Assembly (NCBI RefSeq): GCF_016805305.1
Contig: NZ_JAERQN010000016.1
Location: 1 to 64,000 of the forward strand
DNA: 64,000 nucleotides
Reading direction: 5' to 3'
From: Falsiroseomonas ponticola
Lineage (GTDB): Bacteria; Pseudomonadota; Alphaproteobacteria; Acetobacterales; Acetobacteraceae
Positions 1 through 64,000 of this stretch are shown here, piece after piece. Position numbers and translations under genes: made by a program. Under the pieces are notes generated by a model. It searched no databases, was not told the origin of the DNA, and saw only the letters and a program-made list of their open reading frames with translations. How positions within the stretch are numbered: the first letter of the stretch is position 1; each line of letters begins with the position of its first letter.

Positions 1-28
1 AGATCAGTCGACAACGCTCTCGTCATGG

Positions 29-55
29 GCTGCTGGCCTCCGCCCAGCCAGCAGC
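29..55. other. Inverted repeat (9-bp stem, 9-nt loop)
   Basis: GCTGCTGGC at 29-37 is exactly complementary to GCCAGCAGC at 47-55. No T-run follows on either strand, so it is not a canonical intrinsic terminator. It lies about 170 bases beyond the stop of the Lrp gene, in 224 bases at the window edge where I see no convincing gene. It could be a terminator stem for a gene outside the window. Confidence 0.35.
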
Positions 56-224
56 TTGAATCAGAAATCAGCCCAAGCCGGAATCCCCAATCCGATTCCG
101 TCTATGACGATCACGCTCTAGGCGCCGGACGCGGCCGATGCTGGTTGCATCGGCAAGTCCGGCAACGCCGCAGGGGAGGAAAAGACCCGCGGAACCGACC
201 CGTCCGGTGTTTTCAAACGGTCTC

Positions 225-716
225 TCACTCCTCGAAGAACTTCTCCAGCGGGTAGTGGCGTTTCACGAAGACGGATTTGATGACGACGTAGGAGAAGTAT
301 TTCTCGATGCCGATGTTGCGGGCCAGCAGGCTCTCGATGATCTCCTGGTAGTGCTGGATGCCGCGCGTGAGGAACTTCAGCATGTAGTCGTAGCCGCCGG
401 AGACGAGGTGGCATTCCAGGATCTCGTCCACGCCGCGGATCGCGTTCTCGAAGCGGGAGAAGTCCTGCATGCGGTGGTCGGCCAGCGTCACCTCGGTAAA
501 GATGGAGGTGGTCTCCCCCAGCTTGCGCAACTGTATGTCGGCGCCATAGCCGGTGATGTAGCCCGCCTTCTCCAGCCGCTTCACGCGCACCAGGCAGGGG
601 CTGGCGGAAAGGCCCACGGCATCCGCCAGTTCAACATTGGTTACCCGCGCATTCTTCTGGAGGTGGACGAGAATGCGCAGGTCGATCCGGTCGAGCTTCG
701 GGAGCCCGTTGTCCAT
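225..716 (-). CDS. Lrp/AsnC family transcriptional regulator
   Basis: A 163-residue protein of normal Lrp/AsnC length. Residues 1-60 form the winged helix-turn-helix (KLDRIDLRILVHLQKNARVT, then ELADAVGLSASPCLVRVKRL), and the rest is the ligand-binding RAM domain ending in KSVFVKRHYPLEKFFEE. These proteins bind DNA as oligomers and usually sense an amino acid. I chose the ATG at 716 because it begins just before the conserved start of the family; a GTG at 758 would add 14 unconserved residues. It lies 71 bases after the hydroxyacid dehydrogenase gene on the same strand and may be its co-transcribed regulator. The ligand is unknown. Confidence 0.9.
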   Translation of the reverse strand: MDNGLPKLDRIDLRILVHLQKNARVTNVELADAVGLSASPCLVRVKRLEKAGYITGYGADIQLRKLGETTSIFTEVTLADHRMQDFSRFENAIRGVDEILECHLVSGGYDYMLKFLTRGIQHYQEIIESLLARNIGIEKYFSYVVIKSVFVKRHYPLEKFFEE

Positions 717-787
717 CGTGTTGCCAGCCCCCTGTGTTGCGGCCACGGTAGATTCCACCGTGGGTGGATGACAAGCGGCAAGGGCCC

Positions 788-1714
788 TCAGTAGCCGCGG
801 GCGCGGTCCACCAGGCCCAGCATAGGCTCCCCGCGCGCATGCCGGTCGATATTGTCGAGCACCGCGTCAACCGCGGTTTCCGGCTGGGTCATGCTGGCGA
901 CATGCGGCGTCAGCCAGAGGCGCGGATGGGTCCAGAACGGGTGTCCGGGCGGCAGGGGCTCGGGCTCCGCCACGTCCAGGATGGCGGCGGAGAGCTGCCC
1001 GGAATCGAGCGCCGCCAGCAGATCCTGCTGCACCAGGTGGCCGCCCCGGCCGGTGTTCACCAGGCAGGCGCCGCGCGGCAGCTGCGCGAGCAGGTCGCGG
1101 TCCAGGATTCCCCGCGTTTCCGCCGTCAGCGGCAGCAGGCAGACCAGGATGTCGCAGCCCGCGAGGAAGCCCGGCAGCGCCGCCGCGCCGGCATGGGTCT
1201 CCACGCCCGGGACCGCCCGCGCCGAGCGGCTCCAGGCGGAGAGCTGGAAGCCGAAGGGGGCGAGCGCCGCGAGCACCGCGCGCGACAATTCCCCGAGGCC
1301 GAGGATGCCGACACGGCGGCGCGATGCCGGATGGACGCGGATGGGCTGCCACCGCTCCGCCCGCTGCTGTCCCAGATAGGCCGGCATGTCCCGATGCAGC
1401 GCCAGGACGGCCATGGTGACGTATTCCACCATGCCGCCGATGATCCCGGGTTCCACCATGCGAACCAGGGGCAGATGCGGCGGCAGCGCCGAGAGGTCGA
1501 ACTGGTCCACCCCCGCGCCGACGGAGAACACCACCTCCAGCTTCGGGAAACGCGTTGCGAGGTCAGGCGGCGGCAGCCAGGCCGCGAGGTAGCGGACCGC
1601 CTCGGGATCGCCGGTCTCCGGCCAGACATGGAAGGCGAGGCCGGGGCGCTTGCGCGCCAGGATGCGGCCCCATTCGGCGCCGCGGACCGGGTCCGCCTTG
1701 TAGACCAGCGCCAT
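788..1714 (-). CDS. D-2-hydroxyacid dehydrogenase, glyoxylate/hydroxypyruvate reductase type
   Basis: A 308-residue NAD(P)H-dependent D-2-hydroxyacid dehydrogenase, closest in layout to GhrA-type reductases that reduce glyoxylate or hydroxypyruvate in the cytoplasm. The cofactor loop is GLGELS at 139-144; the third glycine of the usual GxGxxG is serine. The catalytic set is visible: Arg223 in NTGRGG, Glu252 in EPEPLP and His271 in TPHVAS. Its ATG shares one base with the stop of the upstream acetyltransferase gene (TGATG), which suggests coupled translation. The substrate cannot be fixed from sequence; other 2-oxoacids are possible. Confidence 0.88.
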   Translation of the reverse strand: MALVYKADPVRGAEWGRILARKRPGLAFHVWPETGDPEAVRYLAAWLPPPDLATRFPKLEVVFSVGAGVDQFDLSALPPHLPLVRMVEPGIIGGMVEYVTMAVLALHRDMPAYLGQQRAERWQPIRVHPASRRRVGILGLGELSRAVLAALAPFGFQLSAWSRSARAVPGVETHAGAAALPGFLAGCDILVCLLPLTAETRGILDRDLLAQLPRGACLVNTGRGGHLVQQDLLAALDSGQLSAAILDVAEPEPLPPGHPFWTHPRLWLTPHVASMTQPETAVDAVLDNIDRHARGEPMLGLVDRARGY

Positions 1715-2568
1715 CAGCCCAGCGCCTGGCTGGCCAGGGCGAAGGAGCGTACCGCGGCGGGCGTGGATGGCGTGCCGCGGACCATGCGCGTCACCACATC
1801 CACCTCCGGCAGCCCGGCCGCCTGGAGCCAGGGGGAGAGGCCGCTGTCATCGGTCACGTCGATGCGGAGGAATTCGCCCTGCCGCTGGCCCAGCCAATGC
1901 GCGACCAGCAGCCGCGCCGCTTCCTCATCCGGCGCCACCACGGGGCCGATGACCTTGCCGCGGCCGAAGCGGCGCAGCATGGCGTAGCCGCAGGCCAGGC
2001 CGCCGCGGTCCAGCACGATGGCTTCCGCATCGCCCAGCAGCGCGGCCAGCATCGGCGCGCGCGCCATGCCGCAGGCGGCGGTGTCCAGCGCCGCGAGTAC
2101 GGAGAGGTCCGCGCGCCCGGCGGGACGCAGGCGCTCGCCCGGGCGGGGCGCCTGGAAGCCGACGCTGAAGGCGGCGCCCTGGTGCTGGCGGATGGCGCCG
2201 GTGCGGGCGAAGCCCAGGCTGCGGTACAGCGGCTCCCCTTCCGGCGTCGCGTGCAGCTGGATGCTGCGCGGGCCGAGCTGCGCGATGCAGGCTTCCATCA
2301 GCCGCCGCCCCAGCCCCCGCCCCTGATGCGCCGGCGCCACGATGACCATGCCGAGCGTTCCCCATTCCCGGCCGAAGGACCAGGTGATGGCGGTGCCGAC
2401 CAGCTGGCGCGCGGATTCCAGCGCGATGCCCTGGCCGATGCCGAGCGCGAAGTGCCAGTCCTCCGTCCGGTGCGGCCAGCGCACGGCGGCGGAAAGCGCT
2501 TGCGCGGCCTCCAGATCCGCTGGCAGCAGCGCGCGCATGATCGGCTGTGTATCGGCCTGCGCCTTCAT
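1714..2568 (-). CDS. GNAT family N-acetyltransferase, YitH-like two-domain
   Basis: A 284-residue acetyltransferase. The N-terminal GNAT domain carries the acetyl-CoA loop QGRGLG at 82-87 after a VIVAP strand. The C-terminal half (about 150-270, with GYAMLRRFGRGKVIGPVVAP) resembles the second GNAT-like domain of YitH-type proteins (Acetyltransf_18). The ATG at 2568 is preceded by GGAGGG at good spacing; the reading frame stays open far upstream, but that extension is compositional noise. First gene of an apparent three-gene minus-strand unit with the dehydrogenase and the Lrp regulator. The acceptor substrate is unknown. Confidence 0.85.
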   Translation of the reverse strand: MKAQADTQPIMRALLPADLEAAQALSAAVRWPHRTEDWHFALGIGQGIALESARQLVGTAITWSFGREWGTLGMVIVAPAHQGRGLGRRLMEACIAQLGPRSIQLHATPEGEPLYRSLGFARTGAIRQHQGAAFSVGFQAPRPGERLRPAGRADLSVLAALDTAACGMARAPMLAALLGDAEAIVLDRGGLACGYAMLRRFGRGKVIGPVVAPDEEAARLLVAHWLGQRQGEFLRIDVTDDSGLSPWLQAAGLPEVDVVTRMVRGTPSTPAAVRSFALASQALG

Positions 2569-2793
2569 CCTGACCCTCCATCCGCCACGGCAGGGTGGAC
2601 CGGGGCGCGAAGCATGGGCTTCCGAAGTTCGGGCGCTTTCAGGCATTTTCCACTTCGCGATTCCCGCCACGCAGCGGCTGCCGCGCCCGCGCCGCGAAAC
2701 AGCAGGATCTGCGCCGGGCCGCCCCGTGCAACACCTTCCCTGCGCCGTGACGGCGCCTAGCATGCAGGGCCACTCGATGCGGGAGCGCAGGCC

Positions 2794-3462
2794 ATGACGA
2801 ATCTCCGGCCGAAATACGTGACCTTCGACTGCTACGGCACCCTCACCTGGTTCCAGGTGGGAGAGGTGACGAAACGGCTGATGGCGGACCGCGTGCCGGA
2901 AGGGCTGATGCCGGCATTCCTGCGCGACTTCACCTGGTATCGCTTCGACCAGGTGCTGGGCGCCTGGGCGCCCTATGTCGATGTGCTGAAGGCGTCGCTG
3001 GAACGCACCTGCCGCAAGCATGGCATCAAGTTCCGGGAGGAGGATGGCCAGGCGCTGTACGAGGCGGTGCCGACATGGGGCCCGCATGCCGATGTGCCGG
3101 AGCCGCTGAAGCGCGTGGCGGCGAAGGTGCCGCTGGTGATCCTGTCCAACGCCTCCGACGACCAGATCATGTCGAACGTCGCGCTGCTGCAGGCGCCCTT
3201 CCACAAGGTCTTCACCGCGCAGCAGGCGCAGGCCTACAAGCCACGCATGCAGGCCTTCGAATACATGTTCGACATGCTGGGCTGCGGGCCGCAGGATGTG
3301 CTGCATGTCTCCGCCAGCTATCGCTACGACATCATCCCGGCCTATGGGCTGGGGGTGGCGAACACGCTCTTCGTCAATCGCGGCTATGAGCCGGAGATCC
3401 CCTATTACGGCGCCCACCAGGCGACGACGATCGAGGGCCTGGCCCAGCTGATCGGCGTGTGA
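2794..3462 (+). CDS. HAD superfamily hydrolase, haloacid dehalogenase type II
   Basis: A 222-residue protein matching the L-2-haloacid dehalogenase (HAD type II) family. Motif I is TFDCYGTL with nucleophile Asp12, motif II has Ser118 in ILSNAS, motif III has Lys149 in YKPR, and motif IV is the SASYRYD segment ending at Asp179. Family members remove halide from short 2-haloacids, but many close relatives are dehalogenase-like only. The ATG has GGAG just upstream. It is followed after 7 bases by a flavin amine oxidase and probably shares its mRNA. It is divergent from the acetyltransferase gene across 225 bases. Confidence 0.88.
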   Translation: MTNLRPKYVTFDCYGTLTWFQVGEVTKRLMADRVPEGLMPAFLRDFTWYRFDQVLGAWAPYVDVLKASLERTCRKHGIKFREEDGQALYEAVPTWGPHADVPEPLKRVAAKVPLVILSNASDDQIMSNVALLQAPFHKVFTAQQAQAYKPRMQAFEYMFDMLGCGPQDVLHVSASYRYDIIPAYGLGVANTLFVNRGYEPEIPYYGAHQATTIEGLAQLIGV

Positions 3463-3469
3463 GGGCGCG

Positions 3470-4747
3470 ATGAAGCTTGCCTCCTACTGGCTGGATACCG
3501 CGAAGCCCTTCGCCGGCGCCGTGCCGGGGCCGGTGGAAGGGCGTGCCGACGTCGTCGTGGTGGGGGCGGGATTCACGGGGCTTTCCGCCGCGCTCGCGCT
3601 GGCGCGGCGCGGGGCTTCCGTCACCGTGCTGGAAGCCGGCAAGGTCGCGGCCGGTGCCTCCGGCCGCAATGGCGGGCATGTCAACAACGGCACGGCGCAT
3701 GACTATGCGGGCCTGGCCGCAACGCTGGGGCCGGACCACGCCCGCGCGCTGTACCATGCCTTCGATGCGGCGGTGGACACGGTGGAGCGGATCGTGCGGG
3801 AGGAGCAGATCCAGTGCGACTTCCGCCGCGCCGGCAAGATCAAGCTGGCCGCCAAGCCCGCGCATTACGAGAAGCTGGCCCGCAGCTTCGAGATCCTGAA
3901 CCGCGACTGCGATCCCGATACCGAACTGGTGCCGCGGGAGCGCATCCGCGACGAGATCGGATCCGATGCCTTCTTCGGCGGGCTGCTCTATCGCAAGAGC
4001 GCCATGATGCATATGGGCCGCTTCGGGGCGGGGCTGGCCGATGCGGCATCCCGCGCCGGCGCGCGCATCGTGGAGAATGCGCCCGTCACCGCGCTGACGC
4101 GCCTGCATGGCCATGCGCATCGCGTGGTGACGCCGAAGGGCACGATCGAGGCCGCGCAGGTGCTGGTGGCGACGGGGCCCAGCCGCGAGGGTCCCTTCGC
4201 CTGGTTCCGCCGCCGCCTTGTGCCGGTCGGTAGCTTCATCGTGGTGACGGAACCGCTTTCGCCGGCGGAGATCGACAGCATCATGCCGACGCGGCGCACG
4301 GCGACCACCAGCAAGTATATCGGCAACTACTTCCGCATCAGCCCCGACAGCCGGCTGATCTGGGGCGGCCGCGCGCGCTTCGCCATGTCCAACCCCACCG
4401 AGGATGCGAAGAGCGGCGACGTGCTGCGGGCGCAACTCGACGCCACCTTCCCGCAGATGCGCGGCGTCCGCCTGGATTATTGCTGGGGCGGGCTGGTGGA
4501 CATGACGGAGGATCGCCTGCCCCGCGCGGGGGAGCATGAGGGGCTGTTCTACGCCATGGGCCTGTCGGGCCATGGCGCGCAGATGTCGGTGCATCTCGGC
4601 CAGCAGATGGCGCGCGTGATGGCGGGCGAGGCCGGTGCGAACCCGCTGGCGCGGCTGGACTGGAAGGCGATCCGCTTCAACTACGGCACGCCCTGGTTCC
4701 TGCCGCTCGTCGGCGCCTATTACGGGCTCAAGGACCGGCTGGAATAG
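3470..4747 (+). CDS. FAD-dependent oxidoreductase, DAO family, PuuB/OrdL-like
   Basis: A 425-residue flavoenzyme of the D-amino-acid-oxidase fold. The N-terminal dinucleotide site is VVVGAGFTGLSAALALARRG, followed by the GASGRNGG loop typical of gamma-glutamylputrescine oxidase-like proteins; the C-terminal FAD segment is YAMGLSGHGAQMS. Such enzymes oxidise secondary or primary amines to an aldehyde or imino acid with release of peroxide. An aminotransferase and peptide/opine-type importer lie next door on the other strand, which fits amine catabolism (inference). The last 20 bases overlap the end of the convergent ABC ATPase gene. The exact amine is not determinable. Confidence 0.85.
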   Translation: MKLASYWLDTAKPFAGAVPGPVEGRADVVVVGAGFTGLSAALALARRGASVTVLEAGKVAAGASGRNGGHVNNGTAHDYAGLAATLGPDHARALYHAFDAAVDTVERIVREEQIQCDFRRAGKIKLAAKPAHYEKLARSFEILNRDCDPDTELVPRERIRDEIGSDAFFGGLLYRKSAMMHMGRFGAGLADAASRAGARIVENAPVTALTRLHGHAHRVVTPKGTIEAAQVLVATGPSREGPFAWFRRRLVPVGSFIVVTEPLSPAEIDSIMPTRRTATTSKYIGNYFRISPDSRLIWGGRARFAMSNPTEDAKSGDVLRAQLDATFPQMRGVRLDYCWGGLVDMTEDRLPRAGEHEGLFYAMGLSGHGAQMSVHLGQQMARVMAGEAGANPLARLDWKAIRFNYGTPWFLPLVGAYYGLKDRLE

Positions 4748-6542
4748 CGGCCTGCATCAGCGCCGCCTCGTCGCGGTGGCAGAGGATCTCGGCCCCCTTG
4801 CCGAGGGCGCGGCGCGGCGGGGGCGTGACGTCGCAGAGGCCGGGCATCGCCAGGCCGCAGCGCGGGAAGAAGGCGCAGGCCGGCCGGGCGCCGATGGTCA
4901 CGTCCGGCCCGCGCACGCTGCCGCGACGTTCCAGCCAGCCCTGGCGCAACTCCGGCACGGAGGAGATCAGCAGGTTGGTGTAGGGATGCCACGGCGCTTC
5001 CTGGATGGCGCGGCGGCTGCCGGCTTCCACCCTTTCGCCGGCATAGAGCACCATCACCTCGTCGCAGACGCTGCGGACCGTGTGCAGGTCGTGGCTGATG
5101 AACATGGTGGAGAGGCCGAGGTCGCGCCGCAGCCCATCCATCAGGTCGAGGATCGCGGCGCCGACGACGGTATCGAGCGCCGAGGTCACCTCGTCGCACA
5201 GGATGAGGTCGGGCTCCGCCGCCAGCGCGCGGGCCAGGTTCACGCGCTGCTTCTGGCCGCCTGACAATTCGCCGGGTTGCCGGCCGGCGACGGAAGCGGG
5301 CAGTTGCACCAGGTCCAGCAGCCGCTTCACCCGCGCATCGGCCGCCGCGCCCTTCACGCCGTGGAAGAAGGCGATCGGCCGGCCGAGAATGGCGGCGACG
5401 GAACTGCGCGGGTTCAGCGCGGTATCCGCGCTCTGGAACACCAGTTGGATGCGGCGCAGCTGCGCCGGCGTGCGGCGGGCCAGGGCCGGCGGCAGCGTTG
5501 TGCCATCCAGCACCACCGCGCCCCGCGCGGCGGGCAGCAGCCCGGCGATGACGCGCGCCAGGGTGGATTTGCCGCTGCCGCTTTCCCCGATGACGCCGAG
5601 GGAGGAGCCGCGGCGGATGGTGAAGTCGATGTCGCGCAGCACGGGCAGGGCGGGGACGCCGGCGGCATCCGCGCGGCCATAGCCGGCGGTCAGGCCCCGC
5701 ACCTCCAGCAGGGGTGGCGCATCGGGCGCGGCGGCGGCGCCGCGGGGCGTGGGCGCGGCCGCGGCCGCGGCCAACAGGCTTTGCGTATAGGGATGCTTGG
5801 GCGCGGACAGGATCTCGCCCGTCGGCCCGATCTCCTGCATCTCCCCGTTGCGCAGCACCAGGATGCGGTCGGCCATCTGCGCGACCACGGCGAGGTCATG
5901 GGAGACATAGACGGCGCTGGTGCCGCTGCCCTTCACCACCTGCTTGAAGGCGCGCAGCACCTCGATCTGCGTCGTGACGTCGAGCGCGGTGGTGGGTTCA
6001 TCCAGCACCACCAGCTCCGGCTCCGCGATCAGGGCCATGGCCGCCATCAGCCGCTGGAGCTGGCCGCCCGAGACCTGGTGCGGGTAGCGCGCGCCGATGC
6101 GGGTGGGATCGGGCAGGGCGAGCGCGCGGAACAGCGCGACGGCGCGCGCCTCGGCCGCCGCCGTGCTGCCGATGCCGTGCAGCATCGCCATCTCCGTCAC
6201 CTGCGCCATGATGGTGAGCGACGGGTTGAAGGAGGCGGCGGCGGATTGCGCGACGTAGGAGACGCGGCGGCCGCGGAAGTCGCGCAGCGCCGACTTCGAC
6301 AGGCCGAGGACATCCGTGCCGCCGAGCCGGATGCTGCCGCCGGCGATGTGGCAGCCGGGCTTGGCGTAGCCCAGAAGCGACAGGGCGATGGTTGTCTTGC
6401 CCGATCCGCTTTCCCCGATCAGGGCCAGGACCTCGCCCTTCGCCAGGGTGAAGGAGGCATCGCGGACGATCGGCACTTCCTGCCCCGCCGCGTTACGGGC
6501 GCGGACCTCGAGGTTGCGGACCTCCAGCAGGGGCGGGGTCAA
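4728..6542 (-). CDS. Peptide/opine ABC transporter ATPase, DppD-DppF fusion
   Basis: A 604-residue protein with two complete ABC ATPase domains in tandem. Domain 1 has Walker A GESGSGKTT at 43-51, signature VSGGQLQR and Walker [13 protein letters not shown]. Domain 2 begins near residue 270 with a second GESGSGKST, LSGGQKQR and LILCDEVTSALD, and ends with the oligopeptide-transporter C-terminal segment containing CAFFPRC. It would energise the two permeases encoded just upstream. The start is a TTG at 6542 overlapping the preceding permease stop (TTGA); conserved sequence begins at once (LLEVRNLEV), so no later start is likely. Two-gene arrangements are the commoner form of this pair. Confidence 0.93.
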   Translation of the reverse strand: MTPPLLEVRNLEVRARNAAGQEVPIVRDASFTLAKGEVLALIGESGSGKTTIALSLLGYAKPGCHIAGGSIRLGGTDVLGLSKSALRDFRGRRVSYVAQSAAASFNPSLTIMAQVTEMAMLHGIGSTAAAEARAVALFRALALPDPTRIGARYPHQVSGGQLQRLMAAMALIAEPELVVLDEPTTALDVTTQIEVLRAFKQVVKGSGTSAVYVSHDLAVVAQMADRILVLRNGEMQEIGPTGEILSAPKHPYTQSLLAAAAAAPTPRGAAAAPDAPPLLEVRGLTAGYGRADAAGVPALPVLRDIDFTIRRGSSLGVIGESGSGKSTLARVIAGLLPAARGAVVLDGTTLPPALARRTPAQLRRIQLVFQSADTALNPRSSVAAILGRPIAFFHGVKGAAADARVKRLLDLVQLPASVAGRQPGELSGGQKQRVNLARALAAEPDLILCDEVTSALDTVVGAAILDLMDGLRRDLGLSTMFISHDLHTVRSVCDEVMVLYAGERVEAGSRRAIQEAPWHPYTNLLISSVPELRQGWLERRGSVRGPDVTIGARPACAFFPRCGLAMPGLCDVTPPPRRALGKGAEILCHRDEAALMQAAIPAGP

Positions 6543-7354
6543 TGCCCGTCCCCTTCGCGCCGGCCGCCGCCGAGCACGTCGATCGCCAGGTTCACGCCGA
6601 TGGTGAGGGAGGCGATGGCGAAGGCGGGCATCAGCACCGCGGGCGCGGCTTCATGCAGCCCGGCCATGTTCTCCCGCACCAGCGATCCCCAATCGGCGTT
6701 GGGCGGCTGCACGCCGAGGCCGAGGAAGCTCATCCCCGCCAGCAGCAGCACGATGTAGACGAAGCGCAGGCCGAAATCGGCCAGCACGGGACCGATGATG
6801 TTGGGCAGGATCTCCGCGCGCACGAGGTAGAGCGTGCCCTCGCCGCGTGCCCGCGCCACCGTCACGAAATCCTGCGCATTGACCGTGACGGCCAGCGACC
6901 GCGCGATGCGGTAGGCGCCGGGCGTGTAGATGATCCCGGCCATCAGGATCAGCACGGGCACGGAGGAGCCGAAGGCGGCGACGACGACGAGGGCGAACAT
7001 CTTGCTCGGGATGGAGATCAGCGTATCCAGCGCCCGGCTGATGGCGCCATCCACCAGCCCGCCCCAGACGGCGGCGCACATGCCGAGCATGAGGCCGCTG
7101 CCGCTGGCGATCATCGCCGCGACCAGCGCGACGCCCACCGTGTAGCGCGTGCCATGCAGCACGCGGCTCAGCATGTCGCGGCCGAGATAGTCGGTGCCGA
7201 GCGGGAATTCCGCGCTGACGGGCAGGAAGACCTCCATGTCCACGATCTTGCCGGCGGGATGCGGCGCCACGGCCGCGCCGAAGACTGCCATGGCGACCCA
7301 GAAGGCGAGGATCAGCAGGCCGAGGATCCCGGCGAGGGAGAGGCGCCGCATCAT
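6539..7354 (-). CDS. ABC transporter permease, DppC family
   Basis: A 271-residue inner-membrane permease. Hydrophobic segments include the N-terminal one (LSLAGILGLLILAFWVAMAV) and several later ones, with the DppC hallmark GTDYLGRDMLSRVLHGTRYT near residue 55 and the cytoplasmic coupling loop around VTVARARGEGTLYLVRAEIL. The ATG at 7354 overlaps the stop of the DppB-type gene; a longer frame upstream is a shadow of that gene. The stop overlaps the start of the fused ATPase. Pairs with the neighbouring DppB-type permease to form the channel. Confidence 0.92.
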   Translation of the reverse strand: MMRRLSLAGILGLLILAFWVAMAVFGAAVAPHPAGKIVDMEVFLPVSAEFPLGTDYLGRDMLSRVLHGTRYTVGVALVAAMIASGSGLMLGMCAAVWGGLVDGAISRALDTLISIPSKMFALVVVAAFGSSVPVLILMAGIIYTPGAYRIARSLAVTVNAQDFVTVARARGEGTLYLVRAEILPNIIGPVLADFGLRFVYIVLLLAGMSFLGLGVQPPNADWGSLVRENMAGLHEAAPAVLMPAFAIASLTIGVNLAIDVLGGGRREGDGH

Positions 7355-8295
7355 TGGTGTCGCAGCCGAGGGTTGGACAGGATGGCGACGATGTCGGCCG
7401 TGGTGACAAGCACCAGGTAGGCGGCGCAGAACAGCATGGCGCAGGCCTGCACCACCGGCAGGTCGCGCTGCGCGACGCCATCCACCATCAGCTTGGCGAC
7501 ACCGGGGTAGTTGAAGATCGTCTCCACGATGATGACGCCGCCCAGCAGGTAGGAGAGGCTGAGCGCCACGGCGTTGGCGATGGGGCCGATGGCGTTCGGC
7601 AGGGCATGGCGCAGCACGACGCGCAGCGGGCTGACGCCCTTGAGGACCGCCATCTCCACATAGGGTGCGCGGAGCTGGTCGATGATGGCGGCGCGCGTCA
7701 TGCGCACCATCTGCGCGACGATGACGCAGCACAGCGCGAAGACCGGCAGCGCGAAGACGCGGAAGAACTGCGCGACGGAGGTGATGTCCGCCGTGGTGGA
7801 CAGCGCCGAGAGCCAGCGGAGCTGCACCGCGAAGACGATGACGGCTGCCGTGGCCACCAGGAACTCCGGCACGGAGACGACGGAGAGCGTCAACATCGAC
7901 ACCGCGCGGTCATAGGCGCTGCCACGATACATCGCGGCCGTGATGCCGATGGTGAGCGCGAGGGGCACGGAGACCGCCGCCGTCGCCGCCGCCAGCATCA
8001 GGGAATTGGGCAGGCGCGATCCGATCAGCTGCGCGACCGGCATGTTGCTGGCCAGCGAACGGCCGAAATCGCCGGTCGCCAGGCCCTGCAGCCAGGCGAG
8101 GTAGCGAAGATGGCCCGGCAGGTCGAGGCCGAGCCGCGCGCGCAGCCCGGCCACCGTCTCCCGCGTCGCGTACTGCCCCAGCAGTTCCTCCGCCGCGTCG
8201 CCCGGCAGCAGGCTCGTGATGGCGAAGATCGCCAGCGAGACCAGCAGCAGGGAGACGATGCCGAGGCCGAGCCGGGCGGCGACCAGCCTCAGCAT
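7351..8295 (-). CDS. ABC transporter permease, DppB family
   Basis: A 314-residue inner-membrane permease with the DppB N-terminal pattern (membrane helix, then LLPGDAAEELLGQYATRETV and LRARLGLDLPGHLRYLAWLQ) and the coupling loop near LRAPYVEMAVLKGVSPLRVV. I use the ATG at 8295; a GTG at 8301 is two codons earlier. It starts 18 bases after the stop of the binding-protein gene and its stop overlaps the DppC-type ATG. Middle member of the 11270-4728 minus-strand operon. Confidence 0.92.
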   Translation of the reverse strand: MLRLVAARLGLGIVSLLLVSLAIFAITSLLPGDAAEELLGQYATRETVAGLRARLGLDLPGHLRYLAWLQGLATGDFGRSLASNMPVAQLIGSRLPNSLMLAAATAAVSVPLALTIGITAAMYRGSAYDRAVSMLTLSVVSVPEFLVATAAVIVFAVQLRWLSALSTTADITSVAQFFRVFALPVFALCCVIVAQMVRMTRAAIIDQLRAPYVEMAVLKGVSPLRVVLRHALPNAIGPIANAVALSLSYLLGGVIIVETIFNYPGVAKLMVDGVAQRDLPVVQACAMLFCAAYLVLVTTADIVAILSNPRLRHQ

Positions 8296-8313
8296 GGGCA
8301 CCGCCCCGCCATC

Positions 8314-9927
8314 TCAGCCCTCCAGCCAGACATGCTTGGCGAAGTCGAAGCCCATCAAGTTGCCGACCGGGATCGGCGACAGGCCCCGCAGCCGGCTGAC
8401 ATGGCCGTCCAGCATGGATTGGAAGACCGGGATGCCGATGCCCGACTCGTTGTGGATCATCACCTGCATGTCGGCATACATCTGGCGCCGCCGCGCCTCA
8501 TCCGTCTCCGCCCGCGCGGCGGAGAGCAGCTGGTCGAATTGCGGGTTCTTCCAGCTGCTCTCGTTCCAGGCCGCGTCGGACTTGAAGAAGAGCGTCAGCA
8601 GGATGTCGGCGGAAGGCCGCGGGTTGATGGCGCCGAAGCCGAGCGGATGCTTGAACCAGTGGTTGGACCAGTAGCCATCCGCGGGCACGCGCCGCACCTC
8701 CAGGTTCATGCCGATGCGGGAGCCCGTCTGCTGCATGACCTGCGCCATGTCCACGGAATTCGGCGCGGCCGGCGAACAGACCAGCGGCAGCGAGGTGGAG
8801 CCGACGCCGGATCGCTGGAAGTGGAAGCGGGCGCGATCCAGGTCGAAGGGCCGCTGCGGCAGGCCGGCGAAGTGGAAGCGGTTGGTGGGGTCGATCGGCT
8901 GGTCGTTGCCGACCACGCCGTAGTTGCGCAGGATCGCGGTGCGCATCTGCTCCCGGTCGAACATGTGCTTCATGGCCAGCACGAAGTCCGGGTTGCTGGC
9001 GGGCGACATGTCGAGCCGCATGACGAGGTTGGTGTAGTAGCCCGACTTCGTCTCGAACACCCCATGCCCGGCGGCCTGGGTGATGCGGCGGACGGAGCGC
9101 GGATCGACGCCCGCGATCAGCTGCACGTCGCCCGACAGCAGCGCATTGACGCGCGCCTGCTCATCCGGGATGCCGATGAACTCGACCTCGTCCAGGTGCC
9201 CCTTGCCGGCCTGCCAGTAGTTCGGGTTGCGCTGCGCGATGGACCGCACGCCGGGCTGGAATTCGCGGCAGGTGAAGGCGCCAGTGCCGATGGCGGTGGA
9301 GAAATCCGTCGTGCCGGCCTTGATGATGTGGAAGTGGAAGGTCGCCAGCACCACGGGCAGGTCGGCATTCGGGCTGTCCAGCGTGATGCGGACCTCATCC
9401 GGCGCGGTCGCCACGATCTCCGTCATCGGCATGGCGAGCGAGCGGGCCCGCGAGGCCGTGGCGGGATCCTTGTGCCGGTTGAGGGAGAAGACGACGTCCT
9501 CCGCCGTCAGCGGCTTGCCGTCATGGAAGGTGACGCCGCGGCGCAGCTTGAAGGTCCAGACCTTCGCCCCTTCCTGCTGCCAGCTTTCCGCAAGCGCGGG
9601 CCGCGGCGTCAGGCTGCCGTCGAAGGTGGTGAGCCCGTCATAGAACATGTTGCAGCGGGCATAGTCGGTGGAGAGCGACTGCTTCGCCGGGTCCAGCGTA
9701 TCGGCGGTGGAGGTGGAAGTGCCGGAGACGCGGATGCGCCCGCCGCGCCGCGGGGTCTGCGCCACGGCTTCCTTCGCCGCGCCGAAGATGCCGCCCGCGG
9801 TGGCCGCCGCCATGCCGCCGGCGCCGAGCATGCCGAGCAGGTCGCGCCGCGTGGCGCCCCGGCGCACGGCATCCAGCACGCGGGCCTGGTCGGCCTGTCC
9901 GAGAAGTTCCAGTTCGTTGCTTGCCAT
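8314..9927 (-). CDS. ABC transporter substrate-binding protein, family 5 (peptide/opine)
   Basis: A 537-residue periplasmic binding protein of solute-binding family 5. A twin-arginine-type signal is visible: RRDLLG at 27-32, then an alanine/glycine-rich stretch and likely cleavage near AVAQ at 57. The mature part has the family segments TLDPAKQSLSTDYARCNMFY and GVTFHDGKPLTAEDVVFSLN. The ATG at 9927 is preceded by AAGGAGG, which decides against longer in-frame starts. It lies 41 bases after the aminotransferase stop and 18 bases before the permease gene. Cargo is unknown; the adjacent aminotransferase points to an amino-group-bearing compound. Confidence 0.93.
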   Translation of the reverse strand: MASNELELLGQADQARVLDAVRRGATRRDLLGMLGAGGMAAATAGGIFGAAKEAVAQTPRRGGRIRVSGTSTSTADTLDPAKQSLSTDYARCNMFYDGLTTFDGSLTPRPALAESWQQEGAKVWTFKLRRGVTFHDGKPLTAEDVVFSLNRHKDPATASRARSLAMPMTEIVATAPDEVRITLDSPNADLPVVLATFHFHIIKAGTTDFSTAIGTGAFTCREFQPGVRSIAQRNPNYWQAGKGHLDEVEFIGIPDEQARVNALLSGDVQLIAGVDPRSVRRITQAAGHGVFETKSGYYTNLVMRLDMSPASNPDFVLAMKHMFDREQMRTAILRNYGVVGNDQPIDPTNRFHFAGLPQRPFDLDRARFHFQRSGVGSTSLPLVCSPAAPNSVDMAQVMQQTGSRIGMNLEVRRVPADGYWSNHWFKHPLGFGAINPRPSADILLTLFFKSDAAWNESSWKNPQFDQLLSAARAETDEARRRQMYADMQVMIHNESGIGIPVFQSMLDGHVSRLRGLSPIPVGNLMGFDFAKHVWLEG

Positions 9928-9968
9928 CCCTGCCTCCTTGGCCGGCCTTCGCCGGCGTTGTCGTCGAT

Positions 9969-11270
9969 CTAGGTCTGTCGCGGTGTCGTCCTTGCCAGCG
10001 CGCGGTCGAGCAGGCCGAGGCCTTCGTCGAGCTGCGCGTCGGTTGTCACCAGCGGTGCGAGGAAGCGGATCACGTTGCGGTGGACCCCGCATTTGATGAC
10101 CAGCAGCCCTTCGTCCCGCGCCGCATCGATGATGGCCTGGGCCATGGTGGCATCCGGCTTGCGGGATGCGCGGTCAGCCACGATCTCGATCGCCTGCATG
10201 AAGCCGAGGCCGCGGACATCGCCGATCACGGGGTAGCGCTGGGCCAGCGATTCCAGCCCCGCCTTCAGCCGTTCACCCAGCGCCGCGGACCGTTCCAGCA
10301 GCCCATCCTGCTCGAAGGCATCCAGCACGCCGAGCGCGGCCGCGCAGGCCAGCGCGTTGCCGCCATAGGTGCCGCCGAGGCCGCCTGGCGCGGGCGCATC
10401 CATGATGGCCGCGCGCCCGACGACGCCGGAGAGCGGCAGCCCGCCCGCCAGGCTCTTCGCCACCGTCACCAGGTCCGGCTTCAGCCCGGCCTGTTCATAG
10501 GCGAAGAGCGTGCCGGTGCGGCCGAAGCCCGACTGGATCTCATCCATGATGAGGAGGATGCCGTGGCGATGCGCGATTTCCTGCAGCGCCTGCAGGAAGG
10601 AAGACGAGGCCGCGAGGAAGCCGCCATCGCCCTGAACGGGCTCGATCAGGATCGCCGCCACGCGTTCGGGCGCCACATCGGTGGCGAAGACTTCGTCCAG
10701 GGCGGCCAACGCCGTCGCGTCATCGACGCCGCGATAGGGATTGGGGAAGGGCGTGTGGAACACTTCGGGTGCGAAGGGGCCGAAATTCTGGCGGTAGGGC
10801 GCGCTCATTCCCGTCAGCGTCGTGCCCAGCAGCGTGCGGCCGTGGAAGCCGCCGCGGAAGGCGATGATGGCGGGGCGATTGGTGTGGGCGCGGGCGATCT
10901 TCACCGCATTCTCCACCGCCTCCGCGCCCGAGGTGAAGAAGGCGGCCTTGTAGTCGTCACCCCCGCCGACCAGCGCGCAGAGCCGCCGGGCGAGATCGAC
11001 ATAGGGCGCATAGGCCGCGACCTGGAAGGCGGCATGGGTGATGCGGCCCAGCTGCGCCTGCACCGCGGCCACGACGCGGGGATGGTTGTGGCCGAGGTTC
11101 AGCACCCCGATGCCGCCGACGAAATCCAGGTAGCGGCGGCCATCGACATCCCAGACCTCGCTGCCCTCGGCGCGGTCCAGCACCAGCGGATGCGCTGTCA
11201 GCACGCCACGCGGCACGTGGCGCGTGCGATCCTCGATCACGGCGGCGGTCCTCTCGCGCGTCTCGGACAT
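9969..11270 (-). CDS. gabT: Class III aminotransferase, 4-aminobutyrate aminotransferase-like
   Basis: A 433-residue PLP enzyme of fold-type I, class III. Key features are the cofactor-binding TSGAEAVENAVKIAR at about 113-127, the GGFHGRT loop at 140-146, Asp243 in MDEIQSG and the Schiff-base Lys272 in TVAKSLAGGLPL. The sequence is closest to GabT-type enzymes, which move the amino group of 4-aminobutyrate or 5-aminovalerate to 2-oxoglutarate in the cytoplasm; related omega-amino acids are possible. It heads the operon carrying a peptide/opine ABC importer, and a PuuB-like oxidase is encoded close by, so putrescine- or GABA-like catabolism is a reasonable inference. Confidence 0.85.
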   Translation of the reverse strand: MSETRERTAAVIEDRTRHVPRGVLTAHPLVLDRAEGSEVWDVDGRRYLDFVGGIGVLNLGHNHPRVVAAVQAQLGRITHAAFQVAAYAPYVDLARRLCALVGGGDDYKAAFFTSGAEAVENAVKIARAHTNRPAIIAFRGGFHGRTLLGTTLTGMSAPYRQNFGPFAPEVFHTPFPNPYRGVDDATALAALDEVFATDVAPERVAAILIEPVQGDGGFLAASSSFLQALQEIAHRHGILLIMDEIQSGFGRTGTLFAYEQAGLKPDLVTVAKSLAGGLPLSGVVGRAAIMDAPAPGGLGGTYGGNALACAAALGVLDAFEQDGLLERSAALGERLKAGLESLAQRYPVIGDVRGLGFMQAIEIVADRASRKPDATMAQAIIDAARDEGLLVIKCGVHRNVIRFLAPLVTTDAQLDEGLGLLDRALARTTPRQT

Positions 11271-11378
11271 CGGGTCTTTCGTCCTGCCTGATATCGGAAG
11301 CCTAGGGTCGGGACGGCGGCGCGATACGCTTCAATTCGGGGCCGGACAGTGGAAGTGGCATGTCGCGCCACCCCCCTG

Positions 11379-11396
11379 CCGCAGAAGATTCTGCGG
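11379..11396. terminator. Candidate terminator hairpin
   Basis: CCGCAGAA and TTCTGCGG are perfect inverted repeats around two central bases (a 7-bp stem with a 4-nt loop). The hairpin lies 3 bases beyond the stop of the TctC-like gene on the minus strand. It lacks a T-tract, so factor-independent termination is uncertain. Confidence 0.4.
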
Positions 11397-11399
11397 TGT

Positions 11400-12371
11400 T
11401 CAGTCCGCCGTGGCGCCGGAGGCCCGCACCAGCGGCCCCCACAGCGCCGTCTCCTCCCGGACATAGGCGGCGAAGCGATCGGGGCCGTAGCCCGGCATGG
11501 TGGGGGTGCCGAGTTCCGCCAGCCGCCCGGCGACCACGGGATCGGCCAGCGCATGCTGCACGGCGGCCGCCATCCTCTCCTGCACCGGGCGCGGGGTGGC
11601 GGCCGGGCCGAACAGGCCGAACCAGGAATAGGCGGGGTAGTGCGGCACGCCGGCTTCCCGCAGCGTCGGCACATCCGGCATGACGGGGGAGCGTTCGTCG
11701 GAGGTGACGAAAAGGCAGCGCACCGTGCCCGCCTGGTGGTGCGGCAGCAGCAGGCCGGTGATGTCGTGCATGAAGTGGATCTGGCCCGCGACCAGCGCCG
11801 TGATCGTCTCCGCCCCGCTGCGATAGGGCACATGCACGGCCCGCGCGCCGATGCGGGTGACGAAATTGGCGCTGGCCAGGTGGCCGGTGGCGCCGATGCC
11901 GTTGCTGCCATACTGGTAGCGATCGGGTGCGGCGCGCAGTGCCTCGATCAGCGCGGCGGGGGTGCGGGGTTCGAAATCCTTCGTCGTCACGGCCAGCACC
12001 AGCGGCACGAAGACCGTGGCCGCGATCGGCGCCAGGTCACGGATCGGGTCATAGGGCAGGCGGCGGTACAGCGCGGCCGCGATGCCGATGGAGGAGAGGG
12101 TCGCATGCACGAAGAGCGACCCGTCCGCGGGCCCCTTCGCCACCACATCCGTGCCGATGGTGCTGCCCGCGCCCGGCCGGTTCTCGATCACCAGGGGCTG
12201 GCCCAGGTATTCCGTCATCCGCGGCACCAGCATCCGCAGCGTGACGTCGGTGCCGCTGCCGGGGCCGAAGGGCACGATGATGCGGATGGGCGCGCCGGTC
12301 TGCGCCAGGGCGGGGCTGGCGAGCGCCAGGCTGGCCAGCAGATGGCGGCGGCGGAGCGGGGGCAGCGTCAT
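11400..12371 (-). CDS. Bug/TctC family tripartite tricarboxylate transporter binding protein
   Basis: A 323-residue periplasmic binding protein of the Bug/TctC family. It has a signal peptide (MTLPPLRRRHLLASLALA, cleavage near ALAQ at 24), then IRIIVPFGPGSGTDVTLRML and the ligand-loop ENRPGAGSTIGTDVVAKGPADG. It overlaps the stop of the flavin subunit gene by 4 bases (ATGA), so it is the last gene of the opine-dehydrogenase operon. No TctA or TctB membrane subunit is encoded in the window, as is common for Bug proteins, which outnumber their membrane partners. Confidence 0.92.
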   Translation of the reverse strand: MTLPPLRRRHLLASLALASPALAQTGAPIRIIVPFGPGSGTDVTLRMLVPRMTEYLGQPLVIENRPGAGSTIGTDVVAKGPADGSLFVHATLSSIGIAAALYRRLPYDPIRDLAPIAATVFVPLVLAVTTKDFEPRTPAALIEALRAAPDRYQYGSNGIGATGHLASANFVTRIGARAVHVPYRSGAETITALVAGQIHFMHDITGLLLPHHQAGTVRCLFVTSDERSPVMPDVPTLREAGVPHYPAYSWFGLFGPAATPRPVQERMAAAVQHALADPVVAGRLAELGTPTMPGYGPDRFAAYVREETALWGPLVRASGATAD

Positions 12372-13498
12372 GCGGGCGGTCCTTGGGCGAAGCGGCTGAT
12401 GTGGAAGGGCTCGATGGGGATGCCGGCGCTGCCGGTCGCGATCAGCTCCGCCATGGTGGCGCCGACGCCGGGGCCGAGCTGGAAGCCATGGCCGCAGAAG
12501 CCGAAGGCGTAGAACAGGCCGGGGACCTTGCCGCTCGGCCCCATCACCGGGATGTCGTCCGCCATGTAGCCCTCCACCCCGCTCCAGGTCCGGATGATGG
12601 ACAGCGCGCGGATCGGCGGCAGCAGCCGCGCGAGGTGCGGCAGCTGCGCCAGCGTGTTCAGCGGGTCCAGCCGCGCGCGCCTGGTGTCGAGCGAGGCTTC
12701 GCTTCGCGCGCCGCCGCCGAAGACGATGTTCCCGCGCTTCACCTGGCGGAGATAGACGCCTTCCTCCTTCACCGTGGTCGCGATGCCCATGACCGGGGCG
12801 ATGCGGTAGGGCATGGGCTCCGTCACGCCCATCTGCGGCGCGGCCGGGGTGATCGGCACGGGCTCCCCGAAGGCGGCCGCCATCCGCCCGCCCCAGGCGC
12901 CGGCGGAGATCTGCAGCAGCGGCGCGCGGAAGGTGCCGATCGCCGTCTCCACGACGAAGTCCCCGGCGGATTTCGCGATGCCGAGCACCGCCGCGCCCTC
13001 ATGCACCACCGCCCCCGCGCGCCGCGCCGCGCGGGCGAAGGCGGGGGCGGCCAGGCGCGGATTGGCGTGGCCATCCAGCGGCGAATGCGATGCCATCCGC
13101 GCCGCCGGGGAGAGGTAGGGAAAGCGGTCGCGCAGCGCGTTGCCGGTGATGAGGTCGAGATCGAGCCCCCATTCCCGCGCCGCCGCCGCATGCGCCACCA
13201 GCCTTGCCTCATCCTCCTCCCGGAAGGCGATGCGGAGATGGCCGGAGGGGAGGAATTCCGCATCCTCCCCGATGATGCCGGGCAGGTCGCCCCAGATGGC
13301 GCGCGACCGGTTGGCCAGCGGTAGTTGCGGCAGGAAGCGGCCCTGGCGGCGGACATTGCCGAAATTCGTGCCGCTGGCATGGCTGCCGACCAGGTCCCGT
13401 TCCAGCAGGATCACGGACAGGCCGCGCTGACGCAGGAAGAAGGCGGTGGCCGTGCCCATCAGCCCGCCACCCACGATGATGACGTCGGCCTGGTTCAT
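12368..13498 (-). CDS. FAD-dependent oxidoreductase, DAO family (opine/amino-acid dehydrogenase beta-like)
   Basis: A 376-residue DAO-family flavoprotein. VIIVGGGLMGTATAFFLRQR forms the N-terminal FAD site, SGTNFGNVRRQGR the flavin loop, and FYAFGFCGHGFQLGPGVG the C-terminal FAD site. In HcnABC, opine oxidases and heteromeric D-hydroxyproline/proline dehydrogenases this is the catalytic subunit that oxidises the amino-acid-like substrate. The ATG at 13498 overlaps the alpha-subunit stop by 4 bases; conserved sequence begins immediately. Order here is gamma (2Fe-2S), alpha, beta, then TctC. The substrate (opine, D-amino acid, hydroxyproline or glycine-like) cannot be told from sequence. Confidence 0.88.
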   Translation of the reverse strand: MNQADVIIVGGGLMGTATAFFLRQRGLSVILLERDLVGSHASGTNFGNVRRQGRFLPQLPLANRSRAIWGDLPGIIGEDAEFLPSGHLRIAFREEDEARLVAHAAAAREWGLDLDLITGNALRDRFPYLSPAARMASHSPLDGHANPRLAAPAFARAARRAGAVVHEGAAVLGIAKSAGDFVVETAIGTFRAPLLQISAGAWGGRMAAAFGEPVPITPAAPQMGVTEPMPYRIAPVMGIATTVKEEGVYLRQVKRGNIVFGGGARSEASLDTRRARLDPLNTLAQLPHLARLLPPIRALSIIRTWSGVEGYMADDIPVMGPSGKVPGLFYAFGFCGHGFQLGPGVGATMAELIATGSAGIPIEPFHISRFAQGPPA

Positions 13499-14868
13499 GG
13501 CGCGGCCTCCGTCGCCAGGGGCAGCGGCTTGACCGGGGCGGCGCCGCGCAGCCGGCCGGCCTGCGCCACCGGGATCCCGCAGGCGGCGGCCAGCACCTCC
13601 GCCGCCGCGGGGCCGCACATGCGCCCCTGGCAGCGGCCCATGCCGGTGCGGCTGAAGGCCTTGGCGCGGTTCACCTCCGGCGCGCCGTATGCGCCGCCGG
13701 CCTGGCGCAGCGCGCCCGCGGTGATGGCCTCGCAGCGGCAGACCAGGGTTTCGTCGGGCAGGCCCGGGGCGAGATGCGCGGGATAGGGAAAGGCGCGCTC
13801 CAGGCCGCGGCGGAAGCGCGTCATCCCCGCCAGGCGCCGGCGCAGCGTGACCATCTCCAGTTCATCCACCGCCAGGCCGGCATCGCGCAGCGCGGCGCAG
13901 GCGGCGAGCCGCCCGGCCAGTTCCGCCGCATCGGCGCCGCGGATCTGCGCCCCGTCGCCTGCCAGGTACACGCCCGGCACGCTGGACCGCCCATCCCCAT
14001 CCGTCACCGGCAGCCAGAGCCGGGCGCCGCGATCGAAGGCGAAGGCGCAACCGGCGAGGTCCGCCAGCTGCGTCTCCGGCCGCAGCCCGTAGCCCATGCC
14101 GATGCCGTCGCAGGCGGTGCGGTGCTCCATCCCCGCCCCGTCCCGCCAGCGCAGCGCCGCGACGCGACTCTCGCCTTCCACGCCCAGCGGCGTGATGCCG
14201 GTGGCGATGCGGACGCCGGCCCGTTGCAGCGCGACCGTATAGGCCAGCCCGCGCGCCAGCAGGCCGGGGCGGGCGGCCAGCCAGGGCGCCGCCAGCACGC
14301 GCTTCGCGAAGGCGCTGGTATCCAGCACCGCCCGCACCGCCACGCCCGCCTTCAGGTATTGCCAGGCCACGAGGTAGAGGAGGGGCCCGGTGCCGAGGAA
14401 CACCGGTTCCCTTCCGATCACGCAGCCCTGCGCCTTCAGCGCGATCTGCGCGCCGCCGAGGCTCGTCACCCCCGGCAGGGTCCAGCCGGGCAGGGGCATG
14501 ATGCGGTCGGTGGCGCCGGTGGCCAGGATGAGGTGCCGGAACGGCAGGGCTTCGTGCTGGCCGGCGCGGTTCACCAGCAGCGTGCCGTCCCGGATCGCCC
14601 AGACCAGCGTCCCCGGCCGCCAATCCACCCGGGCGTGCAAGGCCTGCGCGGCTTCGTGCAGCGCGCGGGCCTTGGGGGCTTCCGCGCCGTACAGCGCCTC
14701 CGGCGGGCGGCGGAAGCCTTCGGGCTGGCGGCGGTAGATCTGGCCGCCATCGCGGGCGGATTCCTCCACCACGGTCGGGCGGATGCCGGCGGCCACCAGC
14801 CGCTCCGCGGCGCGGATGCCGGCGGGCCCGGCGCCGACGATGACCACGCCGCCCCCCGTCACGGCCAT
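13495..14868 (-). CDS. FAD/NAD(P)-dependent dehydrogenase alpha subunit with BFD-like [2Fe-2S] domain
   Basis: A 457-residue subunit of the OoxA/HcnB type. It has an N-terminal FAD site (GGGVVIVGAGPAGIRAAERL), a second dinucleotide fold (VFLGTGPLLYLVAWQYLKAG), and a C-terminal BFD-like [2Fe-2S] site with cysteines in LVCRCEAITAG and GRCQGRMCG (CxC...Cx4C). It would pass electrons between the DAO-type subunit and the small ferredoxin subunit, probably at the inner face of the membrane. I chose the ATG at 14868, which overlaps the 2Fe-2S gene by 10 bases and is directly followed by the FAD motif; the open frame further upstream is a shadow. Confidence 0.88.
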   Translation of the reverse strand: MAVTGGGVVIVGAGPAGIRAAERLVAAGIRPTVVEESARDGGQIYRRQPEGFRRPPEALYGAEAPKARALHEAAQALHARVDWRPGTLVWAIRDGTLLVNRAGQHEALPFRHLILATGATDRIMPLPGWTLPGVTSLGGAQIALKAQGCVIGREPVFLGTGPLLYLVAWQYLKAGVAVRAVLDTSAFAKRVLAAPWLAARPGLLARGLAYTVALQRAGVRIATGITPLGVEGESRVAALRWRDGAGMEHRTACDGIGMGYGLRPETQLADLAGCAFAFDRGARLWLPVTDGDGRSSVPGVYLAGDGAQIRGADAAELAGRLAACAALRDAGLAVDELEMVTLRRRLAGMTRFRRGLERAFPYPAHLAPGLPDETLVCRCEAITAGALRQAGGAYGAPEVNRAKAFSRTGMGRCQGRMCGPAAAEVLAAACGIPVAQAGRLRGAAPVKPLPLATEAAP

Positions 14869-15152
14869 GGCGCGGCACCGGTCAGGATGCGCATCCCCGC
14901 CTCCGCCGGGGTGGAGCAGGCGCGCAGTCTGGCACCGGCTTCCGTCCAGACCCAGCAATCCTGGCAGGCGCCCATCAGGCAGAAGCCGGCGCGGGGGCCA
15001 TCGCCGAACTCGCTGTCCCGCAGCCGGGCGCCCGCCACCAGCAGCGCGGTCAGCAGCGTATCGCCGGCCAGCGCCGTGACTTCCCGCCCATCGACGGAAA
15101 GGCGGATCGGGGGGCGGTCGGCCTCCGCCACGCGGTGCAGCAATCCTGTCAT
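14859..15152 (-). CDS. Small (2Fe-2S)-binding subunit, HcnA/gamma type
   Basis: A 97-residue ferredoxin-like subunit. The cluster ligands follow the HcnA pattern: FCLMGACQDC gives Cx4Cx2C and a fourth cysteine lies in RLRACSTP. The N-terminal part (IRLSVDGREVTALAGDTLLT) matches the beta-grasp start of the family. It is the first gene of the gamma-alpha-beta-TctC operon and is divergent from a LysR-type regulator. Between them is a T-N11-A palindromic box at 15210-15224, so LysR control is likely (inference). Confidence 0.88.
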   Translation of the reverse strand: MTGLLHRVAEADRPPIRLSVDGREVTALAGDTLLTALLVAGARLRDSEFGDGPRAGFCLMGACQDCWVWTEAGARLRACSTPAEAGMRILTGAAPWP

Positions 15153-15209
15153 GCCACCACGCTCGGCGCGGCCGCGCCCCGCTGTCCAATCGGCAATCGG
15201 CCCTGTTGC

Positions 15210-15224
15210 ATAAGGCCGCCCTAT
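15210..15224. promoter_or_regulatory. Candidate LysR-type regulator box 1
   Basis: ATAAGGCCGCCCTAT, a T-N11-A imperfect palindrome in the divergent region between the 2Fe-2S subunit gene and the LysR gene, 18 bases before the LysR ATG. It differs from box 2 (16159-16173) only by where one base of the G and C/T runs falls. Autoregulation plus control of the dehydrogenase operon is the usual LysR arrangement. Confidence 0.5.
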
Positions 15225-15241
15225 GGGTGGACCATCACCCC

Positions 15242-16162
15242 ATGAACGCCCGCCAGATCGAGGTCTTCCGCACCATCATGCGCCTCGGCACGCTGACCGG
15301 CGCGGCGCAGGCGCTCAACGTCTCCCAGCCCGCGCTCAGCCAGCTGCTGCTGCATGCCGAGGATCGCCTGGGCTACAAGCTGTTCCGCCGGCTGCGCGGG
15401 CGCCTGGTGCCGACGCCGGAGGCGCTGCAGCTCTACCCCGAGGCCGAGCGCCTGCACCGGGACATCGAGGGCTTCCGCCGCTTCGCGGAGGGGCTGCGCG
15501 ACGGGGAGGCCGGCTCCGTCCGCCTCGTCGCCTCCGCCCCGCCGGCGCTGTCCTTCCTGCCGCGCGCGCTGCGCGACTTCCGCTCCGCGGTGCCGGGCGT
15601 GCGCGTCTCCGCCTCCGTCGTGCCGGTGAAGGTGGCGATGGAGATGATCGCCCGCGACGAAGCCGACCTCGGCGTGGCGATGAGCGACGTGCCGGCGCCG
15701 CTGGTGCAGGCGGAGACGGTGGGGCGGGCGGAGATGGTCTGCGTCCTGCCGGCCGGCCACCGCCTGGCGCGCCGCCGCACCATCGGCCCCGCCGAGCTGG
15801 CGGAGGAACCGCTGATCTCCTACCGCCCGGACAGCCTGCCGGGCCAGGTGCTGGCGCAGGCATTCGGCCGGGTGGGGCTGGCCTGGCGCACGGCGGTGGA
15901 GATCGACGTCTCCATCATCGCGCTGTCCTTCGTCCAGCAGGGGATGGGGGTGGCGGTGGTGGACGGGCTGATACCCTGGAGCAGCCATCCCGGCCTGGTG
16001 ATGCGCCCGTTCCGCCCCGCCGCGAGCCTGCCTATCGCGGTGCTGACCGGCACGCGCCGCCCGCTGTCCCAGCAGCAGGAATTGCTGCGGCGCGGGCTGC
16101 GCGCGGCGGTGGCGGCGCATGCGGCGGATGCCGCATCCCGCGGGCTGATCACCCCCGCATAA
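15242..16162 (+). CDS. LysR family transcriptional regulator
   Basis: A 306-residue LysR-type regulator. The N-terminal winged helix-turn-helix is MNARQIEVFRTIMRLGTLTG followed by AAQALNVSQPALSQLLLHAE; residues from about 90 form the periplasmic-binding-like effector domain (VRLVASAPPALSFLPRALRD, then the GMGVAVVDGLIPWS segment). I use the ATG at 15242, the standard family start; an in-frame TTG at 15206 adds 12 unconserved residues. It sits between the divergent dehydrogenase operon and the co-directional hydantoinase operon, with a similar box on either side, so it may control both. The effector is unknown. Confidence 0.93.
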   Translation: MNARQIEVFRTIMRLGTLTGAAQALNVSQPALSQLLLHAEDRLGYKLFRRLRGRLVPTPEALQLYPEAERLHRDIEGFRRFAEGLRDGEAGSVRLVASAPPALSFLPRALRDFRSAVPGVRVSASVVPVKVAMEMIARDEADLGVAMSDVPAPLVQAETVGRAEMVCVLPAGHRLARRRTIGPAELAEEPLISYRPDSLPGQVLAQAFGRVGLAWRTAVEIDVSIIALSFVQQGMGVAVVDGLIPWSSHPGLVMRPFRPAASLPIAVLTGTRRPLSQQQELLRRGLRAAVAAHAADAASRGLITPA

Positions 16163-16173
16163 GCCGCCCTTAT
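16159..16173. promoter_or_regulatory. Candidate LysR-type regulator box 2
   Basis: ATAAGCCGCCCTTAT, with arms ATAAG and CTTAT around 5 bases and a T-N11-A spacing. It overlaps the TAA stop of the LysR gene and lies 80 bases before the HyuA start. The close match to box 1 suggests that the LysR protein also governs the hydantoinase operon. Confidence 0.5.
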
Positions 16174-16253
16174 CGGTCTTGGCCGAATTGCTCTTGGACA
16201 CGCGGCGCCCGCGCGGGCGTGCTGGCGCGGTTCAGGAACGGGGGTTGCGGCGC

Positions 16254-18296
16254 ATGGGCTGGCGCATCGGTGTCGATATCGGCGGCACCTTCATCGATTT
16301 CTGCGCGCTGGATGACGCGACCGGCGCCATGCACACGCTGAAGGTGCTGACCACGCCGGACGAGCCGGGGCGGGAGGTGCTGGAAGGCGTCGGCCTGCTG
16401 CAGTCCCGCCACGGGTTGGACCCCGCCGCCGTGACGGCCTTCGTGCATGGCACCACCGTCGGCATCAACACCGTCATCCAGCGCAAGGGCGCGCCGCTTG
16501 CCCTGGTGACCAATGCGGGGTTCGAGGATGTGGTGGAACTCGCCCGGCTGCGGATGCCGGAGATGTACAGCCTGTTCTGCGCGCGGCCGGACCCGCTGAT
16601 CCCGCGCGACCGCATCTTCGGCGTCCCCGGCCGCATGCTGGCCGATGGGTCGGTGGCGGAGGCGCTGGACGAGGCCGCGCTGCGCGATGCCGCGGCGAAG
16701 GCGCGCGCGGCGGGGGCCTCGGGCCTCATCCTCTCATTCCTCCACAGCTACCGGGACCCGGCGCAGGAACGGGCGGCCAAGGCGATCATCCAGGCCGCGG
16801 AGCCCGGGCTCTTCGTGTTCTGCGGGGCGGAGATATGGCCGGTGATCCGCGAATACGAACGCACCACCACCGCCATCCTGAACGGCTATGTCCACCCCCG
16901 CGTGGACCGCTACCTCGCCTCGCTGGAAGCGGCGCTGGCGGCGCGCGGCGTGGCGGCGACGCCGATGATCACCAAGTCCAATGGCGGCATCATGCGCGCC
17001 GCGCTCGGCCGCAGCGCCTGCGTCTCCATGCTGCTGTCGGGCACCGCATCGGGCGTGATGGGCGCGGCCTTCCTGGCGCGGGCGGCCGGCGTGGGGCGCG
17101 CGCTCACGCTCGATATCGGCGGCACCAGCGCCGATGTGGCGCTGATCCTGGACGGGCAGCCGCAATTCGGCACGGGGGAGATGATCGGCGAGTTCCCGCT
17201 GCATGTGCCCTCCGTCTCCGTCTCCTCGATCGGGGAGGGGGGCGGGTCCATCGCCAGCGTCGATGGCTTCGGCATGCTGACGGTGGGGCCGGAAAGCGCG
17301 GGATCGACGCCCGGGCCCGCCTGCTACGGCCGCGGCGGCGACCGCGCCACCATCACCGATGCGCTGGCGGTCTGCGGGCTGCTCGGCCATGTGCCGCTGG
17401 CCTACAGCTCCGTCACCATGGATCGCGGCCGCGCCGCGGCGGTTGTCGGCCACCTCGCCACCAGGCTCGGCCGCACGGCGGAGGAGACGGCGGAGGCCAT
17501 CGTCGATGTCGCCGTCTCCTCCATGTTCGCGGAGGTCAACAAGCTGGTCGCCCGCTACGGGGTGGATCTGCGGGACTTCACCCTGCTGCCCTTCGGCGGC
17601 GCCGGGCCCATGCTGGGCTGCCTGCTGGCGCGGGAGCTCGGCATCGCGCGCGTGATGATCCCGCGCCGGCCCGGCGTGGTCAGCGCGCTCGGCGGGCTGA
17701 TCGCGGATGCCAAGACCGATGTGGTGCGCACCCTGTTCCTGGAGCTGGAGGCCGCCAACCTGCCCGCGCTGCGGGCGGCGCTGGCCGCGCTGCGGGCGGA
17801 GGGCGAGCGCTGGCTGCGGGATGACCAGCGCTACGAAGGGCCGGTCGCGCTGCGCCTGACGGCCGACATGCGCTATCGCGGCCAATCCTTCGAGATCGAG
17901 GCCCCGCTGGAGCCCGCCTGGATCGAGGCCGGCGATATCGCCGCGCTGCGCGGGGCCTTCGACCGCCAGCACCACGCCATCTACGACTTCCACGATGCGG
18001 AGGCCGCGATCCAGGTGGTGAATCTCCGCCTGGTCGTCATCGGCGCCACCGCGCCGCCGCTGATGCCGGAGGAACCGCCGGTCGAGGGCCCACCCGCGCC
18101 CGAGCGCCTGGTGCGCGCCTGGCTGGATGGCGCCTGGCGGGAGGTGCCGCTGTTCCTGCGCGCCACGCTCCGCCACGGCCACGCCTTCCACGGCCCGGCG
18201 ATCGTCGCGCAGGAAGACAGCACCGCCATCATCCCCGCGGGCTTCGCGGCGCATGTCGATGCCCTCGGCAACCTCCACCTCTCGGCAGAGGCGTAA
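16254..18296 (+). CDS. hyuA: Hydantoinase/oxoprolinase family protein, subunit A
   Basis: A 680-residue ATP-dependent amidohydrolase subunit of the N-methylhydantoinase/5-oxoprolinase A family. The N-terminal ASKHA phosphate loop is IGVDIGGTFIDF at 5-16; further family landmarks are FVHGTTVGINTVIQRKGA, LTLDIGGTSADVALI and FGGAGPMLGCLLARELGI. Together with HyuB it opens a cyclic amide (hydantoin, N-methylhydantoin, 5-oxoproline) at the cost of ATP, in the cytoplasm. The ATG at 16254 is directly followed by the conserved start; an upstream in-frame start adds 25 poor residues. HyuB begins 4 bases after its stop. Confidence 0.92.
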   Translation: MGWRIGVDIGGTFIDFCALDDATGAMHTLKVLTTPDEPGREVLEGVGLLQSRHGLDPAAVTAFVHGTTVGINTVIQRKGAPLALVTNAGFEDVVELARLRMPEMYSLFCARPDPLIPRDRIFGVPGRMLADGSVAEALDEAALRDAAAKARAAGASGLILSFLHSYRDPAQERAAKAIIQAAEPGLFVFCGAEIWPVIREYERTTTAILNGYVHPRVDRYLASLEAALAARGVAATPMITKSNGGIMRAALGRSACVSMLLSGTASGVMGAAFLARAAGVGRALTLDIGGTSADVALILDGQPQFGTGEMIGEFPLHVPSVSVSSIGEGGGSIASVDGFGMLTVGPESAGSTPGPACYGRGGDRATITDALAVCGLLGHVPLAYSSVTMDRGRAAAVVGHLATRLGRTAEETAEAIVDVAVSSMFAEVNKLVARYGVDLRDFTLLPFGGAGPMLGCLLARELGIARVMIPRRPGVVSALGGLIADAKTDVVRTLFLELEAANLPALRAALAALRAEGERWLRDDQRYEGPVALRLTADMRYRGQSFEIEAPLEPAWIEAGDIAALRGAFDRQHHAIYDFHDAEAAIQVVNLRLVVIGATAPPLMPEEPPVEGPPAPERLVRAWLDGAWREVPLFLRATLRHGHAFHGPAIVAQEDSTAIIPAGFAAHVDALGNLHLSAEA

Positions 18297-18300
18297 GGCG

Positions 18301-20265
18301 ATGGACAAGGTCACGCTCCAGGTCTTCTCCAACCACGCGCGCGCGGCGGCGGAGAACATGGCCTACACGCTCTACCGCACCGCCCATTCGACCTTCGTGA
18401 AGGAGACGGAGGATTTCACCGTCCAGATCCTGGAACCCGGCGGGCAGGTCGCCGCCGTGCCGATGGATTTCGGCGCCACCTGGTATCCCGGCATCGACTA
18501 CGGCGCGGCGATCGGCATGATCGATGGCTACGAGCCCGGCGATATCGGCTTCACCAACGACCCCTATAGCGGCTTCCTGGCGACCCATGTCCCCGACCTG
18601 CACATGTGGAAGCCGATCTTCGAGGATGGGGAGATCCTCGCCTGGGCCTGCGGCCATATCCACAACACCGACATGGGCGGCGCCGTGCCCGCCAGCCTGT
18701 CCCGCACGCTCACGGAAGTGCACCAGGAAGGCATCCGCTTCCCGCCGATGAAGATGGTGGCGCGGGGGGAGCTGAACGAGCAGGCGCTGCGCATCATGCT
18801 GCTGAACGTGCGCAAGCCCGAACAGAACCTCGGCGACCTCAAGGCCTTCCGCGGCGCGCTGGACACGGGCGAGCGCAAGCTGCGCGCGATGATCCGGAAA
18901 TTCGGGCCGGAGGGCTTCCGCCGCAACATCGCGGGGCTGCTGGACTATGCCGAGCACCAGGCGAGGGAGGCGCTGCGCTCCATCCCCGATGGCGAATACC
19001 GCTTCGCCGATTACTGCGACGAGGATGGACCGGATGGCAACCCGGTGCGCCTGGCGCTGCGCCTGGTGATCAAGGGGGATGAGGCGGTGCTGGACTTCAC
19101 CGGCACGGATCCGCAGCTGACTTCGGCATTGAATGTGCCGACAGGCAGCCATCCACGGCATACCCTGCTGCTGGTGGGGGTCTACTATGTCCTCTACACG
19201 CTGAACCCGAACCTGATGCTGAATGCCGGCCTGACGCGCCCCTTCACCTGCATCGTGCCCGAGGGCACGGCCCTGAACCCGGTCTTCCCCGCCGCGGTCG
19301 GCATGCGCAGCCTGACCTGCGCGCGGCTGCGCAGCCTGATCTTCGGCGCCTTCTCCCTCGCCATGCCGGAACGCATGCCGGCGGCGCCGGCGGGCAGTTC
19401 CTCGATCCTCAACGTCATGACGACGGACAACCGCACGCGGCGCAGCGTGCTGGCCGCCATCAACCCCATCGTCGGCGGCGGCGGCGGCATGCCGACCCGC
19501 GATGGCACGAACGGGTCGGGCGCCGACAGCGCCTACCTCAAGAACACACCCGTCGAGATCACGGAGACGGAGGTGCCGATCCGCATCCTCCGCTACGGGC
19601 TGATGCGGGACAGCGGGGGCGCGGGGCGCTGGCGGGGCGGGCTGGCGACGGCGCTGGATTTCACGGTCTTCGCGCCCAATTCGCGCGTCACCGCCCGCAA
19701 CCGGGACCGCTGCCGGTTCCGGCCCTGGGGCACGCTGGGCGGCAAGGCGGGCGCGCCGTCCGACTTCGTGCTGAACCCGGGCACGCCCCGGCAGAAGGTG
19801 CTGGGCAACATCGACCTCGTCACCATGGATCCGGGGGATGTCCTGCATATCCACTCCCCCGGCGGCGGCGGGCGTGGCGACCCGCTGGCGCGGGAGCCCG
19901 CGCGGGTCGCGCAGGATGTGCGGCGCGGCTATGTCTCCGCGGAGGCGGCGGCGCGCGACTATGGCGTGGTGCTGCGGGACGGGGAGGTGGACGAGGCGGC
20001 GACGGCGGCGCTGCGCGCCCGCCTGCCGGCGCCATCGGGCGCCCATTTCGACCTGGGGCCGGAGCGGCTGGCGCATGAAGGCATCTGGACAGAGGAGGCC
20101 TATGGGCAAATGACGGCGATCATGCAGGACCTACCGACCCATTGGCGCTTCTTCGTGAAGGCCCGGCTGTTCGACCTGCTGCGGGAGCCCGCCGCGGATG
20201 GCGCCGCGGCGGTGCGCGCCGCCTTCGAGGCGCTGCGCCAGCGCTACCCCGGGCTTGCCGCCTGA
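18301..20265 (+). CDS. hyuB: Hydantoinase/oxoprolinase family protein, subunit B
   Basis: A 654-residue HyuB-type subunit. Family blocks seen include the N-terminal VTLQVFSNHARAAAENMAYT, GDIGFTNDPYSGFLATHVPD, ILAWACGHIHNTDMGG and the C-terminal MDPGDVLHIHSPGGGGRGDP. The long frame open before 18301 lies out of frame over hyuA and is not coding. The length is within the range of the family. Its TGA shares one base with the next ATG (TGATG), so the flavin oxidase that follows is probably translated with it. N-methylhydantoin, hydantoins and 5-oxoproline are all candidate substrates. Confidence 0.92.
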   Translation: MDKVTLQVFSNHARAAAENMAYTLYRTAHSTFVKETEDFTVQILEPGGQVAAVPMDFGATWYPGIDYGAAIGMIDGYEPGDIGFTNDPYSGFLATHVPDLHMWKPIFEDGEILAWACGHIHNTDMGGAVPASLSRTLTEVHQEGIRFPPMKMVARGELNEQALRIMLLNVRKPEQNLGDLKAFRGALDTGERKLRAMIRKFGPEGFRRNIAGLLDYAEHQAREALRSIPDGEYRFADYCDEDGPDGNPVRLALRLVIKGDEAVLDFTGTDPQLTSALNVPTGSHPRHTLLLVGVYYVLYTLNPNLMLNAGLTRPFTCIVPEGTALNPVFPAAVGMRSLTCARLRSLIFGAFSLAMPERMPAAPAGSSSILNVMTTDNRTRRSVLAAINPIVGGGGGMPTRDGTNGSGADSAYLKNTPVEITETEVPIRILRYGLMRDSGGAGRWRGGLATALDFTVFAPNSRVTARNRDRCRFRPWGTLGGKAGAPSDFVLNPGTPRQKVLGNIDLVTMDPGDVLHIHSPGGGGRGDPLAREPARVAQDVRRGYVSAEAAARDYGVVLRDGEVDEAATAALRARLPAPSGAHFDLGPERLAHEGIWTEEAYGQMTAIMQDLPTHWRFFVKARLFDLLREPAADGAAAVRAAFEALRQRYPGLAA

Positions 20266-21608
20266 TGGTCGGCACCCGGTACCTCGACCCGGTCGAGAGC
20301 GATGCGACGCTGCCGGAGGCGGTGGACCTGGTCGTGATCGGCGCGGGCATGATCGGCGTCGCGGCGGCCTATGCGGCGGCCAAGGCGGGGCATTCGGTCG
20401 CGCTGCTGGAGAAGGGCGTCGTCGCCGGGGAGCAATCCAGCCGCAACTGGGGCTGGTGCCGCGTGCTGAACCGCGATGAGCGGGAGATCCCCCTCATGCA
20501 GCACAGCATGGCGCTGTGGGACAGCCTGCCGGCGGAGATCGGCGCCGATATGGGCTTCCGGCGGGCGGGCCTGACCTACGTCACCAAGGACCCCGCTCAG
20601 CTGGCGGGGTGGGAGGCCTGGCTGGAGAAGGCGCGGCCCTACCAGCCGACGGCGCGGATGATCGATGCGGCGGAGGCCAGGCGCCGCACGCCGGGGAATG
20701 AGCAGGATTGGATCGGCGGCGTCGTCTCCCCGCATGATGGCCGGGCGGAGCCCGCGAAGGCGGCGCCGACGCTGGCCCGCGCGGCGCGGGGGCTTGGCGT
20801 CTCGCTGCACCAGAACTGCGCGGTGCGCGGGCTGGACACGACGGGCGGGCGCATCAGCGGCGTCTTCACCGAGAAGGGGCGCATCCGCTGCCAGTCCGTG
20901 GTGCTGGCCGGCGGGGCCTGGGCGTCCATGTTCCTGCGCCGGCACGGCATCGACATGCCGCAATCCTCCGTCCACAGCACCGTCTTCGCCACCACGCCGG
21001 CGAAGGTCCAGGTCAGCCCCGGCCCGCTGCTGACGCCCGACTTCATCCTGACGCCGCTGCCCGATGGCGGCTACCTCGTCGCCGCCAAGGCGCGCGGAAG
21101 GCTGGAGCTGACGCCCGCCGGCATCCGCTACGCCCGCCAGTTCCTGCCGGCGCTGCGCGCCAACTGGAAGCTGGTGGAGCTGCGCTTCGGGCGATCCTTC
21201 TTCGAAGGGCCGGATGCCTGGCATGGCCGCTGGTCCTTCGACGCGCCGACGGTGTTCGAGCGCATGCGCGTGCTCGACCCCGCGCCCAAGATGTCGATCA
21301 TCGAGCCCTCTCTGCGGGAGATCGTGGCGGCCTATCCGGAACTCGCGGGCATCCAGGCCGCGCGGATCTGGGCGGGCTGGATCGATTCGACGCCGGATGC
21401 GGTGCCGGTGATCAGCCCGGTGGAGGCGCTGCCGGGGCTGGTGGTCGCAGCCGGCTTCAGCGGCCATGGCTTCGGCATCGGGCCCGGGGCGGGGCGGCTG
21501 GCCGCCGACCTGGCGACGGGCGCGCCCTGCATCGTGGACCCCGCGCCCTTCACGCTGAAGCGCTTCGCGCCGGGCGCGCCGCGCGCGCAGGGCAGGGCGG
21601 GGATCTGA
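20265..21608 (+). CDS. FAD-dependent oxidoreductase, DAO family
   Basis: A 447-residue DAO-type flavoenzyme. The FAD site is DLVVIGAGMIGVAAAYAAAK, followed by EQSSRNWGWCRVLNRDEREI, and the C-terminal FAD segment is VVAAGFSGHGFGIGPGAGRL. The ATG at 20265 overlaps the hyuB stop; the frame open upstream belongs to hyuB. In this position it could oxidise the amino acid released by hydantoin opening (for example a sarcosine-like or D-amino acid), but this rests on context only. The SRNWGW loop recalls amine/D-amino-acid dehydrogenase-like relatives rather than classical sarcosine oxidase. Confidence 0.86.
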   Translation: MVGTRYLDPVESDATLPEAVDLVVIGAGMIGVAAAYAAAKAGHSVALLEKGVVAGEQSSRNWGWCRVLNRDEREIPLMQHSMALWDSLPAEIGADMGFRRAGLTYVTKDPAQLAGWEAWLEKARPYQPTARMIDAAEARRRTPGNEQDWIGGVVSPHDGRAEPAKAAPTLARAARGLGVSLHQNCAVRGLDTTGGRISGVFTEKGRIRCQSVVLAGGAWASMFLRRHGIDMPQSSVHSTVFATTPAKVQVSPGPLLTPDFILTPLPDGGYLVAAKARGRLELTPAGIRYARQFLPALRANWKLVELRFGRSFFEGPDAWHGRWSFDAPTVFERMRVLDPAPKMSIIEPSLREIVAAYPELAGIQAARIWAGWIDSTPDAVPVISPVEALPGLVVAAGFSGHGFGIGPGAGRLAADLATGAPCIVDPAPFTLKRFAPGAPRAQGRAGI

Positions 21609-21670
21609 CGGTCAGGGCGCGCCGATGCGCCCATTCGGCGAAGAGCGGGTCGGCCGCATCGGACATCGGA

Positions 21671-21686
21671 GGGACGGCGACGTCCC
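21671..21686. terminator. Weak candidate terminator hairpin
   Basis: GGGACG and CGTCCC pair around a GCGA tetraloop, 63 bases after the hyu-operon flavin oxidase stop. The short GC stem is followed by GCCGGGCGGGGTGTTGT rather than a clean T-run, so this is a weak call. Confidence 0.25.
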
Positions 21687-21825
21687 GCCGGGCGGGGTGT
21701 TGTCGTGGCCGGCGCGCCCCGCCTAGGCTGCGCGCCGGCAGGGCATGTCGGGCGCGCTGAATCGCCGCCGCATTTCTCATGACCCGTCGAACCCCGGCAG
21801 GGGGCGTTTGAGCGGGAGGGCAGGC

Positions 21826-22590
21826 ATGCAGCTGGCGGACAAGGTCGTCCTGGTGACGGGCGCTTCGAAGGGCATCGGCGCGGAGATCGCGCGGAGACTC
21901 GGTGCGGAAGGGGCGACGGTCATCGCGCATTGCCATCGCGATGTTGCGGGTGCGCGCGCCGCGCTGGCGGGCCTGCCGCCCGGGCGCGCGCATGTGATCG
22001 CGGCCGACCAGGCCGATCCGCGCAACATGGATCGCCTCTGGCAGGACGCCCTGGCGGTGGCGCCGCGCATCGACTGCGTCGTGCTGAACGCCGCCATCTT
22101 CATGGGCTCGGGCGGCATCGAGGACGACATCGAGGCCTGGGAGCATGCCTGGGACACGCAATGGCGCGTCAATGTCGCCTCGCCGACACGCCTGATGAAG
22201 CATGCCGTCAACCACTTCGTGGAGCAGGGTGGCGGCGTGGTGATCACCATGTCGTCCTGGGTCGCGCAGCGCGGTTCCGGCAGCCAGTCGAGCATCGCCT
22301 ATGCGGCCAGCAAGGCGGCGGTGAAGGCCGCGGCGCAGACCGTCGCGCGCCACTACGCCAGGGCGGGCGTGCTGTCCTACATCGTCGCGCCCGGCGTGGT
22401 GGGCACGCAGATGAGCATCGACGCGGCGGCACTCAGCGGCGGGGTGGAGAAGGTCACCGCCGGCCTCGCCATGGGGGAATGGGTGCCGCCGGCGGAGCTG
22501 GCGGAACTCGTGGCCTTCCTGGCCACGGGCCGGCTGCGCCACATGAATGGCGCGACCCTGGACGTCAACGGCGCGAGCTATATCCGGTAG
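21826..22590 (+). CDS. SDR family oxidoreductase
   Basis: A 254-residue classical short-chain dehydrogenase/reductase. The cofactor motif is TGASKGIG at 11-18, NAA at 89-91 stabilises the fold, and the catalytic set is Ser143/144, Tyr159 and Lys163 in the YxxxK motif. No substrate can be assigned. I chose the ATG at 21826, which has GGGAGGG just upstream and is followed by the canonical MQLADKVVLVTG start; an earlier start adds 27 unconserved residues. It lies 217 bases after the hyu-operon oxidase, so it is probably a separate unit. It converges on the TRAP transporter genes. Confidence 0.9.
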   Translation: MQLADKVVLVTGASKGIGAEIARRLGAEGATVIAHCHRDVAGARAALAGLPPGRAHVIAADQADPRNMDRLWQDALAVAPRIDCVVLNAAIFMGSGGIEDDIEAWEHAWDTQWRVNVASPTRLMKHAVNHFVEQGGGVVITMSSWVAQRGSGSQSSIAYAASKAAVKAAAQTVARHYARAGVLSYIVAPGVVGTQMSIDAAALSGGVEKVTAGLAMGEWVPPAELAELVAFLATGRLRHMNGATLDVNGASYIR

Positions 22591-22636
22591 CCGACATCGC
22601 CCGCGGCGACTGCGGCGCGGCCCCGAGAACGGGAAG

Positions 22637-22665
22637 GGCGCGGGCGCGCCAGGGCGGCCCGCGCC
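22637..22665. terminator. Candidate bidirectional terminator hairpin
   Basis: GGCGCGGGC at 22637-22645 pairs perfectly with GCCCGCGCC at 22657-22665 across an 11-nt loop. It fills the 81-base gap between the convergent SDR and TRAP binding-protein genes, where a terminator is expected. There is no T-run on either side. Confidence 0.45.
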
Positions 22666-22671
22666 ACGGCA

Positions 22672-23667
22672 TCAGGCCTGGCTTTTCGCCGCGTTGATCC
22701 GATCGACCCAGCTGCGGCCATTCGGCGCCTCGGCCAGGATGGCGTCGTAGCTGCGCAGCGCGATCGCCTTGAAGGGGGCGAGGTCGGGCTCGGTCACCGC
22801 CACGCCGCGGGCGCGCACGGCGGCCAGGCCTTCGACATTCAAGCGGTCATGCGCGGCGAGGCCGAACTGGATCGCCTCCTTTGCCGCCGTGCGCAGGATG
22901 GCCTGCACATCGGCCGGCAGGGCGCGGAAGCGTGCCTGGCTCACGGCGAAGACCGTGGTGGACTGGTGGATCTTGGTCAGCGCGTAGTGCTGGATGACTT
23001 CCACGAAGCGGTCCGCCACGACGGCGTCGGAGGAAATCTCCAGCGCATCAACGACGCCGTTCTGGAGGGCCAGGAACACCTCGCCATAGGCCATCGGCGT
23101 GGCCTGGGTGCCGAGGACGCGGTACGCCTCCACGAAGCCCGGCGTCTGCAGCACGCGGATCTTCAGCCCCTGCAGATCCGCCGGCGTGCGGATCGGGCGG
23201 CGGGAGGCGATGTTGCGTTCGAAGATCGCGCCGAAGCCGAGACCCGTCATGCCGAGCGGCTCGAGCAGCGCGAGCATGTCCTCCCCGACCCGCCCCTGCA
23301 GGACGCGGTTCGCCTGCGGATGATCGTCGAAGGCGTAGGGCAGCGACAGCACGCGGAAATCGCGCACGACGGTTTCCAGCGAGGAGCCGCCGACGAAGGC
23401 GCCATCGATCACGCCGGTACGGAGCGACTGGATCAGGCGCCCCTCATTGCCGGCGGCGCCGCCGCCCTGGATGTTGACCGTGACGCGGCCGTTGGTGCGC
23501 TGCGCCGCCAGTTCCTTGAAGCGATCGAAGATCACCTGGTAGGCGCTGGTGGCGCTCAGCACATGGCCGAGGTTCATGGTGATGCCCTGGGCGCGCGCCA
23601 CGCCCGGCGCGGCCAGTGCGATGGATGCGGTGGCGATGCCAAGGCCGCGGCGGGTCATGGTCGTCAT
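22672..23667 (-). CDS. dctP: TRAP transporter periplasmic substrate-binding protein
   Basis: A 331-residue DctP-type extracytoplasmic receptor. It has a signal peptide (RRGLGIATASIALAAPGVAR, cleavage near 26) and the family blocks MNLGHVLSATSAYQVIFDRF, VRDFRVLSLPYAFDDHPQAN and the ligand-contacting segment QGLKIRVLQTPGFVEAYRVL, which holds the conserved arginine that usually binds a carboxylate. Cargo is probably an organic acid. It is the last gene of a DctQ-DctM-DctP operon and lies 28 bases after DctM. Confidence 0.93.
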   Translation of the reverse strand: MTTMTRRGLGIATASIALAAPGVARAQGITMNLGHVLSATSAYQVIFDRFKELAAQRTNGRVTVNIQGGGAAGNEGRLIQSLRTGVIDGAFVGGSSLETVVRDFRVLSLPYAFDDHPQANRVLQGRVGEDMLALLEPLGMTGLGFGAIFERNIASRRPIRTPADLQGLKIRVLQTPGFVEAYRVLGTQATPMAYGEVFLALQNGVVDALEISSDAVVADRFVEVIQHYALTKIHQSTTVFAVSQARFRALPADVQAILRTAAKEAIQFGLAAHDRLNVEGLAAVRARGVAVTEPDLAPFKAIALRSYDAILAEAPNGRSWVDRINAAKSQA

Positions 23668-23695
23668 GTCGTTGGTCTCCTCTCCCGGGGTTGTC

Positions 23696-24967
23696 CTACC
23701 GCACCAGCGCGAGGCTGAGCGCGGGCACGTAGGTGATGATCGCGAGGTTCAGCAGCAGCACGACGAGGAAGATGACCAGCGGGCGCATCAACTGCTCCAT
23801 GCTGATCCGCGCGATTCCGCAAGCGACGAACAGGTTCACGCCAACCGGCGGCGTGACCATGCCGACCGCGAGGTTGACGATGACGATGAGGCCGAAATGC
23901 ACGGGATCGATCCCGAAGGCGATCGCGACGGGCGCCAGGATGGGGGCGAGGATGATGATGGCCGCGAAGGTCTCCATGAACATGCCGACCACCAGCAGGA
24001 ACAGGTTGACGACCAGCAGGAAGACGAGCGGGTTGGAGGAGACGTCGGAGAGCGCGGCCGCGATCTTCTGCGGCGCCTGCAGCAGCTGCAGCGCGTAGCC
24101 GAACATGGCGGCGAAGCCCACGATGATCATGACGACGGAGGCCGTCAGCGCCGAATCGGCGAAGATCCTCGGGATGTCGCTGACCTTGATCTCCCGGTAC
24201 ACGAAGAGGCCGAGGATGAGCGCATAGGCGACGGCGACGACGGCGGCTTCCGTCGGCGTGAAGATGCCGCCGTAGATGCCGCCCAGGATGATCACCGGCA
24301 TCAGCAGCGAGAGGAAGGCGCGGCGGAAGGCCGCGGCCAGGTTGCCGGCGTATTCCGCCAGGCTGAGCCGCGCCCTTGCGCCATGCCCGGCCACCATCGC
24401 CACCAGGCTGGCCGTCAGCATCAGCGACAGGCCGATCATCACGCCGGGCAGGATGCCCGCCAGGAAGAGGTCGGTGATTGAGACGCCCGTCAGTACCGCG
24501 TAGATCACCATCGGCACGGATGGCGGGATGATGACGCCGAGTTCGCCGGAGGAGGCGACGACGGCCGCGGAGTAGGGGCGGGGATAGCGCTGGCGCTCCA
24601 TCTCCGGGATCAGCACGCCGCCGATCGCGGCAGCGGTGGCGGCCGAGCTGCCGCTGATGGTGGCGAACAGCATCGAGGTGAGCACGACCGCGGCCGCGAG
24701 GCCGCCCGGCAGCACGCCGACGACCGCCACGGCGAAGCCCACCATGCGCTTCGCGATGCCGCCCACCTGCATCACGCGGCCCGCCAGCACGTAGAGCGGC
24801 AGCGCCATCAGCGCGAAGCTGTCCAGGCTTTCGAACACCACCTGCGGGATCGCGATCAGCGGGATGCCCGTGCCGATCAGGGTCGGCAGCGGCGCGATGC
24901 CGAGGGCGAGGGAGATCGGCAGGCCGCCTGCGAACAGGACCGCCAGCAGCAGAAGTGCGGCACCCAT
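23696..24967 (-). CDS. dctM: TRAP transporter large permease
   Basis: A 423-residue DctM-type membrane protein with about a dozen hydrophobic segments. Landmarks are the N-terminal LLLLAVLFAGGLPISLALGI, SGSSAATAAAIGGVLIPEME, GELGVIIPPSVPMVIYAVLT and VGMVTPPVGVNLFVACGIAR. It moves substrate across the inner membrane using the sodium gradient, with DctQ and DctP. The ATG at 24967 is 3 bases after the DctQ stop. Confidence 0.95.
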   Translation of the reverse strand: MGAALLLLAVLFAGGLPISLALGIAPLPTLIGTGIPLIAIPQVVFESLDSFALMALPLYVLAGRVMQVGGIAKRMVGFAVAVVGVLPGGLAAAVVLTSMLFATISGSSAATAAAIGGVLIPEMERQRYPRPYSAAVVASSGELGVIIPPSVPMVIYAVLTGVSITDLFLAGILPGVMIGLSLMLTASLVAMVAGHGARARLSLAEYAGNLAAAFRRAFLSLLMPVIILGGIYGGIFTPTEAAVVAVAYALILGLFVYREIKVSDIPRIFADSALTASVVMIIVGFAAMFGYALQLLQAPQKIAAALSDVSSNPLVFLLVVNLFLLVVGMFMETFAAIIILAPILAPVAIAFGIDPVHFGLIVIVNLAVGMVTPPVGVNLFVACGIARISMEQLMRPLVIFLVVLLLNLAIITYVPALSLALVR

Positions 24968-24970
24968 CGG

Positions 24971-25501
24971 CTATTCCACCCCTTCGACGGTGTCGCCGAC
25001 CAGGCGGATGTCGCGGCGCCGCAGCAGCGTATCCGCCATCAGCACCGCGGTGTTGAGGATCATCAGGGATGCGCCCGCCGGCATCGCCGCATAGACCCAG
25101 GCCTTGGGCACCTGCATCACCGGGCTCGATTCCACCGCGCCCAGCTCCATGAAGGCGAGGCCGACCGAGACCAGCAGGCCGAAGAAGCCGATGCAGGCGA
25201 GCTGGCCGAGATACACCACCGCCTGTCCCGGCAGCGACGGCAGGGCGCGCACCACGAATTCCAGCGAGATCAGTTGCCGCCTTCGGCAGCCGATGCCGGC
25301 GCCGAGGAACACGACCCAGATGAGGACGTAGCGCGCGACCTCCTCGGTCCAGGCCGCCGAGATGTTGATGCCCATCGCCGTGAGCACGAAGCGGACCAGA
25401 ACCTGGGTGAGCACGGCCACGCTCATGACGGCCAGGAGGAGGCCGATCAGGTAGGTCAGCGCAAGGTTCAGCCAATCCACCGCCACGACGATCGATCGCA
25501 C
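24971..25501 (-). CDS. dctQ: TRAP transporter small permease
   Basis: A 176-residue DctQ-type protein with four hydrophobic segments (around LNLALTYLIGLLLAVMSVAV, YVLIWVVFLGAGIG, LGQLACIGFFGLLVSVGLAF and AMPAGASLMILNTAVLMA). The start is a GTG at 25501; no ATG precedes the first helix. It heads the TRAP operon and is divergent from an SDR gene. A GTTCG-N5-CGAAC palindrome lies 71 bases upstream at 25573-25587. Confidence 0.9.
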   Translation of the reverse strand: MRSIVVAVDWLNLALTYLIGLLLAVMSVAVLTQVLVRFVLTAMGINISAAWTEEVARYVLIWVVFLGAGIGCRRRQLISLEFVVRALPSLPGQAVVYLGQLACIGFFGLLVSVGLAFMELGAVESSPVMQVPKAWVYAAMPAGASLMILNTAVLMADTLLRRRDIRLVGDTVEGVE

Positions 25502-25572
25502 GCTACCGCATCCCCCGCCACCCTTGTCGCGAGACTAGGCATGGCATCCCGGAGTTCGCAACAGGCATGAAT

Positions 25573-25587
25573 GTTCGCGATACGAAC
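25573..25587. promoter_or_regulatory. Candidate operator, GTTCG-N5-CGAAC palindrome (copy 1)
   Basis: GTTCGCGATACGAAC lies between the divergent dctQ (25501) and SDR (25704) genes, a good place for an operator. Its reverse-complement neighbour at 30204-30218 has the same arms and four of the five spacer bases. The shape resembles IclR-family operators, but no IclR gene is present in the window. Confidence 0.5.
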
Positions 25588-25703
25588 GTGCGCGCTGGCG
25601 GTCCGCAGGCCTGGCGCCTAGGCTTCGGGATGGAGAGCGCCGGGCGAGAGGGAGAAGGCAGCATGGATGGCACAAGGCTTCCGTTCCGCGGGCATCCGGG
25701 GCG

Positions 25704-26429
25704 ATGAGCGGCCTGCTCGCCGGCCGCGTCGCGGTGGTGACGGGCGGCGCGCGCGGCCTTGGTGCCGCCATCGCGTCGCGCTTTCGCACCGAGGGCGCCG
25801 GCCTCGTCACGCTGGATCTCGAGGATGCCGACGAGGCCTGCGACATCGCCGACGAGGCGCAGGTGCGCGCCGCCTTCGCCCGGATCGCGGAGCGGCACGG
25901 GCGCGTGGACATCCTGGTGGCGAATGCGGGCCTGGTGCCGCGGTGGCGCGAGCTGGGCGCCTTGGACATGGCGGAGTGGGACAGGGTCTTCGCCGTCAAT
26001 GTCCGCGGCGTCGCGCTGTCGCTCAAGCATGCCGTGCCGCTCATGCCGCGGGGTGGCGCGGTGGTGGCGATGGGATCGATCATGTCGGAGAAGGGCGCGC
26101 CTGGGCAGGCGCTGTACACGGCGACGAAGCACGCGGTGCTGGGCATCGTTCGCGCGGCCGCGCAGGAACTCGGGCCGCGCGGCATCCGCGTGAATGCGCT
26201 GGGCCCCGGCCCCATCGCGACGGCGGCGCTGCGCGGGCGCGTCGCTTCGCGGGCCGAGGCCGGCATTGGCCCGGCGCCGGAGGTGGCCTTCGCCGCGCTG
26301 GATGCCGAAACGCCGCTGGGCAGGATCGCGACGGAGGCGGAGGTGGCGCAGGCTGCGCTGTTCCTGGCCAGTGACCTGTCCTCCGGCATCTCCGGGCGGC
26401 TGCTGCGCGTCGATGGCGGGCTCGCCTGA
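25704..26429 (+). CDS. SDR family oxidoreductase
   Basis: A 241-residue short-chain dehydrogenase/reductase with TGGARGLG at 13-20, NAG at 74-76 and the catalytic Ser125, Tyr138 and Lys142. The C-terminus (SGISGRLLRVDGG) is the usual SDR ending. NAD(P)-dependent oxidation of an alcohol or reduction of a ketone is expected; the substrate is unknown. It is divergent from the TRAP operon with a shared intergenic palindrome, so it may act on the TRAP cargo. It converges on the old-yellow-enzyme gene with a 14-base gap. Confidence 0.9.
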   Translation: MSGLLAGRVAVVTGGARGLGAAIASRFRTEGAGLVTLDLEDADEACDIADEAQVRAAFARIAERHGRVDILVANAGLVPRWRELGALDMAEWDRVFAVNVRGVALSLKHAVPLMPRGGAVVAMGSIMSEKGAPGQALYTATKHAVLGIVRAAAQELGPRGIRVNALGPGPIATAALRGRVASRAEAGIGPAPEVAFAALDAETPLGRIATEAEVAQAALFLASDLSSGISGRLLRVDGGLA

Positions 26430-26443
26430 TCAGGGGATGCCGG

Positions 26444-27577
26444 TCACCGCCCCTGGGCCTGCGCGCGGCGGCGCAGGTAGAAGGCGTAGGGCTGGGGCAG
26501 CACCGCCTCCGGATCCGCGACGCCGAGGGTGATGGCCGCGTGGTAGGCCCAGGCGGGATCGGCGATGAGCTCGCGCGCCAGGGCGACGCAATCGGCGCGC
26601 CCTTCCGCGACGATGCGATCCGCCAGCACGGCATCGGTGATCATGCCGACCGCCATGGTGGGCAGGTCCGCCTCCCGGCGCACCGCCTCCGCCAGCGGCA
26701 CCTGGAAGCCATGCGGCACCTTCTGGGCCAGCAGCGAGACCGGCGCGGCGATGCCGCCCGCCGAGCAATCGACCAGGTCCACGCCGCGTGCCTTCAGCGC
26801 GCGCGCCAGGACGATGCTGTCCTCCAGCGTCAGGCCGCCCTCCACCGTGTCCGTCAGGGAGGCGCGCCACAGCAGGGGCATCTCCGGCGGGATGGCCGCG
26901 CGCACCGCTTCCGCCACCATCAGCGGCAGCCGCATCCGTCGGGCGAGGTCGCCGCCATAGGCATCATCCCGCCGGTTGGTGAGCGGCGAGAGGAAGGCGT
27001 GCAGCAGGTAGCCATGCGCGCCATGCAGTTCGACCAGGTCGAACCCCGCCCGCACCGCGCGACGGCTGGCGGCGACGAAGGCCGCCACGACATCCTCGAT
27101 CTCCGCTTCGGTCGCCTGCCGCGGCGGGCGCCAGCCTGGCCGCATCGGCACGGCGGAAGGGCCGATGCACGCCCAGGCGGCCTCCGGCCCCTCCTCGGGC
27201 AGGGGGCCGGCACCCTCCCATGGCCGCGCCGTCGCGCCCTTGCCGCCGGCATGGTTCAACTGGATGCCGGTGACGACGCCGTGGTCGCGGTACAGCTGCG
27301 TGATGGCCGACCAGGGCGCGACCTGCGAATCCTCCCACAGCCCGGTGCAGCCATGGGTGATGCGCCCGTCGCGCGTGACGGCGGTGGCTTCCATGATCGA
27401 CGCGCCGGGGCCGGACAGGGCGAAGCGCGCATGGTGCGCCATGTGCCAGGCGCCGGGCCGGCCTTCCTCGGCCAGGTACTGGCACATGGGCGAGACCACG
27501 ATGCGGTTGCGCAGCGTGACGCCACGCAGCCGCAGGGGCTGGAACAGCGCCGGGCCCGGCGGCGGCGTGCCGCTCAC
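26444..27577 (-). CDS. NADH:flavin oxidoreductase, old yellow enzyme family (YqjM-like)
   Basis: A 377-residue FMN TIM-barrel enzyme. The YqjM-type features are Cys32 in SPMCQY, HARFALSGPGASIMEATAVT, the QLNHAGGKG block (QLAHAGRK in most relatives) and the HGAHGYLLHAFLSPLTNRR active-site segment. It would reduce activated C=C bonds with NAD(P)H. The best start is a GTG at 27577 whose bases overlap the upstream lyase stop (GTGA); conserved sequence (LFQPLRLRGVTLRNRIVVSP) begins nine codons later. Second gene of a two-gene unit. Confidence 0.9.
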   Translation of the reverse strand: MSGTPPPGPALFQPLRLRGVTLRNRIVVSPMCQYLAEEGRPGAWHMAHHARFALSGPGASIMEATAVTRDGRITHGCTGLWEDSQVAPWSAITQLYRDHGVVTGIQLNHAGGKGATARPWEGAGPLPEEGPEAAWACIGPSAVPMRPGWRPPRQATEAEIEDVVAAFVAASRRAVRAGFDLVELHGAHGYLLHAFLSPLTNRRDDAYGGDLARRMRLPLMVAEAVRAAIPPEMPLLWRASLTDTVEGGLTLEDSIVLARALKARGVDLVDCSAGGIAAPVSLLAQKVPHGFQVPLAEAVRREADLPTMAVGMITDAVLADRIVAEGRADCVALARELIADPAWAYHAAITLGVADPEAVLPQPYAFYLRRRAQAQGR

Positions 27578-28518
27578 GCCGCCTTGCCGGCCGAGTATTC
27601 GTCCATCATGCGGTCGAGCTTCTGCATGAGGGCGTGCAGCACCTTCACCTTCTCCCGCCCTTCCTCGCCGAGCGAGCGGAAGGTGGTGATCGGCGGGCGG
27701 ACATCGCCCACGGGGTAGCCCGCCGCGGCGGCCAGCGCCTTCGAATAGCACTGGTGGCCATAGAGCGGATGGCCTTCCTTGATGATGTTCGTCATCTGGT
27801 CGAGGACATGCTGGATCGCGGTGGCTTCGCGCACGCGGCCGGCTTCCAGCAGCGGGAACAGCGCCGTGGAGGCGCGCGGCGCGTAGTTGCCGTAGGGGTC
27901 CACATAGCCGACGGCGCCGAGCTTGTAGGATTCCACCACGCGTTCACCGGCGAAGACGTTCATCACGCCGTCCGTCGCCTCGATGATGTCGAAGACGCGG
28001 CCGACATCCATGCTGGCTTCCTTGATGTAGCGGATGTTCGGCAGATGCTTCGTCAGCTTCGCCACCAGGTGCGGCTTGATGTCCACATGCGTGGTGTAGG
28101 GGTTGTTGTAGAGCATGATGGGCAGGGAGACGGCATCGCAGATCGCCGCGTAGTAGGCGAAGATCTCGTCCTCCGTGACGGTGTAGTAGTAGGGCGGCAC
28201 GATCATCAGCCCGTCCGCGCCCAGCCGTTCCGCCATCTTCGCATAGCGCACGGCGGTCGGCGTATGGGCATTGGCCGTGCCCACCATGACCGTCATCTTG
28301 CCGCGGCAATGCGCCACGGTCTCCGCCACATACTGCTCGCGCTCCGCATCCGAGACCGTGAGGAATTCACCGGTGGTGCCGAGGATGATGACGCCCGGAA
28401 CGCCGCAGGCGTGCTGCCAGTCCAGGAAGCGCTTCAGCGCCGGGATGTCCAGCGCGCTGCCATCCTCCGTGAAGGGGGTCACGGTCACGGTGTGGCAGCC
28501 GCGGAATTGGGTGGCCAT
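27574..28518 (-). CDS. Dihydrodipicolinate synthase (DapA/NanA superfamily) family protein
   Basis: A 314-residue class I pyruvate-type aldolase/lyase. GTTGE at 47-51, Tyr137 in YNNPY and the Schiff-base Lys166 in IRYIKEAS give the catalytic triad region of the family. It is unlikely to be the housekeeping DapA given its catabolic neighbours; sugar-acid or amino-sugar lyase activities are alternatives. The ATG at 28518 is preceded by GAGGAG, deciding the start. Coupled to the downstream old-yellow-enzyme gene by a GTGA overlap and divergent from a flavin oxidase gene over 235 bases. Confidence 0.88.
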   Translation of the reverse strand: MATQFRGCHTVTVTPFTEDGSALDIPALKRFLDWQHACGVPGVIILGTTGEFLTVSDAEREQYVAETVAHCRGKMTVMVGTANAHTPTAVRYAKMAERLGADGLMIVPPYYYTVTEDEIFAYYAAICDAVSLPIMLYNNPYTTHVDIKPHLVAKLTKHLPNIRYIKEASMDVGRVFDIIEATDGVMNVFAGERVVESYKLGAVGYVDPYGNYAPRASTALFPLLEAGRVREATAIQHVLDQMTNIIKEGHPLYGHQCYSKALAAAAGYPVGDVRPPITTFRSLGEEGREKVKVLHALMQKLDRMMDEYSAGKAA

Positions 28519-28753
28519 TGCTGCGTTCTCCTCGGTTTGGTGGCTTGGTGGCCGGCCATGCGGGGCCGGGATTGGCGGGCGGGCGGCACGCGACCGATGG
28601 GTGATGGGCGCGGCGTTTCGTTGCGCGTGGCGGCGCCGGCGCTTGAGCACCGGGGCGCCGGGATGCGAAGAGGGATGCGGCGGGACCGGATCGGCGGCAC
28701 GGCGTCCCCGCCCGTCGGCGCTTTCCGCCGGCGCAAGGGGAAACGGGCACGGC

Positions 28754-29902
28754 ATGCGGACGGACTACGCGGTGATCGGCGGCGGCCTGGCGGGCATGGC
28801 GGTGGCCTACCACCTGGCGCGCGACGGTGGCGCCGATGTGGTGGTGCTGGAGCAGGGCGAGGTCAATGCCGCCGCGTCCGGCAACAATTCCGGCAGCTTC
28901 CACGCGCAGATTCCCGTGGAGCCCTTCCTGAACCAGGGGGAGGACTGGGCGCGTCGCTTCGCGCCGACATTGCGCCTGATGATGGCGGGCATCGCGCGCT
29001 GGCACGAGCTGCCGGGCGAACTCGATGCGCCCGGGATGGAGGTCACCGCCAAGGGCGGCATCATGGTGGCGCGGCATCCGGCCGAGCTCGACATGCTGCG
29101 CCGGAAGTCGGCGATCGAGCGGAGCGAGGGGCTGGATACGCGCCTGCTGGACCGCGATGAGCTGCGGAGCCTTGCCCCCTACCTCGCGGAGGATGCCATC
29201 GGCGGCGCCTTCTGCCCGATCGAGGGCAAGGCGAACCCGCTGACCGCGACCTTCGCCTTCGCCCGCGCCGCCGTCGCGCAGGGGGTGCGCATCCGCAGCC
29301 ACATGGCGGCGACGGGCATGCAGCGCGATGGCGACGGATGGCTGGTCGCCACCGCCGGGGGCACGCTGCGTGCGCGGCGCGTCGTGAATTGTGCCGGCGC
29401 CTCGGCCGGGGAGGTCGCGGCCTGGGTTGGCGTGGACCTGCCGATCGAGGCTCATCCGATCCAGGTCACGGTGACGGAACGCGTGGCGCCGCTGATCCCG
29501 CACCTCGTCTATTCGGCGGCGGATCGCCTTTCGCTGAAGCAGACGCGGCAGGGCAGCATCATCATCGGCGGCGGCTGGCCGGCCCGCCTGCACCCCGCGA
29601 GCGGACGCCCCGTGGTGAGCATGGAGTCGCTGGTGCCGAACCTGCGCCTGGCCATGGCCGCCGTGCCGGCCGTGGCGCGGCTTCGCGTGGTGCGCAGCTG
29701 GGCCGCGATCGTGAACGGCACGCAGGATTGGCGCCCCATCCTGGGCGAGATCCCGGGCGCCGCGGGCGTGTTCCTCTGCTTCTTCCCCTGGATGGGCTTC
29801 ACGGCAGGCCCGCATGTCGCGCGGCTCGTCGCGAAAGTCGCCCTTGGCCGCAGCCCGGAGGCGGCCCGCGAGATCGCGGCCTTCGCGCCGGGCGCCGCCT
29901 GA
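28754..29902 (+). CDS. FAD-dependent oxidoreductase, DAO family
   Basis: A 382-residue DAO-type flavoenzyme. YAVIGGGLAGMAVAYHLARD is the FAD site, SGNNSGSFHAQI the following loop, and GVFLCFFPWMGFTAGPHVAR the C-terminal segment. The broader family oxidises amino acids or secondary amines. I use the ATG at 28754, where conserved sequence starts; the frame open upstream overlaps the divergent lyase gene and is not coding. It is followed by the 342-base gap to the ABC ATPase gene on the other strand. Confidence 0.85.
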   Translation: MRTDYAVIGGGLAGMAVAYHLARDGGADVVVLEQGEVNAAASGNNSGSFHAQIPVEPFLNQGEDWARRFAPTLRLMMAGIARWHELPGELDAPGMEVTAKGGIMVARHPAELDMLRRKSAIERSEGLDTRLLDRDELRSLAPYLAEDAIGGAFCPIEGKANPLTATFAFARAAVAQGVRIRSHMAATGMQRDGDGWLVATAGGTLRARRVVNCAGASAGEVAAWVGVDLPIEAHPIQVTVTERVAPLIPHLVYSAADRLSLKQTRQGSIIIGGGWPARLHPASGRPVVSMESLVPNLRLAMAAVPAVARLRVVRSWAAIVNGTQDWRPILGEIPGAAGVFLCFFPWMGFTAGPHVARLVAKVALGRSPEAAREIAAFAPGAA

Positions 29903-30244
29903 CGGCGCCACATCGCCGCGCGCCTGGTTTGTCGCGGCCCAGGCGGGCACGGCATCCATCGCGGCGGGCGGGGGCGGGCGGAAGGGATGGTCCCGGTCCA
30001 TGCGGGGCGTCAGCCAGGCGGGCGCGGCCCGCCTGTCCCACCCCCTCGCCGCTCCGGAAACGTCAGCCTTCACCGCACATCATTTCCCGTCGGGACCGCT
30101 CATGGAGGACCAGGCCGTTCCTCGAGGGTGCTGGGACGGAGTGAAGAGGATTGCATCCCTGTTAGCAAGTCCGCATCCGCATCGCGGACAGAAGGGCCAT
30201 GTTGTTCGTATGGCGAACGGACGCCATGCAGGGGGCGCGCGCCG
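29903..30244. other. Intergenic region between convergent genes
   Basis: The 342 bases between the convergent flavin oxidase and ABC ATPase genes hold no convincing gene: short frames here lack ribosome sites and look like compositional noise. Base composition falls in the right half (about 30060-30220), as in promoter-like DNA, and the stretch contains the palindrome at 30204-30218. A lost or very small gene, or a non-coding transcript, cannot be ruled out. Confidence 0.5.
30204..30218. promoter_or_regulatory. Candidate operator, GTTCG-N5-CGAAC palindrome (copy 2)
   Basis: GTTCGTATGGCGAAC, whose reverse complement differs from copy 1 at 25573-25587 in one base. Unlike copy 1 it sits at a convergent junction, 27 bases past the stop of the ABC ATPase gene, where no promoter is expected from the visible genes. 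Confidence 0.4.
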
Positions 30245-31222
30245 CTATGCCGTGATCTGCCGCCAGCGGATGCAGGCGACGGCGTGGCCTGGCGAGGCCT
30301 CCTCCAGGGACGGATCGGTGGTCGAACAGGCCTCCGCCGCTACGGGGCAGCGGGGGCGGAAGCGGCAGCCGGAGGGCAGCGCGACGGCGGAGGGCGGATC
30401 ACCGGCCACCGCGGCCTCCGCCAGCGTTCCATCCGGGTCCAGCCGCGGCGCGGCGCGCAGCAGGGCCGCGGTATAGGGGTGGCGGGGGGTGGCGAAGAGC
30501 GTGTCGGCGGGCGCCGTCTCCACCACGCGGCCGAGATACATCACGGCGATCCGGTCGCACATCAGGCGGACCACCGACAGGTCGTGCGAGATGAAGATGT
30601 AGGTCAGGCCGAAGCGAGCCCTCAGATCCTGGAACAGCCGGAGCACCGTCGCCTGCACCGAGAGATCGAGGCCGGAGGTCGGTTCGTCGAAGATCACGAT
30701 CTCCGGCCGCAGCACCAGCACGCGCGCCAGGCCGATGCGGCGCAACTGCCCGCCGGAGAGTTCGTGCGGATAGCGTGACAGCACGGAGGGATCGAGGCCC
30801 ACCGCCGCGACCATCTCCTCGATCCGCGCATCGCGCTCACGCGCCTCCGCGACGCCGCCGATGCGCAGGGCCTCCCGCAGCGTGGCACCGATGCTCCACC
30901 AGGGATCAAGCGCGGCGCCAGGGTCCTGGTGGACATAGCCGATGGCGGCGCGCGCCTGGCGCGCGGCGCGGGGCGGCAGGCCGGAGACGAGGCGGCCGGC
31001 CAGCGTGATCTCGCCCGCCGTCTCCCGCTGCTGGCCGAGCAGCGTGCGGCCGAGCGTCGTCTTGCCGCATCCGGATTCGCCGACGAGGCCGAGGATCTCG
31101 CCCCGTTGCAGGTCGAGATCGACGCCATCGACGGCGCGTACCGGCGCCAGCGGCGCGGCAAGGGCACGGCGCCGGCCACCGAGCAGCACCCGCAGGCCGC
31201 GGGCGGTGAGCAGGGTGGTCAC
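30245..31222 (-). CDS. Peptide/opine ABC transporter ATP-binding protein, DppF type
   Basis: A 325-residue ATPase with Walker [10 protein letters not shown] at 48-56, signature [13 protein letters not shown], Walker [13 protein letters not shown], the switch histidine in FISHDLSVV and the C-terminal oligopeptide-transporter motif [14 protein letters not shown]. The start is a GTG at 31222 overlapping the DppD-type stop (GTGA); the longer open frame upstream lies over that gene. Last of a five-gene operon (SBP, B, C, D, F) on the minus strand. Confidence 0.93.
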
Positions 31223-32190
31223 GCGTCCCACCGGATGCAGCCGACGCCGCGGCCATCCGCCTGCGGCGAAAGCCCGGGCGGGCGCGCGGCGCAGCGGTCC
31301 TCCGCCGCCTCGCAGCGCGGCCTGAAGCGGCACCCCGGCGGCGGCGACAGGGGGGAGGGGACAGCGCCGGGAATGCCCGCCAGGCGCTCCATCCGGTCCG
31401 GATGGCAGGCGATCAGCGCCCGCGTATAGGGGTGGCAGGGATCGCCGAGGACGAGGCGCTTGGCGCCGGCCTCCACCATCTGTCCGGCATACATCACCGC
31501 GACATCCGTGCAGAGCGCGCTGACCACGCCGAAATCATGCGTGACGAACAGGACGGAGAGGTCCATCTCCTGCGCCAGCGACCGGATCAGCAGCAGGATC
31601 TGCTGCTGCGTCGTCACGTCGAGGGCGGTGGTCGGCTCGTCCGCCACGACCAGCTCCGGCCGGCACAGCAGGGCGGCGGCGATCAGCACGCGCTGGCGCT
31701 GGCCCCCGCTGAACTGATGGGGATAGCGATCCAGCGCGGCCTCGGCATCCGGCAACTGCACGCGACGGAACAGCGCCAGGATGCGGGCGCGTGCCGTGGC
31801 GGTGCCGCGATCCTCTCCCTCCGGCGCGTGCCAGCGCCAGATCTCCGCCAGCTGGGTGCCGACGCGGAACATCGGGTTGAGGGCCAGCGCGGGGTCCTGC
31901 GGGATGAAGCCGATGCGGCGACCGCGGAAGCGCGCGGCCAAGTCGCGTTCCGGCAATGGAAGCAGGTCCGTGCCGTCGAAGATCACCTGCCCGTGCGTGG
32001 GGCGGGCATGGCGCGGCATGACGCCCAGCACCGTCTTCACCAGGGTCGATTTCCCGCAGCCACTCTCCCCGACCAGCCCCAGCACCGCGCCGCGGCGGAG
32101 CCGGAGCGACACGCGGTCGAGGATCCGTGCCTCGCCCTCCGGCGTGCGGATCGACAGGCTGAGGTCGCGGATATCGAGCAGCGTCGTCAT
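31219..32190 (-). CDS. Peptide/opine ABC transporter ATP-binding protein, DppD type
   Basis: A 323-residue ATPase with Walker [10 protein letters not shown], signature [12 protein letters not shown], Walker [13 protein letters not shown], switch FVTHDFGVV and a C-terminal CRFRPRC motif. The ATG at 32190 overlaps the DppC-type stop (ATGA), which decides against the longer frame. Forms the nucleotide-binding pair with the DppF-type protein encoded next. Confidence 0.93.
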
Positions 32191-33029
32191 CGGGACCGGC
32201 GAAGGCGCGGATCGGCGACATCGCGGATCGCATCGCCCACCAGGTTGAAGCCGAGCACGGCAAGCAGGATGGCGAGGCCGGGAAAGAGCGATTGCCACCA
32301 GCCCTCCGGCAGATCCTTGCGGCTTTCCGCCACCATCAGCCCCCATTCCGGCGTCGGCGGCGCCGCCCCCATGCCGAGGAAGCCGAGCGTCGCCGCCACC
32401 AGGATGGTGACCCCCATGCCGATGGTGGCGCGGACGATGATGGCGGGCGCGACATTCGGCAGCACATGCAGGAACAGGATGCGCGGCGTGCCGGCGCCCT
32501 GCGCCTGCAACGCATCGATGAATACGCCGGACTTCACGCGCCGCGTCTCGCCATAGACGATGCGGCAGAAGAAGGGCCAGTAGGTCAGCGTGAGCGCCAG
32601 CATGGCGGAGCCGATGGAAGGCCGCATCACCGCCGCGAAGGCAAGCGCGAGGACAAGCTGCGGCACGGCCTGGAACACATCGGTGACGCGCATCACCGCC
32701 TCCGCCAGCCAGCCGCCGCGATAGCCCGCGAGCAGGCCGAGCGGCACGCCGATGAGCATGGCGCCCGCCACGACGGACAGCGCGATCAGCAGCGCGACGC
32801 GCGCCCCCATGATGGTGCGGGAGAAGACGTCGCGGCCCAGGCCATCCGTGCCGAACCAGAACTCGGCGGAGGGCGGTTCCAGCCGCTGCCAGGGCTTGGC
32901 GTCGAAGGCATCGTCGGGGAAGGGGACCATGTGCTCGCCGAACAGGGCGCAGGCCAGCAGCGCGGCCAGGATGGTGGCGCCGAGCAGGGCGGCGGGGTCT
33001 GCCAGCAGGCGGCGCAGGGCGAGGGGCAT
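32187..33029 (-). CDS. ABC transporter permease, DppC family
   Basis: A 280-residue inner-membrane permease with the DppC hallmark FGTDGLGRDVFSRTIMGARV near residue 58 and the coupling loop around FIDALQAQGAGTPRILFLHV. It ends FNLVGDAIRDVADPRL, as usual in the family. The ATG at 33029 shares a base with the DppB-type stop (TGATG). Partner of the DppB-type permease. Confidence 0.92.
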   Translation of the reverse strand: MPLALRRLLADPAALLGATILAALLACALFGEHMVPFPDDAFDAKPWQRLEPPSAEFWFGTDGLGRDVFSRTIMGARVALLIALSVVAGAMLIGVPLGLLAGYRGGWLAEAVMRVTDVFQAVPQLVLALAFAAVMRPSIGSAMLALTLTYWPFFCRIVYGETRRVKSGVFIDALQAQGAGTPRILFLHVLPNVAPAIIVRATIGMGVTILVAATLGFLGMGAAPPTPEWGLMVAESRKDLPEGWWQSLFPGLAILLAVLGFNLVGDAIRDVADPRLRRSR

Positions 33030-34039
33030 CAACCCTGTTCCGCCACGCGCGGGTCGATCAGCGCCTGGGCGATATCCACGGCGATGTTCACCAGGGCGTA
33101 GATCACGCCGATGGTAAGGGTGGTGGCCAGCACCGGCTGGTAGTCGGAGATCAGGATGGCGTTGAACAGGTAGTCGCCCAGCCCCGGCCAGCCGAAGATC
33201 GCTTCCACCACGATGGAGCCCGACAGGAAGACGCCGAACAGCAGGCCGACCTGCGTGACGGTGGCGGAGAGCGAGTTGCGCAGCACGTAGCGCCACAGGA
33301 TGACGCGCCCGGGATAGCCGACCGAGCGTTCCCAGGCCACGAAATCCTTCTGCAGCGTCTCGATGACGGAGGAGCGCGTGAAGCGCGCGATGGTCGCGGT
33401 GGCCGGCAGCGCGAGCGTCGTCGCCGGCAGGACGAGGTGCCACAGCGCATGGCCGACCATGCGAAGATCGCCGGCCAGCAGGTAGTCGATGGTGAAGATG
33501 CCGGTGACGACGGGCGGCGGGCGCAACCCCGTCGCGATGCGGCCGCGCAGCGGCAGAAGGTCCAGCCACATGCTGAAGACGAGTTGCAGCATGAGCGCCA
33601 TCCAGAAGGAGGCGACGGCAAGGCCCGCGATGGTCATGATGCGGATCGCCTGGTCCACCAGGCCGTTGCGGTTCACCGCCGCGATGGTGCCGAGCGGCAC
33701 GCCGAGCGCGATGGAGACGAGCATGGTGGCGAAGGCCAGCTCGATGGTGGCGGGAACGCGCTCCATCAGGTCCAGCACCACGGGCCGTTGGGTATAGAGG
33801 CTGGCGCCGAAATCGCCCTGCGCCACCTGCTTCACGTAGAACCAGAACTGGACGGCGATGGAGCGGTCGAGCCCGAGGCGCGTGCGCAGCTCCGCGATCT
33901 GCGCGCCCGTTGCCTGTTCGCCGGCGAGCATCGCCGCCGGATCGGCCGGGACCAGCCGCGTGAGGACGAAGACGAGCAGCAGAAGGCCGAAGAGCACCGG
34001 CACCATCAGCAGCAGGCGCCGCAGGATGAGCCGTGCCAT
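33029..34039 (-). CDS. ABC transporter permease, DppB family
   Basis: A 336-residue DppB-type permease: the N-terminal helix (LILRRLLLMVPVLFGLLLLV), the periplasmic LRTRLGLDRSIAVQFWFYVK segment and the coupling loop around TLQKDFVAWERSVGYPGRVI. I choose the ATG at 34039, which overlaps the binding-protein stop (TGATG) like the other junctions of this operon; an in-frame start 5 codons earlier is possible. Confidence 0.92.
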   Translation of the reverse strand: MARLILRRLLLMVPVLFGLLLLVFVLTRLVPADPAAMLAGEQATGAQIAELRTRLGLDRSIAVQFWFYVKQVAQGDFGASLYTQRPVVLDLMERVPATIELAFATMLVSIALGVPLGTIAAVNRNGLVDQAIRIMTIAGLAVASFWMALMLQLVFSMWLDLLPLRGRIATGLRPPPVVTGIFTIDYLLAGDLRMVGHALWHLVLPATTLALPATATIARFTRSSVIETLQKDFVAWERSVGYPGRVILWRYVLRNSLSATVTQVGLLFGVFLSGSIVVEAIFGWPGLGDYLFNAILISDYQPVLATTLTIGVIYALVNIAVDIAQALIDPRVAEQG

Positions 34040-35619
34040 CAGGCGTCGATCCACATCTCCCGCAGATCCACCCCATCCCCCACCGCCCCCGGGCGGAATC
34101 CCTTGATGCGCGTGCGGACGGCACGATAGGCCTTGCTGTTGTAGATCCAGACATCCGCCGCCGCATCGACGAGGCGCCGCGACGCGTCCTCATACAGGCG
34201 CTGCCGCTCCGCGCGGTCCAGCGTGCTGCGCGCGGCCTGGATCAGGCGCTCCGTCTCCTCGTCCCGGTACCAGGTGGAGCCGCGCTGGCTGCCCAGCGCG
34301 TCCTTGGAATAGAAGGTGCCGATCCAGTTGTCGGGATCGATGTAGTAGGTCGATCCCCAATGCGACCACAGTTCCGGCGACGTCTCCTCATTCTGCGTGA
34401 GCTGGATGACATTCGCCCAGACGGCCTTCGTGATCCGCAGCGTCACGCCGATGCGGCGGAGTTCCGATTGCAGGAGCTGGGCGGCCTGCTCCGTCTCATC
34501 GAAGCCGACCAAAGCGGTGAAGGTGATCTCCTTCGCCACATTGGCGCCAGCGCGGCGCGCGGCATCGAGGTGGCGGCGCGCCAGGTCGAGGTCATGGCGA
34601 TAGCCCTGCAGGTCCCGCGGATGGCCCCAGAGGCTGACGGGCAGGGGCCCGGGGCTGCGTTCCGCCGTGCCGCGCAGCACCCGGTTGATGAAGAGGTCGT
34701 AGGGGAAGGCGTAGGAGAGCGCCTTGCGGTAATCGAGGTTGTTGAAGGGTTCCTTGCCGTTATGGACGCGCAGCTGGAAGGTGCGGAACTGCGGTTCCTC
34801 CACCAGGCGCAGGCCGTTGCCGCGGCGCACGCGGTCGTGCTGGTCCGGGCGGATGTAGGAATGGGTGGTGTCGATGTCGCCACGCTCCACCGCCAGCAGG
34901 CGGGTCGCGTCATCGGCGACGGGGCGGCAGAGCACGCTGCGGATCGGCTTCGGCTGCGGCCAGCCGCGCCAGTAGTCGGCGACCGCTTCCATGTCGAGCG
35001 TCTGCAAGGCCCGGAAGCTGCCGGGCACGATCCGGTAGGCGCCGCTGCCGGCATCGTTGCCCGCGATCCAGGCCTCGCCCCAGTCGTTGTTGACGGTGTT
35101 GGCCTGCATCAGCCGCTTGTTGAGGATCGCCACCATCGGCAGGCAGGACATGAAGGGCGCATAGGCGCGATCCAGCACCATGCGGACGGTGTTGGTGCCG
35201 GTGGCGCTGATGTTCTCCGGCTTCAGGAAACTCGTGAAGGCCGGCGCGACGCCGCGGCGCAAGGTCAGCATGCGCTGGAAGGAATAGACGATATCCTCCG
35301 CCGTCATCGGCGTGCCGTCATGGAACTTCACGTCGCCGCGCAGGGTGAAGTCGAAGGTGCGGCCATCGGCGCTGGCCCGCGTCTCCGTCGCCAGCAGCGG
35401 GCGAGGCTCCGGCGGCTCACCCGCATAGTCGTAGAGGCTGTCATAGAGGTTGCAGCGCGTGAAGGCGGAGGGCACGTCGAAGACCGTATGCGGATCCAGC
35501 GTGCGGGACAGGTTGCCGCCCCAGATCAGCGCCGGATTGCCCTGCGCCTGCGCGACATCCATGGGCGCCAGGCTGGACGCGGCCGCCGCGCCGATGGCGA
35601 AGAATTCGCGCCTCAACAT
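34039..35619 (-). CDS. ABC transporter substrate-binding protein, family 5 (peptide/opine)
   Basis: A 526-residue periplasmic binding protein with an RR-containing signal (MLRREFFAIGAAAASSLAP, cleavage near 27). Family blocks are LSRTLDPHTVFDVPSAFTRC and GDVKFHDGTPMTAEDIVYSF. First gene of the operon running to 30245. The ATG at 35619 is preceded by a purine-rich GGGGAGAAGCGGAG. It is divergent from an RraA-like gene over 111 bases, which must hold promoters for both. The cargo is unknown. Confidence 0.92.
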   Translation of the reverse strand: MLRREFFAIGAAAASSLAPMDVAQAQGNPALIWGGNLSRTLDPHTVFDVPSAFTRCNLYDSLYDYAGEPPEPRPLLATETRASADGRTFDFTLRGDVKFHDGTPMTAEDIVYSFQRMLTLRRGVAPAFTSFLKPENISATGTNTVRMVLDRAYAPFMSCLPMVAILNKRLMQANTVNNDWGEAWIAGNDAGSGAYRIVPGSFRALQTLDMEAVADYWRGWPQPKPIRSVLCRPVADDATRLLAVERGDIDTTHSYIRPDQHDRVRRGNGLRLVEEPQFRTFQLRVHNGKEPFNNLDYRKALSYAFPYDLFINRVLRGTAERSPGPLPVSLWGHPRDLQGYRHDLDLARRHLDAARRAGANVAKEITFTALVGFDETEQAAQLLQSELRRIGVTLRITKAVWANVIQLTQNEETSPELWSHWGSTYYIDPDNWIGTFYSKDALGSQRGSTWYRDEETERLIQAARSTLDRAERQRLYEDASRRLVDAAADVWIYNSKAYRAVRTRIKGFRPGAVGDGVDLREMWIDA

Positions 35620-35730
35620 CTCCGCTTCTCCCCGCTCGATTGCCCGACCATCGTCGTCCCGGCATGCTTTGCCGTGATTAGGCCGGGGCCTCGCCGGGGC
35701 TGTCAACGCGCATTGCGGGAGATCGAAGAC

Positions 35731-36420
35731 GTGCCGGAACAGGATAGCTTCGCCGTGCTCGCGGGCTTCGACACGCCGACAATCTGCAACGCGCTGGACC
35801 TGCTGCGGCCGGGCCGACAGGGCGTGTCCTTCACCACGGGCCGCCTGGTTTGGGCGCGGGATGACGAGCCGGCGATGATCGGCATCGCCGTGACCGCGAC
35901 GGTGCGCGCCGATGAGCCGCCCGTCTGGGATGCGGCGGAGGGTGCGGCGCGGCGGCTCGGCTACTGGCGCCATCTCGCGGCCTCGCCCCGGCCGGCGCTG
36001 CTGGTGGCCCAGGACGTCTCGGTTCGACGCGGCTTCGGCGGCATCTGGGGCGATGTGAATGCCGGCATCCACCAGGGGCTCGGCCTACGCGGCGTGGTCA
36101 CCGATGGCGCGGTGCGGGACCTGCCGCTGCTGCCGCCGGGCTTCGGGCTGCTCGCGGGCATCGTGACGCCAAGCCATGGCCACGGCCATGTGGCGGGATG
36201 GGGGGAGCCGGTCGACATCCTGGGTATGCGCGTGGCGCCGGGCGATATCGTCCATGCCGATCGCCACGGCGCCGTCGCCTTCCCGCCCGCGCTGCTGCCC
36301 GACCTGCCCGCCGCCGCGCGGCGCGTCCAGGCGAAGGAGGCGCTGCTGCTCGCCGCGGCGCGGGATGGCGCGACGCCCGAGAGCCTCGCCGCCGCCTTCG
36401 CCGCCGCAGCCAGGATCTAG
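35731..36420 (+). CDS. RraA family protein (RraA-like aldolase/decarboxylase)
   Basis: A 229-residue RraA-like protein. The family signature is GDVNAGIHQGLGLRGVVTDG followed by AVRD, where the Arg-Asp pair matches the active site of HMG/CHA aldolases and oxaloacetate decarboxylases of this fold. The start is a GTG at 35731 with GGGAG 9 bases upstream; a TTG at 35713 is the alternative. It may act on a breakdown product of the cargo of the divergent transporter (inference). Its TAG and the stop of the convergent oxygenase gene are both contained in one CTAG at 36417-36420. Confidence 0.82.
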   Translation: MPEQDSFAVLAGFDTPTICNALDLLRPGRQGVSFTTGRLVWARDDEPAMIGIAVTATVRADEPPVWDAAEGAARRLGYWRHLAASPRPALLVAQDVSVRRGFGGIWGDVNAGIHQGLGLRGVVTDGAVRDLPLLPPGFGLLAGIVTPSHGHGHVAGWGEPVDILGMRVAPGDIVHADRHGAVAFPPALLPDLPAAARRVQAKEALLLAAARDGATPESLAAAFAAAARI

Positions 36421-37436
36421 CTGGGCGCCGCCGCCTTGTTGCGGTTGAAGTAGTTGGCGTTCAGGAACTCGGTCAGGTAGTCGCCATAGGTCGTCGGCGC
36501 GTAGCGGGGCGGATTGTCCGGGCCCGAGCAACCGGGCAGGCATTCCAGCACGCGGTCGAGATGCGGGTCGAAGAAGAAGGCCATCGAATAGCGCTCTACG
36601 CCCGAGGTATTCAGCACGCGATGCGGCGTGGAGAGGAAGCGGTCATTGGTCCAGCGGCGCATGATGTCGCCGGAATTGACCAGGAAGCGGCCCGGCAGCA
36701 CCGGCGCATTCAGCCAGACGCCGTCGGTGCGCCGGATCTGCAGGCCGCCCACGCCGTTCTGCACCAGCAGCGTCAGGAATCCGCCATCGGTATGCGCGCC
36801 GGTGCCGAACTGCTCGGGCTCCGCCTCGTCCCGCGGCGGATAGTGCAACATCCGCAGCGAGAACTGCGCGGGGTTGAAGAAGGGCACGAAATGGTCTCCC
36901 GGCAGGCCGAGCGCGCGCGCCACGACCGGCAGCAGCTTCATGCCGAGCTTTTCGGCTTCCACCGTGTAGGCCACGACATCCTCGCGGAATCCGGGCAGGT
37001 CGCGCGGCCACTGGTTGAGGCCGCGGAAGGGCTTGCCCGCGATCACATCGGGGTCATCCGGCGTGCGGTCCCGCTTGCAGAAGAAGGATGCGTTGTAGTT
37101 CGGCTTGCGGGCGGTCTCGACCTTGGAATGGCGCTGCATGCTGGCATTCACCGGCATGTAGCCGACATTGTTCATGTCGAGCGGGATCTCCTTCTTCCGC
37201 TCCAGCGGCAGTTCATGGAAGCGGCGGGATGCCGCGAAGGCGCGGTCCACCACGCGCTGATCCACGCCGTGGTTCTTGATGTAGAAGAATCCGATATTCT
37301 CGCAGACATGCCGCATGTCGGCGGCCAGCTTCTCGAGCGCACCCTTCTCTCCGGCGAGGTAGGGCCCGAGGTCGAGGCCGGGGATCATGTCCTCATCGGC
37401 ATCGATGGCACCGGGCGTGGCGATGGCGTGCGACAT
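36417..37436 (-). CDS. 2-oxoglutarate/Fe(II) oxygenase, isopenicillin N synthase-like family
   Basis: A 339-residue non-haem iron oxygenase. The metal triad is His215 and Asp217 in GAHTDGG and His272 in STPHRVLNT; Arg282 and Ser284 (RYS) match the 2-oxoglutarate-binding RxS. The N-terminal DIOX_N domain (about 17-130, with CENIGFFYIKNHGVD) is complete. Members hydroxylate, desaturate or cleave small molecules. The ATG at 37436 has GGAGGAA upstream. It lies 174 bases after a LacI-type regulator gene on the same strand and may be under its control. The substrate is unknown. Confidence 0.9.
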   Translation of the reverse strand: MSHAIATPGAIDADEDMIPGLDLGPYLAGEKGALEKLAADMRHVCENIGFFYIKNHGVDQRVVDRAFAASRRFHELPLERKKEIPLDMNNVGYMPVNASMQRHSKVETARKPNYNASFFCKRDRTPDDPDVIAGKPFRGLNQWPRDLPGFREDVVAYTVEAEKLGMKLLPVVARALGLPGDHFVPFFNPAQFSLRMLHYPPRDEAEPEQFGTGAHTDGGFLTLLVQNGVGGLQIRRTDGVWLNAPVLPGRFLVNSGDIMRRWTNDRFLSTPHRVLNTSGVERYSMAFFFDPHLDRVLECLPGCSGPDNPPRYAPTTYGDYLTEFLNANYFNRNKAAAPS

Positions 37437-37610
37437 CGGCTTCCTCCTGCTTCTCTGGCAGGCAGCCTAGACCTTCGACGGGCGACGGCAAGGGGCGAGG
37501 CGCGGTGATGGCGCAGCCGTACCTTGCTTTGTGCGTGCGGTTGCGTGGCGCGTGGCCGTATCACGGTGATCGACGGCAGGCTTGCGATCCTGGCATCGGC
37601 GCCGCGGCGC

Positions 37611-38627
37611 CTATGGCGGGGCGCTGTCCTCGGCCAGCGTCGAATGGCGCACGACGAGCCTGGCCGGGATGCGCAGGTTCTGCGGACCGTCGGAGGGGCG
37701 GGAGCCTGGCATGGCGCGTTGCACGGCTTCTTCGACGATCTGCTCCACGGGCTGCTGCACCGTGGTCAGGCGATATCGCGGCCAGGCGGCCATGGCCACG
37801 TCATCGAACCCCGCCACCTTGATGTCGCCGGGGATGCGGAGGCCGTGCCGGTCACGCAGGGCGTCCATGCCGCCCGTGGCGAGGATGTCGTTGGCGAAGA
37901 ACACCGCTTCTGGCTTCCTCGACAGGCACAGCGCTTCCGCCGCCCGCCAGCCGGCGGTGTAGCTGTATTCGCCGGCGCTCGTCGCATCCGTGAGCGTCAT
38001 CCCAAGCTCGGCGATGCGGGTGATGAAGGCATCTCGACGCTCGCGCGCGATGACGGTGTGTTCCAGCCCGCCGACATAGGCGACGCGGCGCACACCGATC
38101 TCGTGGAAGTGGTCGGCGATCTCCCGTGTGCCGGCGACGCTGTCGCAGCTGACCGATTGCAGGTCCGTCTCCGCGGCGACGCGGTTGACGAGCAGCATGC
38201 GGCGCCCCTCCGCGGCCCAAAGCAGGTCGCGCGCCGTCAGCACCGTGGCCGAGATGACGATGAGCGAGGAGATGTTGTGCAGGCGCAGCGCCGCCAGCTG
38301 CTGCTTCACATCCGCGCCCGGCGTGACGTTGAACAGCAGCGCCTGCAATCCGGCTTCCTGCAGGCGCCGCGTCAGCCGGTCCAGCAGTGTCGAGTAGAAG
38401 GGGTTGGCGAAGTCCGAGATGACGATGCCGACGACGTCACGCCGCTCTCCGGTGAGGTTTCGTGCGATCGGGTGGGGCGTGTAGCCGAGGCGCTTGGCCG
38501 CGGAGAGCACGCGGGCGCGCAGGTCCGGCGCAATGGAGGCGGAAGGGTTGAAGGCGCGGGAGACGGCCGACTGGCTCACGCCGATCAACCGGGCAAGGTC
38601 GCGGGAGGTCAGGGGGCGTTCATGCAT
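37611..38627 (-). CDS. LacI family transcriptional regulator
   Basis: A 338-residue LacI/GalR-type repressor. The N-terminal helix-turn-helix and hinge are LTSRDLARLIGVSQSAVSRA followed by AKRLGYTPHPIARNL, then a periplasmic-binding-like sensor (GIVISDFANPFYSTLLDRLT, GFDDVAMAAWPRYRLTTVQQ). I use the ATG at 38627, three codons before LTSRDLA; an upstream in-frame start adds 9 residues. It is divergent from the CoA-transferase operon. A perfect 17-bp palindrome at 38646-38662 lies 18 bases upstream of its start and is the obvious candidate operator. The effector is unknown. Confidence 0.93.
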   Translation of the reverse strand: MHERPLTSRDLARLIGVSQSAVSRAFNPSASIAPDLRARVLSAAKRLGYTPHPIARNLTGERRDVVGIVISDFANPFYSTLLDRLTRRLQEAGLQALLFNVTPGADVKQQLAALRLHNISSLIVISATVLTARDLLWAAEGRRMLLVNRVAAETDLQSVSCDSVAGTREIADHFHEIGVRRVAYVGGLEHTVIARERRDAFITRIAELGMTLTDATSAGEYSYTAGWRAAEALCLSRKPEAVFFANDILATGGMDALRDRHGLRIPGDIKVAGFDDVAMAAWPRYRLTTVQQPVEQIVEEAVQRAMPGSRPSDGPQNLRIPARLVVRHSTLAEDSAPP

Positions 38628-38645
38628 GGGTGATCTGAACCATGA

Positions 38646-38662
38646 TTGCATCAATGATGCAA
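38646..38662. promoter_or_regulatory. Candidate LacI-family operator (perfect 17-bp palindrome)
   Basis: TTGCATCA and TGATGCAA are exact reverse complements around a central A. The site lies in the 275-base divergent region between the LacI gene and the CoA-transferase operon, next to an AT-rich patch containing TAATAT at 38720-38725. It probably serves autoregulation and control of the divergent operon. Confidence 0.6.
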
Positions 38663-38806
38663 GCCGCCGCTTCAGCCGAATTGAGGTTGATTGGCTAGTG
38701 TTGCTGGGTCAGAAAGAAGTAATATCAGTCGTTTATGGGATATAGCCGCATGGTCGTCCACCGGCCTTCACGGCTGTGCGGGGCGTGCGAGGCTGATGCG
38801 ATACCC

Positions 38807-38818
38807 CGCTTGCAAGCG
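38807..38818. promoter_or_regulatory. Second palindrome in the LacI/CoA-transferase intergenic region
   Basis: CGCTTGCAAGCG is a perfect 12-bp palindrome sharing TTGCA/TGCAA with the operator at 38646-38662. It lies 84 bases before the CoA-transferase start and could be an auxiliary half-strength site. Short GC-rich palindromes can arise by chance. Confidence 0.3.
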
Positions 38819-38902
38819 ATTTCATCGTCGTCTAGCGTCGCTGGAAATCATCAGCGACCGGGGCAACCGGGCCGCATGGTGGAGGAAGTGGGAGCCAAGG
38901 AA

Positions 38903-41260
38903 ATGCCGGACCATGCTCTGCATGGCCTGCGTGTGGTCGATGCGTCTGAATCGATTGCCGGCCAGTACTGTTCTCGTCTCTTCGCCGATTTCGGCGCCGA
39001 CGTCGTGCTCGTGGAGCCGCCGGGCGGATCCGCCATCCGCCAGCGTCCGCCCTTCTCCACCCACGACCAGGGCTCGCTGACCTTCCTGCATCTCAATTCA
39101 GGCAAGCGATCCGTCGTGGCCGCGGCGCAGCCGCCGGCGGATCTCCTCGCCTCGGCCGATGTGGTGATCCTGCCGCCTGGCGGCCGGCCCGCGCTGCCTC
39201 CCTTGGCCGCGGCCACCGTCACGGTCGATGTGACGCCCTTCGGGCGGGAGGGGCCGCGTGCGGGCTGGAAGGGGCCGGAGATCGTCATCCAGGCGCTGTC
39301 CGGCATGATGTTCAACAACGGCACGGAGGGGCGGGAGCCGCTGTTCGGGTGTGGGGACCGCTCCTCCTACGCCGCGGGCCTTGCGGGCTATATCGGGGCG
39401 CTGGCGGCGCTGCGGGCGCGGGATGCGGGCGGCGCGGGGCAGCATGTGGACATCGCGGCGGCCGAGACGGCGGCGGCGATGTGCTTCCCCCACGCCTTCC
39501 AGCACATCTACAGCGGCACGCTTCGCACGCGGGCCGACCGCACCAACCCGTGCGGCCAGATCCTGTGCCGCGATGGCTGGGTCTGCATCTGGATCTACAA
39601 TCACCGCTGGGTGCGCTTCTGCGAGACGGTCGGTCTCCAGCACCTGATCCGCGATGAACGCTTCGCCGATCCGGTCACGCGGCGGCAGAACTGGGTGGAT
39701 CTGTTCGGCATCATCCAGGCGCATCTCGGCGATGAGGCAGCGGAAGCGCTGGTGGACCGGCTCCAGCGCGCCGATGTCATCGCCGCGAAGTCGTACCGGC
39801 TGACCGAATTGCCGTCGCAGCGGCATCTGGCGGAGCGCGGCTATTGGGAGCGGTTGCCGGATGGGCGCCGCATCCTCGGGCCGACCTTCAGGCTGTCTCG
39901 CACGCCCCGGCGCGTCCGCGGCGGACCGCCCGCGATCGGGCAGGCGCCGGCCATGGCGTCCGCCGGGAAAGACAGGGCGGTGCGGCCCGGCGCATCCGCC
40001 GCCGGTGGCCCGCTCGCGGGGTTGCGGGTGATGGAGCTGACGACCGCCTGGGCAGGGCCGATGGCGGGCCGCGTGCTGGGCTTCCTGGGTGCCGAGTGCA
40101 TCCACATCGAATCGCCGAACCGCGTGAATTCCTGGCGGCTCAACAAGGAACGTCCGAACCCCGAGAACTTCCCGGCCGGCGATCCCGGGGCGCGGCCCTA
40201 TGACCGGTCCTTCCTGTTCAACTCGCAGAACGTCAACAAGCTGTCCTGCATCCTGGACCTGAAGACGGAGGAAGGACGCGCCATCGCGCGTCGCCTGGCC
40301 GCGGCCTGCGACGTCGTCATCTGCAACTTCCGGCCCGGCACGCTGGCGAAGCTGGGGCTGGATTATGAGAGCCTGCGGGCGCTGCGGCCCGACATCATCG
40401 TGGCGGAACTGCCGGCCTTCGGCCTCACCGGCCCTCTCTCCAATCACGCGGCGCTTGGCCCGACCATGGAGATGGCGGCCGGCATGTCGAGCCTGGTCGG
40501 CTATCGCGATGGGCAGCCGGAGACGACCGGCCCGTCCTATCTCGACCCCATCGGCGGCTTCAACACCGCCGCCGCCATCCTGACCGCGCTGCACCATCGT
40601 CAGCGCACGGGTGAGGGCCAGCATGTCGAGGTGCCGCAGGTCGAGGCCGCGATGCATCTGATCGGGGGCGAGATCCTGGCAGCCGCGGAAACCGGGCAGG
40701 ACCCGGTGCGCGATGGCAACCGCGTGGCGCATGCGGCGCCGCACGACGCCTTCCCCTGCGCCGGCGATGAATCGTGGGTGGTGATCGCCGTCCGCGATGA
40801 CGCGGAATGGGCGGCGCTGTGCGGGGTGATGGGGCAGCCTGACCTGGCGGCCGATCCGCGCTTCGCCTCGCTGTCCGGGCGCAAGCGGCATGAGGATGAG
40901 GTGAGCGCGCTTGTGGCGGCCTGGACCGCGGGCCAGGACCGCCACGCGGTGGCGGAGCGCCTGCAGGCCGCCGGCGTGCCGGCGGCCGCGGTGCAGAAGC
41001 CGCGCGACGTGGCGCAGGACCGCCACCTGTCGCAGCGCGGCTTCTTCCATCGCCTGGCGCATCCCGATGCCGGGGAGCATCCGCATCCCGGCCTGCCCTT
41101 CCGCCTGAGCGTCACGCCCGGCAGCCAGCGCCGCGCCGCGCCCGCCTTCGGCCAGCATACGGAGGAGGTGCTGGGCCGCATCGCCGGCCTCAGCGCGCAG
41201 GAAATTCGCGAGGCCTGGGCGGCGAAGGCGACGGCCTCCGCACCCTTGCCGGGGGGCTGA
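38903..41260 (+). CDS. Double-domain CaiB/BaiF (family III) CoA-transferase
   Basis: A 785-residue protein holding two family III CoA-transferase units in tandem, each about the size of a usual single subunit. Unit 1 starts LHGLRVVDASESIAGQYCSR and contains GCGDRSSYAAGLAGYIGALA and GAGQHVDIAAAE; unit 2 starts LAGLRVMELTTAWAGPMAGR and contains GPSYLDPIGGFNTAAAILTA and GEGQHVEVPQVE. Each has an Asp at the place of the catalytic aspartate (GCGD, YLDP). Family members move CoA between carboxylic acids. I favour the ATG at 38903 with GGGAG 8 bases upstream; an ATG at 38876 is possible. First gene of the catabolic operon; unit 1 appears shortened, so its activity is uncertain. Confidence 0.85.
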   Translation: MPDHALHGLRVVDASESIAGQYCSRLFADFGADVVLVEPPGGSAIRQRPPFSTHDQGSLTFLHLNSGKRSVVAAAQPPADLLASADVVILPPGGRPALPPLAAATVTVDVTPFGREGPRAGWKGPEIVIQALSGMMFNNGTEGREPLFGCGDRSSYAAGLAGYIGALAALRARDAGGAGQHVDIAAAETAAAMCFPHAFQHIYSGTLRTRADRTNPCGQILCRDGWVCIWIYNHRWVRFCETVGLQHLIRDERFADPVTRRQNWVDLFGIIQAHLGDEAAEALVDRLQRADVIAAKSYRLTELPSQRHLAERGYWERLPDGRRILGPTFRLSRTPRRVRGGPPAIGQAPAMASAGKDRAVRPGASAAGGPLAGLRVMELTTAWAGPMAGRVLGFLGAECIHIESPNRVNSWRLNKERPNPENFPAGDPGARPYDRSFLFNSQNVNKLSCILDLKTEEGRAIARRLAAACDVVICNFRPGTLAKLGLDYESLRALRPDIIVAELPAFGLTGPLSNHAALGPTMEMAAGMSSLVGYRDGQPETTGPSYLDPIGGFNTAAAILTALHHRQRTGEGQHVEVPQVEAAMHLIGGEILAAAETGQDPVRDGNRVAHAAPHDAFPCAGDESWVVIAVRDDAEWAALCGVMGQPDLAADPRFASLSGRKRHEDEVSALVAAWTAGQDRHAVAERLQAAGVPAAAVQKPRDVAQDRHLSQRGFFHRLAHPDAGEHPHPGLPFRLSVTPGSQRRAAPAFGQHTEEVLGRIAGLSAQEIREAWAAKATASAPLPGG

Positions 41261-41269
41261 GGGCAGCGC

Positions 41270-42079
41270 ATGGCAATCGCCGTCACCGACCGCATCGCGC
41301 TGACCATCAGGCTGGACGCCAATCCGCGCTACCGCGGCAGCGTGCATGATGACGATGTGGCGCGCCGCCTGGGCTACCGCGCCGCGCTCGTTCCCGGAGC
41401 CTTCCTCTACGGGCATTTCAGCCGCATCGCCGTCGATCGATGGGGCATGGCCTGGATCGAGCGGGGGAGCATGGCGGCCAGCTTCCGGCGCCCCGTCTAC
41501 AATGGCGACGCCGTCACCATCGCCGTCACGCCGGGCGATGGCGATGCGATCCACCTTTCCATGACCGGGCATGATGGCCAGGTCGCCGCCGAGGGCTGGA
41601 TCGCGCCGCCCGCCGTGGCCGAGGCGCCGTCGCTGGGGGAGTGGCCCCTGCGGCCCCTGCCGCGGCCGGAGGACCGCCCCGCCGTGGCGCTGGGCGAGGC
41701 GATCACCGGTCGGCGCGGCGGCACGGCAGGGACGGTGGCGACGATGGCGGAGATCCTGGAATCCCGCGCCGCCTTCGACGAGACGCATCCGATCTACGAA
41801 GCGACGGGCGTCGCGCATCCCGGATTCCCGATGCGGCGCGCGATGTTCGAGGTGAATGGCAGCTATCGCTGGCCTGGCCCCATCGTTCTGACGGCGTGCG
41901 AGGCGCGGCATTTCGCGGCCGTGCGGCCCGGGCAGCGCCTGCAGGTTTCGAGCGTCATTGCCGAGACCTTTGTGCGGCGCGGCAAGCATTACGTGGTGAC
42001 GGAGGAACTGATGCTGGCCGATGCGCGCCCGGTGGCGCGCTTCAGGCGGACGCAGCTCTACGGGCGGGACGAGGCATGA
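41270..42079 (+). CDS. MaoC-like/hot-dog fold dehydratase-like protein
   Basis: A 269-residue protein that looks like a double hot-dog. The segment VHDDDVARRLGYRAALVPGA resembles the MaoC/(R)-hydratase pattern, and a second related segment runs from about 170 to the end (YRWPGPIVLTACEARHFAAV, then RRGKHYVVTEELMLADARPV). Such proteins hydrate enoyl-CoA or dehydrate hydroxyacyl-CoA esters. Placed 9 bases after the CoA-transferase gene, it could act on the CoA ester that enzyme makes. I am less sure of this assignment than of its neighbours. Confidence 0.68.
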   Translation: MAIAVTDRIALTIRLDANPRYRGSVHDDDVARRLGYRAALVPGAFLYGHFSRIAVDRWGMAWIERGSMAASFRRPVYNGDAVTIAVTPGDGDAIHLSMTGHDGQVAAEGWIAPPAVAEAPSLGEWPLRPLPRPEDRPAVALGEAITGRRGGTAGTVATMAEILESRAAFDETHPIYEATGVAHPGFPMRRAMFEVNGSYRWPGPIVLTACEARHFAAVRPGQRLQVSSVIAETFVRRGKHYVVTEELMLADARPVARFRRTQLYGRDEA

Positions 42080-42150
42080 TGGGCGAGATCGCCTCTTGCC
42101 AGGCGGACCGGACCTGTCGTCAGATCGAGGGAACGCCGCGACGCGGCTTC

Positions 42151-42193
42151 CGTGCGTGCACGGCAAGAAGTTTCGTGCATCGCACGGCAGAAG
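42151..42193. promoter_or_regulatory. Two tandem palindromic repeats upstream of the enolase-superfamily operon
   Basis: CGTGCGTGCACGGCAAGAAG at 42151-42170 is repeated as CGTGCATCGCACGGCAGAAG at 42174-42193, with one shifted base. Each copy carries inverted CGTGC/GCACG arms with a 2- or 3-base spacer. The 23-base period is about two helical turns, as for cooperatively bound operators. They lie about 120-160 bases before the enolase-superfamily gene. Confidence 0.4.
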
Positions 42194-42241
42194 AACGAAT
42201 TCGGGAAGGAAGCGCGGGGATCGGGCAACCGTAGCGACAGG

Positions 42242-42268
42242 CGGCAGGGCTCATGATCGGCCCTGCCG
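42242..42268. terminator. Candidate terminator or leader hairpin
   Basis: CGGCAGGGC at 42242-42250 pairs with GCCCTGCCG at 42260-42268 across a 9-nt loop. It lies in the 232-base gap between the hot-dog gene and the enolase-superfamily gene, both on the plus strand. No T-run follows. It could end the first transcript or lie in the leader of the second. Confidence 0.4.
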
Positions 42269-42311
42269 TGGTGCGCGGCTTCGCCCGACACTCCGCCAGG
42301 AAGGTGATTCC

Positions 42312-43430
42312 ATGGCGCAAGCACGAACGACGATCAGAAGCGTCGAGCCGTTCCAGGTAGCGTGGTCCCCGGATGATCCGCCGGGCAGCCGCAGCGCCTT
42401 CGTCCGCATCACGACGGAGGACGGGATCGTCGGCTATGGGGAGGCCTCGCCCATGCAGGGCGGGCTCCACTCCCTCGGCATCATCGAACGCGATTTGGCG
42501 CCGGGCCTGATCGGCGCCGATGCCTTCGACCAGGCCGTGCTGCATGACCGGCTGTTCCACAAGAACATCAAGCTCGGTCCGGAAGGCGCGCTGACGGGCG
42601 CGCTGGCGGCGGTGGACATCGCGCTGTGGGACATCAAGGGCAAGGCCCTCGGCCTGCCCATCGCCAAGATGCTGGGCGGTGCCTGGCGCCGCGAGGTGCC
42701 CTTCTACGCCTCGGTCGGCGGCAATGCGCGCCGCACGGTGGATGAGGTGGTGAAGGTGGTGGAGGGTCGCTTCCTGCGGGAGAAGCCCTCCGCCATCAAG
42801 GTGCGGCGCGATGGCGACCGGTCGAAGCTCGACCTCGACATTCCCGGCGACATCGCCAAGGCGAAGGCCGTGCGCCGGCTGGTCGGCGATGACTTCCCGC
42901 TCGCCTGGGACGCCAACAACGGATACTCCGTCGGCGGCGCGATCAGGGTGGGCCGGGCGCTCGAGGAACTGGGCTATGTCTGGTTCGAGGAGCCCGTGCA
43001 GCACTACGATGTGCGCAACATGGGAGAGGTCGCGCAGCGCCTCGACATCACCGTCTCCGCCGCGGAACAGACCTATACGCTGCAGGCGCTGGTGGACATC
43101 ATCAATGCGGGCGTGCGCATGGTTCAGCCCGACATCGTCAAGATGGGCGGCATCACCGGCCTGATGCAGTGCGCCTCCATCTGCTACGCGCATGGGGTGG
43201 AACTGGTGCCGCACCAGACGCAGCCCACCATCGGCCATGTCGCCAATCTGCATGTGCTCGGCGCCATCATGCATCTGACGAAGCCCGCTGAATACGCGGA
43301 CGGATCGGGCCGCATGGACGCGGCCTTCCCCGACCTGCCGAAGCCGCGGGGCGGGCACTTCGCGATCCCGGATGGCCCCGGGCTCGGCATCCAGGTCAAT
43401 GACGACGAACTCAGGCGGCGCACCGCCTGA
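42312..43430 (+). CDS. Enolase superfamily protein (mandelate racemase/muconate lactonizing enzyme)
   Basis: A 372-residue enolase-superfamily enzyme. Metal ligands are Asp200 (WDANN), Glu226 (FEEP) and Glu252 (SAAEQ); the base dyad typical of the mandelate-racemase subgroup is His301 (VPHQTQP) with Asp274 (QPDIVKMGG). The other face has Lys163-Val-Arg165, so the second lysine of the usual KxK is Arg. Family reactions begin by abstracting the proton next to a carboxylate, giving racemisation or dehydration of hydroxy acids. The ATG at 42312 has AGGAAGG upstream. It lies 30 bases before the binding-protein gene of a peptide/opine importer and may process its cargo. Confidence 0.88.
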   Translation: MAQARTTIRSVEPFQVAWSPDDPPGSRSAFVRITTEDGIVGYGEASPMQGGLHSLGIIERDLAPGLIGADAFDQAVLHDRLFHKNIKLGPEGALTGALAAVDIALWDIKGKALGLPIAKMLGGAWRREVPFYASVGGNARRTVDEVVKVVEGRFLREKPSAIKVRRDGDRSKLDLDIPGDIAKAKAVRRLVGDDFPLAWDANNGYSVGGAIRVGRALEELGYVWFEEPVQHYDVRNMGEVAQRLDITVSAAEQTYTLQALVDIINAGVRMVQPDIVKMGGITGLMQCASICYAHGVELVPHQTQPTIGHVANLHVLGAIMHLTKPAEYADGSGRMDAAFPDLPKPRGGHFAIPDGPGLGIQVNDDELRRRTA

Positions 43431-43460
43431 CAACGCTCGCGGAACAGGGAGGAAAGAACC

Positions 43461-45047
43461 ATGAATCGTCGTGAAGTGCTCAAGCTCGGCAGCGCCGCCT
43501 TCGCGGCGAGCACCGCCGGCATCACGCCATCCCACGCGCAGGAAGCGGATGTGCTGCGCATCGGCATCGCGGCGGCGCGGCCGCGGCACAGCGACCCGAA
43601 CCAGACCACGCAGGGCTCGGACAACTGGGCGACCGAGCAGATGTACGAACAGCTCGTGCGGCCGGAGGATGGCCGCTTCGCCGTGACGCCGGAGGAGAAC
43701 ATCCCGACCCTGGCGACGAGTTGGACGCAGTCCGAGGACGCGCTGACCTGGCGCTTCCGGCTGCGGGAGGGCGTGCAGTTCCACAAGGGCTATGGGGAGA
43801 TGACGTCGGAGGATGTCGTCTTCTCCTATCAGCGCGCGATCACCGGCGGCACGAACACGACGATCCTGGCGAATGTCGCCGATGTGCAGCCGGATGGCCG
43901 CTACGGCGTCGTCATCCGGCTGAAGAGCCCGGATGCGAGCTTCCTCGGCTCCACCGTCTTCCTGAACAACACCTCCATCGTGTCGAAGAAGGCCGCGACG
44001 GAGATGGGCGACCGCTTCGCCACCGATGCGGTCGGCACCGGGCCCTACGAGCTGGTCCGCTTCGACACCAACGGCGCCATCATCATGAAGCGGCATGAGG
44101 GCTACTGGGGCACGAAGGCGCGGATCGGCAATGTCGAGTGCCTGTACATCGCCGATACGACGGCGCGGACGCTGGCGCTGCTGGCCGGCCGCATCGACAT
44201 GATGGAGGCGGTGCGCGCGCCGGGCTGGGTGCAATCCATGCTCCAGCGTGACCGCACGCTGAAGATGGACATGACGGCGCCGGGTTCCTTCAACACGCTG
44301 CACGTGAACCTGACGCGGCAGCCCTTCGGCAACCTCAAGGTCCGCCAGGCGCTGATGCATGCGATCAACCGGCCCGCCGTTTCGCAGGCGCTGGCGCCGA
44401 TGGGCGGCGTCATGGCCTGCCTGCAGCCGCCGGGCTTCCCCGCTGGCTTCACCACCGAACAGCTGCCGCCGGAACTGCGCTATCCCCATGATCCGCGCCG
44501 CGCCCGTGCGCTGCTGGCGGAAGCCGGCTTCCCGAATGGGATCAGCTTCTCCGCCAATTGCAGCCGGCGGGAGGACTATTCCTCCACCATGCTCATCGTG
44601 CAGGAACAGCTGCGCGCCGCCGGCTTCAACATGGACCTGAAGATCGGCGACCACACCGCGTATCATGCCGACAATCGCTCCGACAAGAACACGCTGGCGA
44701 TGCATTCCTCGAGCTATCCGCCGATCCCGACGCAGCTCTACCAGCAGCAGCTGGCGGCAGCGTCGCAGGTGAAGGCGGATGGGTCGGGTGGCGGCAACTA
44801 CAGCCACTACGGCGTCGCGATGCCGGGCATCGACGGGCTGCTCGACCGTGCGCTGAACACATCGAGCTTCAGGGACTACGAGAACATCTGCAAGCAGATC
44901 GAACTGCAGGTCCTGCGCGACCTGCCGCTGATCGGCCTGTCCAGCCTCTCCTTCACCGTGGCGCGCCGGGGCAATATCGACCTCGGCTACGAGGTGAAGG
45001 GCGGCTATGCCCGCTGGCGCTTCCACCGCGCCACCAAGCGGGCCTGA
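43461..45047 (+). CDS. ABC transporter substrate-binding protein, family 5 (peptide/opine)
   Basis: A 528-residue periplasmic binding protein with a short RR-type signal (MNRREVLKLGSAAFAASTAG, cleavage near SHAQ at 27). The family block RLREGVQFHKGYGEMTSEDV is present, followed by the long lobe sequences typical of family 5. The ATG follows AGGGAGGAAAG. First of five transporter genes ending at 48890. Cargo unknown; the upstream enolase-superfamily enzyme suggests a hydroxy- or sugar acid derivative (inference). Confidence 0.92.
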   Translation: MNRREVLKLGSAAFAASTAGITPSHAQEADVLRIGIAAARPRHSDPNQTTQGSDNWATEQMYEQLVRPEDGRFAVTPEENIPTLATSWTQSEDALTWRFRLREGVQFHKGYGEMTSEDVVFSYQRAITGGTNTTILANVADVQPDGRYGVVIRLKSPDASFLGSTVFLNNTSIVSKKAATEMGDRFATDAVGTGPYELVRFDTNGAIIMKRHEGYWGTKARIGNVECLYIADTTARTLALLAGRIDMMEAVRAPGWVQSMLQRDRTLKMDMTAPGSFNTLHVNLTRQPFGNLKVRQALMHAINRPAVSQALAPMGGVMACLQPPGFPAGFTTEQLPPELRYPHDPRRARALLAEAGFPNGISFSANCSRREDYSSTMLIVQEQLRAAGFNMDLKIGDHTAYHADNRSDKNTLAMHSSSYPPIPTQLYQQQLAAASQVKADGSGGGNYSHYGVAMPGIDGLLDRALNTSSFRDYENICKQIELQVLRDLPLIGLSSLSFTVARRGNIDLGYEVKGGYARWRFHRATKRA

Positions 45048-45065
45048 GCGGCGGGGGCGCGCAGC

Positions 45066-46004
45066 ATGGGCCGTTTCCTCCTTCGACGCCTGTTCGATGC
45101 GGTGCCGACGGTCCTGCTGGTGCTGACCCTCGTCTTCGCCGCGATGCGCATCCTGCCTGGCGATCCGGCCCTGGCGGCGCTGGGCGACAATGCGCTGCCC
45201 GAACAGCTCGCGGCCTTCCGCGAGCAGTTCGGGCTGAACCAGCCGCTGTGGCGGCAGTATCTCGACTTCCTCGGCGGTGTGTTGACCTTCGATCTCGGCC
45301 GGTCGCTGCTGCACAGCCAGCCGGTGCTGCAGATGCTGGGCCACGCACTGCCCTACACCATCGAGCTGACGATCGTCGCCACCTTCCTCGGCGTCGCGAT
45401 CGGCGTGCCGCTCGGCGTGCTGGCCGCCACGCGGCGCAACCAGCTGCCGGATTCGGGCGTGCGGCTGTTTTCCCTCGTCGGCTATGCGGTGCCTGATTTC
45501 TACCTCGGCGCGCTGCTGCTCATCACCTTCTCGCTCAACCTCGGGCTGTTCCCGATCAGCGGCGGCGGCGAGGGGTTCTGGGACCGCATGTACCATGTGC
45601 TGCTGCCCGCCATCACCCTGGCCTTCCTGAAGGCGGCCTTCATCGGCAAGCTGACGCGCACTTCCCTGCTGGAGGTCTTCGGCAAGGACTATGTCCGCAC
45701 CGCCCGCGCCAAGGGCGCGCGTGAAGGCCGCGTGATCTACCGCCATGCGCTGCGCAACGCCCTGCTGCCGCTCACCACGGGTCTCGGCATCAGCCTGCTC
45801 GCCACCCTGTCGGGGTCGGTCGCGGTGGAGCTGGTGTTCAACCGCCCCGGCATCGGCACGCTGCTGATCGGTGCCATCAGCGAACGCGACTATGCCGTGA
45901 TCCAGGGCGGCATCATCGTCTTCGCGCTACTCGTCGTCTTCGTGAACCTGCTGATCGACCTGCTCTACATCGCCGTCGATCCCAGGCTGAGGGTGCAGGC
46001 ATGA
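45066..46004 (+). CDS. ABC transporter permease, DppB family
   Basis: A 312-residue inner-membrane permease. It has the DppB N-terminus (MGRFLLRRLFDAVPTVLLVL), the periplasmic FREQFGLNQPLWRQYLDFLG segment and the coupling loop VFGKDYVRTARAKGAREGRV. It ends LLYIAVDPRLRVQA. It starts 18 bases after the binding-protein stop, and its own stop overlaps the next ATG. Confidence 0.93.
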   Translation: MGRFLLRRLFDAVPTVLLVLTLVFAAMRILPGDPALAALGDNALPEQLAAFREQFGLNQPLWRQYLDFLGGVLTFDLGRSLLHSQPVLQMLGHALPYTIELTIVATFLGVAIGVPLGVLAATRRNQLPDSGVRLFSLVGYAVPDFYLGALLLITFSLNLGLFPISGGGEGFWDRMYHVLLPAITLAFLKAAFIGKLTRTSLLEVFGKDYVRTARAKGAREGRVIYRHALRNALLPLTTGLGISLLATLSGSVAVELVFNRPGIGTLLIGAISERDYAVIQGGIIVFALLVVFVNLLIDLLYIAVDPRLRVQA

Positions 46005-46878
46005 GCGCCGTGACGGAACGCCTCGACCTGCTGGCGCCGGAGCCATCGCGCCTGGCCATCGTGCGGATGGTCATCCTCAACCGGCCGAGCACCATCGCCG
46101 CGGTCTGCCTGATCCTGGTCTTCGTCGTGATCGCGACAGCCGCGCCCCTGATCGCGCCCTATGATCCGCTGGCGCAGAGCTACATCAAGATCAACCAATC
46201 GCCGTCCTGGGAGCATTGGCTGGGTACCGACCAGTTCGGCCGCGACGTGCTGTCCCGGATGATCTACGGGTCCCGCAATTCGCTGATCATCGGCGTGCTG
46301 GCGCCGCTGGTGGCGGCGATCATCGGCACGACGCTGGGCGTGGTGGCGGGCTTCTTCGGCGGCATCATCGACCGCGTCATCTCCCGCGTGGTGGACCTTC
46401 TGATCTCCTTCCCGGAACTGCTGCTGGCCATCATCATCGCGGCCGCGCTCGGCGGCGGGTTCTGGAACATCGTCATCGTGCTGGCGGCGGCCTTCGTGCC
46501 GAATTTCGCTCGGGTGGCGCGGGCGCAGACCATGGCGGTGCGGGCGGAGCCCTATGTGGAAGCGGCCGTCGCTTCCGGCGTCACGCAGATCCGCATCATC
46601 CTGCGCCACATCATCCCGAACATCGCCGCCCCCATCGTGGTGCTGATGACGCTCTGGACTGCCTCCGCCATCCGGCTCGAGGCGTCGCTCAGCTTCCTTG
46701 GCCTCGGCACCCAGGCGCCCCAGCCGAGCTGGGGGAACATCATCCGCGACGGGCTCAACAACCTGTTCGGCTCGCCCTGGCCGGTGATTGGCGCGGGCCT
46801 TGCCATCACCAGCGTCGTGCTCGCCTTCAACCTGCTGGGCGACACGATCCGCGACGTGCTGGATCCGGAGACCTCCCC

Positions 46879-46882
<4 letters not shown>
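46001..46882 (+). CDS. ABC transporter permease, DppC family
   Basis: A 293-residue permease with the DppC hallmark LGTDQFGRDVLSRMIYGSRN at about residue 75 and the coupling loop VRAEPYVEAAVASGVTQIRI. The C-terminus LGDTIRDVLDPET is standard. It overlaps the DppB-type gene by 4 bases (ATGA) and the DppD-type gene by 4 bases, so the transporter genes are translationally coupled. Confidence 0.93.
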
Positions 46883-47897
<1,015 letters not shown>

Positions 47898-47901
<4 letters not shown>

Positions 47902-48890
47902 CGGGCCCGCTGCTCTCTGTCCGAGACCTTCGCAAGGTCTTCAGCGCGCAGGCCGGTTTCGGGCGACCGGTGACGAATGTCCGCGCCGTCGATGGCGTCT
48001 CCTTCGATGTCGAGCCCGGTGAGACGCTGGCGCTGGTGGGTGAATCCGGCTGCGGCAAGTCCACGCTCGGGCGGCTGATCCTGCAGCTCATCCCGGCCAG
48101 TGGCGGCCAGGTGATGTTCGAGGGGGTGGATCTCGTCCATCTCGGCACGCGTCCGCTGCGGGAGATGCGGCGCCGCATGCAGATGGTCTTCCAGGACCCC
48201 TTCGGATCGCTCAGCCCGCGGCGCAGCGTGGCCGACATCGTGGCCGAGCCCATCGATTCCTTCGGCCTGGCGCCGTCGCGCAAGGCGAGGCGCGAGATGG
48301 TGGCGGATCTGCTGCATCAGGTCGGGCTGCCCTCGGCGGTGATGGACCGTTATCCCCGCCAGTTCTCCGGCGGCCAGCGCCAGCGGATCGGCATCGCGCG
48401 CGCCATCGCGGCCGGGCCCTCCTTCATCGTGGCCGATGAACCGGTCTCGGCACTCGATGTCTCCGTGCAGGCGCAGGTCATCAACCTCATGCAGGACCTG
48501 CAGGAGAGCCGCGGGCTCACCTACCTCTTCATCGCGCATGACCTCGCGGTGGTACGGCACATCGCGACGCGCGTCGCGGTGATGTATCTCGGCCGCATCG
48601 TCGAGATCGGACCCAAGGCGCGAGTCTATGCCGCGCCGCACCATCCCTACACCCAGGCGCTGCTCTCGGCGGCGCCGAACCCGGACCCGGATGTTCCGAA
48701 GCGCCAGATCATCCTGACGGGCGACGTGCCGAGCCCGAGCAACGCACCGAGCGGCTGCGCCTTCCACACGCGCTGCCCGATCGCGCAACCGCGGTGCCTG
48801 ACCGAAGCGCCCGAACTCCGCCCCGTCGGCGGGGGGCACCAGGCGGCCTGCCACTTCGCGGCGGACCACCCGATCCCGGCGGTGCCGTAG
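47898..48890 (+). CDS. Peptide/opine ABC transporter ATP-binding protein, DppF type
   Basis: A 330-residue ATPase with Walker [10 protein letters not shown], signature [15 protein letters not shown], Walker [13 protein letters not shown], switch FIAHDLAVV and C-terminal [14 protein letters not shown]. It ends the operon begun by the binding protein (and perhaps by the CoA-transferase). It converges on the ThuA-like gene with a 12-base gap that holds no visible terminator. Confidence 0.94.
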
Positions 48891-48902
48891 CGCCGCCGCG
48901 CG

Positions 48903-49550
48903 TCACTCCCGCGCGGCCCAGTTCATGCCGCGGCGCAGGATGGTGCGCATCGAAGGCACCTCCAGCTCCGCCGCGACATGGCCGAGGGAGGAGTAGAAGA
49001 CGCGGCCCTTGCCGTGGCGGCGCTTCCAGACCACGGGCATGACATGGCCTGCGATCCAGTCCGCGTGCTCGCCGCTGAAGGTCGTCGTTGCCAGCACCTC
49101 GTTGTTCGGATCGACATGCATGTAGTACTGCTCCGACCGGTAGGGGAAATCGCTGATCCCCTGCATGATCGGATCATCGGGCTTCGTGATCTGCACGCTG
49201 TAGTCGATGATGTTGCCGGGATGCGCGACCCATTGGCCGCCGACCATGAACTGGTAGCGCACCTCGTTGCGGAAGCTGTCCGCCATCTGGCCGTGGAAGC
49301 CCGCGAGCCCCGTGCCGGCGCGAACCGCGTTGGACAGGCCCTCCACCTCCTCCTTCTCGATGGTGGACATGGTCACCATCGGCACGATGAGGTTGAACTC
49401 GCCGAGGGCGGGGTCGGTATAGGCTTCCCTGGTGTTTTCCAGCACCACGTCGAAGCCGTCCTCCTTCAGCATCGCGGCCACGATATCCGCGCATTCCTTG
49501 GGCTGGTGGCCGGGCCAGCCACCCCAGACGATTAGGGCCTGCTTCGTCAT
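48903..49550 (-). CDS. ThuA domain-containing protein
   Basis: A 215-residue ThuA-like protein with a class I glutamine-amidotransferase-like fold. Family landmarks are [40 protein letters not shown] and the closing [20 protein letters not shown]. Rhizobial ThuA takes part in trehalose catabolism with the ThuB dehydrogenase, a Gfo/Idh/MocA protein, and this gene likewise follows a Gfo/Idh/MocA gene. The ATG at 49550 is preceded by GGAGGAA, which decides the start. Last gene of the ROK-oxidoreductase-ThuA unit. Confidence 0.88.
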
Positions 49551-49566
49551 CGCTGCTTCCTCCGGT

Positions 49567-50664
49567 TCAGTCGAGATCGCCGAGCACGCTGCGCGCGGGC
49601 AGGGGGGCGGGCCGCTCACAGCGGCTGTCGATCGGGATGGTGCGGCCTTCGTCGCTGGAACGGCCGAAGGCCTCCATGATCTCCAGCACATGGTAGGCGA
49701 CATCGCCGTTGCAGCGATGCGGGCGGCCGGTGCGGATGGCGCGCGCCATGTCCGCCAGGCCGAGGATGCGGAAATTGCCATCGGCGAAGCCGTGGGAGAG
49801 CGGCATGTCCGCCCAGGCCTCCCGCCGCTTCGCGAGCGAGACGGTGCCACCGAAGCGGTTGGGATCCGGCACGACGATCGTACCCTCCGTCCCGTAGATC
49901 TCCATGTTGCCATGGCGGTGCTGCCAGACATCAAAGCTGGTGGTCACCGCGATGACAGCGCCGTTTACGAAATGCAGCAGCCCGGTGACGTGGGTCGGCG
50001 TCTCCACCTTGATCACCTCGCCGGTCTTCGGCCCGCTGCCGACGATGCGCTCCGCGAAGCCGCTGGTGGTGGCGCCGGTGACGCGCGCGACGGGGCCCAG
50101 CAGGTTGATGAGGTTGGTCAGGTAGTAGGGCCCCATGTCGAACATCGGGCCGCCGCCCGGCGCGTAGTAGAAGGCGGGATCGGGATGCCAATGCTCATGC
50201 CCGTGGTTGAGCATGAAGGCGGTGCCCGAGAGCGGCGTGCCGATGGCGCCGTCATCGATCAGCTTGCGCGCGGTCTGGTGCGCGCCGCCGAGGAAGGTGT
50301 CCGGCGCGCTGCCGACGCGCAGCCCCGCCGCCGCGGCCGCCTGCAGCAGGGTGCGGCCCTCCGCCGTCGAGGTCGCGAGCGGCTTCTCGGTGTGCACATG
50401 CTTGCCCGCGCGGATGGCGGCGAGGCCGACGGGCACATGCGCCTGCGGCGTGGTGAGGTTCAGCACCACCTCGATCGCGGGATCCGCCAGCAGCGCCTCC
50501 ACCGTCGTGGCGCGTAGGTTGAATTCCGTCGCGCGGCGCTCCGCCTGCTCGGCGTTCATGTCGGCGCAGCAGGTGATGCGCAGTTCGGGAAACTGCGCGG
50601 CGGCCCGCAGATAGGCAGCGCTGATATTGCCGCAGCCGATCAGGCCGACGGTGACCGGTTCCAT
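49567..50664 (-). CDS. Gfo/Idh/MocA family oxidoreductase
   Basis: A 365-residue NAD(P)-dependent dehydrogenase. The Rossmann motif is [20 protein letters not shown] at the N-terminus; [11 protein letters not shown] holds the EKP motif with the catalytic lysine, and [20 protein letters not shown] is the substrate-side segment with the usual aspartate and, in other members, histidine. Sugars, inositols or sugar acids are typical substrates. Located between the ROK regulator and ThuA genes, as in ThuB-ThuA pairs, so a sugar 3-keto oxidation role is possible (inference). Confidence 0.9.
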
Positions 50665-50686
50665 GATTCTCTTCCTCCGTGCCCCG

Positions 50687-51889
50687 TCATGTCGTGGCGT
50701 TCCAGGGGGCTTCGTAGATGCGGCGGAGCATGATGGTGGCGGCGCCGCGCGCCCACATCTCGTCGCCCCAGCTGTGGAACAGGATCTCCGTCCCTTCCTT
50801 CAGCGTCGGCAGCATGTTCTCCGCCACCGCTTCCAGCAGCGGATCACGCAGCAGCGCGCCGGCGCGCAGGCCCTCTCCGGTCAGGATGACGCGCGGCGGG
50901 TTCAGCAGGTTCACCAGGTTGCTGACGGCGATGCCGATCGCCTGGCCGGCACCGCGGAACAACTCGGCCGCGGCCTCCTCGCCCGCCAGCGCGCGCTGGA
51001 CCAGGCCCTCGATCCGGTCGGGCGCGTCGTCGCCCTGCGGCAGCAGGCCGGCCTCCTCCGCCATGCGCAGCAGGCCCCAGTCGGAGGCATAGGCATCCAG
51101 GCAGCCGCGCAGGCCGCAGCGGCAGGGCAGGCCGCCCGGGACGAGCCTGGTGTGGCCCAGCGCCGGCCCGATGCCATGGGCGCCGCGATAGAGCTTGCCA
51201 TCGACGATCAGCCCGAGGCCGATCGTGTTCTCCACGGTCACGACGGCGAAGGCCGTGTGATCGCGACCCAGGCCGAACCAGTGTTCCGCGACGGCGACCA
51301 GGTTCGCGTCATTCTCCAGGAGCACGGGCACGCCGAGGCGCCGTGATACGGCAGCGGCGAAGGGTGCCGGTGTGCCGCCCAGCACGGGACTCCAGTGGGA
51401 GACACCGTCGATGCCGTCGATCACGCCGGGCAGACCCACGCCAACGCCGCTGATACGGTCCATCGCCAGCCCGGCATCGGCCACGCAGCGCCGCACGCCA
51501 TCCTCCACCAGATCGGCCACCACCTCCGGCGATTGCCGCGCGACGCGGATGGGCAGCACAAGGCTGCTCAGGCTGCCGCCGCGGGCATCGGTGACGGCGA
51601 TGCCGATGCGGAAGGCCGTGAGCTTGACGCCGACGACGGTGTAGGCGGCGAGATTGAGGCCGAGCAGCACGCGCGGCCGCCCGCGCACGGCATCCCCGCC
51701 GGGGGCGACATGGTGGATGTCGATCAGCCCTTCCTCCATCAGCTGCGCCGTGATGGCGGAGACGGAGGCGGGGCTGAGTTCGGTGCGGGCGGCGATCTCC
51801 ACCCGCGCGATCGGGCCCTCGCGCCGGATGGTGTCGATCACGTGGTAGCGGTTGATCGCCCGCATGAGCTCCGGATCGGCCGTTTTCAT
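50687..51889 (-). CDS. ROK family transcriptional regulator (XylR/NagC-like)
   Basis: A 400-residue ROK-type regulator. A winged helix-turn-helix at the N-terminus (NRYHVIDTIRREGPIARVEI, then LSPASVSAITAQLMEEGLID) precedes the ROK fold. The zinc motif CRCGLRGC (CxCGx2GC) and the ENDANLVAVAEHWFG segment are intact, but the kinase-type phosphate loop is not conserved, as in repressors. I use the ATG at 51889; a GTG at 51940 is possible. It is divergent from the xylose-type transport and utilisation operon, the usual place of a ROK XylR repressor, so xylose response is likely. Confidence 0.9.
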   Translation of the reverse strand: MKTADPELMRAINRYHVIDTIRREGPIARVEIAARTELSPASVSAITAQLMEEGLIDIHHVAPGGDAVRGRPRVLLGLNLAAYTVVGVKLTAFRIGIAVTDARGGSLSSLVLPIRVARQSPEVVADLVEDGVRRCVADAGLAMDRISGVGVGLPGVIDGIDGVSHWSPVLGGTPAPFAAAVSRRLGVPVLLENDANLVAVAEHWFGLGRDHTAFAVVTVENTIGLGLIVDGKLYRGAHGIGPALGHTRLVPGGLPCRCGLRGCLDAYASDWGLLRMAEEAGLLPQGDDAPDRIEGLVQRALAGEEAAAELFRGAGQAIGIAVSNLVNLLNPPRVILTGEGLRAGALLRDPLLEAVAENMLPTLKEGTEILFHSWGDEMWARGAATIMLRRIYEAPWNATT

Positions 51890-52088
51890 GCGGACGTCGT
51901 GTTCTCCCAAGGCGGGGAGGATCGGGTGGGGCTGCCGCACAGGTCAAGGTGTTTAATCAGGCAGACAAAAAAAATGAGCGTCGAGATCGTCAGATTGCAG
52001 ATCATGGTTGACGTGGCCGCTGGCCAATCGTCATCTTTCTACGGAGCCCGAAATAACCAAGCGCCCGAACGGCGCGATGGAGGAAACG

Positions 52089-53351
52089 ATGCGTATGTGG
52101 CTGCGCTCGGCCGTCCTATGCACGGCGCTGATGGTCTCCTCGCTTCCCGCCCTCGCCCAGACCACCATCCGATGGTTCATCTCGGAAAGCACGCCCGAGA
52201 CCACCGTCTGGCAGCGCGACGTGGCGCGACGCTACCAGGAAGCCAACCCGAATGTCCGCTTCAATATCGAGGTGATGTCGGGCGAGCCCTACAAGGCGAA
52301 GCTCACGACGTCCCTGCAATCCAACGACCGGCCGCATTTGATCTACACCTGGGGCGGCGGCGTGATGTTCGCGCAGGTCGAGGCCGGCCTGCTGCAGGAC
52401 ATCACGGACCGCATCCGCGGCCCCTGGGCGGACAGCTTGAACCAGGGCGCGGTGGAGGCGCTGAGCTATCGCGGCCGCGTCTATGGCGCGCCGTCGCACC
52501 AGACGATGGTGGCGCTGTTCTACAACCGCCGCCTGCTCGCCCAGGCGGGTGTGGAGCCCGAGAGCCTGCGGACCTGGGACGGGATGCTGGAGGCGGTGCG
52601 CAAGCTCCGCGCCGCGGGCATCCAGCCCTTCAGCGCCGGCGGGTCTGACAAATGGCCGCTGAACATGATCTGGGCCAGCCTGTCGCTGCGCGTCGGCGGC
52701 CGCCAGGCCTTCGAGGCCGCGCTAGCTCGCACCGGCCAGGGCTTCAACGGCCCCGACTTCCTGCGCGCCAGCGAGCTCTTCAAGCAACTGATCGACCTGC
52801 AACCCTTCCAGCGCGGCTTCCTCGGCGATACCGCGCCGCAGGCGGCCGGGCAGTTCGGCGATGGCCGCGTGGCGCTTCAGGTCATGGGCAACTGGTTCGT
52901 CAACACGCAGCGCACGCAGAGTGCGAACCAGCAGGGCGTGCCGGATGCCGATTTCGGCTGGCTGCCCTTCCCGGAAGTGCCCGGCGGCCGTGCCGCCAGC
53001 AACGACGTGGTCGGCGGCGTGAACGGCTTCCTGGTGACGCGCGGCGCGCCGCCGGAGGCGGTGGACTTCCTCCGCTTCTACACCAGCCCCGCCATCCAGC
53101 GTGAAGCGGCGGAACGCGGCTTCTTCATCCCGGCTTCCCGCGGCGCTGGCGAGGCGCTTCAGAACCGCACGCTGCGGGAGATCGCGGGCTACCTCTCCCG
53201 CGCCGCCTATGTGCAGAACTTCTACGACCAGATGCTTGGCCCGTCGGTCGGCCGCGTGGCCAACGACACCTCCGCCGACCTGGCCGTGGGTCGCATCACG
53301 CCGCGCCAGGTCGGCCGGCTGATCCAGGACGCCTGGGAACTGGAGCGGTAA
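52089..53351 (+). CDS. CUT1-type sugar ABC transporter substrate-binding protein
   Basis: A 420-residue extracellular solute-binding protein, family 1. The signal peptide is MRMWLRSAVLCTALMVSSLP with cleavage near ALAQ at 24. The mature part shows EVMSGEPYKAKLTTSLQSND, HLIYTWGGGVMFAQVEAGLL and GVNGFLVTRGAPPEAVDFLR. The ATG at 52089 has GGAGGAAA upstream, ruling out the longer frame. First gene of the plus-strand operon to 60188. Xylose or a xyloside is the likely cargo because xylB and xylA are downstream. Confidence 0.92.
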   Translation: MRMWLRSAVLCTALMVSSLPALAQTTIRWFISESTPETTVWQRDVARRYQEANPNVRFNIEVMSGEPYKAKLTTSLQSNDRPHLIYTWGGGVMFAQVEAGLLQDITDRIRGPWADSLNQGAVEALSYRGRVYGAPSHQTMVALFYNRRLLAQAGVEPESLRTWDGMLEAVRKLRAAGIQPFSAGGSDKWPLNMIWASLSLRVGGRQAFEAALARTGQGFNGPDFLRASELFKQLIDLQPFQRGFLGDTAPQAAGQFGDGRVALQVMGNWFVNTQRTQSANQQGVPDADFGWLPFPEVPGGRAASNDVVGGVNGFLVTRGAPPEAVDFLRFYTSPAIQREAAERGFFIPASRGAGEALQNRTLREIAGYLSRAAYVQNFYDQMLGPSVGRVANDTSADLAVGRITPRQVGRLIQDAWELER

Positions 53352-53366
53352 GGAGGAGGCGGGACC

Positions 53367-54305
53367 GTGAGCGGCGCGAGCACCCTGCCGGCCGACGTCG
53401 CACTCGGCACCGCCGAGCGCCGGCGGGGAAGGCGGCGGGCGGCGCTGTCCCGCACCGCGACGGCGGGCGGCTTCCTGCTGCCCGCCACGCTTCTGTTCAC
53501 CCTTTTCGTCGTGCTGCCGGTGGTGGAGGCGGCCTGGTACAGCTTCTACCGCTGGAACGGCTACGGCACGCCGACGAACTGGGTGGGCTGGCGGAACTAC
53601 GAATTGCTGTTCAGCAACGCCGTCTTCGCCTCCGCCGCCACCAACACGATGATGGTGGTCGCGGTCTCCCTGTTGCTGCAACTGCCGCTGGCGCTGTGGC
53701 TGGCGATGCTGGTGGCGCGCGGCGGGCGCGGCAGCACGATCTTCCGCACCATCTTCTTCCTGCCCTATGTGCTGGGGGAGGTCGCGGCCGGCCTGATCTG
53801 GCGCTTCATCTTCGATGGCAATGTCGGGCTGATCGCCGCCGCCGCGCGCGCCCTGGGCTTCGAGCCGCCCTTCCTCCTCGCCGATCCCGACATGGCGATC
53901 TACACGATCCTTGCCGTCGTGGTCTGGAAGTACTTCGGCTTCCACATGATGATCTATGTCGCGGGGCTGCAGGACATCCCGCGGGAGTTGAAGGAAGCCG
54001 CGGCGATCGACGGTGCCTCGCGCTGGCAGTCCTTCCGCTACGTCATCCTGCCGATGCTGTGGCCGGCGATCCGCATCTCCATCTTCTTTTCCGTCGTCGG
54101 ATCGCTGCAGCTCTTCGACGTGGTGATGCCGCTGACGGGCGGCGGGCCCTCCAACGCCACGCATACCGTGGTCAGCTTCCAATACACCTTCGGCATCACA
54201 CGCATGAACATCGGCTTCGGCAGCGCGGTCGGCGTGGTGCTCTTCCTGGTCTGCGTCGGCTTCACGCTGCTCTACCGGCGCTTCGTGCTGCGGGAGCGTG
54301 ATTGA
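53367..54305 (+). CDS. CUT1-type sugar ABC transporter permease 1 (MalF-like)
   Basis: A 312-residue permease with six predicted membrane segments starting at FLLPATLLFTLFVVLPVVEA. The MalF-type EAA motif ELKEAAAIDGASRWQSFRYV contacts the ATPase. The start is a GTG at 53367 with AGGAGGAGGCGGG upstream. Its TGA shares a base with the ATG of the second permease gene. No ATPase gene accompanies it. Confidence 0.92.
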   Translation: MSGASTLPADVALGTAERRRGRRRAALSRTATAGGFLLPATLLFTLFVVLPVVEAAWYSFYRWNGYGTPTNWVGWRNYELLFSNAVFASAATNTMMVVAVSLLLQLPLALWLAMLVARGGRGSTIFRTIFFLPYVLGEVAAGLIWRFIFDGNVGLIAAAARALGFEPPFLLADPDMAIYTILAVVVWKYFGFHMMIYVAGLQDIPRELKEAAAIDGASRWQSFRYVILPMLWPAIRISIFFSVVGSLQLFDVVMPLTGGGPSNATHTVVSFQYTFGITRMNIGFGSAVGVVLFLVCVGFTLLYRRFVLRERD

Positions 54306-55126
54306 TGCGCGACGAATCGCCGCTGCTCCGCTACCTCTCTTTGCTGCTGGTCGCGGGCTTCGTGCTCGTGCCCCTCCTCACCGTCGCCATCGGCGGTTTC
54401 AAGACCATGGGCGAGCTGCGGGTGAACCCCTTCGGCCTGCCGGAATCCTGGTTCCCCGACAACTACCTCTCCTCCCTCTTCAGCCAGCGGCTTTGGCTCT
54501 CCCTCGGCAATTCGGTGCTGCTGGCGCTGGGGACGGTGGTGCTGACGCTCATCGTCTCCACCATGGCGGCCTTCGCCTTTGCGCAGATCCATTTCCTTGG
54601 AAAGAAGCTGCTCTTCTCCTATTTCCTGATGGGGCTGCTCTTCCCCGCCGCGACGGCCATCCTGCCGCTCTTTATCCGCGTGCGGAATCTCGGCCTGCTC
54701 GACACCTATTGGGGCGTCATCCTGCCGCAAACCGCCTTCGGACTCGGCATGGCCATCCTGCTGCTCTGGGGATTCTTCCGGCAATTGCCAGAGGCGCTGT
54801 GGGATGCCGCCACCATCGATGGCTGCGGCTATGCGCGCTTCCTCTGGCATGTGGTGCTGCCGCTATCGCGACCGATCCTGGCGACGGTCGCGGTCTTCTC
54901 CCTCGTGCATAGCTGGAACAGCTACCTGCTGCCGCTGACGCTGCTGAACTCGTCCCGCTCCTATCCCTGGACGCTCACCATCATGGATTTCGCCGGCGAA
55001 TACTCCACCGACTGGCCGATGATCCTGGCCTTCATCACCTTGACGCTCGTCCCCGCCGTGGTCTTCTTCCTTGTCGCGCAGAAGCAGATCGTCGCCGGGC
55101 TCACGAGCGGTGCCGTGAAGGGCTGA
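54305..55126 (+). CDS. CUT1-type sugar ABC transporter permease 2 (MalG-like)
   Basis: A 273-residue permease with the EAA motif ALWDAATIDGCGYARFLWHV. The N-terminal LRYLSLLLVAGFVLVPLLTV helix and the C-terminal QKQIVAGLTSGAVKG are typical of MalG-like subunits. I use the ATG at 54305 (TGATG overlap with permease 1); an in-frame TTG is one codon upstream. Works with permease 1 and an ATPase encoded elsewhere, perhaps a shared MsmK/UgpC-type subunit (inference). Confidence 0.92.
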   Translation: MRDESPLLRYLSLLLVAGFVLVPLLTVAIGGFKTMGELRVNPFGLPESWFPDNYLSSLFSQRLWLSLGNSVLLALGTVVLTLIVSTMAAFAFAQIHFLGKKLLFSYFLMGLLFPAATAILPLFIRVRNLGLLDTYWGVILPQTAFGLGMAILLLWGFFRQLPEALWDAATIDGCGYARFLWHVVLPLSRPILATVAVFSLVHSWNSYLLPLTLLNSSRSYPWTLTIMDFAGEYSTDWPMILAFITLTLVPAVVFFLVAQKQIVAGLTSGAVKG

Positions 55127-55158
55127 TGCCCGACCAAAAGACCGGAGGAAACAACGAT

Positions 55159-56214
55159 ATGCGGACCATCAAGGGCCCTGCCATCTTCCTCGCCCAGTTC
55201 GCGGGTGACGCCGACCCCTACAACAGCCTGGCCGGCATGGCGCGCTGGGCCGCCGGCCATGGCTACAAGGGCGTGCAGATCCCCTCCTGGGACGGGCGCC
55301 TCTTCGACCTCGCCAAGGCCGCGGAGAGCCGCGGCTATTGCGAGGAGGTGCTGGGCATCCTGGGCCAGCACGGCTTGGCGCTGACGGAGCTGTCCACCCA
55401 TCTCCAGGGCCAGCTTGTCGCCGTGCATCCCGCCTATGACCTCGCCTTCGATGGCTTCGCGGCGCCGGAGGTGCGGGGCAAGCCGCAGGCGCGCCAGGCC
55501 TGGGCGGTGGAGCAGATGAAGCTGGCGGCGCGGGCTTCGCGCAACCTCGGCCTGACGGCGCATGCCACCTTCTCCGGCGCGCTCGCCTGGCCCTTCATCT
55601 ATCCCTGGCCGCAGCGCCCGGCAGGCCTGGTGGAGGCGGCCTTCGACGAACTCGCCGCGCGCTGGCGCCCCATCCTCGATGCCTTCGACGAAGCCGGCGT
55701 CGATGTCTGCTACGAGATCCATCCGGGCGAGGACCTGCATGACGGTGCGAGCTTCGAGATGTTCCTCGAGCGCGTCGGCAACCACCCCCGCTGCAACATC
55801 CTCTTTGATCCCAGCCATTTCGTGCTGCAGCAGCTCGACTATCTCGACTACATCGACATCTACCACCAGCGCATCCGCGCCTTCCACGCGAAGGACGCTG
55901 AGTTCAATCCGACCGGGCGGCAGGGCGTCTATGGCGGCTTCCAGCCCTGGGTGAAGCGGGCGGGCCGCTTCCGGTCCCTGGGCGACGGGCAGGTCGATTT
56001 CGCGGCGATCTTCTCCAAGCTCTCGCAATACGGCTACGACGGCTGGGCGGTGCTGGAATGGGAATGCTGCATCAAGGACAGCGAACAGGGCGCCGCGGAA
56101 GGCGCGCCCTTCATCGCCAACCACATCATCCAGGTGGCGTCGCGCGCTTTCGATGACTTCGCCGCCAGCGGCGTGGACATGGCGACCAACCGCAAGCTGC
56201 TGGGGATCGGCTGA
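55159..56214 (+). CDS. Sugar phosphate isomerase/epimerase, xylose isomerase-like TIM barrel
   Basis: A 351-residue AP-endonuclease-2/xylose-isomerase-like TIM-barrel protein. Likely metal-site segments are VCYEIHPGEDLHDG, NILFDPSHFVLQQLDYLDYI, AFHAKDAEF and WAVLEWECC. It is not the true xylose isomerase, which is encoded at 58875; ketose epimerase or sugar-acid isomerase roles are possible. A GGAGGAAA 8 bases upstream picks the ATG at 55159 over the one at 55126 that overlaps the permease stop. It and the next dehydrogenase resemble common sugar-oxidation pairs. Confidence 0.9.
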   Translation: MRTIKGPAIFLAQFAGDADPYNSLAGMARWAAGHGYKGVQIPSWDGRLFDLAKAAESRGYCEEVLGILGQHGLALTELSTHLQGQLVAVHPAYDLAFDGFAAPEVRGKPQARQAWAVEQMKLAARASRNLGLTAHATFSGALAWPFIYPWPQRPAGLVEAAFDELAARWRPILDAFDEAGVDVCYEIHPGEDLHDGASFEMFLERVGNHPRCNILFDPSHFVLQQLDYLDYIDIYHQRIRAFHAKDAEFNPTGRQGVYGGFQPWVKRAGRFRSLGDGQVDFAAIFSKLSQYGYDGWAVLEWECCIKDSEQGAAEGAPFIANHIIQVASRAFDDFAASGVDMATNRKLLGIG

Positions 56215-56215
56215 G

Positions 56216-57397
56216 ATGGTGATCGAGGCAGGCAGGGACGGCGCGGCGGGACGGCGGCTGCGCCTCGGTATGGTCGGCGGCGGGCAGGGGGCCTTCATCG
56301 GCGCCGTGCACCGCATCGCCGCCCGGCTGGATGACCGGTATGAGCTGGTGGCCGGCGCGCTCTCCTCCGACCCCGATCGCGCCCGCGCCAGCGCCGCCGA
56401 CCTGCACATCGCGCCCGACCGCGCCTATGCGGATTACGAGGCGATGGCGGAGGCCGAGGCCGCGCGGCCCGATGGCATCGACGTGGTCGCGATCGTCACG
56501 CCAAACCACCGGCATGCCGGGCCCGTGCAGGCCTTCGCGCGGCGCGGCATCCATGTGATCTGCGACAAGCCGCTGACGCATCGGCTGGAGGATGCGGAAG
56601 CGCTGGCTGCGATGCTGGCGCGCACCGACGTCATCTTCGGCCTGACGCACAACTACACGGGCTATCCCCTGGTGCGGCAGGCGCGGGAGATGGTGGCGCA
56701 AGGTGACCTCGGCGCGCTGCGTGTCGTGCAGGTGGAATATCCGCAGGACTGGCTGACCACGCGGCTGGAGGAGACCGGCCAGAAGCAGGCGGCCTGGCGG
56801 ACCGATCCCGAACGGTCGGGCGCCGCGGGCTGCGCCGGCGATATCGGCACCCATGCCTTCAACCTGGCCGAATTCGTCACCGGGCTTCGCTGCGAAAGCC
56901 TGGCAGCCGAACTCACCCGCTTCGTGCCGGGCCGGCAGCTCGACGACAACGCCCACATGATGCTGCGCTTCGCCGGCGGCGCGCGGGGCATGCTGTGGTC
57001 GTCGCAGGTCGCGCCGGGCAACGAGAACGGCCTGAAGCTCCGCGTCTATGGGGAGAAGGGCGGGCTGGAGTGGCACCAGGAACAGCCCAACACGCTGCGC
57101 CACACGCCCTTCGGCGAACCGTCCCGGCTGATCAGCCGCTCCGGCGCCGGTTCCTCCGCCGTGGCCGGCCATGCCAGCCGCATCCCGGCCGGGCATCCCG
57201 AGGGCTATCTGGAAGGCTTCGCGCAGCTCTACCGCGACCTGGCGGAGCAGATCACGGCCCGGATCGACGGGCGCGACCCCGACCCTGCCTGCCTGCTGGT
57301 GCCCGGCATCGCGGAGGGGCTGCGCGGCATGCGGTTCATCGCGGCCGCGGTGGCTTCGAGCCAGCGCGACGCCGCCTGGACGGACATTCCCGCCTGA
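56216..57397 (+). CDS. Gfo/Idh/MocA family oxidoreductase
   Basis: A 393-residue NAD(P)-dependent dehydrogenase. The nucleotide site is LRLGMVGGGQGAFIGAVHRI; VICDKPLTHRLEDAEAL contains the DKP-type catalytic lysine motif, and CAGDIGTHAFNLAEFVTG holds the D-x3-H pair of the family. The ATG at 56216 is 1 base beyond the epimerase stop; an earlier in-frame start lies over that gene. It may oxidise the transported sugar or its derivative before the kinase step. Confidence 0.91.
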   Translation: MVIEAGRDGAAGRRLRLGMVGGGQGAFIGAVHRIAARLDDRYELVAGALSSDPDRARASAADLHIAPDRAYADYEAMAEAEAARPDGIDVVAIVTPNHRHAGPVQAFARRGIHVICDKPLTHRLEDAEALAAMLARTDVIFGLTHNYTGYPLVRQAREMVAQGDLGALRVVQVEYPQDWLTTRLEETGQKQAAWRTDPERSGAAGCAGDIGTHAFNLAEFVTGLRCESLAAELTRFVPGRQLDDNAHMMLRFAGGARGMLWSSQVAPGNENGLKLRVYGEKGGLEWHQEQPNTLRHTPFGEPSRLISRSGAGSSAVAGHASRIPAGHPEGYLEGFAQLYRDLAEQITARIDGRDPDPACLLVPGIAEGLRGMRFIAAAVASSQRDAAWTDIPA

Positions 57398-58878
57398 TGC
57401 ATCTCGGCCTCGATCTCGGCACCTCCGGCGTGAAGGCCGTGCTGACCGGCGCGGCGGGGGAGGTGCTGGCCCAGGCGACGGCGCCACTCAGCCTGTCCAA
57501 TCCGCATCCGTTGTGGAGCGAGCAGGACCCTCGCGACTGGTGGGACGCGACCGTCGCCGCCATCGCCGCGCTGCGCGGGCAGCGGGACCTGTCCGGCCTG
57601 CGCGGCATCGGTATCGCGGGCCAGATGCATGGCGCCGTGCTGCTGGACGGGGCGGAGCAGGTGCTGCGCCCCGCCATCCTGTGGAATGACGGGCGCAGCC
57701 ACGCGGAATGCCGGGCGCTGGAGGCGGCGGAGCCGCGGTCCCGCGCCATCACCGGCAACCTCGCCATGCCGGGCTTCACCGCGCCCAAGCTGCTCTGGGT
57801 ACGGCACCATGAGCCCGAAATCTTCGCCCGCACGCGCCGCGTTCTGCTGCCCAAGGACTGGCTGCGCCTGCGCCTGACCGGGGAGGCGGTGTCGGAGATG
57901 TCGGACGCCGCCGGCACGCTGTGGCTCGACGTGGCGGCAAGGCGCTGGTCTCCCGAGATGCTGGCGGCGACGGGGCTCGACCTTTCCCACATGCCGCGTC
58001 TGGTGGAGGGCACGGAGGTCGCCGGCCGGCTGCGCGCCGATGTCGCGGCGCAACTCGGCCTGCCGGCGGGCATCCCGGTGGCGGGCGGCGCCGGGGACAA
58101 TGCCGGCGGCGCGGTCGGCATCGGCTGCGTGGCGCCCGGCGATGCCTTCGTCTCGCTCGGCACCTCCGGCGTCGTCTTCGTCAGCGACAAGGGCTTCCTG
58201 CCCGACCCCGAACGCGCCGTGCACGCCTTCTGCCACTGTCTGCCGGATACCTGGCACCGCATGTCGGTCATCCTCTCCGCCGCCGCCTCCCTCGCCTGGC
58301 TGGCGCGGGCCACGGCCACGCCGGAAGCGGCGCTGCTGGCGGAGATGGAAGGGGAGGGGCTGCGCGCCGAAGGGCGTCTTGTCTTCCTGCCCTACCTCTC
58401 CGGGGAGAGGACGCCGCACAACGACGCCGCCGCCACGGGCACCTTCTTCGGCCTGCATGGCAGCACCAGCCGCGCAGACCTGACCCGCGCGGTGCTGGAA
58501 GGCGTCGCCTTCGCGCTGGCCGATGGGGTGGAGGCACTGGAGGCCGCGGGACCGCGCATCCCGTCGCTGACCGCGATCGGCGGCGGCGCGCGCAGCGCCG
58601 CCTGGCTCCGCATCCTCGCCGCCACGCTCGGCCGGCCGATCCTGGCGACGGCGGGGGCGGAGGTCGGGCCCGCCCTCGGCGCCGCAAGGCTGGCGCGCAT
58701 CGCCTGCGGCGACGGCACGGTGGCGGAGACCTGCGTGAAGCCGCCCGTCGCCGCCTGCCACGAAGCGGATCCCGCGCTCGCCGCCTCGCTTCTCAACCGG
58801 CGCGAGGCATACCGACGCCTCTATCCGGCGCTGCGTGACGTTTTCGCCGACACCGCCCGCATGGAACAGCCCGCATGA
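57397..58878 (+). CDS. xylB: Xylulokinase
   Basis: A 493-residue FGGY-family kinase that phosphorylates D-xylulose to xylulose 5-phosphate. Motifs are the N-terminal phosphate loop [54 protein letters not shown], the catalytic [14 protein letters not shown] and [14 protein letters not shown]. The length is normal for XylB. It overlaps the dehydrogenase stop by one base (TGATG) and the xylA start by 4 bases (ATGA), so the two xylose enzymes are coupled. Confidence 0.94.
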
Positions 58879-60188
58879 GCACCGCCTTCGACCACCTGCC
58901 GCACCTCCGCTACGCCGGCCCGGACGCCACGGGGCCCTTCGCGCTGCGGCACTACGATGCCAGCCGCGTCGTGCTGGGCCGCACCATGGCGGAATGGCTG
59001 CGCCCCTCCGTCGCCTATTGGCATTCCTTCGTCGGCACCGGCGCCGATCCCTTCGGCGCGCCGACCATGGACCGCCCCTGGTTCGGCGCATCCGATCCGA
59101 TGGAAGGCGCGCGCATGAAGGCCGAGGCGGCCTTCGCCTTCATGGAGCGCCTCGGCCTGCCCTTCTTCTGCTTCCACGACCGGGACGTGGCGCCGGAGGG
59201 GGCCACGCTGCGGGAGAGCAACGCCAACCTCGACCGGATGCTGGAGGTGGTGCAGACTCACATGGCCCGCACCGGCATCGCGCTGCTCTGGGGCACGGCC
59301 AACCTCTTCAGCCATCCCCGCTACATGGCCGGCGCCGCCACCAACCCGGACCCCGAGGTCTTTGCCTTCGCCGCCGGCCAGGTGAAGCATGTGCTGGAGG
59401 CGACGCACCGCCTGGGCGGTGCCAACTACGTGCTCTGGGGCGGTCGCGAAGGCTACGATACGCTGCTCAACACCGACCTGGCGCGGGAGGATGCGCAACT
59501 CGGACGCTTCCTCAACCTCGTCGTCGATCACAAGCACCGGATCGGCTTCAAGGGCACCATCCTGATCGAGCCCAAGCCCATGGAGCCCACCAAGCACCAA
59601 TACGACCGCGATGTCGCGACGGTGTACGGCTTCCTCGCCCGGCACGGCCTGGCGAAGGAGGTGAAGGTGAACATCGAGGCCAACCACGCGACACTCGCCG
59701 GCCACAGCTTCGAGCATGAGATCGCAACCGCCGCCGCGCTCGGCATCCTCGGCTCGCTCGACATGAACCGGGGCGATCCGCAGAATGGCTGGGACACCGA
59801 CCAGTTCCCGAACAATGCGCAGGATTTGTCGCTGGCGATGCTGGAGGTGGTTCGCGCCGGCGGCCTCGGCACGGGCGGCATCAACTTCGACGCCAAGATC
59901 AGGCGCCAGAGCATCGACGCCGAGGATTTGATGCACGCCCATGCCGGCGGCCTCGATTGCTGCGCGCGCGCCCTGCTGATCGCTGAACGCATCGTGCAGG
60001 ACGGCACGCTCGACCGGCTGCGGGCCGAACGCTACGCGGGCTGGGATGCGCCGACGGGGCGGGCGATCCTGGAAGGCCGCATGGGGCTCGATGCGCTGGC
60101 GGCGCATGCAGAAGCCGGTGGCGCCGGCCCCGCGCCCCGCAGCGGCCGCCAGGAAGCGCTGGAAAACCTGGCCGCGCGCTTCGCCTGA
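58875..60188 (+). CDS. xylA: Xylose isomerase
   Basis: A 437-residue class II xylose isomerase that converts D-xylose to D-xylulose. Diagnostic blocks are [14 protein letters not shown] with the catalytic His, [46 protein letters not shown] and [20 protein letters not shown] with the metal-binding acids. The length is typical of class II. It overlaps xylB by 4 bases, making isomerase and kinase a coupled pair downstream of the sugar transporter. Confidence 0.97.
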
Positions 60189-60193
60189 TTGCA

Positions 60194-60210
60194 TCCTCCG
60201 CGCCGGAGGA
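60194..60210 (+). promoter_or_regulatory. Hairpin sequestering the ribosome-binding site of the 60218 regulator gene
   Basis: TCCTCCG at 60194-60200 is exactly complementary to CGGAGGA at 60204-60210 with a 3-base CGC loop. The second arm is the Shine-Dalgarno sequence of the downstream ATG at 60218 (7 bases spacing). Folded, the 7-bp hairpin would hide it. It lies in the 29-base gap after xylA. Confidence 0.5.
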
Positions 60211-60217
60211 GTCGTGA

Positions 60218-61855
60218 ATGGCACGGCGGATCGAGCTTCTCGTCGGCGCGGCCATCGGCCTTGGCATGACCGCCCGCGCCGCGGCCGATGGCGGCGCGGA
60301 TTTCCTGCTGGCGCTGAGCGCCGGGCGGCTGCGCGTCATGGGCGCGCCGTCGCTCGCCGCGATGCTGCCGATCCGCGACAGCAACGCCTTCACCGATGAT
60401 TTCGCGCGCAGCGAGATCCTGGACCGCGTCGCCATCCCCGTCTTCTTCGGCGCCGCCGCCTGCGACCCGCGCATGTCGGTGGAGGCGCTGCTCGGCCGTA
60501 TCCGGGATGCGGGCTACCAGGGTGTGGCGAACTTCCCCACCGCCATCCACCACGACGGTGCCTTCCGCGCGGCGCTGGAACAGGCCGGTCTCGGCTTCGG
60601 GCGGGAGGTCGAGCTGATCCGCGCCGCGCCGCGCTTCGGGCTCGCGACGCTCGGCTATGCCAAGACCCGGGCGGAGGCGGATGCGCTGGTGGATGCCGGG
60701 GTGGGCCGGCTCTGCCTCAACTTCGGCTGGAATTCCGGCGGCAGCCAGGGCGTGCCGAGCGGCGTGCCGATCGACCAGGCGGCGGAACGCGCCAGGCGGG
60801 TCTTCGCCCATGTCCGCCGCCGGGCGCCGGGCACGCTCTGCTTCGTCGAAGGCGGGCCGATCGTGGGGCCGGGCCACCTGATGCAGGTCTGCGATGCGTC
60901 CCGCGCCGATGGCTATGTCGGCGGATCGACGCTCGACCGGCTGCCGCTCGAGATGTCGGTGATGCAAACGACCTCCGCCTTCAAGACGGCCACGTTGCTG
61001 CGCGACGAACCGGCGGGGGAGGCGGAGCGACTGCCGGGGCTGGCCGGGCGATCCCAGGCCATGCGGCAGCTGGCCGCGCGGGTGGCGCGGCTGGTCGCCA
61101 CCGACCTGCCCATCCTGGTGGAGGGCGAGCCCGGATCGGGGCGGACGACCGTCGCCCGCGCGATCCACCAGGGCAGCCGCCGCGCCGGGCCGCTGACGCT
61201 GCTCGACGCGCGGGAGAATATCGGCCCGCGGCTGTTCGGCGGCGGCGGGCCCGCCGCGCTGCTGGCGCTGCGCCACAGCACGGTCGTGGTGGAGAACGCC
61301 GATGCGCTGCCGCCGACGCTGCGGACGCAGCTGGCGGACTGGATCGAGCGCGGCACCTTCGAACGCTTCGCCAAGCCCGGCGAGCGTGTGCCCCGCGCAA
61401 GGCTGGTGCTGACCCATCCCCCGGGCGGAGAGGCGCTGGCGCGCTCCCTCTCCGCCCAGCGCCTGGTGGTGCCCCCGCTGCGGGAGCGGCTGGACGACCT
61501 GCCGCTGCTGGCCAGGGCCATGCTGCGTGGCCTGCATCGCGGATCGGGGGAGCTGGACCCCGGCGTGCTGCGCTTCCTCATGGCCCGCAGCTGGCCCGGC
61601 AACCTGCGCGAGCTGGCCCATGTGCTGACCCGTGCCGCGACCGAGGCGCCGGGCGGGCGAATCACGCTGGCGGCGCTGGAGGCGCAGCTGGGGCCGGCCA
61701 GCGCGGTCTCGGCGCCATCACCGACGGATGAGCGGAGCTGGATCCTGGACGCGCTGCGGCGCCACCGCTTCCGGCGAGGAGAGACCGCGGCCTTCCTCGG
61801 CATCGGCCGCAAGACGCTCTACAACCGGATGCGGCGCCTCGGCATCGAGACCTGA
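60218..61855 (+). CDS. PEP-hydrolase/TIM-barrel domain fused to degenerate sigma-54-type AAA+ and Fis HTH
   Basis: A 545-residue, probably cytoplasmic regulator. Residues 1-265 match the PEP-hydrolase/TIM-barrel family (AACDPRMSVEALLGRIRDAG, GVANFPTA, FVEGGPIVGPGHLMQVC), here perhaps a sensor. Residues 275-470 resemble a sigma-54 activator: Walker A GEPGSGRTT at 303-311, LRERLDDLP at 421-429 and WPGNLREL at 459-466. The GAFTGA loop is absent: PRLFG at 337-341 is followed by GGGPAALLALRHS, and the Walker B DE is EN (VVVENAD at 356-362). Residues 508-541 form a Fis-type HTH (AAFLGIGRKTLYNRMRRLGI). It may be a sigma-54-independent DNA-binding regulator. The ATG has GGAGGA upstream. Confidence 0.85.
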   Translation: MARRIELLVGAAIGLGMTARAAADGGADFLLALSAGRLRVMGAPSLAAMLPIRDSNAFTDDFARSEILDRVAIPVFFGAAACDPRMSVEALLGRIRDAGYQGVANFPTAIHHDGAFRAALEQAGLGFGREVELIRAAPRFGLATLGYAKTRAEADALVDAGVGRLCLNFGWNSGGSQGVPSGVPIDQAAERARRVFAHVRRRAPGTLCFVEGGPIVGPGHLMQVCDASRADGYVGGSTLDRLPLEMSVMQTTSAFKTATLLRDEPAGEAERLPGLAGRSQAMRQLAARVARLVATDLPILVEGEPGSGRTTVARAIHQGSRRAGPLTLLDARENIGPRLFGGGGPAALLALRHSTVVVENADALPPTLRTQLADWIERGTFERFAKPGERVPRARLVLTHPPGGEALARSLSAQRLVVPPLRERLDDLPLLARAMLRGLHRGSGELDPGVLRFLMARSWPGNLRELAHVLTRAATEAPGGRITLAALEAQLGPASAVSAPSPTDERSWILDALRRHRFRRGETAAFLGIGRKTLYNRMRRLGIET

Positions 61856-62448
61856 CCGCTGGCGGTGGCCGCCCAGGCCAGCGCCTCCCCGCCCTCGATC
61901 GCGACATGGCCGGCAAGGTCGGCCCACCATGCCTGCGGGTCGGGCGGCGGCAAGAGGCCCGGATGCAGCAGGATGCGCCGGTGGCCGGCGGCGAGCGCGG
62001 CATCGGCGCCGCGGCGCGTGACGGCGCAGGCGATGGTGGCGAAGCCGGCCTCCCCCAGCCGCTGGAGGAGACGGAACTCGGCCTCTGCCCGGTAGCCGAC
62101 GGCGGCGAGCGCGGCCGCGGTCTCCCCCTCGAACAGCTGCACCGTCGGGTAGTTGACCACGGCGGTGATGCCCGCCTGGCGCAGCGCCGCCACCATGTCC
62201 GCGAGGCGGAGGAAGGGGTCGCAGGCGAAGAGGCCGGCGATGGGCGGCGCGCTGCGGAAGGGGCGCCTGGCCTGCAGCGCGGCGCGGAGCGCGCCGTTGA
62301 TGTCCAGCACGGGCAGCAGCGCGACCAGGGGCCAGCTCTCCGGCGGGAAGGGCTCCAGCGCGGGCAGAAAGACGCTGCGGGCGCGCCGCTGCGGGCTCAA
62401 GGCGTCGAGCCGGGCCTCAGGTTGAAGGACGGTGGGGTGCGGGGGCAT
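61819..62448 (-). CDS. Stand-alone PEP-hydrolase/TIM-barrel-like protein, relative of the 60218 N-terminal domain
   Basis: A 209-residue protein that aligns by eye with the N-terminal domain of the facing regulator: LVALLPVLDINGAL, LFACDPFLRLADMVAALRQA, GITAVVNYPTVQLFEGE, FRLLQRLGEAGFATIACAVT and RRILLHPG correspond to LAAMLPIRDSNAF, AACDPRMSVEALLGRIRDAG, GVANFPTAIHHDG, LIRAAPRFGLATLGYAKT and GRLCLNFG. It lacks the first strand and the last part of the barrel, so it is either truncated or dependent on a partner. No function is known to me. Its 3' end overlaps the regulator gene by 37 bases. No strong ribosome site precedes the ATG at 62448. Confidence 0.75.
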   Translation of the reverse strand: MPPHPTVLQPEARLDALSPQRRARSVFLPALEPFPPESWPLVALLPVLDINGALRAALQARRPFRSAPPIAGLFACDPFLRLADMVAALRQAGITAVVNYPTVQLFEGETAAALAAVGYRAEAEFRLLQRLGEAGFATIACAVTRRGADAALAAGHRRILLHPGLLPPPDPQAWWADLAGHVAIEGGEALAWAATASGQVSMPRRRIRL

Positions 62449-62449
62449 G

Positions 62450-62466
62450 ACCCAATCTTACCCAAT
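62450..62466. promoter_or_regulatory. Direct repeat ACCCAAT x2, 10-bp period
   Basis: ACCCAAT occurs at 62450-62456 and 62460-62466, exactly one helical turn apart, in the 116-base divergent region between the TIM-barrel gene (start 62448) and livH (start 62565). It abuts the minus-strand ATG. It could be a binding site of the neighbouring regulator, but two 7-mers are weak evidence. Confidence 0.3.
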
Positions 62467-62564
62467 ATTGCCGCTCTGTCATCTTGCGGCCCCGCCCGCC
62501 CGGCCGCCATGGTGCCCCCCGAAAGCGGCGCGATGACGCCGCCCGGGGAGGATCGGTCGAGGGC

Positions 62565-63440
62565 ATGGATCTCGCGGCGACCATCGTGCTGAACGGGCTG
62601 ACGCTCGCCGCGCTGTACTTCGTAGTGGCCAGCGGCTTCTCGCTCATCTTCGGGCTCATGCGCGTGGTGAACATGGCGCATGGCGCGATGTATCTCGTGG
62701 CGGGCTATGTCGGCTACGCGGTCTTCGAACCGCTCTATGACCGCGATGTCTGGTACGCCTGGTATGCCGGCCTCGCCGCCGGCGTCGCCTTCGCGGCCGT
62801 CTTCGGCGCGGCGGTGCAGGTGGCGCTGCTCGGCTGGATGCAGGGGCAGGAGCTGCGGCAGGCGTTGGTCACGATCGGCCTGTCCATCATCGTGGCCGAC
62901 CAGCTCCTCGCCTTCTATGGCGGCACGCCGCGGCAGTTCTTCGCCCCCGATGCGATCTTCGGCGCGACGCAGCTGCCGGGCATCGGCGGCTACCCGACCT
63001 TCCGCCTGGTGCAGATCGGCGTCGCGGTCGCGGTCGGCATCGGGCTCTGGCTGCTGCTGAACCGGACGCGGCTTGGCATCATGATCCGCGCCGGCGTGGA
63101 TGACCGGCAGATGCTCGGCGCCTGCGGGGTCAATGTGCCGCTGGTCGGCATCGCGGTCTTCGCCCTGGGCGCGGCGCTGGCGGGGCTCGGCGGCGTCATC
63201 GGCGCCACGGCGCAGCCGCTGGCCATGGGGGCGGATGGGCGCTTCCTGCTGATCTCCCTCGTGGTGGTGATCGTGGGCGGCATGGGCAGCGTCACCGGTA
63301 CGGCGGTGGGTGCCGTGCTGATCGGCCTCGCGGAGCAGATCGGCCAGGCGCTGTTCCCGACCTATTCGGTGATCCTGACCTTCGTCATCATGGTCGCCGT
63401 GCTGGCGCTGCGGCCGCAGGGGATCCTGGGCCGTGCATAG
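62565..63440 (+). CDS. livH: Branched-chain amino-acid-type ABC transporter permease LivH
   Basis: A 291-residue HAAT-family permease with about eight hydrophobic segments. Family blocks are FSLIFGLMRVVNMAHGAMYL, RQALVTIGLSIIVADQLLAF, the cytoplasmic MIRAGVDDRQMLGACGVNVP and ISLVVVIVGGMGSVTGTAVG. The ATG at 62565 is the conserved start; the frame open before it lacks family sequence. Cargo may be an amino acid or another small compound such as an amide or aromatic acid. LivM overlaps its end. Confidence 0.93.
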   Translation: MDLAATIVLNGLTLAALYFVVASGFSLIFGLMRVVNMAHGAMYLVAGYVGYAVFEPLYDRDVWYAWYAGLAAGVAFAAVFGAAVQVALLGWMQGQELRQALVTIGLSIIVADQLLAFYGGTPRQFFAPDAIFGATQLPGIGGYPTFRLVQIGVAVAVGIGLWLLLNRTRLGIMIRAGVDDRQMLGACGVNVPLVGIAVFALGAALAGLGGVIGATAQPLAMGADGRFLLISLVVVIVGGMGSVTGTAVGAVLIGLAEQIGQALFPTYSVILTFVIMVAVLALRPQGILGRA

Positions 63441-64000
63441 GCGCGCGATACCTGCCACGCTGGTCGTGTTGGCGTTGCTGCTGGCGCTGCCCTGGCTGCT
63501 GCCGCAATTCATGCCGGCGAACCAGGCGCAGTTCTGGACGGCGAACATCCTCGGCCGCGCCATCGTCTTCGGCATCATCGCGATGTCGCTCACCTTCCTC
63601 GCGACCTATGGCGGCTTCATCTCGCTCGCGCAGATGATGATCGCGGGTGTCGCGGGCTACACGCTGGCGATCTTCGTGGAGGGTGCCTTGCCGCGGATCG
63701 TCGGTGGCTGGGGCTACGCCGCGGCCATCCCGCTCAGCCTGCTGGCCGCCACGGTGATGGGGCTGGTGGTTGGCGCCATCAGCGTCCGCACGCGCGACAT
63801 CTACCTGCTGATGATCACGCTGGCGCTCGCCATGGGCGTGTTCCGCTTCATCGAGACGAACATCGCCTGGTTCAACGGCTATGAGGGCATCCGCAACGTC
63901 GTCGGCCCGACGGTCTTCGGCCTCGATTTCCGCAATGCCTTCGTCTTCTACCACATCGCGCTCGGCACGGCGGCGGCGCTGTTCCTCGGCGTGCTCTACC
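63433..64000 (+). CDS. livM: Branched-chain amino-acid-type ABC transporter permease LivM (partial, runs off window)
   Basis: An open frame from a GTG at 63433, overlapping the livH stop by 8 bases, and continuing to the window edge (189 complete codons seen). The translation has LivM features: a hydrophobic start (TLVVLALLLALPWLLPQF), AIVFGIIAMSLTFLATYGGF followed by ISLAQMMIAGVAGY, and SVRTRDIYLLMITLALAMGV. The C-terminal part and the expected LivG, LivF and LivK genes lie outside the window. Normal LivM length would be about 320 residues. Confidence 0.88.
   Translation, partial: MHRRAIPATLVVLALLLALPWLLPQFMPANQAQFWTANILGRAIVFGIIAMSLTFLATYGGFISLAQMMIAGVAGYTLAIFVEGALPRIVGGWGYAAAIPLSLLAATVMGLVVGAISVRTRDIYLLMITLALAMGVFRFIETNIAWFNGYEGIRNVVGPTVFGLDFRNAFVFYHIALGTAAALFLGVLY

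Follow-up and report, generated by a model that had tools for sequence, protein, structure and literature searches.

The window, a stretch of 64,000 nucleotides from a contig of Falsiroseomonas ponticola, carries close to its end a regulatory gene, REG, and the first genes of its predicted target operon (Table 1). A ribosome-binding-like GGAGGA stands 5' of the REG start codon. Between REG and the operon lies PH2, a truncated paralogue of the PEP_hydrolase family. Beyond the window, livM is followed by genes for a substrate-binding protein, LivG, LivF, a Tm-1-like protein, a PEP-hydrolase enzyme (68455-69285) and an SRPBCC protein. The gene order REG / PH2 (reverse strand) / livHM-substrate-binding protein-livGF / Tm-1-like / PEP-hydrolase recurs in 25 of 26 GTDB loci, the exception (L059) being cut at a contig end, and the SRPBCC gene is also present in 24 of these 25 syntenic loci (not in L049). 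In the genomes G217 and G299, PH2 is codirectional with REG. Other REG relatives adjoin sugar ABC operons.

Table 1. Coordinates of the features discussed (window positions unless a locus is named).
Feature	Position	Strand	Basis or remark
REG, PEP_hydrolase-AAA+-Fis one-component regulator, 545 aa	60218..61855	+	ORF, Pfam, 24 full-length GTDB homologues, GGAGGA upstream
PEP_hydrolase/TIM-barrel sensor domain, REG residues 6-257	60233..60988	+	Pfam, enzyme comparison, fold match
Degenerate Walker A GEPGSGRT (K->R), REG residues 303-310	61124..61147	+	alignments
Deleted L1/GAFTGA loop (approximate place), REG residues 341-349, LFG..LLAL	61238..61264	+	alignments
Degenerate Walker B VVVEN, REG residues 356-360	61283..61297	+	alignments
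AAA+ lid with WPGNLREL, sensor II arginine kept	61481..61705	+	Pfam, alignment
Fis-type helix-turn-helix, recognition helix RKTLYN	61730..61837	+	Pfam, alignment
PH2, truncated PEP_hydrolase paralogue	61819..62448	-	Pfam positions 76-179 of 267; convergent with REG, overlaps REG 3' end
Predicted REG operator TGACCCAATCTTACCCA	62448..62464	+	consensus TTACCCA-N3-TTACCCA, 1 mismatch
-35-like TTGCGG	62484..62489	+	19 bp after operator
Weak -10-like CATGGT	62508..62513	+	spacer 18, 3/6 matches
LivH-type ABC permease, first gene of predicted target operon	62565..63440	+	start set at conserved MDLAAT
LivM-type permease	63433..64000	+	continues to contig base 64491
G217 regulator	L107 10660-12393		all AAA+ signatures checked are kept
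G217 sigma-54 site TGGCACGGGCGTTGCA, 12/12	L107 9802-9817		~125 bp upstream of livH match

Several observations concern the surroundings of REG. The genes for the Tm-1-like (UPF0261) protein and the PEP-hydrolase form a pair (contig 67241-69285), which adjoins different transporters in different genomes. A partnership of Tm-1-like and TBST proteins has been proposed from co-evolution in the accessible excerpts of one paper, which contain no occurrence of 'sigma' (PMC5028733). In L004, an ORF downstream of the SRPBCC gene (13159-14184) looks, by eye and in translation, like an intradiol dioxygenase. Just upstream of REG, at 53367-60188, CUT-type ABC permeases, IolE-like and Gfo/Idh-like proteins, xylB and xylA are encoded. 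Membership of REG in a xyl operon is unlikely, since among the GTDB loci only L036 shares with the window an xylAB upstream of REG. In five of eight plasmid loci, a short divergent gene at the position of PH2 is annotated as 'hypothetical protein'; of two such genes scanned, one gave a weak Pfam match and the other none.

An earlier note, made from the letters of the window, had described the protein as a PEP-hydrolase/TIM barrel joined to an NtrC-type AAA+ domain and a Fis helix-turn-helix. Profile and structure comparisons bear out this architecture. PF09370 (PEP_hydrolase) matches the barrel with 236.9 bits (cut-off 33.8) over positions 14-266 of the 267 in the model. PF00158 covers residues 276-323 only and, with 35.4 bits, indicates a weak sigma-54-type AAA+ domain; further matches are PF14532 (277-421), AAA_lid_14 (422-496) and HTH_8 (505-540). 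Among the sequences of solved structures, residues 5-257 are nearest to 2p10 (Mll9387, 1.5e-34), and the AAA+ part matches VpsR (second-best), ZraR, NifA, FleQ, NtrX and others. An AlphaFold model from a 46-row alignment reached a mean pLDDT of 81.4 and a pTM of 0.55 (pLDDT of 65.0 with a 25-row alignment). Foldseek assigned its barrel to 2p10 with a TM-score of 0.76 by target length and the remainder to AAA+ chains of NtrX, NtrC4, VpsR and FleQ.

The AAA+ domain is degenerate. LRER..D.P and WPGNLREL are both found and the Walker B acids are EN, as described before. Walker A, said to be kept, is so only in part: in GEPGSGRT its lysine is replaced by arginine. The reported deletion of GAFTGA is confirmed by alignment: an LFG is followed by the Walker B strand within ~15 residues, at a place where five activators from the same genome hold a full GAF[TS]GA loop. 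The arginine finger positions are occupied by a gap and a serine. REG thus lacks GAFTGA, the Walker A lysine, the Walker B acids and the fingers of a bEBP, and it fits the GAFTGA-less class of these proteins by the AAA+ fold and Fis-type helix-turn-helix that it retains and the loop that it has lost. Having shed the sigma-54 contact loop and residues required for ATP hydrolysis, the domain presumably no longer hydrolyses ATP and probably persists in folded form, serving dimerisation or coupling.

The loss is shared by a family. A GTDB scan yielded 26 strong relatives (L036-L061) in Acetobacteraceae-type genera, Arenibaculum, Methylobacterium, Microvirga, Stappia, Aquibium, Aurantimonas and Brucellaceae. 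Full-length sequences from 24 of these make up, together with REG, the alignment set A1 (25 rows); L059 and L061 are cut. Fusion-length matches occur in 14 of 299 genomes of a family sample, and a profile search of a class sample detected the fusion in 9 of 385 genomes, the window's own counted. In a phylum sample (398 genomes), every fusion-length match among those listed belongs to the class of the window. Plasmid searches gave 36 records with matches, 25 of them with a query coverage of 80% or more, which are annotated as 'phosphoenolpyruvate hydrolase family protein', as 'sigma-54-dependent Fis family transcriptional regulator' or without a listed feature; eight of the 36 were analysed. 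The final alignment comprises 44 fusions (the 25 of set A1, G052, G217, nine from the class and phylum samples and eight from plasmids), plus five GAF[TS]GA activators from the window's own genome. GAFTGA is absent from 43 of the 44, the sole exception being G217, so that the conservation of the loss among homologues of the same architecture, which the earlier note had left to be checked, is established. The cut relative L061 likewise lacks the motif. A chance event, a one-off loss or a sequencing error in REG is ruled out by the 24 further full-length GTDB homologues with the same build and loss.

Other AAA+ motifs eroded to different degrees. The Walker A lysine is kept in 11 of the 44 fusions and replaced by arginine in 27; the catalytic glutamate of Walker B occurs in three, the sensor II arginine in 38. 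G299 holds the Walker A lysine and one finger arginine, and six fusions (L112-L117) have no recognisable Walker A. The many different forms of this erosion are what a decaying, functionless fusion would display. Such decay is nevertheless hardly credible for REG, whose frame is open, whose family has many barrel and helix-turn-helix columns invariant across several bacterial families, and whose synteny and cis-site are conserved. A missing sigma factor does not account for the loss of the loop either: rpoN was found in the window's genome and in 22 of 22 other fusion genomes tested, so the disappearance of GAFTGA does not follow a loss of sigma-54. The own genome also encodes at least five activators with GAF[TS]GA.

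The barrel has diverged from its enzymatic relatives at specific positions. The comparison used the columns that at least 95% of 59 PEP_hydrolase enzymes share. H183, T187 and H226 are invariant in 59/59 enzymes, the type that the operon encodes. REG has N168, N172 and E211 in their place. Among the 44 regulators, H183 is replaced by N in 40, T187 by N in 43 and H226 by E in 39. These three belong to 26 enzyme-conserved columns that are altered in the regulators, while glycine, proline, arginine and other framework residues are retained. The role of the three residues in the enzymes is presumably catalytic. The REG barrel therefore looks, from its sequence, like a dead enzyme serving as sensor, a catalytically degenerate copy of the PEP-hydrolase-like enzyme from the same operon. 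It would most likely bind the substrate or product of that enzyme's pathway, or a relative of these. Enzyme-derived effector domains combined with a DNA-binding domain are familiar from MocR/GabR regulators, which have an aminotransferase fold and a winged helix and no AAA+ domain.

The intergenic regions between PH2 and livH have one block in common, the direct repeat TTACCCA-N3-TTACCCA. In the discovery set, 25 of 26 GTDB loci contain it with at most two mismatches and L041 with three. Outside this set, 17 of 19 fusion loci (G217, G052, eight plasmid loci and nine further genomes) have it at the same threshold, giving 42 of 45 for all fusion loci together. G217 has one site at three mismatches only, and G299 none at up to three. 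Control loci with Tm-1-like/PEP-hydrolase genes and without REG, seven of which show livH and several of which are cut by contig ends, gave 0 of 18 at up to two mismatches and one at three. Dinucleotide-shuffled 20-kb loci gave 3.6% at up to two mismatches and 0/900 at up to one. In the own 6.7-Mb genome, the operator upstream of livH is the sole site at up to two mismatches; a backward control pattern scores 4, which makes this uniqueness weak by itself. Of the 299 family genomes, 24 contain the exact core of the repeat, which is found in 9 of 14 REG genomes, each time ~0.7 kb or less from REG, and in 15 of 285 others, in a scan in which the backward pattern scores in scattered genomes too.

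REG loci beside an operon devoid of Liv genes carry the repeat as well; it thus tracks REG rather than livH. That it is a feature of the Liv operon is ruled out by its absence from the seven livH-bearing control loci. Five of the eight plasmid loci (L149-L153) have an additional repeat ahead of an ABC operon distant from PH2, which rules out that the element is a PH2 promoter alone. The repeat faces the operon in all 32 Liv promoters. Twelve further sites, those beside an annotated or matched operon gene, point by eye toward this gene as well (L108:18645, two each in L146, L149 and L151, one each in L147, L148 and L150, L153:1854 and L162:8519). Fis-type helix-turn-helix domains commonly bind inverted repeats, whereas the TTACCCA element is a direct one. 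Its half-sites lie one helical turn apart, and the domain in REG, with which the element is associated across genomes, would recognise it in this form.

Downstream of the repeat, a TTG or TGG starts at +19 to +21 (18-20 bp downstream) in 31 of 32 Liv promoters, not in L044, while windows that do not overlap +19 to +21 score 0-8 for these trinucleotides, which were picked after the sequences had been inspected. The -10 boxes are weak, with a mean best score of 2.71 of 6 in 31 sites versus 2.12 in shuffled sequence. A -35 element and a class I-like activator would be consistent with this phasing. Target promoters had also been proposed for inspection for -24/-12 elements. A strict scan, requiring GG and GC, of 26 PH2-livH stretches from GAFTGA-less loci found none with 10/12 or more and three with 9/12, and the G217 promoter scored 12/12. 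Across G052, the plasmid loci and the nine later loci, there is one site of at least 11/12 in total, in L152. This 11/12 site (15387, reverse strand) is on a plasmid from Bradyrhizobium, ahead of a different gene, a hypothetical one.

In four Stappia/Aquibium promoters a TGGCA[CT]G half persists, but the -12 GC is not preserved. The PH2-livH promoters of L050, L052 and L053 read TGGCACGGATCTTCC, with the -24 half intact and the -12 GC missing; this half may be what remains of a sigma-54 promoter. The retained halves, together with the presence of rpoN and of intact activators in the own genome, would suit a REG that still drives sigma-54 transcription in hetero-oligomers with such an activator. 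We regard this as improbable: strict -24/-12 sites are missing from the 26 promoter stretches, the arginine fingers and Walker motifs are eroded as well, and the genes matched in the GTDB loci, in a comparison confined to genes of the window region, include no recurrent second activator. The proposal of the earlier note, a switch that binds DNA, senses through the barrel and makes no sigma-54 contact, is the reading with the best support, given the loop loss in 43 of 44 fusions, the retention of rpoN and the promoter scan.

Taken together, REG is likely to be a one-component regulator whose sensor derives from an enzyme and whose AAA+ part is a pseudo-ATPase. It would stem from a sigma-54 activator, bind the TTACCCA repeat and probably activate a sigma-70-type promoter. 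Despite its descent it would no longer act via sigma-54. Its most likely task would be to activate the Liv-ABC/Tm-1-like/PEP-hydrolase operon in the manner of a class I-like activator. Repression is the other mode to be weighed. By eye, the repeat borders directly on what looks like the PH2 start codon in the Acetobacteraceae-type group (14 sequences), and in the window a PH2-directed, promoter-like -10 TAAGAT sits inside the repeat. Both would suit a ligand-relieved repressor of PH2, of the Liv operon or of both. This mode is unlikely as the sole function, as the repeat lies upstream of, not over, the operon's -35-like element at a fixed 18-20 bp, keeps a constant orientation to the Liv operon and also precedes ABC operons distant from PH2. 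Because the -10-like box is inside the repeat, REG, while activating the operon, may simultaneously shut off the divergent PH2, whose start adjoins the site.

G217 informs on the ancestry of this arrangement. Its fusion keeps every AAA+ signature checked, GAFTGA included, and TGGCACGGGCGTTGCA is the only 12/12 -24/-12 site within its 20-kb locus. A search for its operator gave only half-sites, at 9860, 9871 and 9889 of L107. In a tree of the barrels, the 44 regulators stand apart from the nine enzymes included (100*); G299 branches first and G217 lies in an unresolved fork just above, both being long-branched, with a warning from the program. In a tree of the AAA+ domains (21 of the 44 regulators plus outside activators), in which the long branches of the eroded rows could affect the branching order, G217 forms the sister branch of a group made up of the 20 other regulators and L067 (99*). 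L067 is an activator that groups with the regulators and in whose locus no barrel was found. A swap of the AAA+ domain in G217 is disfavoured, since this domain is sister to the AAA+ domains of other fusions.

From these trees and motifs, the fusion looks to have arisen once, long ago, with an intact GAFTGA as the likely starting state. Because G217 keeps GAFTGA together with a perfect sigma-54 site, the independence from sigma-54 is probably derived, and G217, the one genome that forms the GAFTGA-positive end of the series, would show the probable ancestral mode. It is conceivable, and only a little short of an even prospect, that the regulator lineage and its target promoter shifted jointly from sigma-54 to sigma-70. 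In such a course, GAFTGA would have been lost first and the ATPase then eroded stepwise, the barrel sensor and helix-turn-helix kept and the TTACCCA operator phased to a -35 element, with stages held in living genomes.

To our knowledge, a change from sigma-54 activator to sigma-70 regulator is otherwise represented by scattered proteins (VpsR and some NtrCs). VpsR of Vibrio cholerae (PDB 7v2b) resembles REG in its bEBP-type AAA+ domain without GAFTGA, and its Walker B acids are ND in an excerpt of a printed alignment. It differs in its other N-terminal domain, its c-di-GMP signal and the lack of a PEP_hydrolase barrel. The accessible sections of two papers report that VpsR acts at sigma-70 promoters (PMC10274813) and works independently of RpoN (PMC5552954). 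Alphaproteobacterial bEBPs without the loop are known as well: NtrC of Rhodobacter capsulatus and of Caulobacter has GAFTGA deleted and, in the same sections, is reported to control sigma-70 promoters (PMC10274813). These NtrCs are, unlike REG, two-component response regulators with different operators and signals. ATP binding has a role in them according to that text (PMC10274813), whereas the REG-type fusions carry K->R in Walker A in 27 of 44 cases. GAFTGA-less bEBPs at sigma-70 promoters are thus already published and the kind itself is known. Mll9387 and other PEP_hydrolase enzymes (2p10), and the TBST domain of plant Tm-1, share the barrel fold of REG. REG differs from the enzymes in lacking the invariant His pair and in its additional AAA+ and helix-turn-helix domains.

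The same fusion occurs on the symbiosis plasmids pNGR234a (WP_010875238, L147 8884-10713) and pMLa (WP_010915926, L148 8508-10337); in the pNGR234a protein it is also borne out by Pfam. As at the REG locus, the regulator stands beside a Tm-1-like/PEP-hydrolase pair and a short PEP_hydrolase-like gene, and the TTACCCA repeat is present. They differ in their Cupin and Gfo/Idh neighbours and in having no Liv ABC operon; pNGR234a has sugar-ABC genes. Both regulators are annotated as 'sigma-54-dependent Fis family transcriptional regulator', yet lack GAFTGA, which suggests that 'sigma-54-dependent' is wrong in the public names of such fusions. The earlier note knew of no described system of this build; the fusion is already present in public annotation. 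A literature search, mostly by listings, found no paper on the fusion, its sensor, its operator, its target operon or a series with a sigma-54 end.

This single family offers a relative whose AAA+ domain is complete, together with intermediate and fully eroded forms; they have the same sensor, a predicted operator and a predicted target operon. The sigma switch thereby becomes testable through promoter and regulator swaps. REG also offers a handle on the uncharacterised Tm-1-like/PEP-hydrolase pathway, as its ligand should name the substrate. The gene y4pA presumably encodes a regulator of this kind. In the accessible part of one paper, a y4pA gene is named as a sigma-54 copy (PMC9069715).
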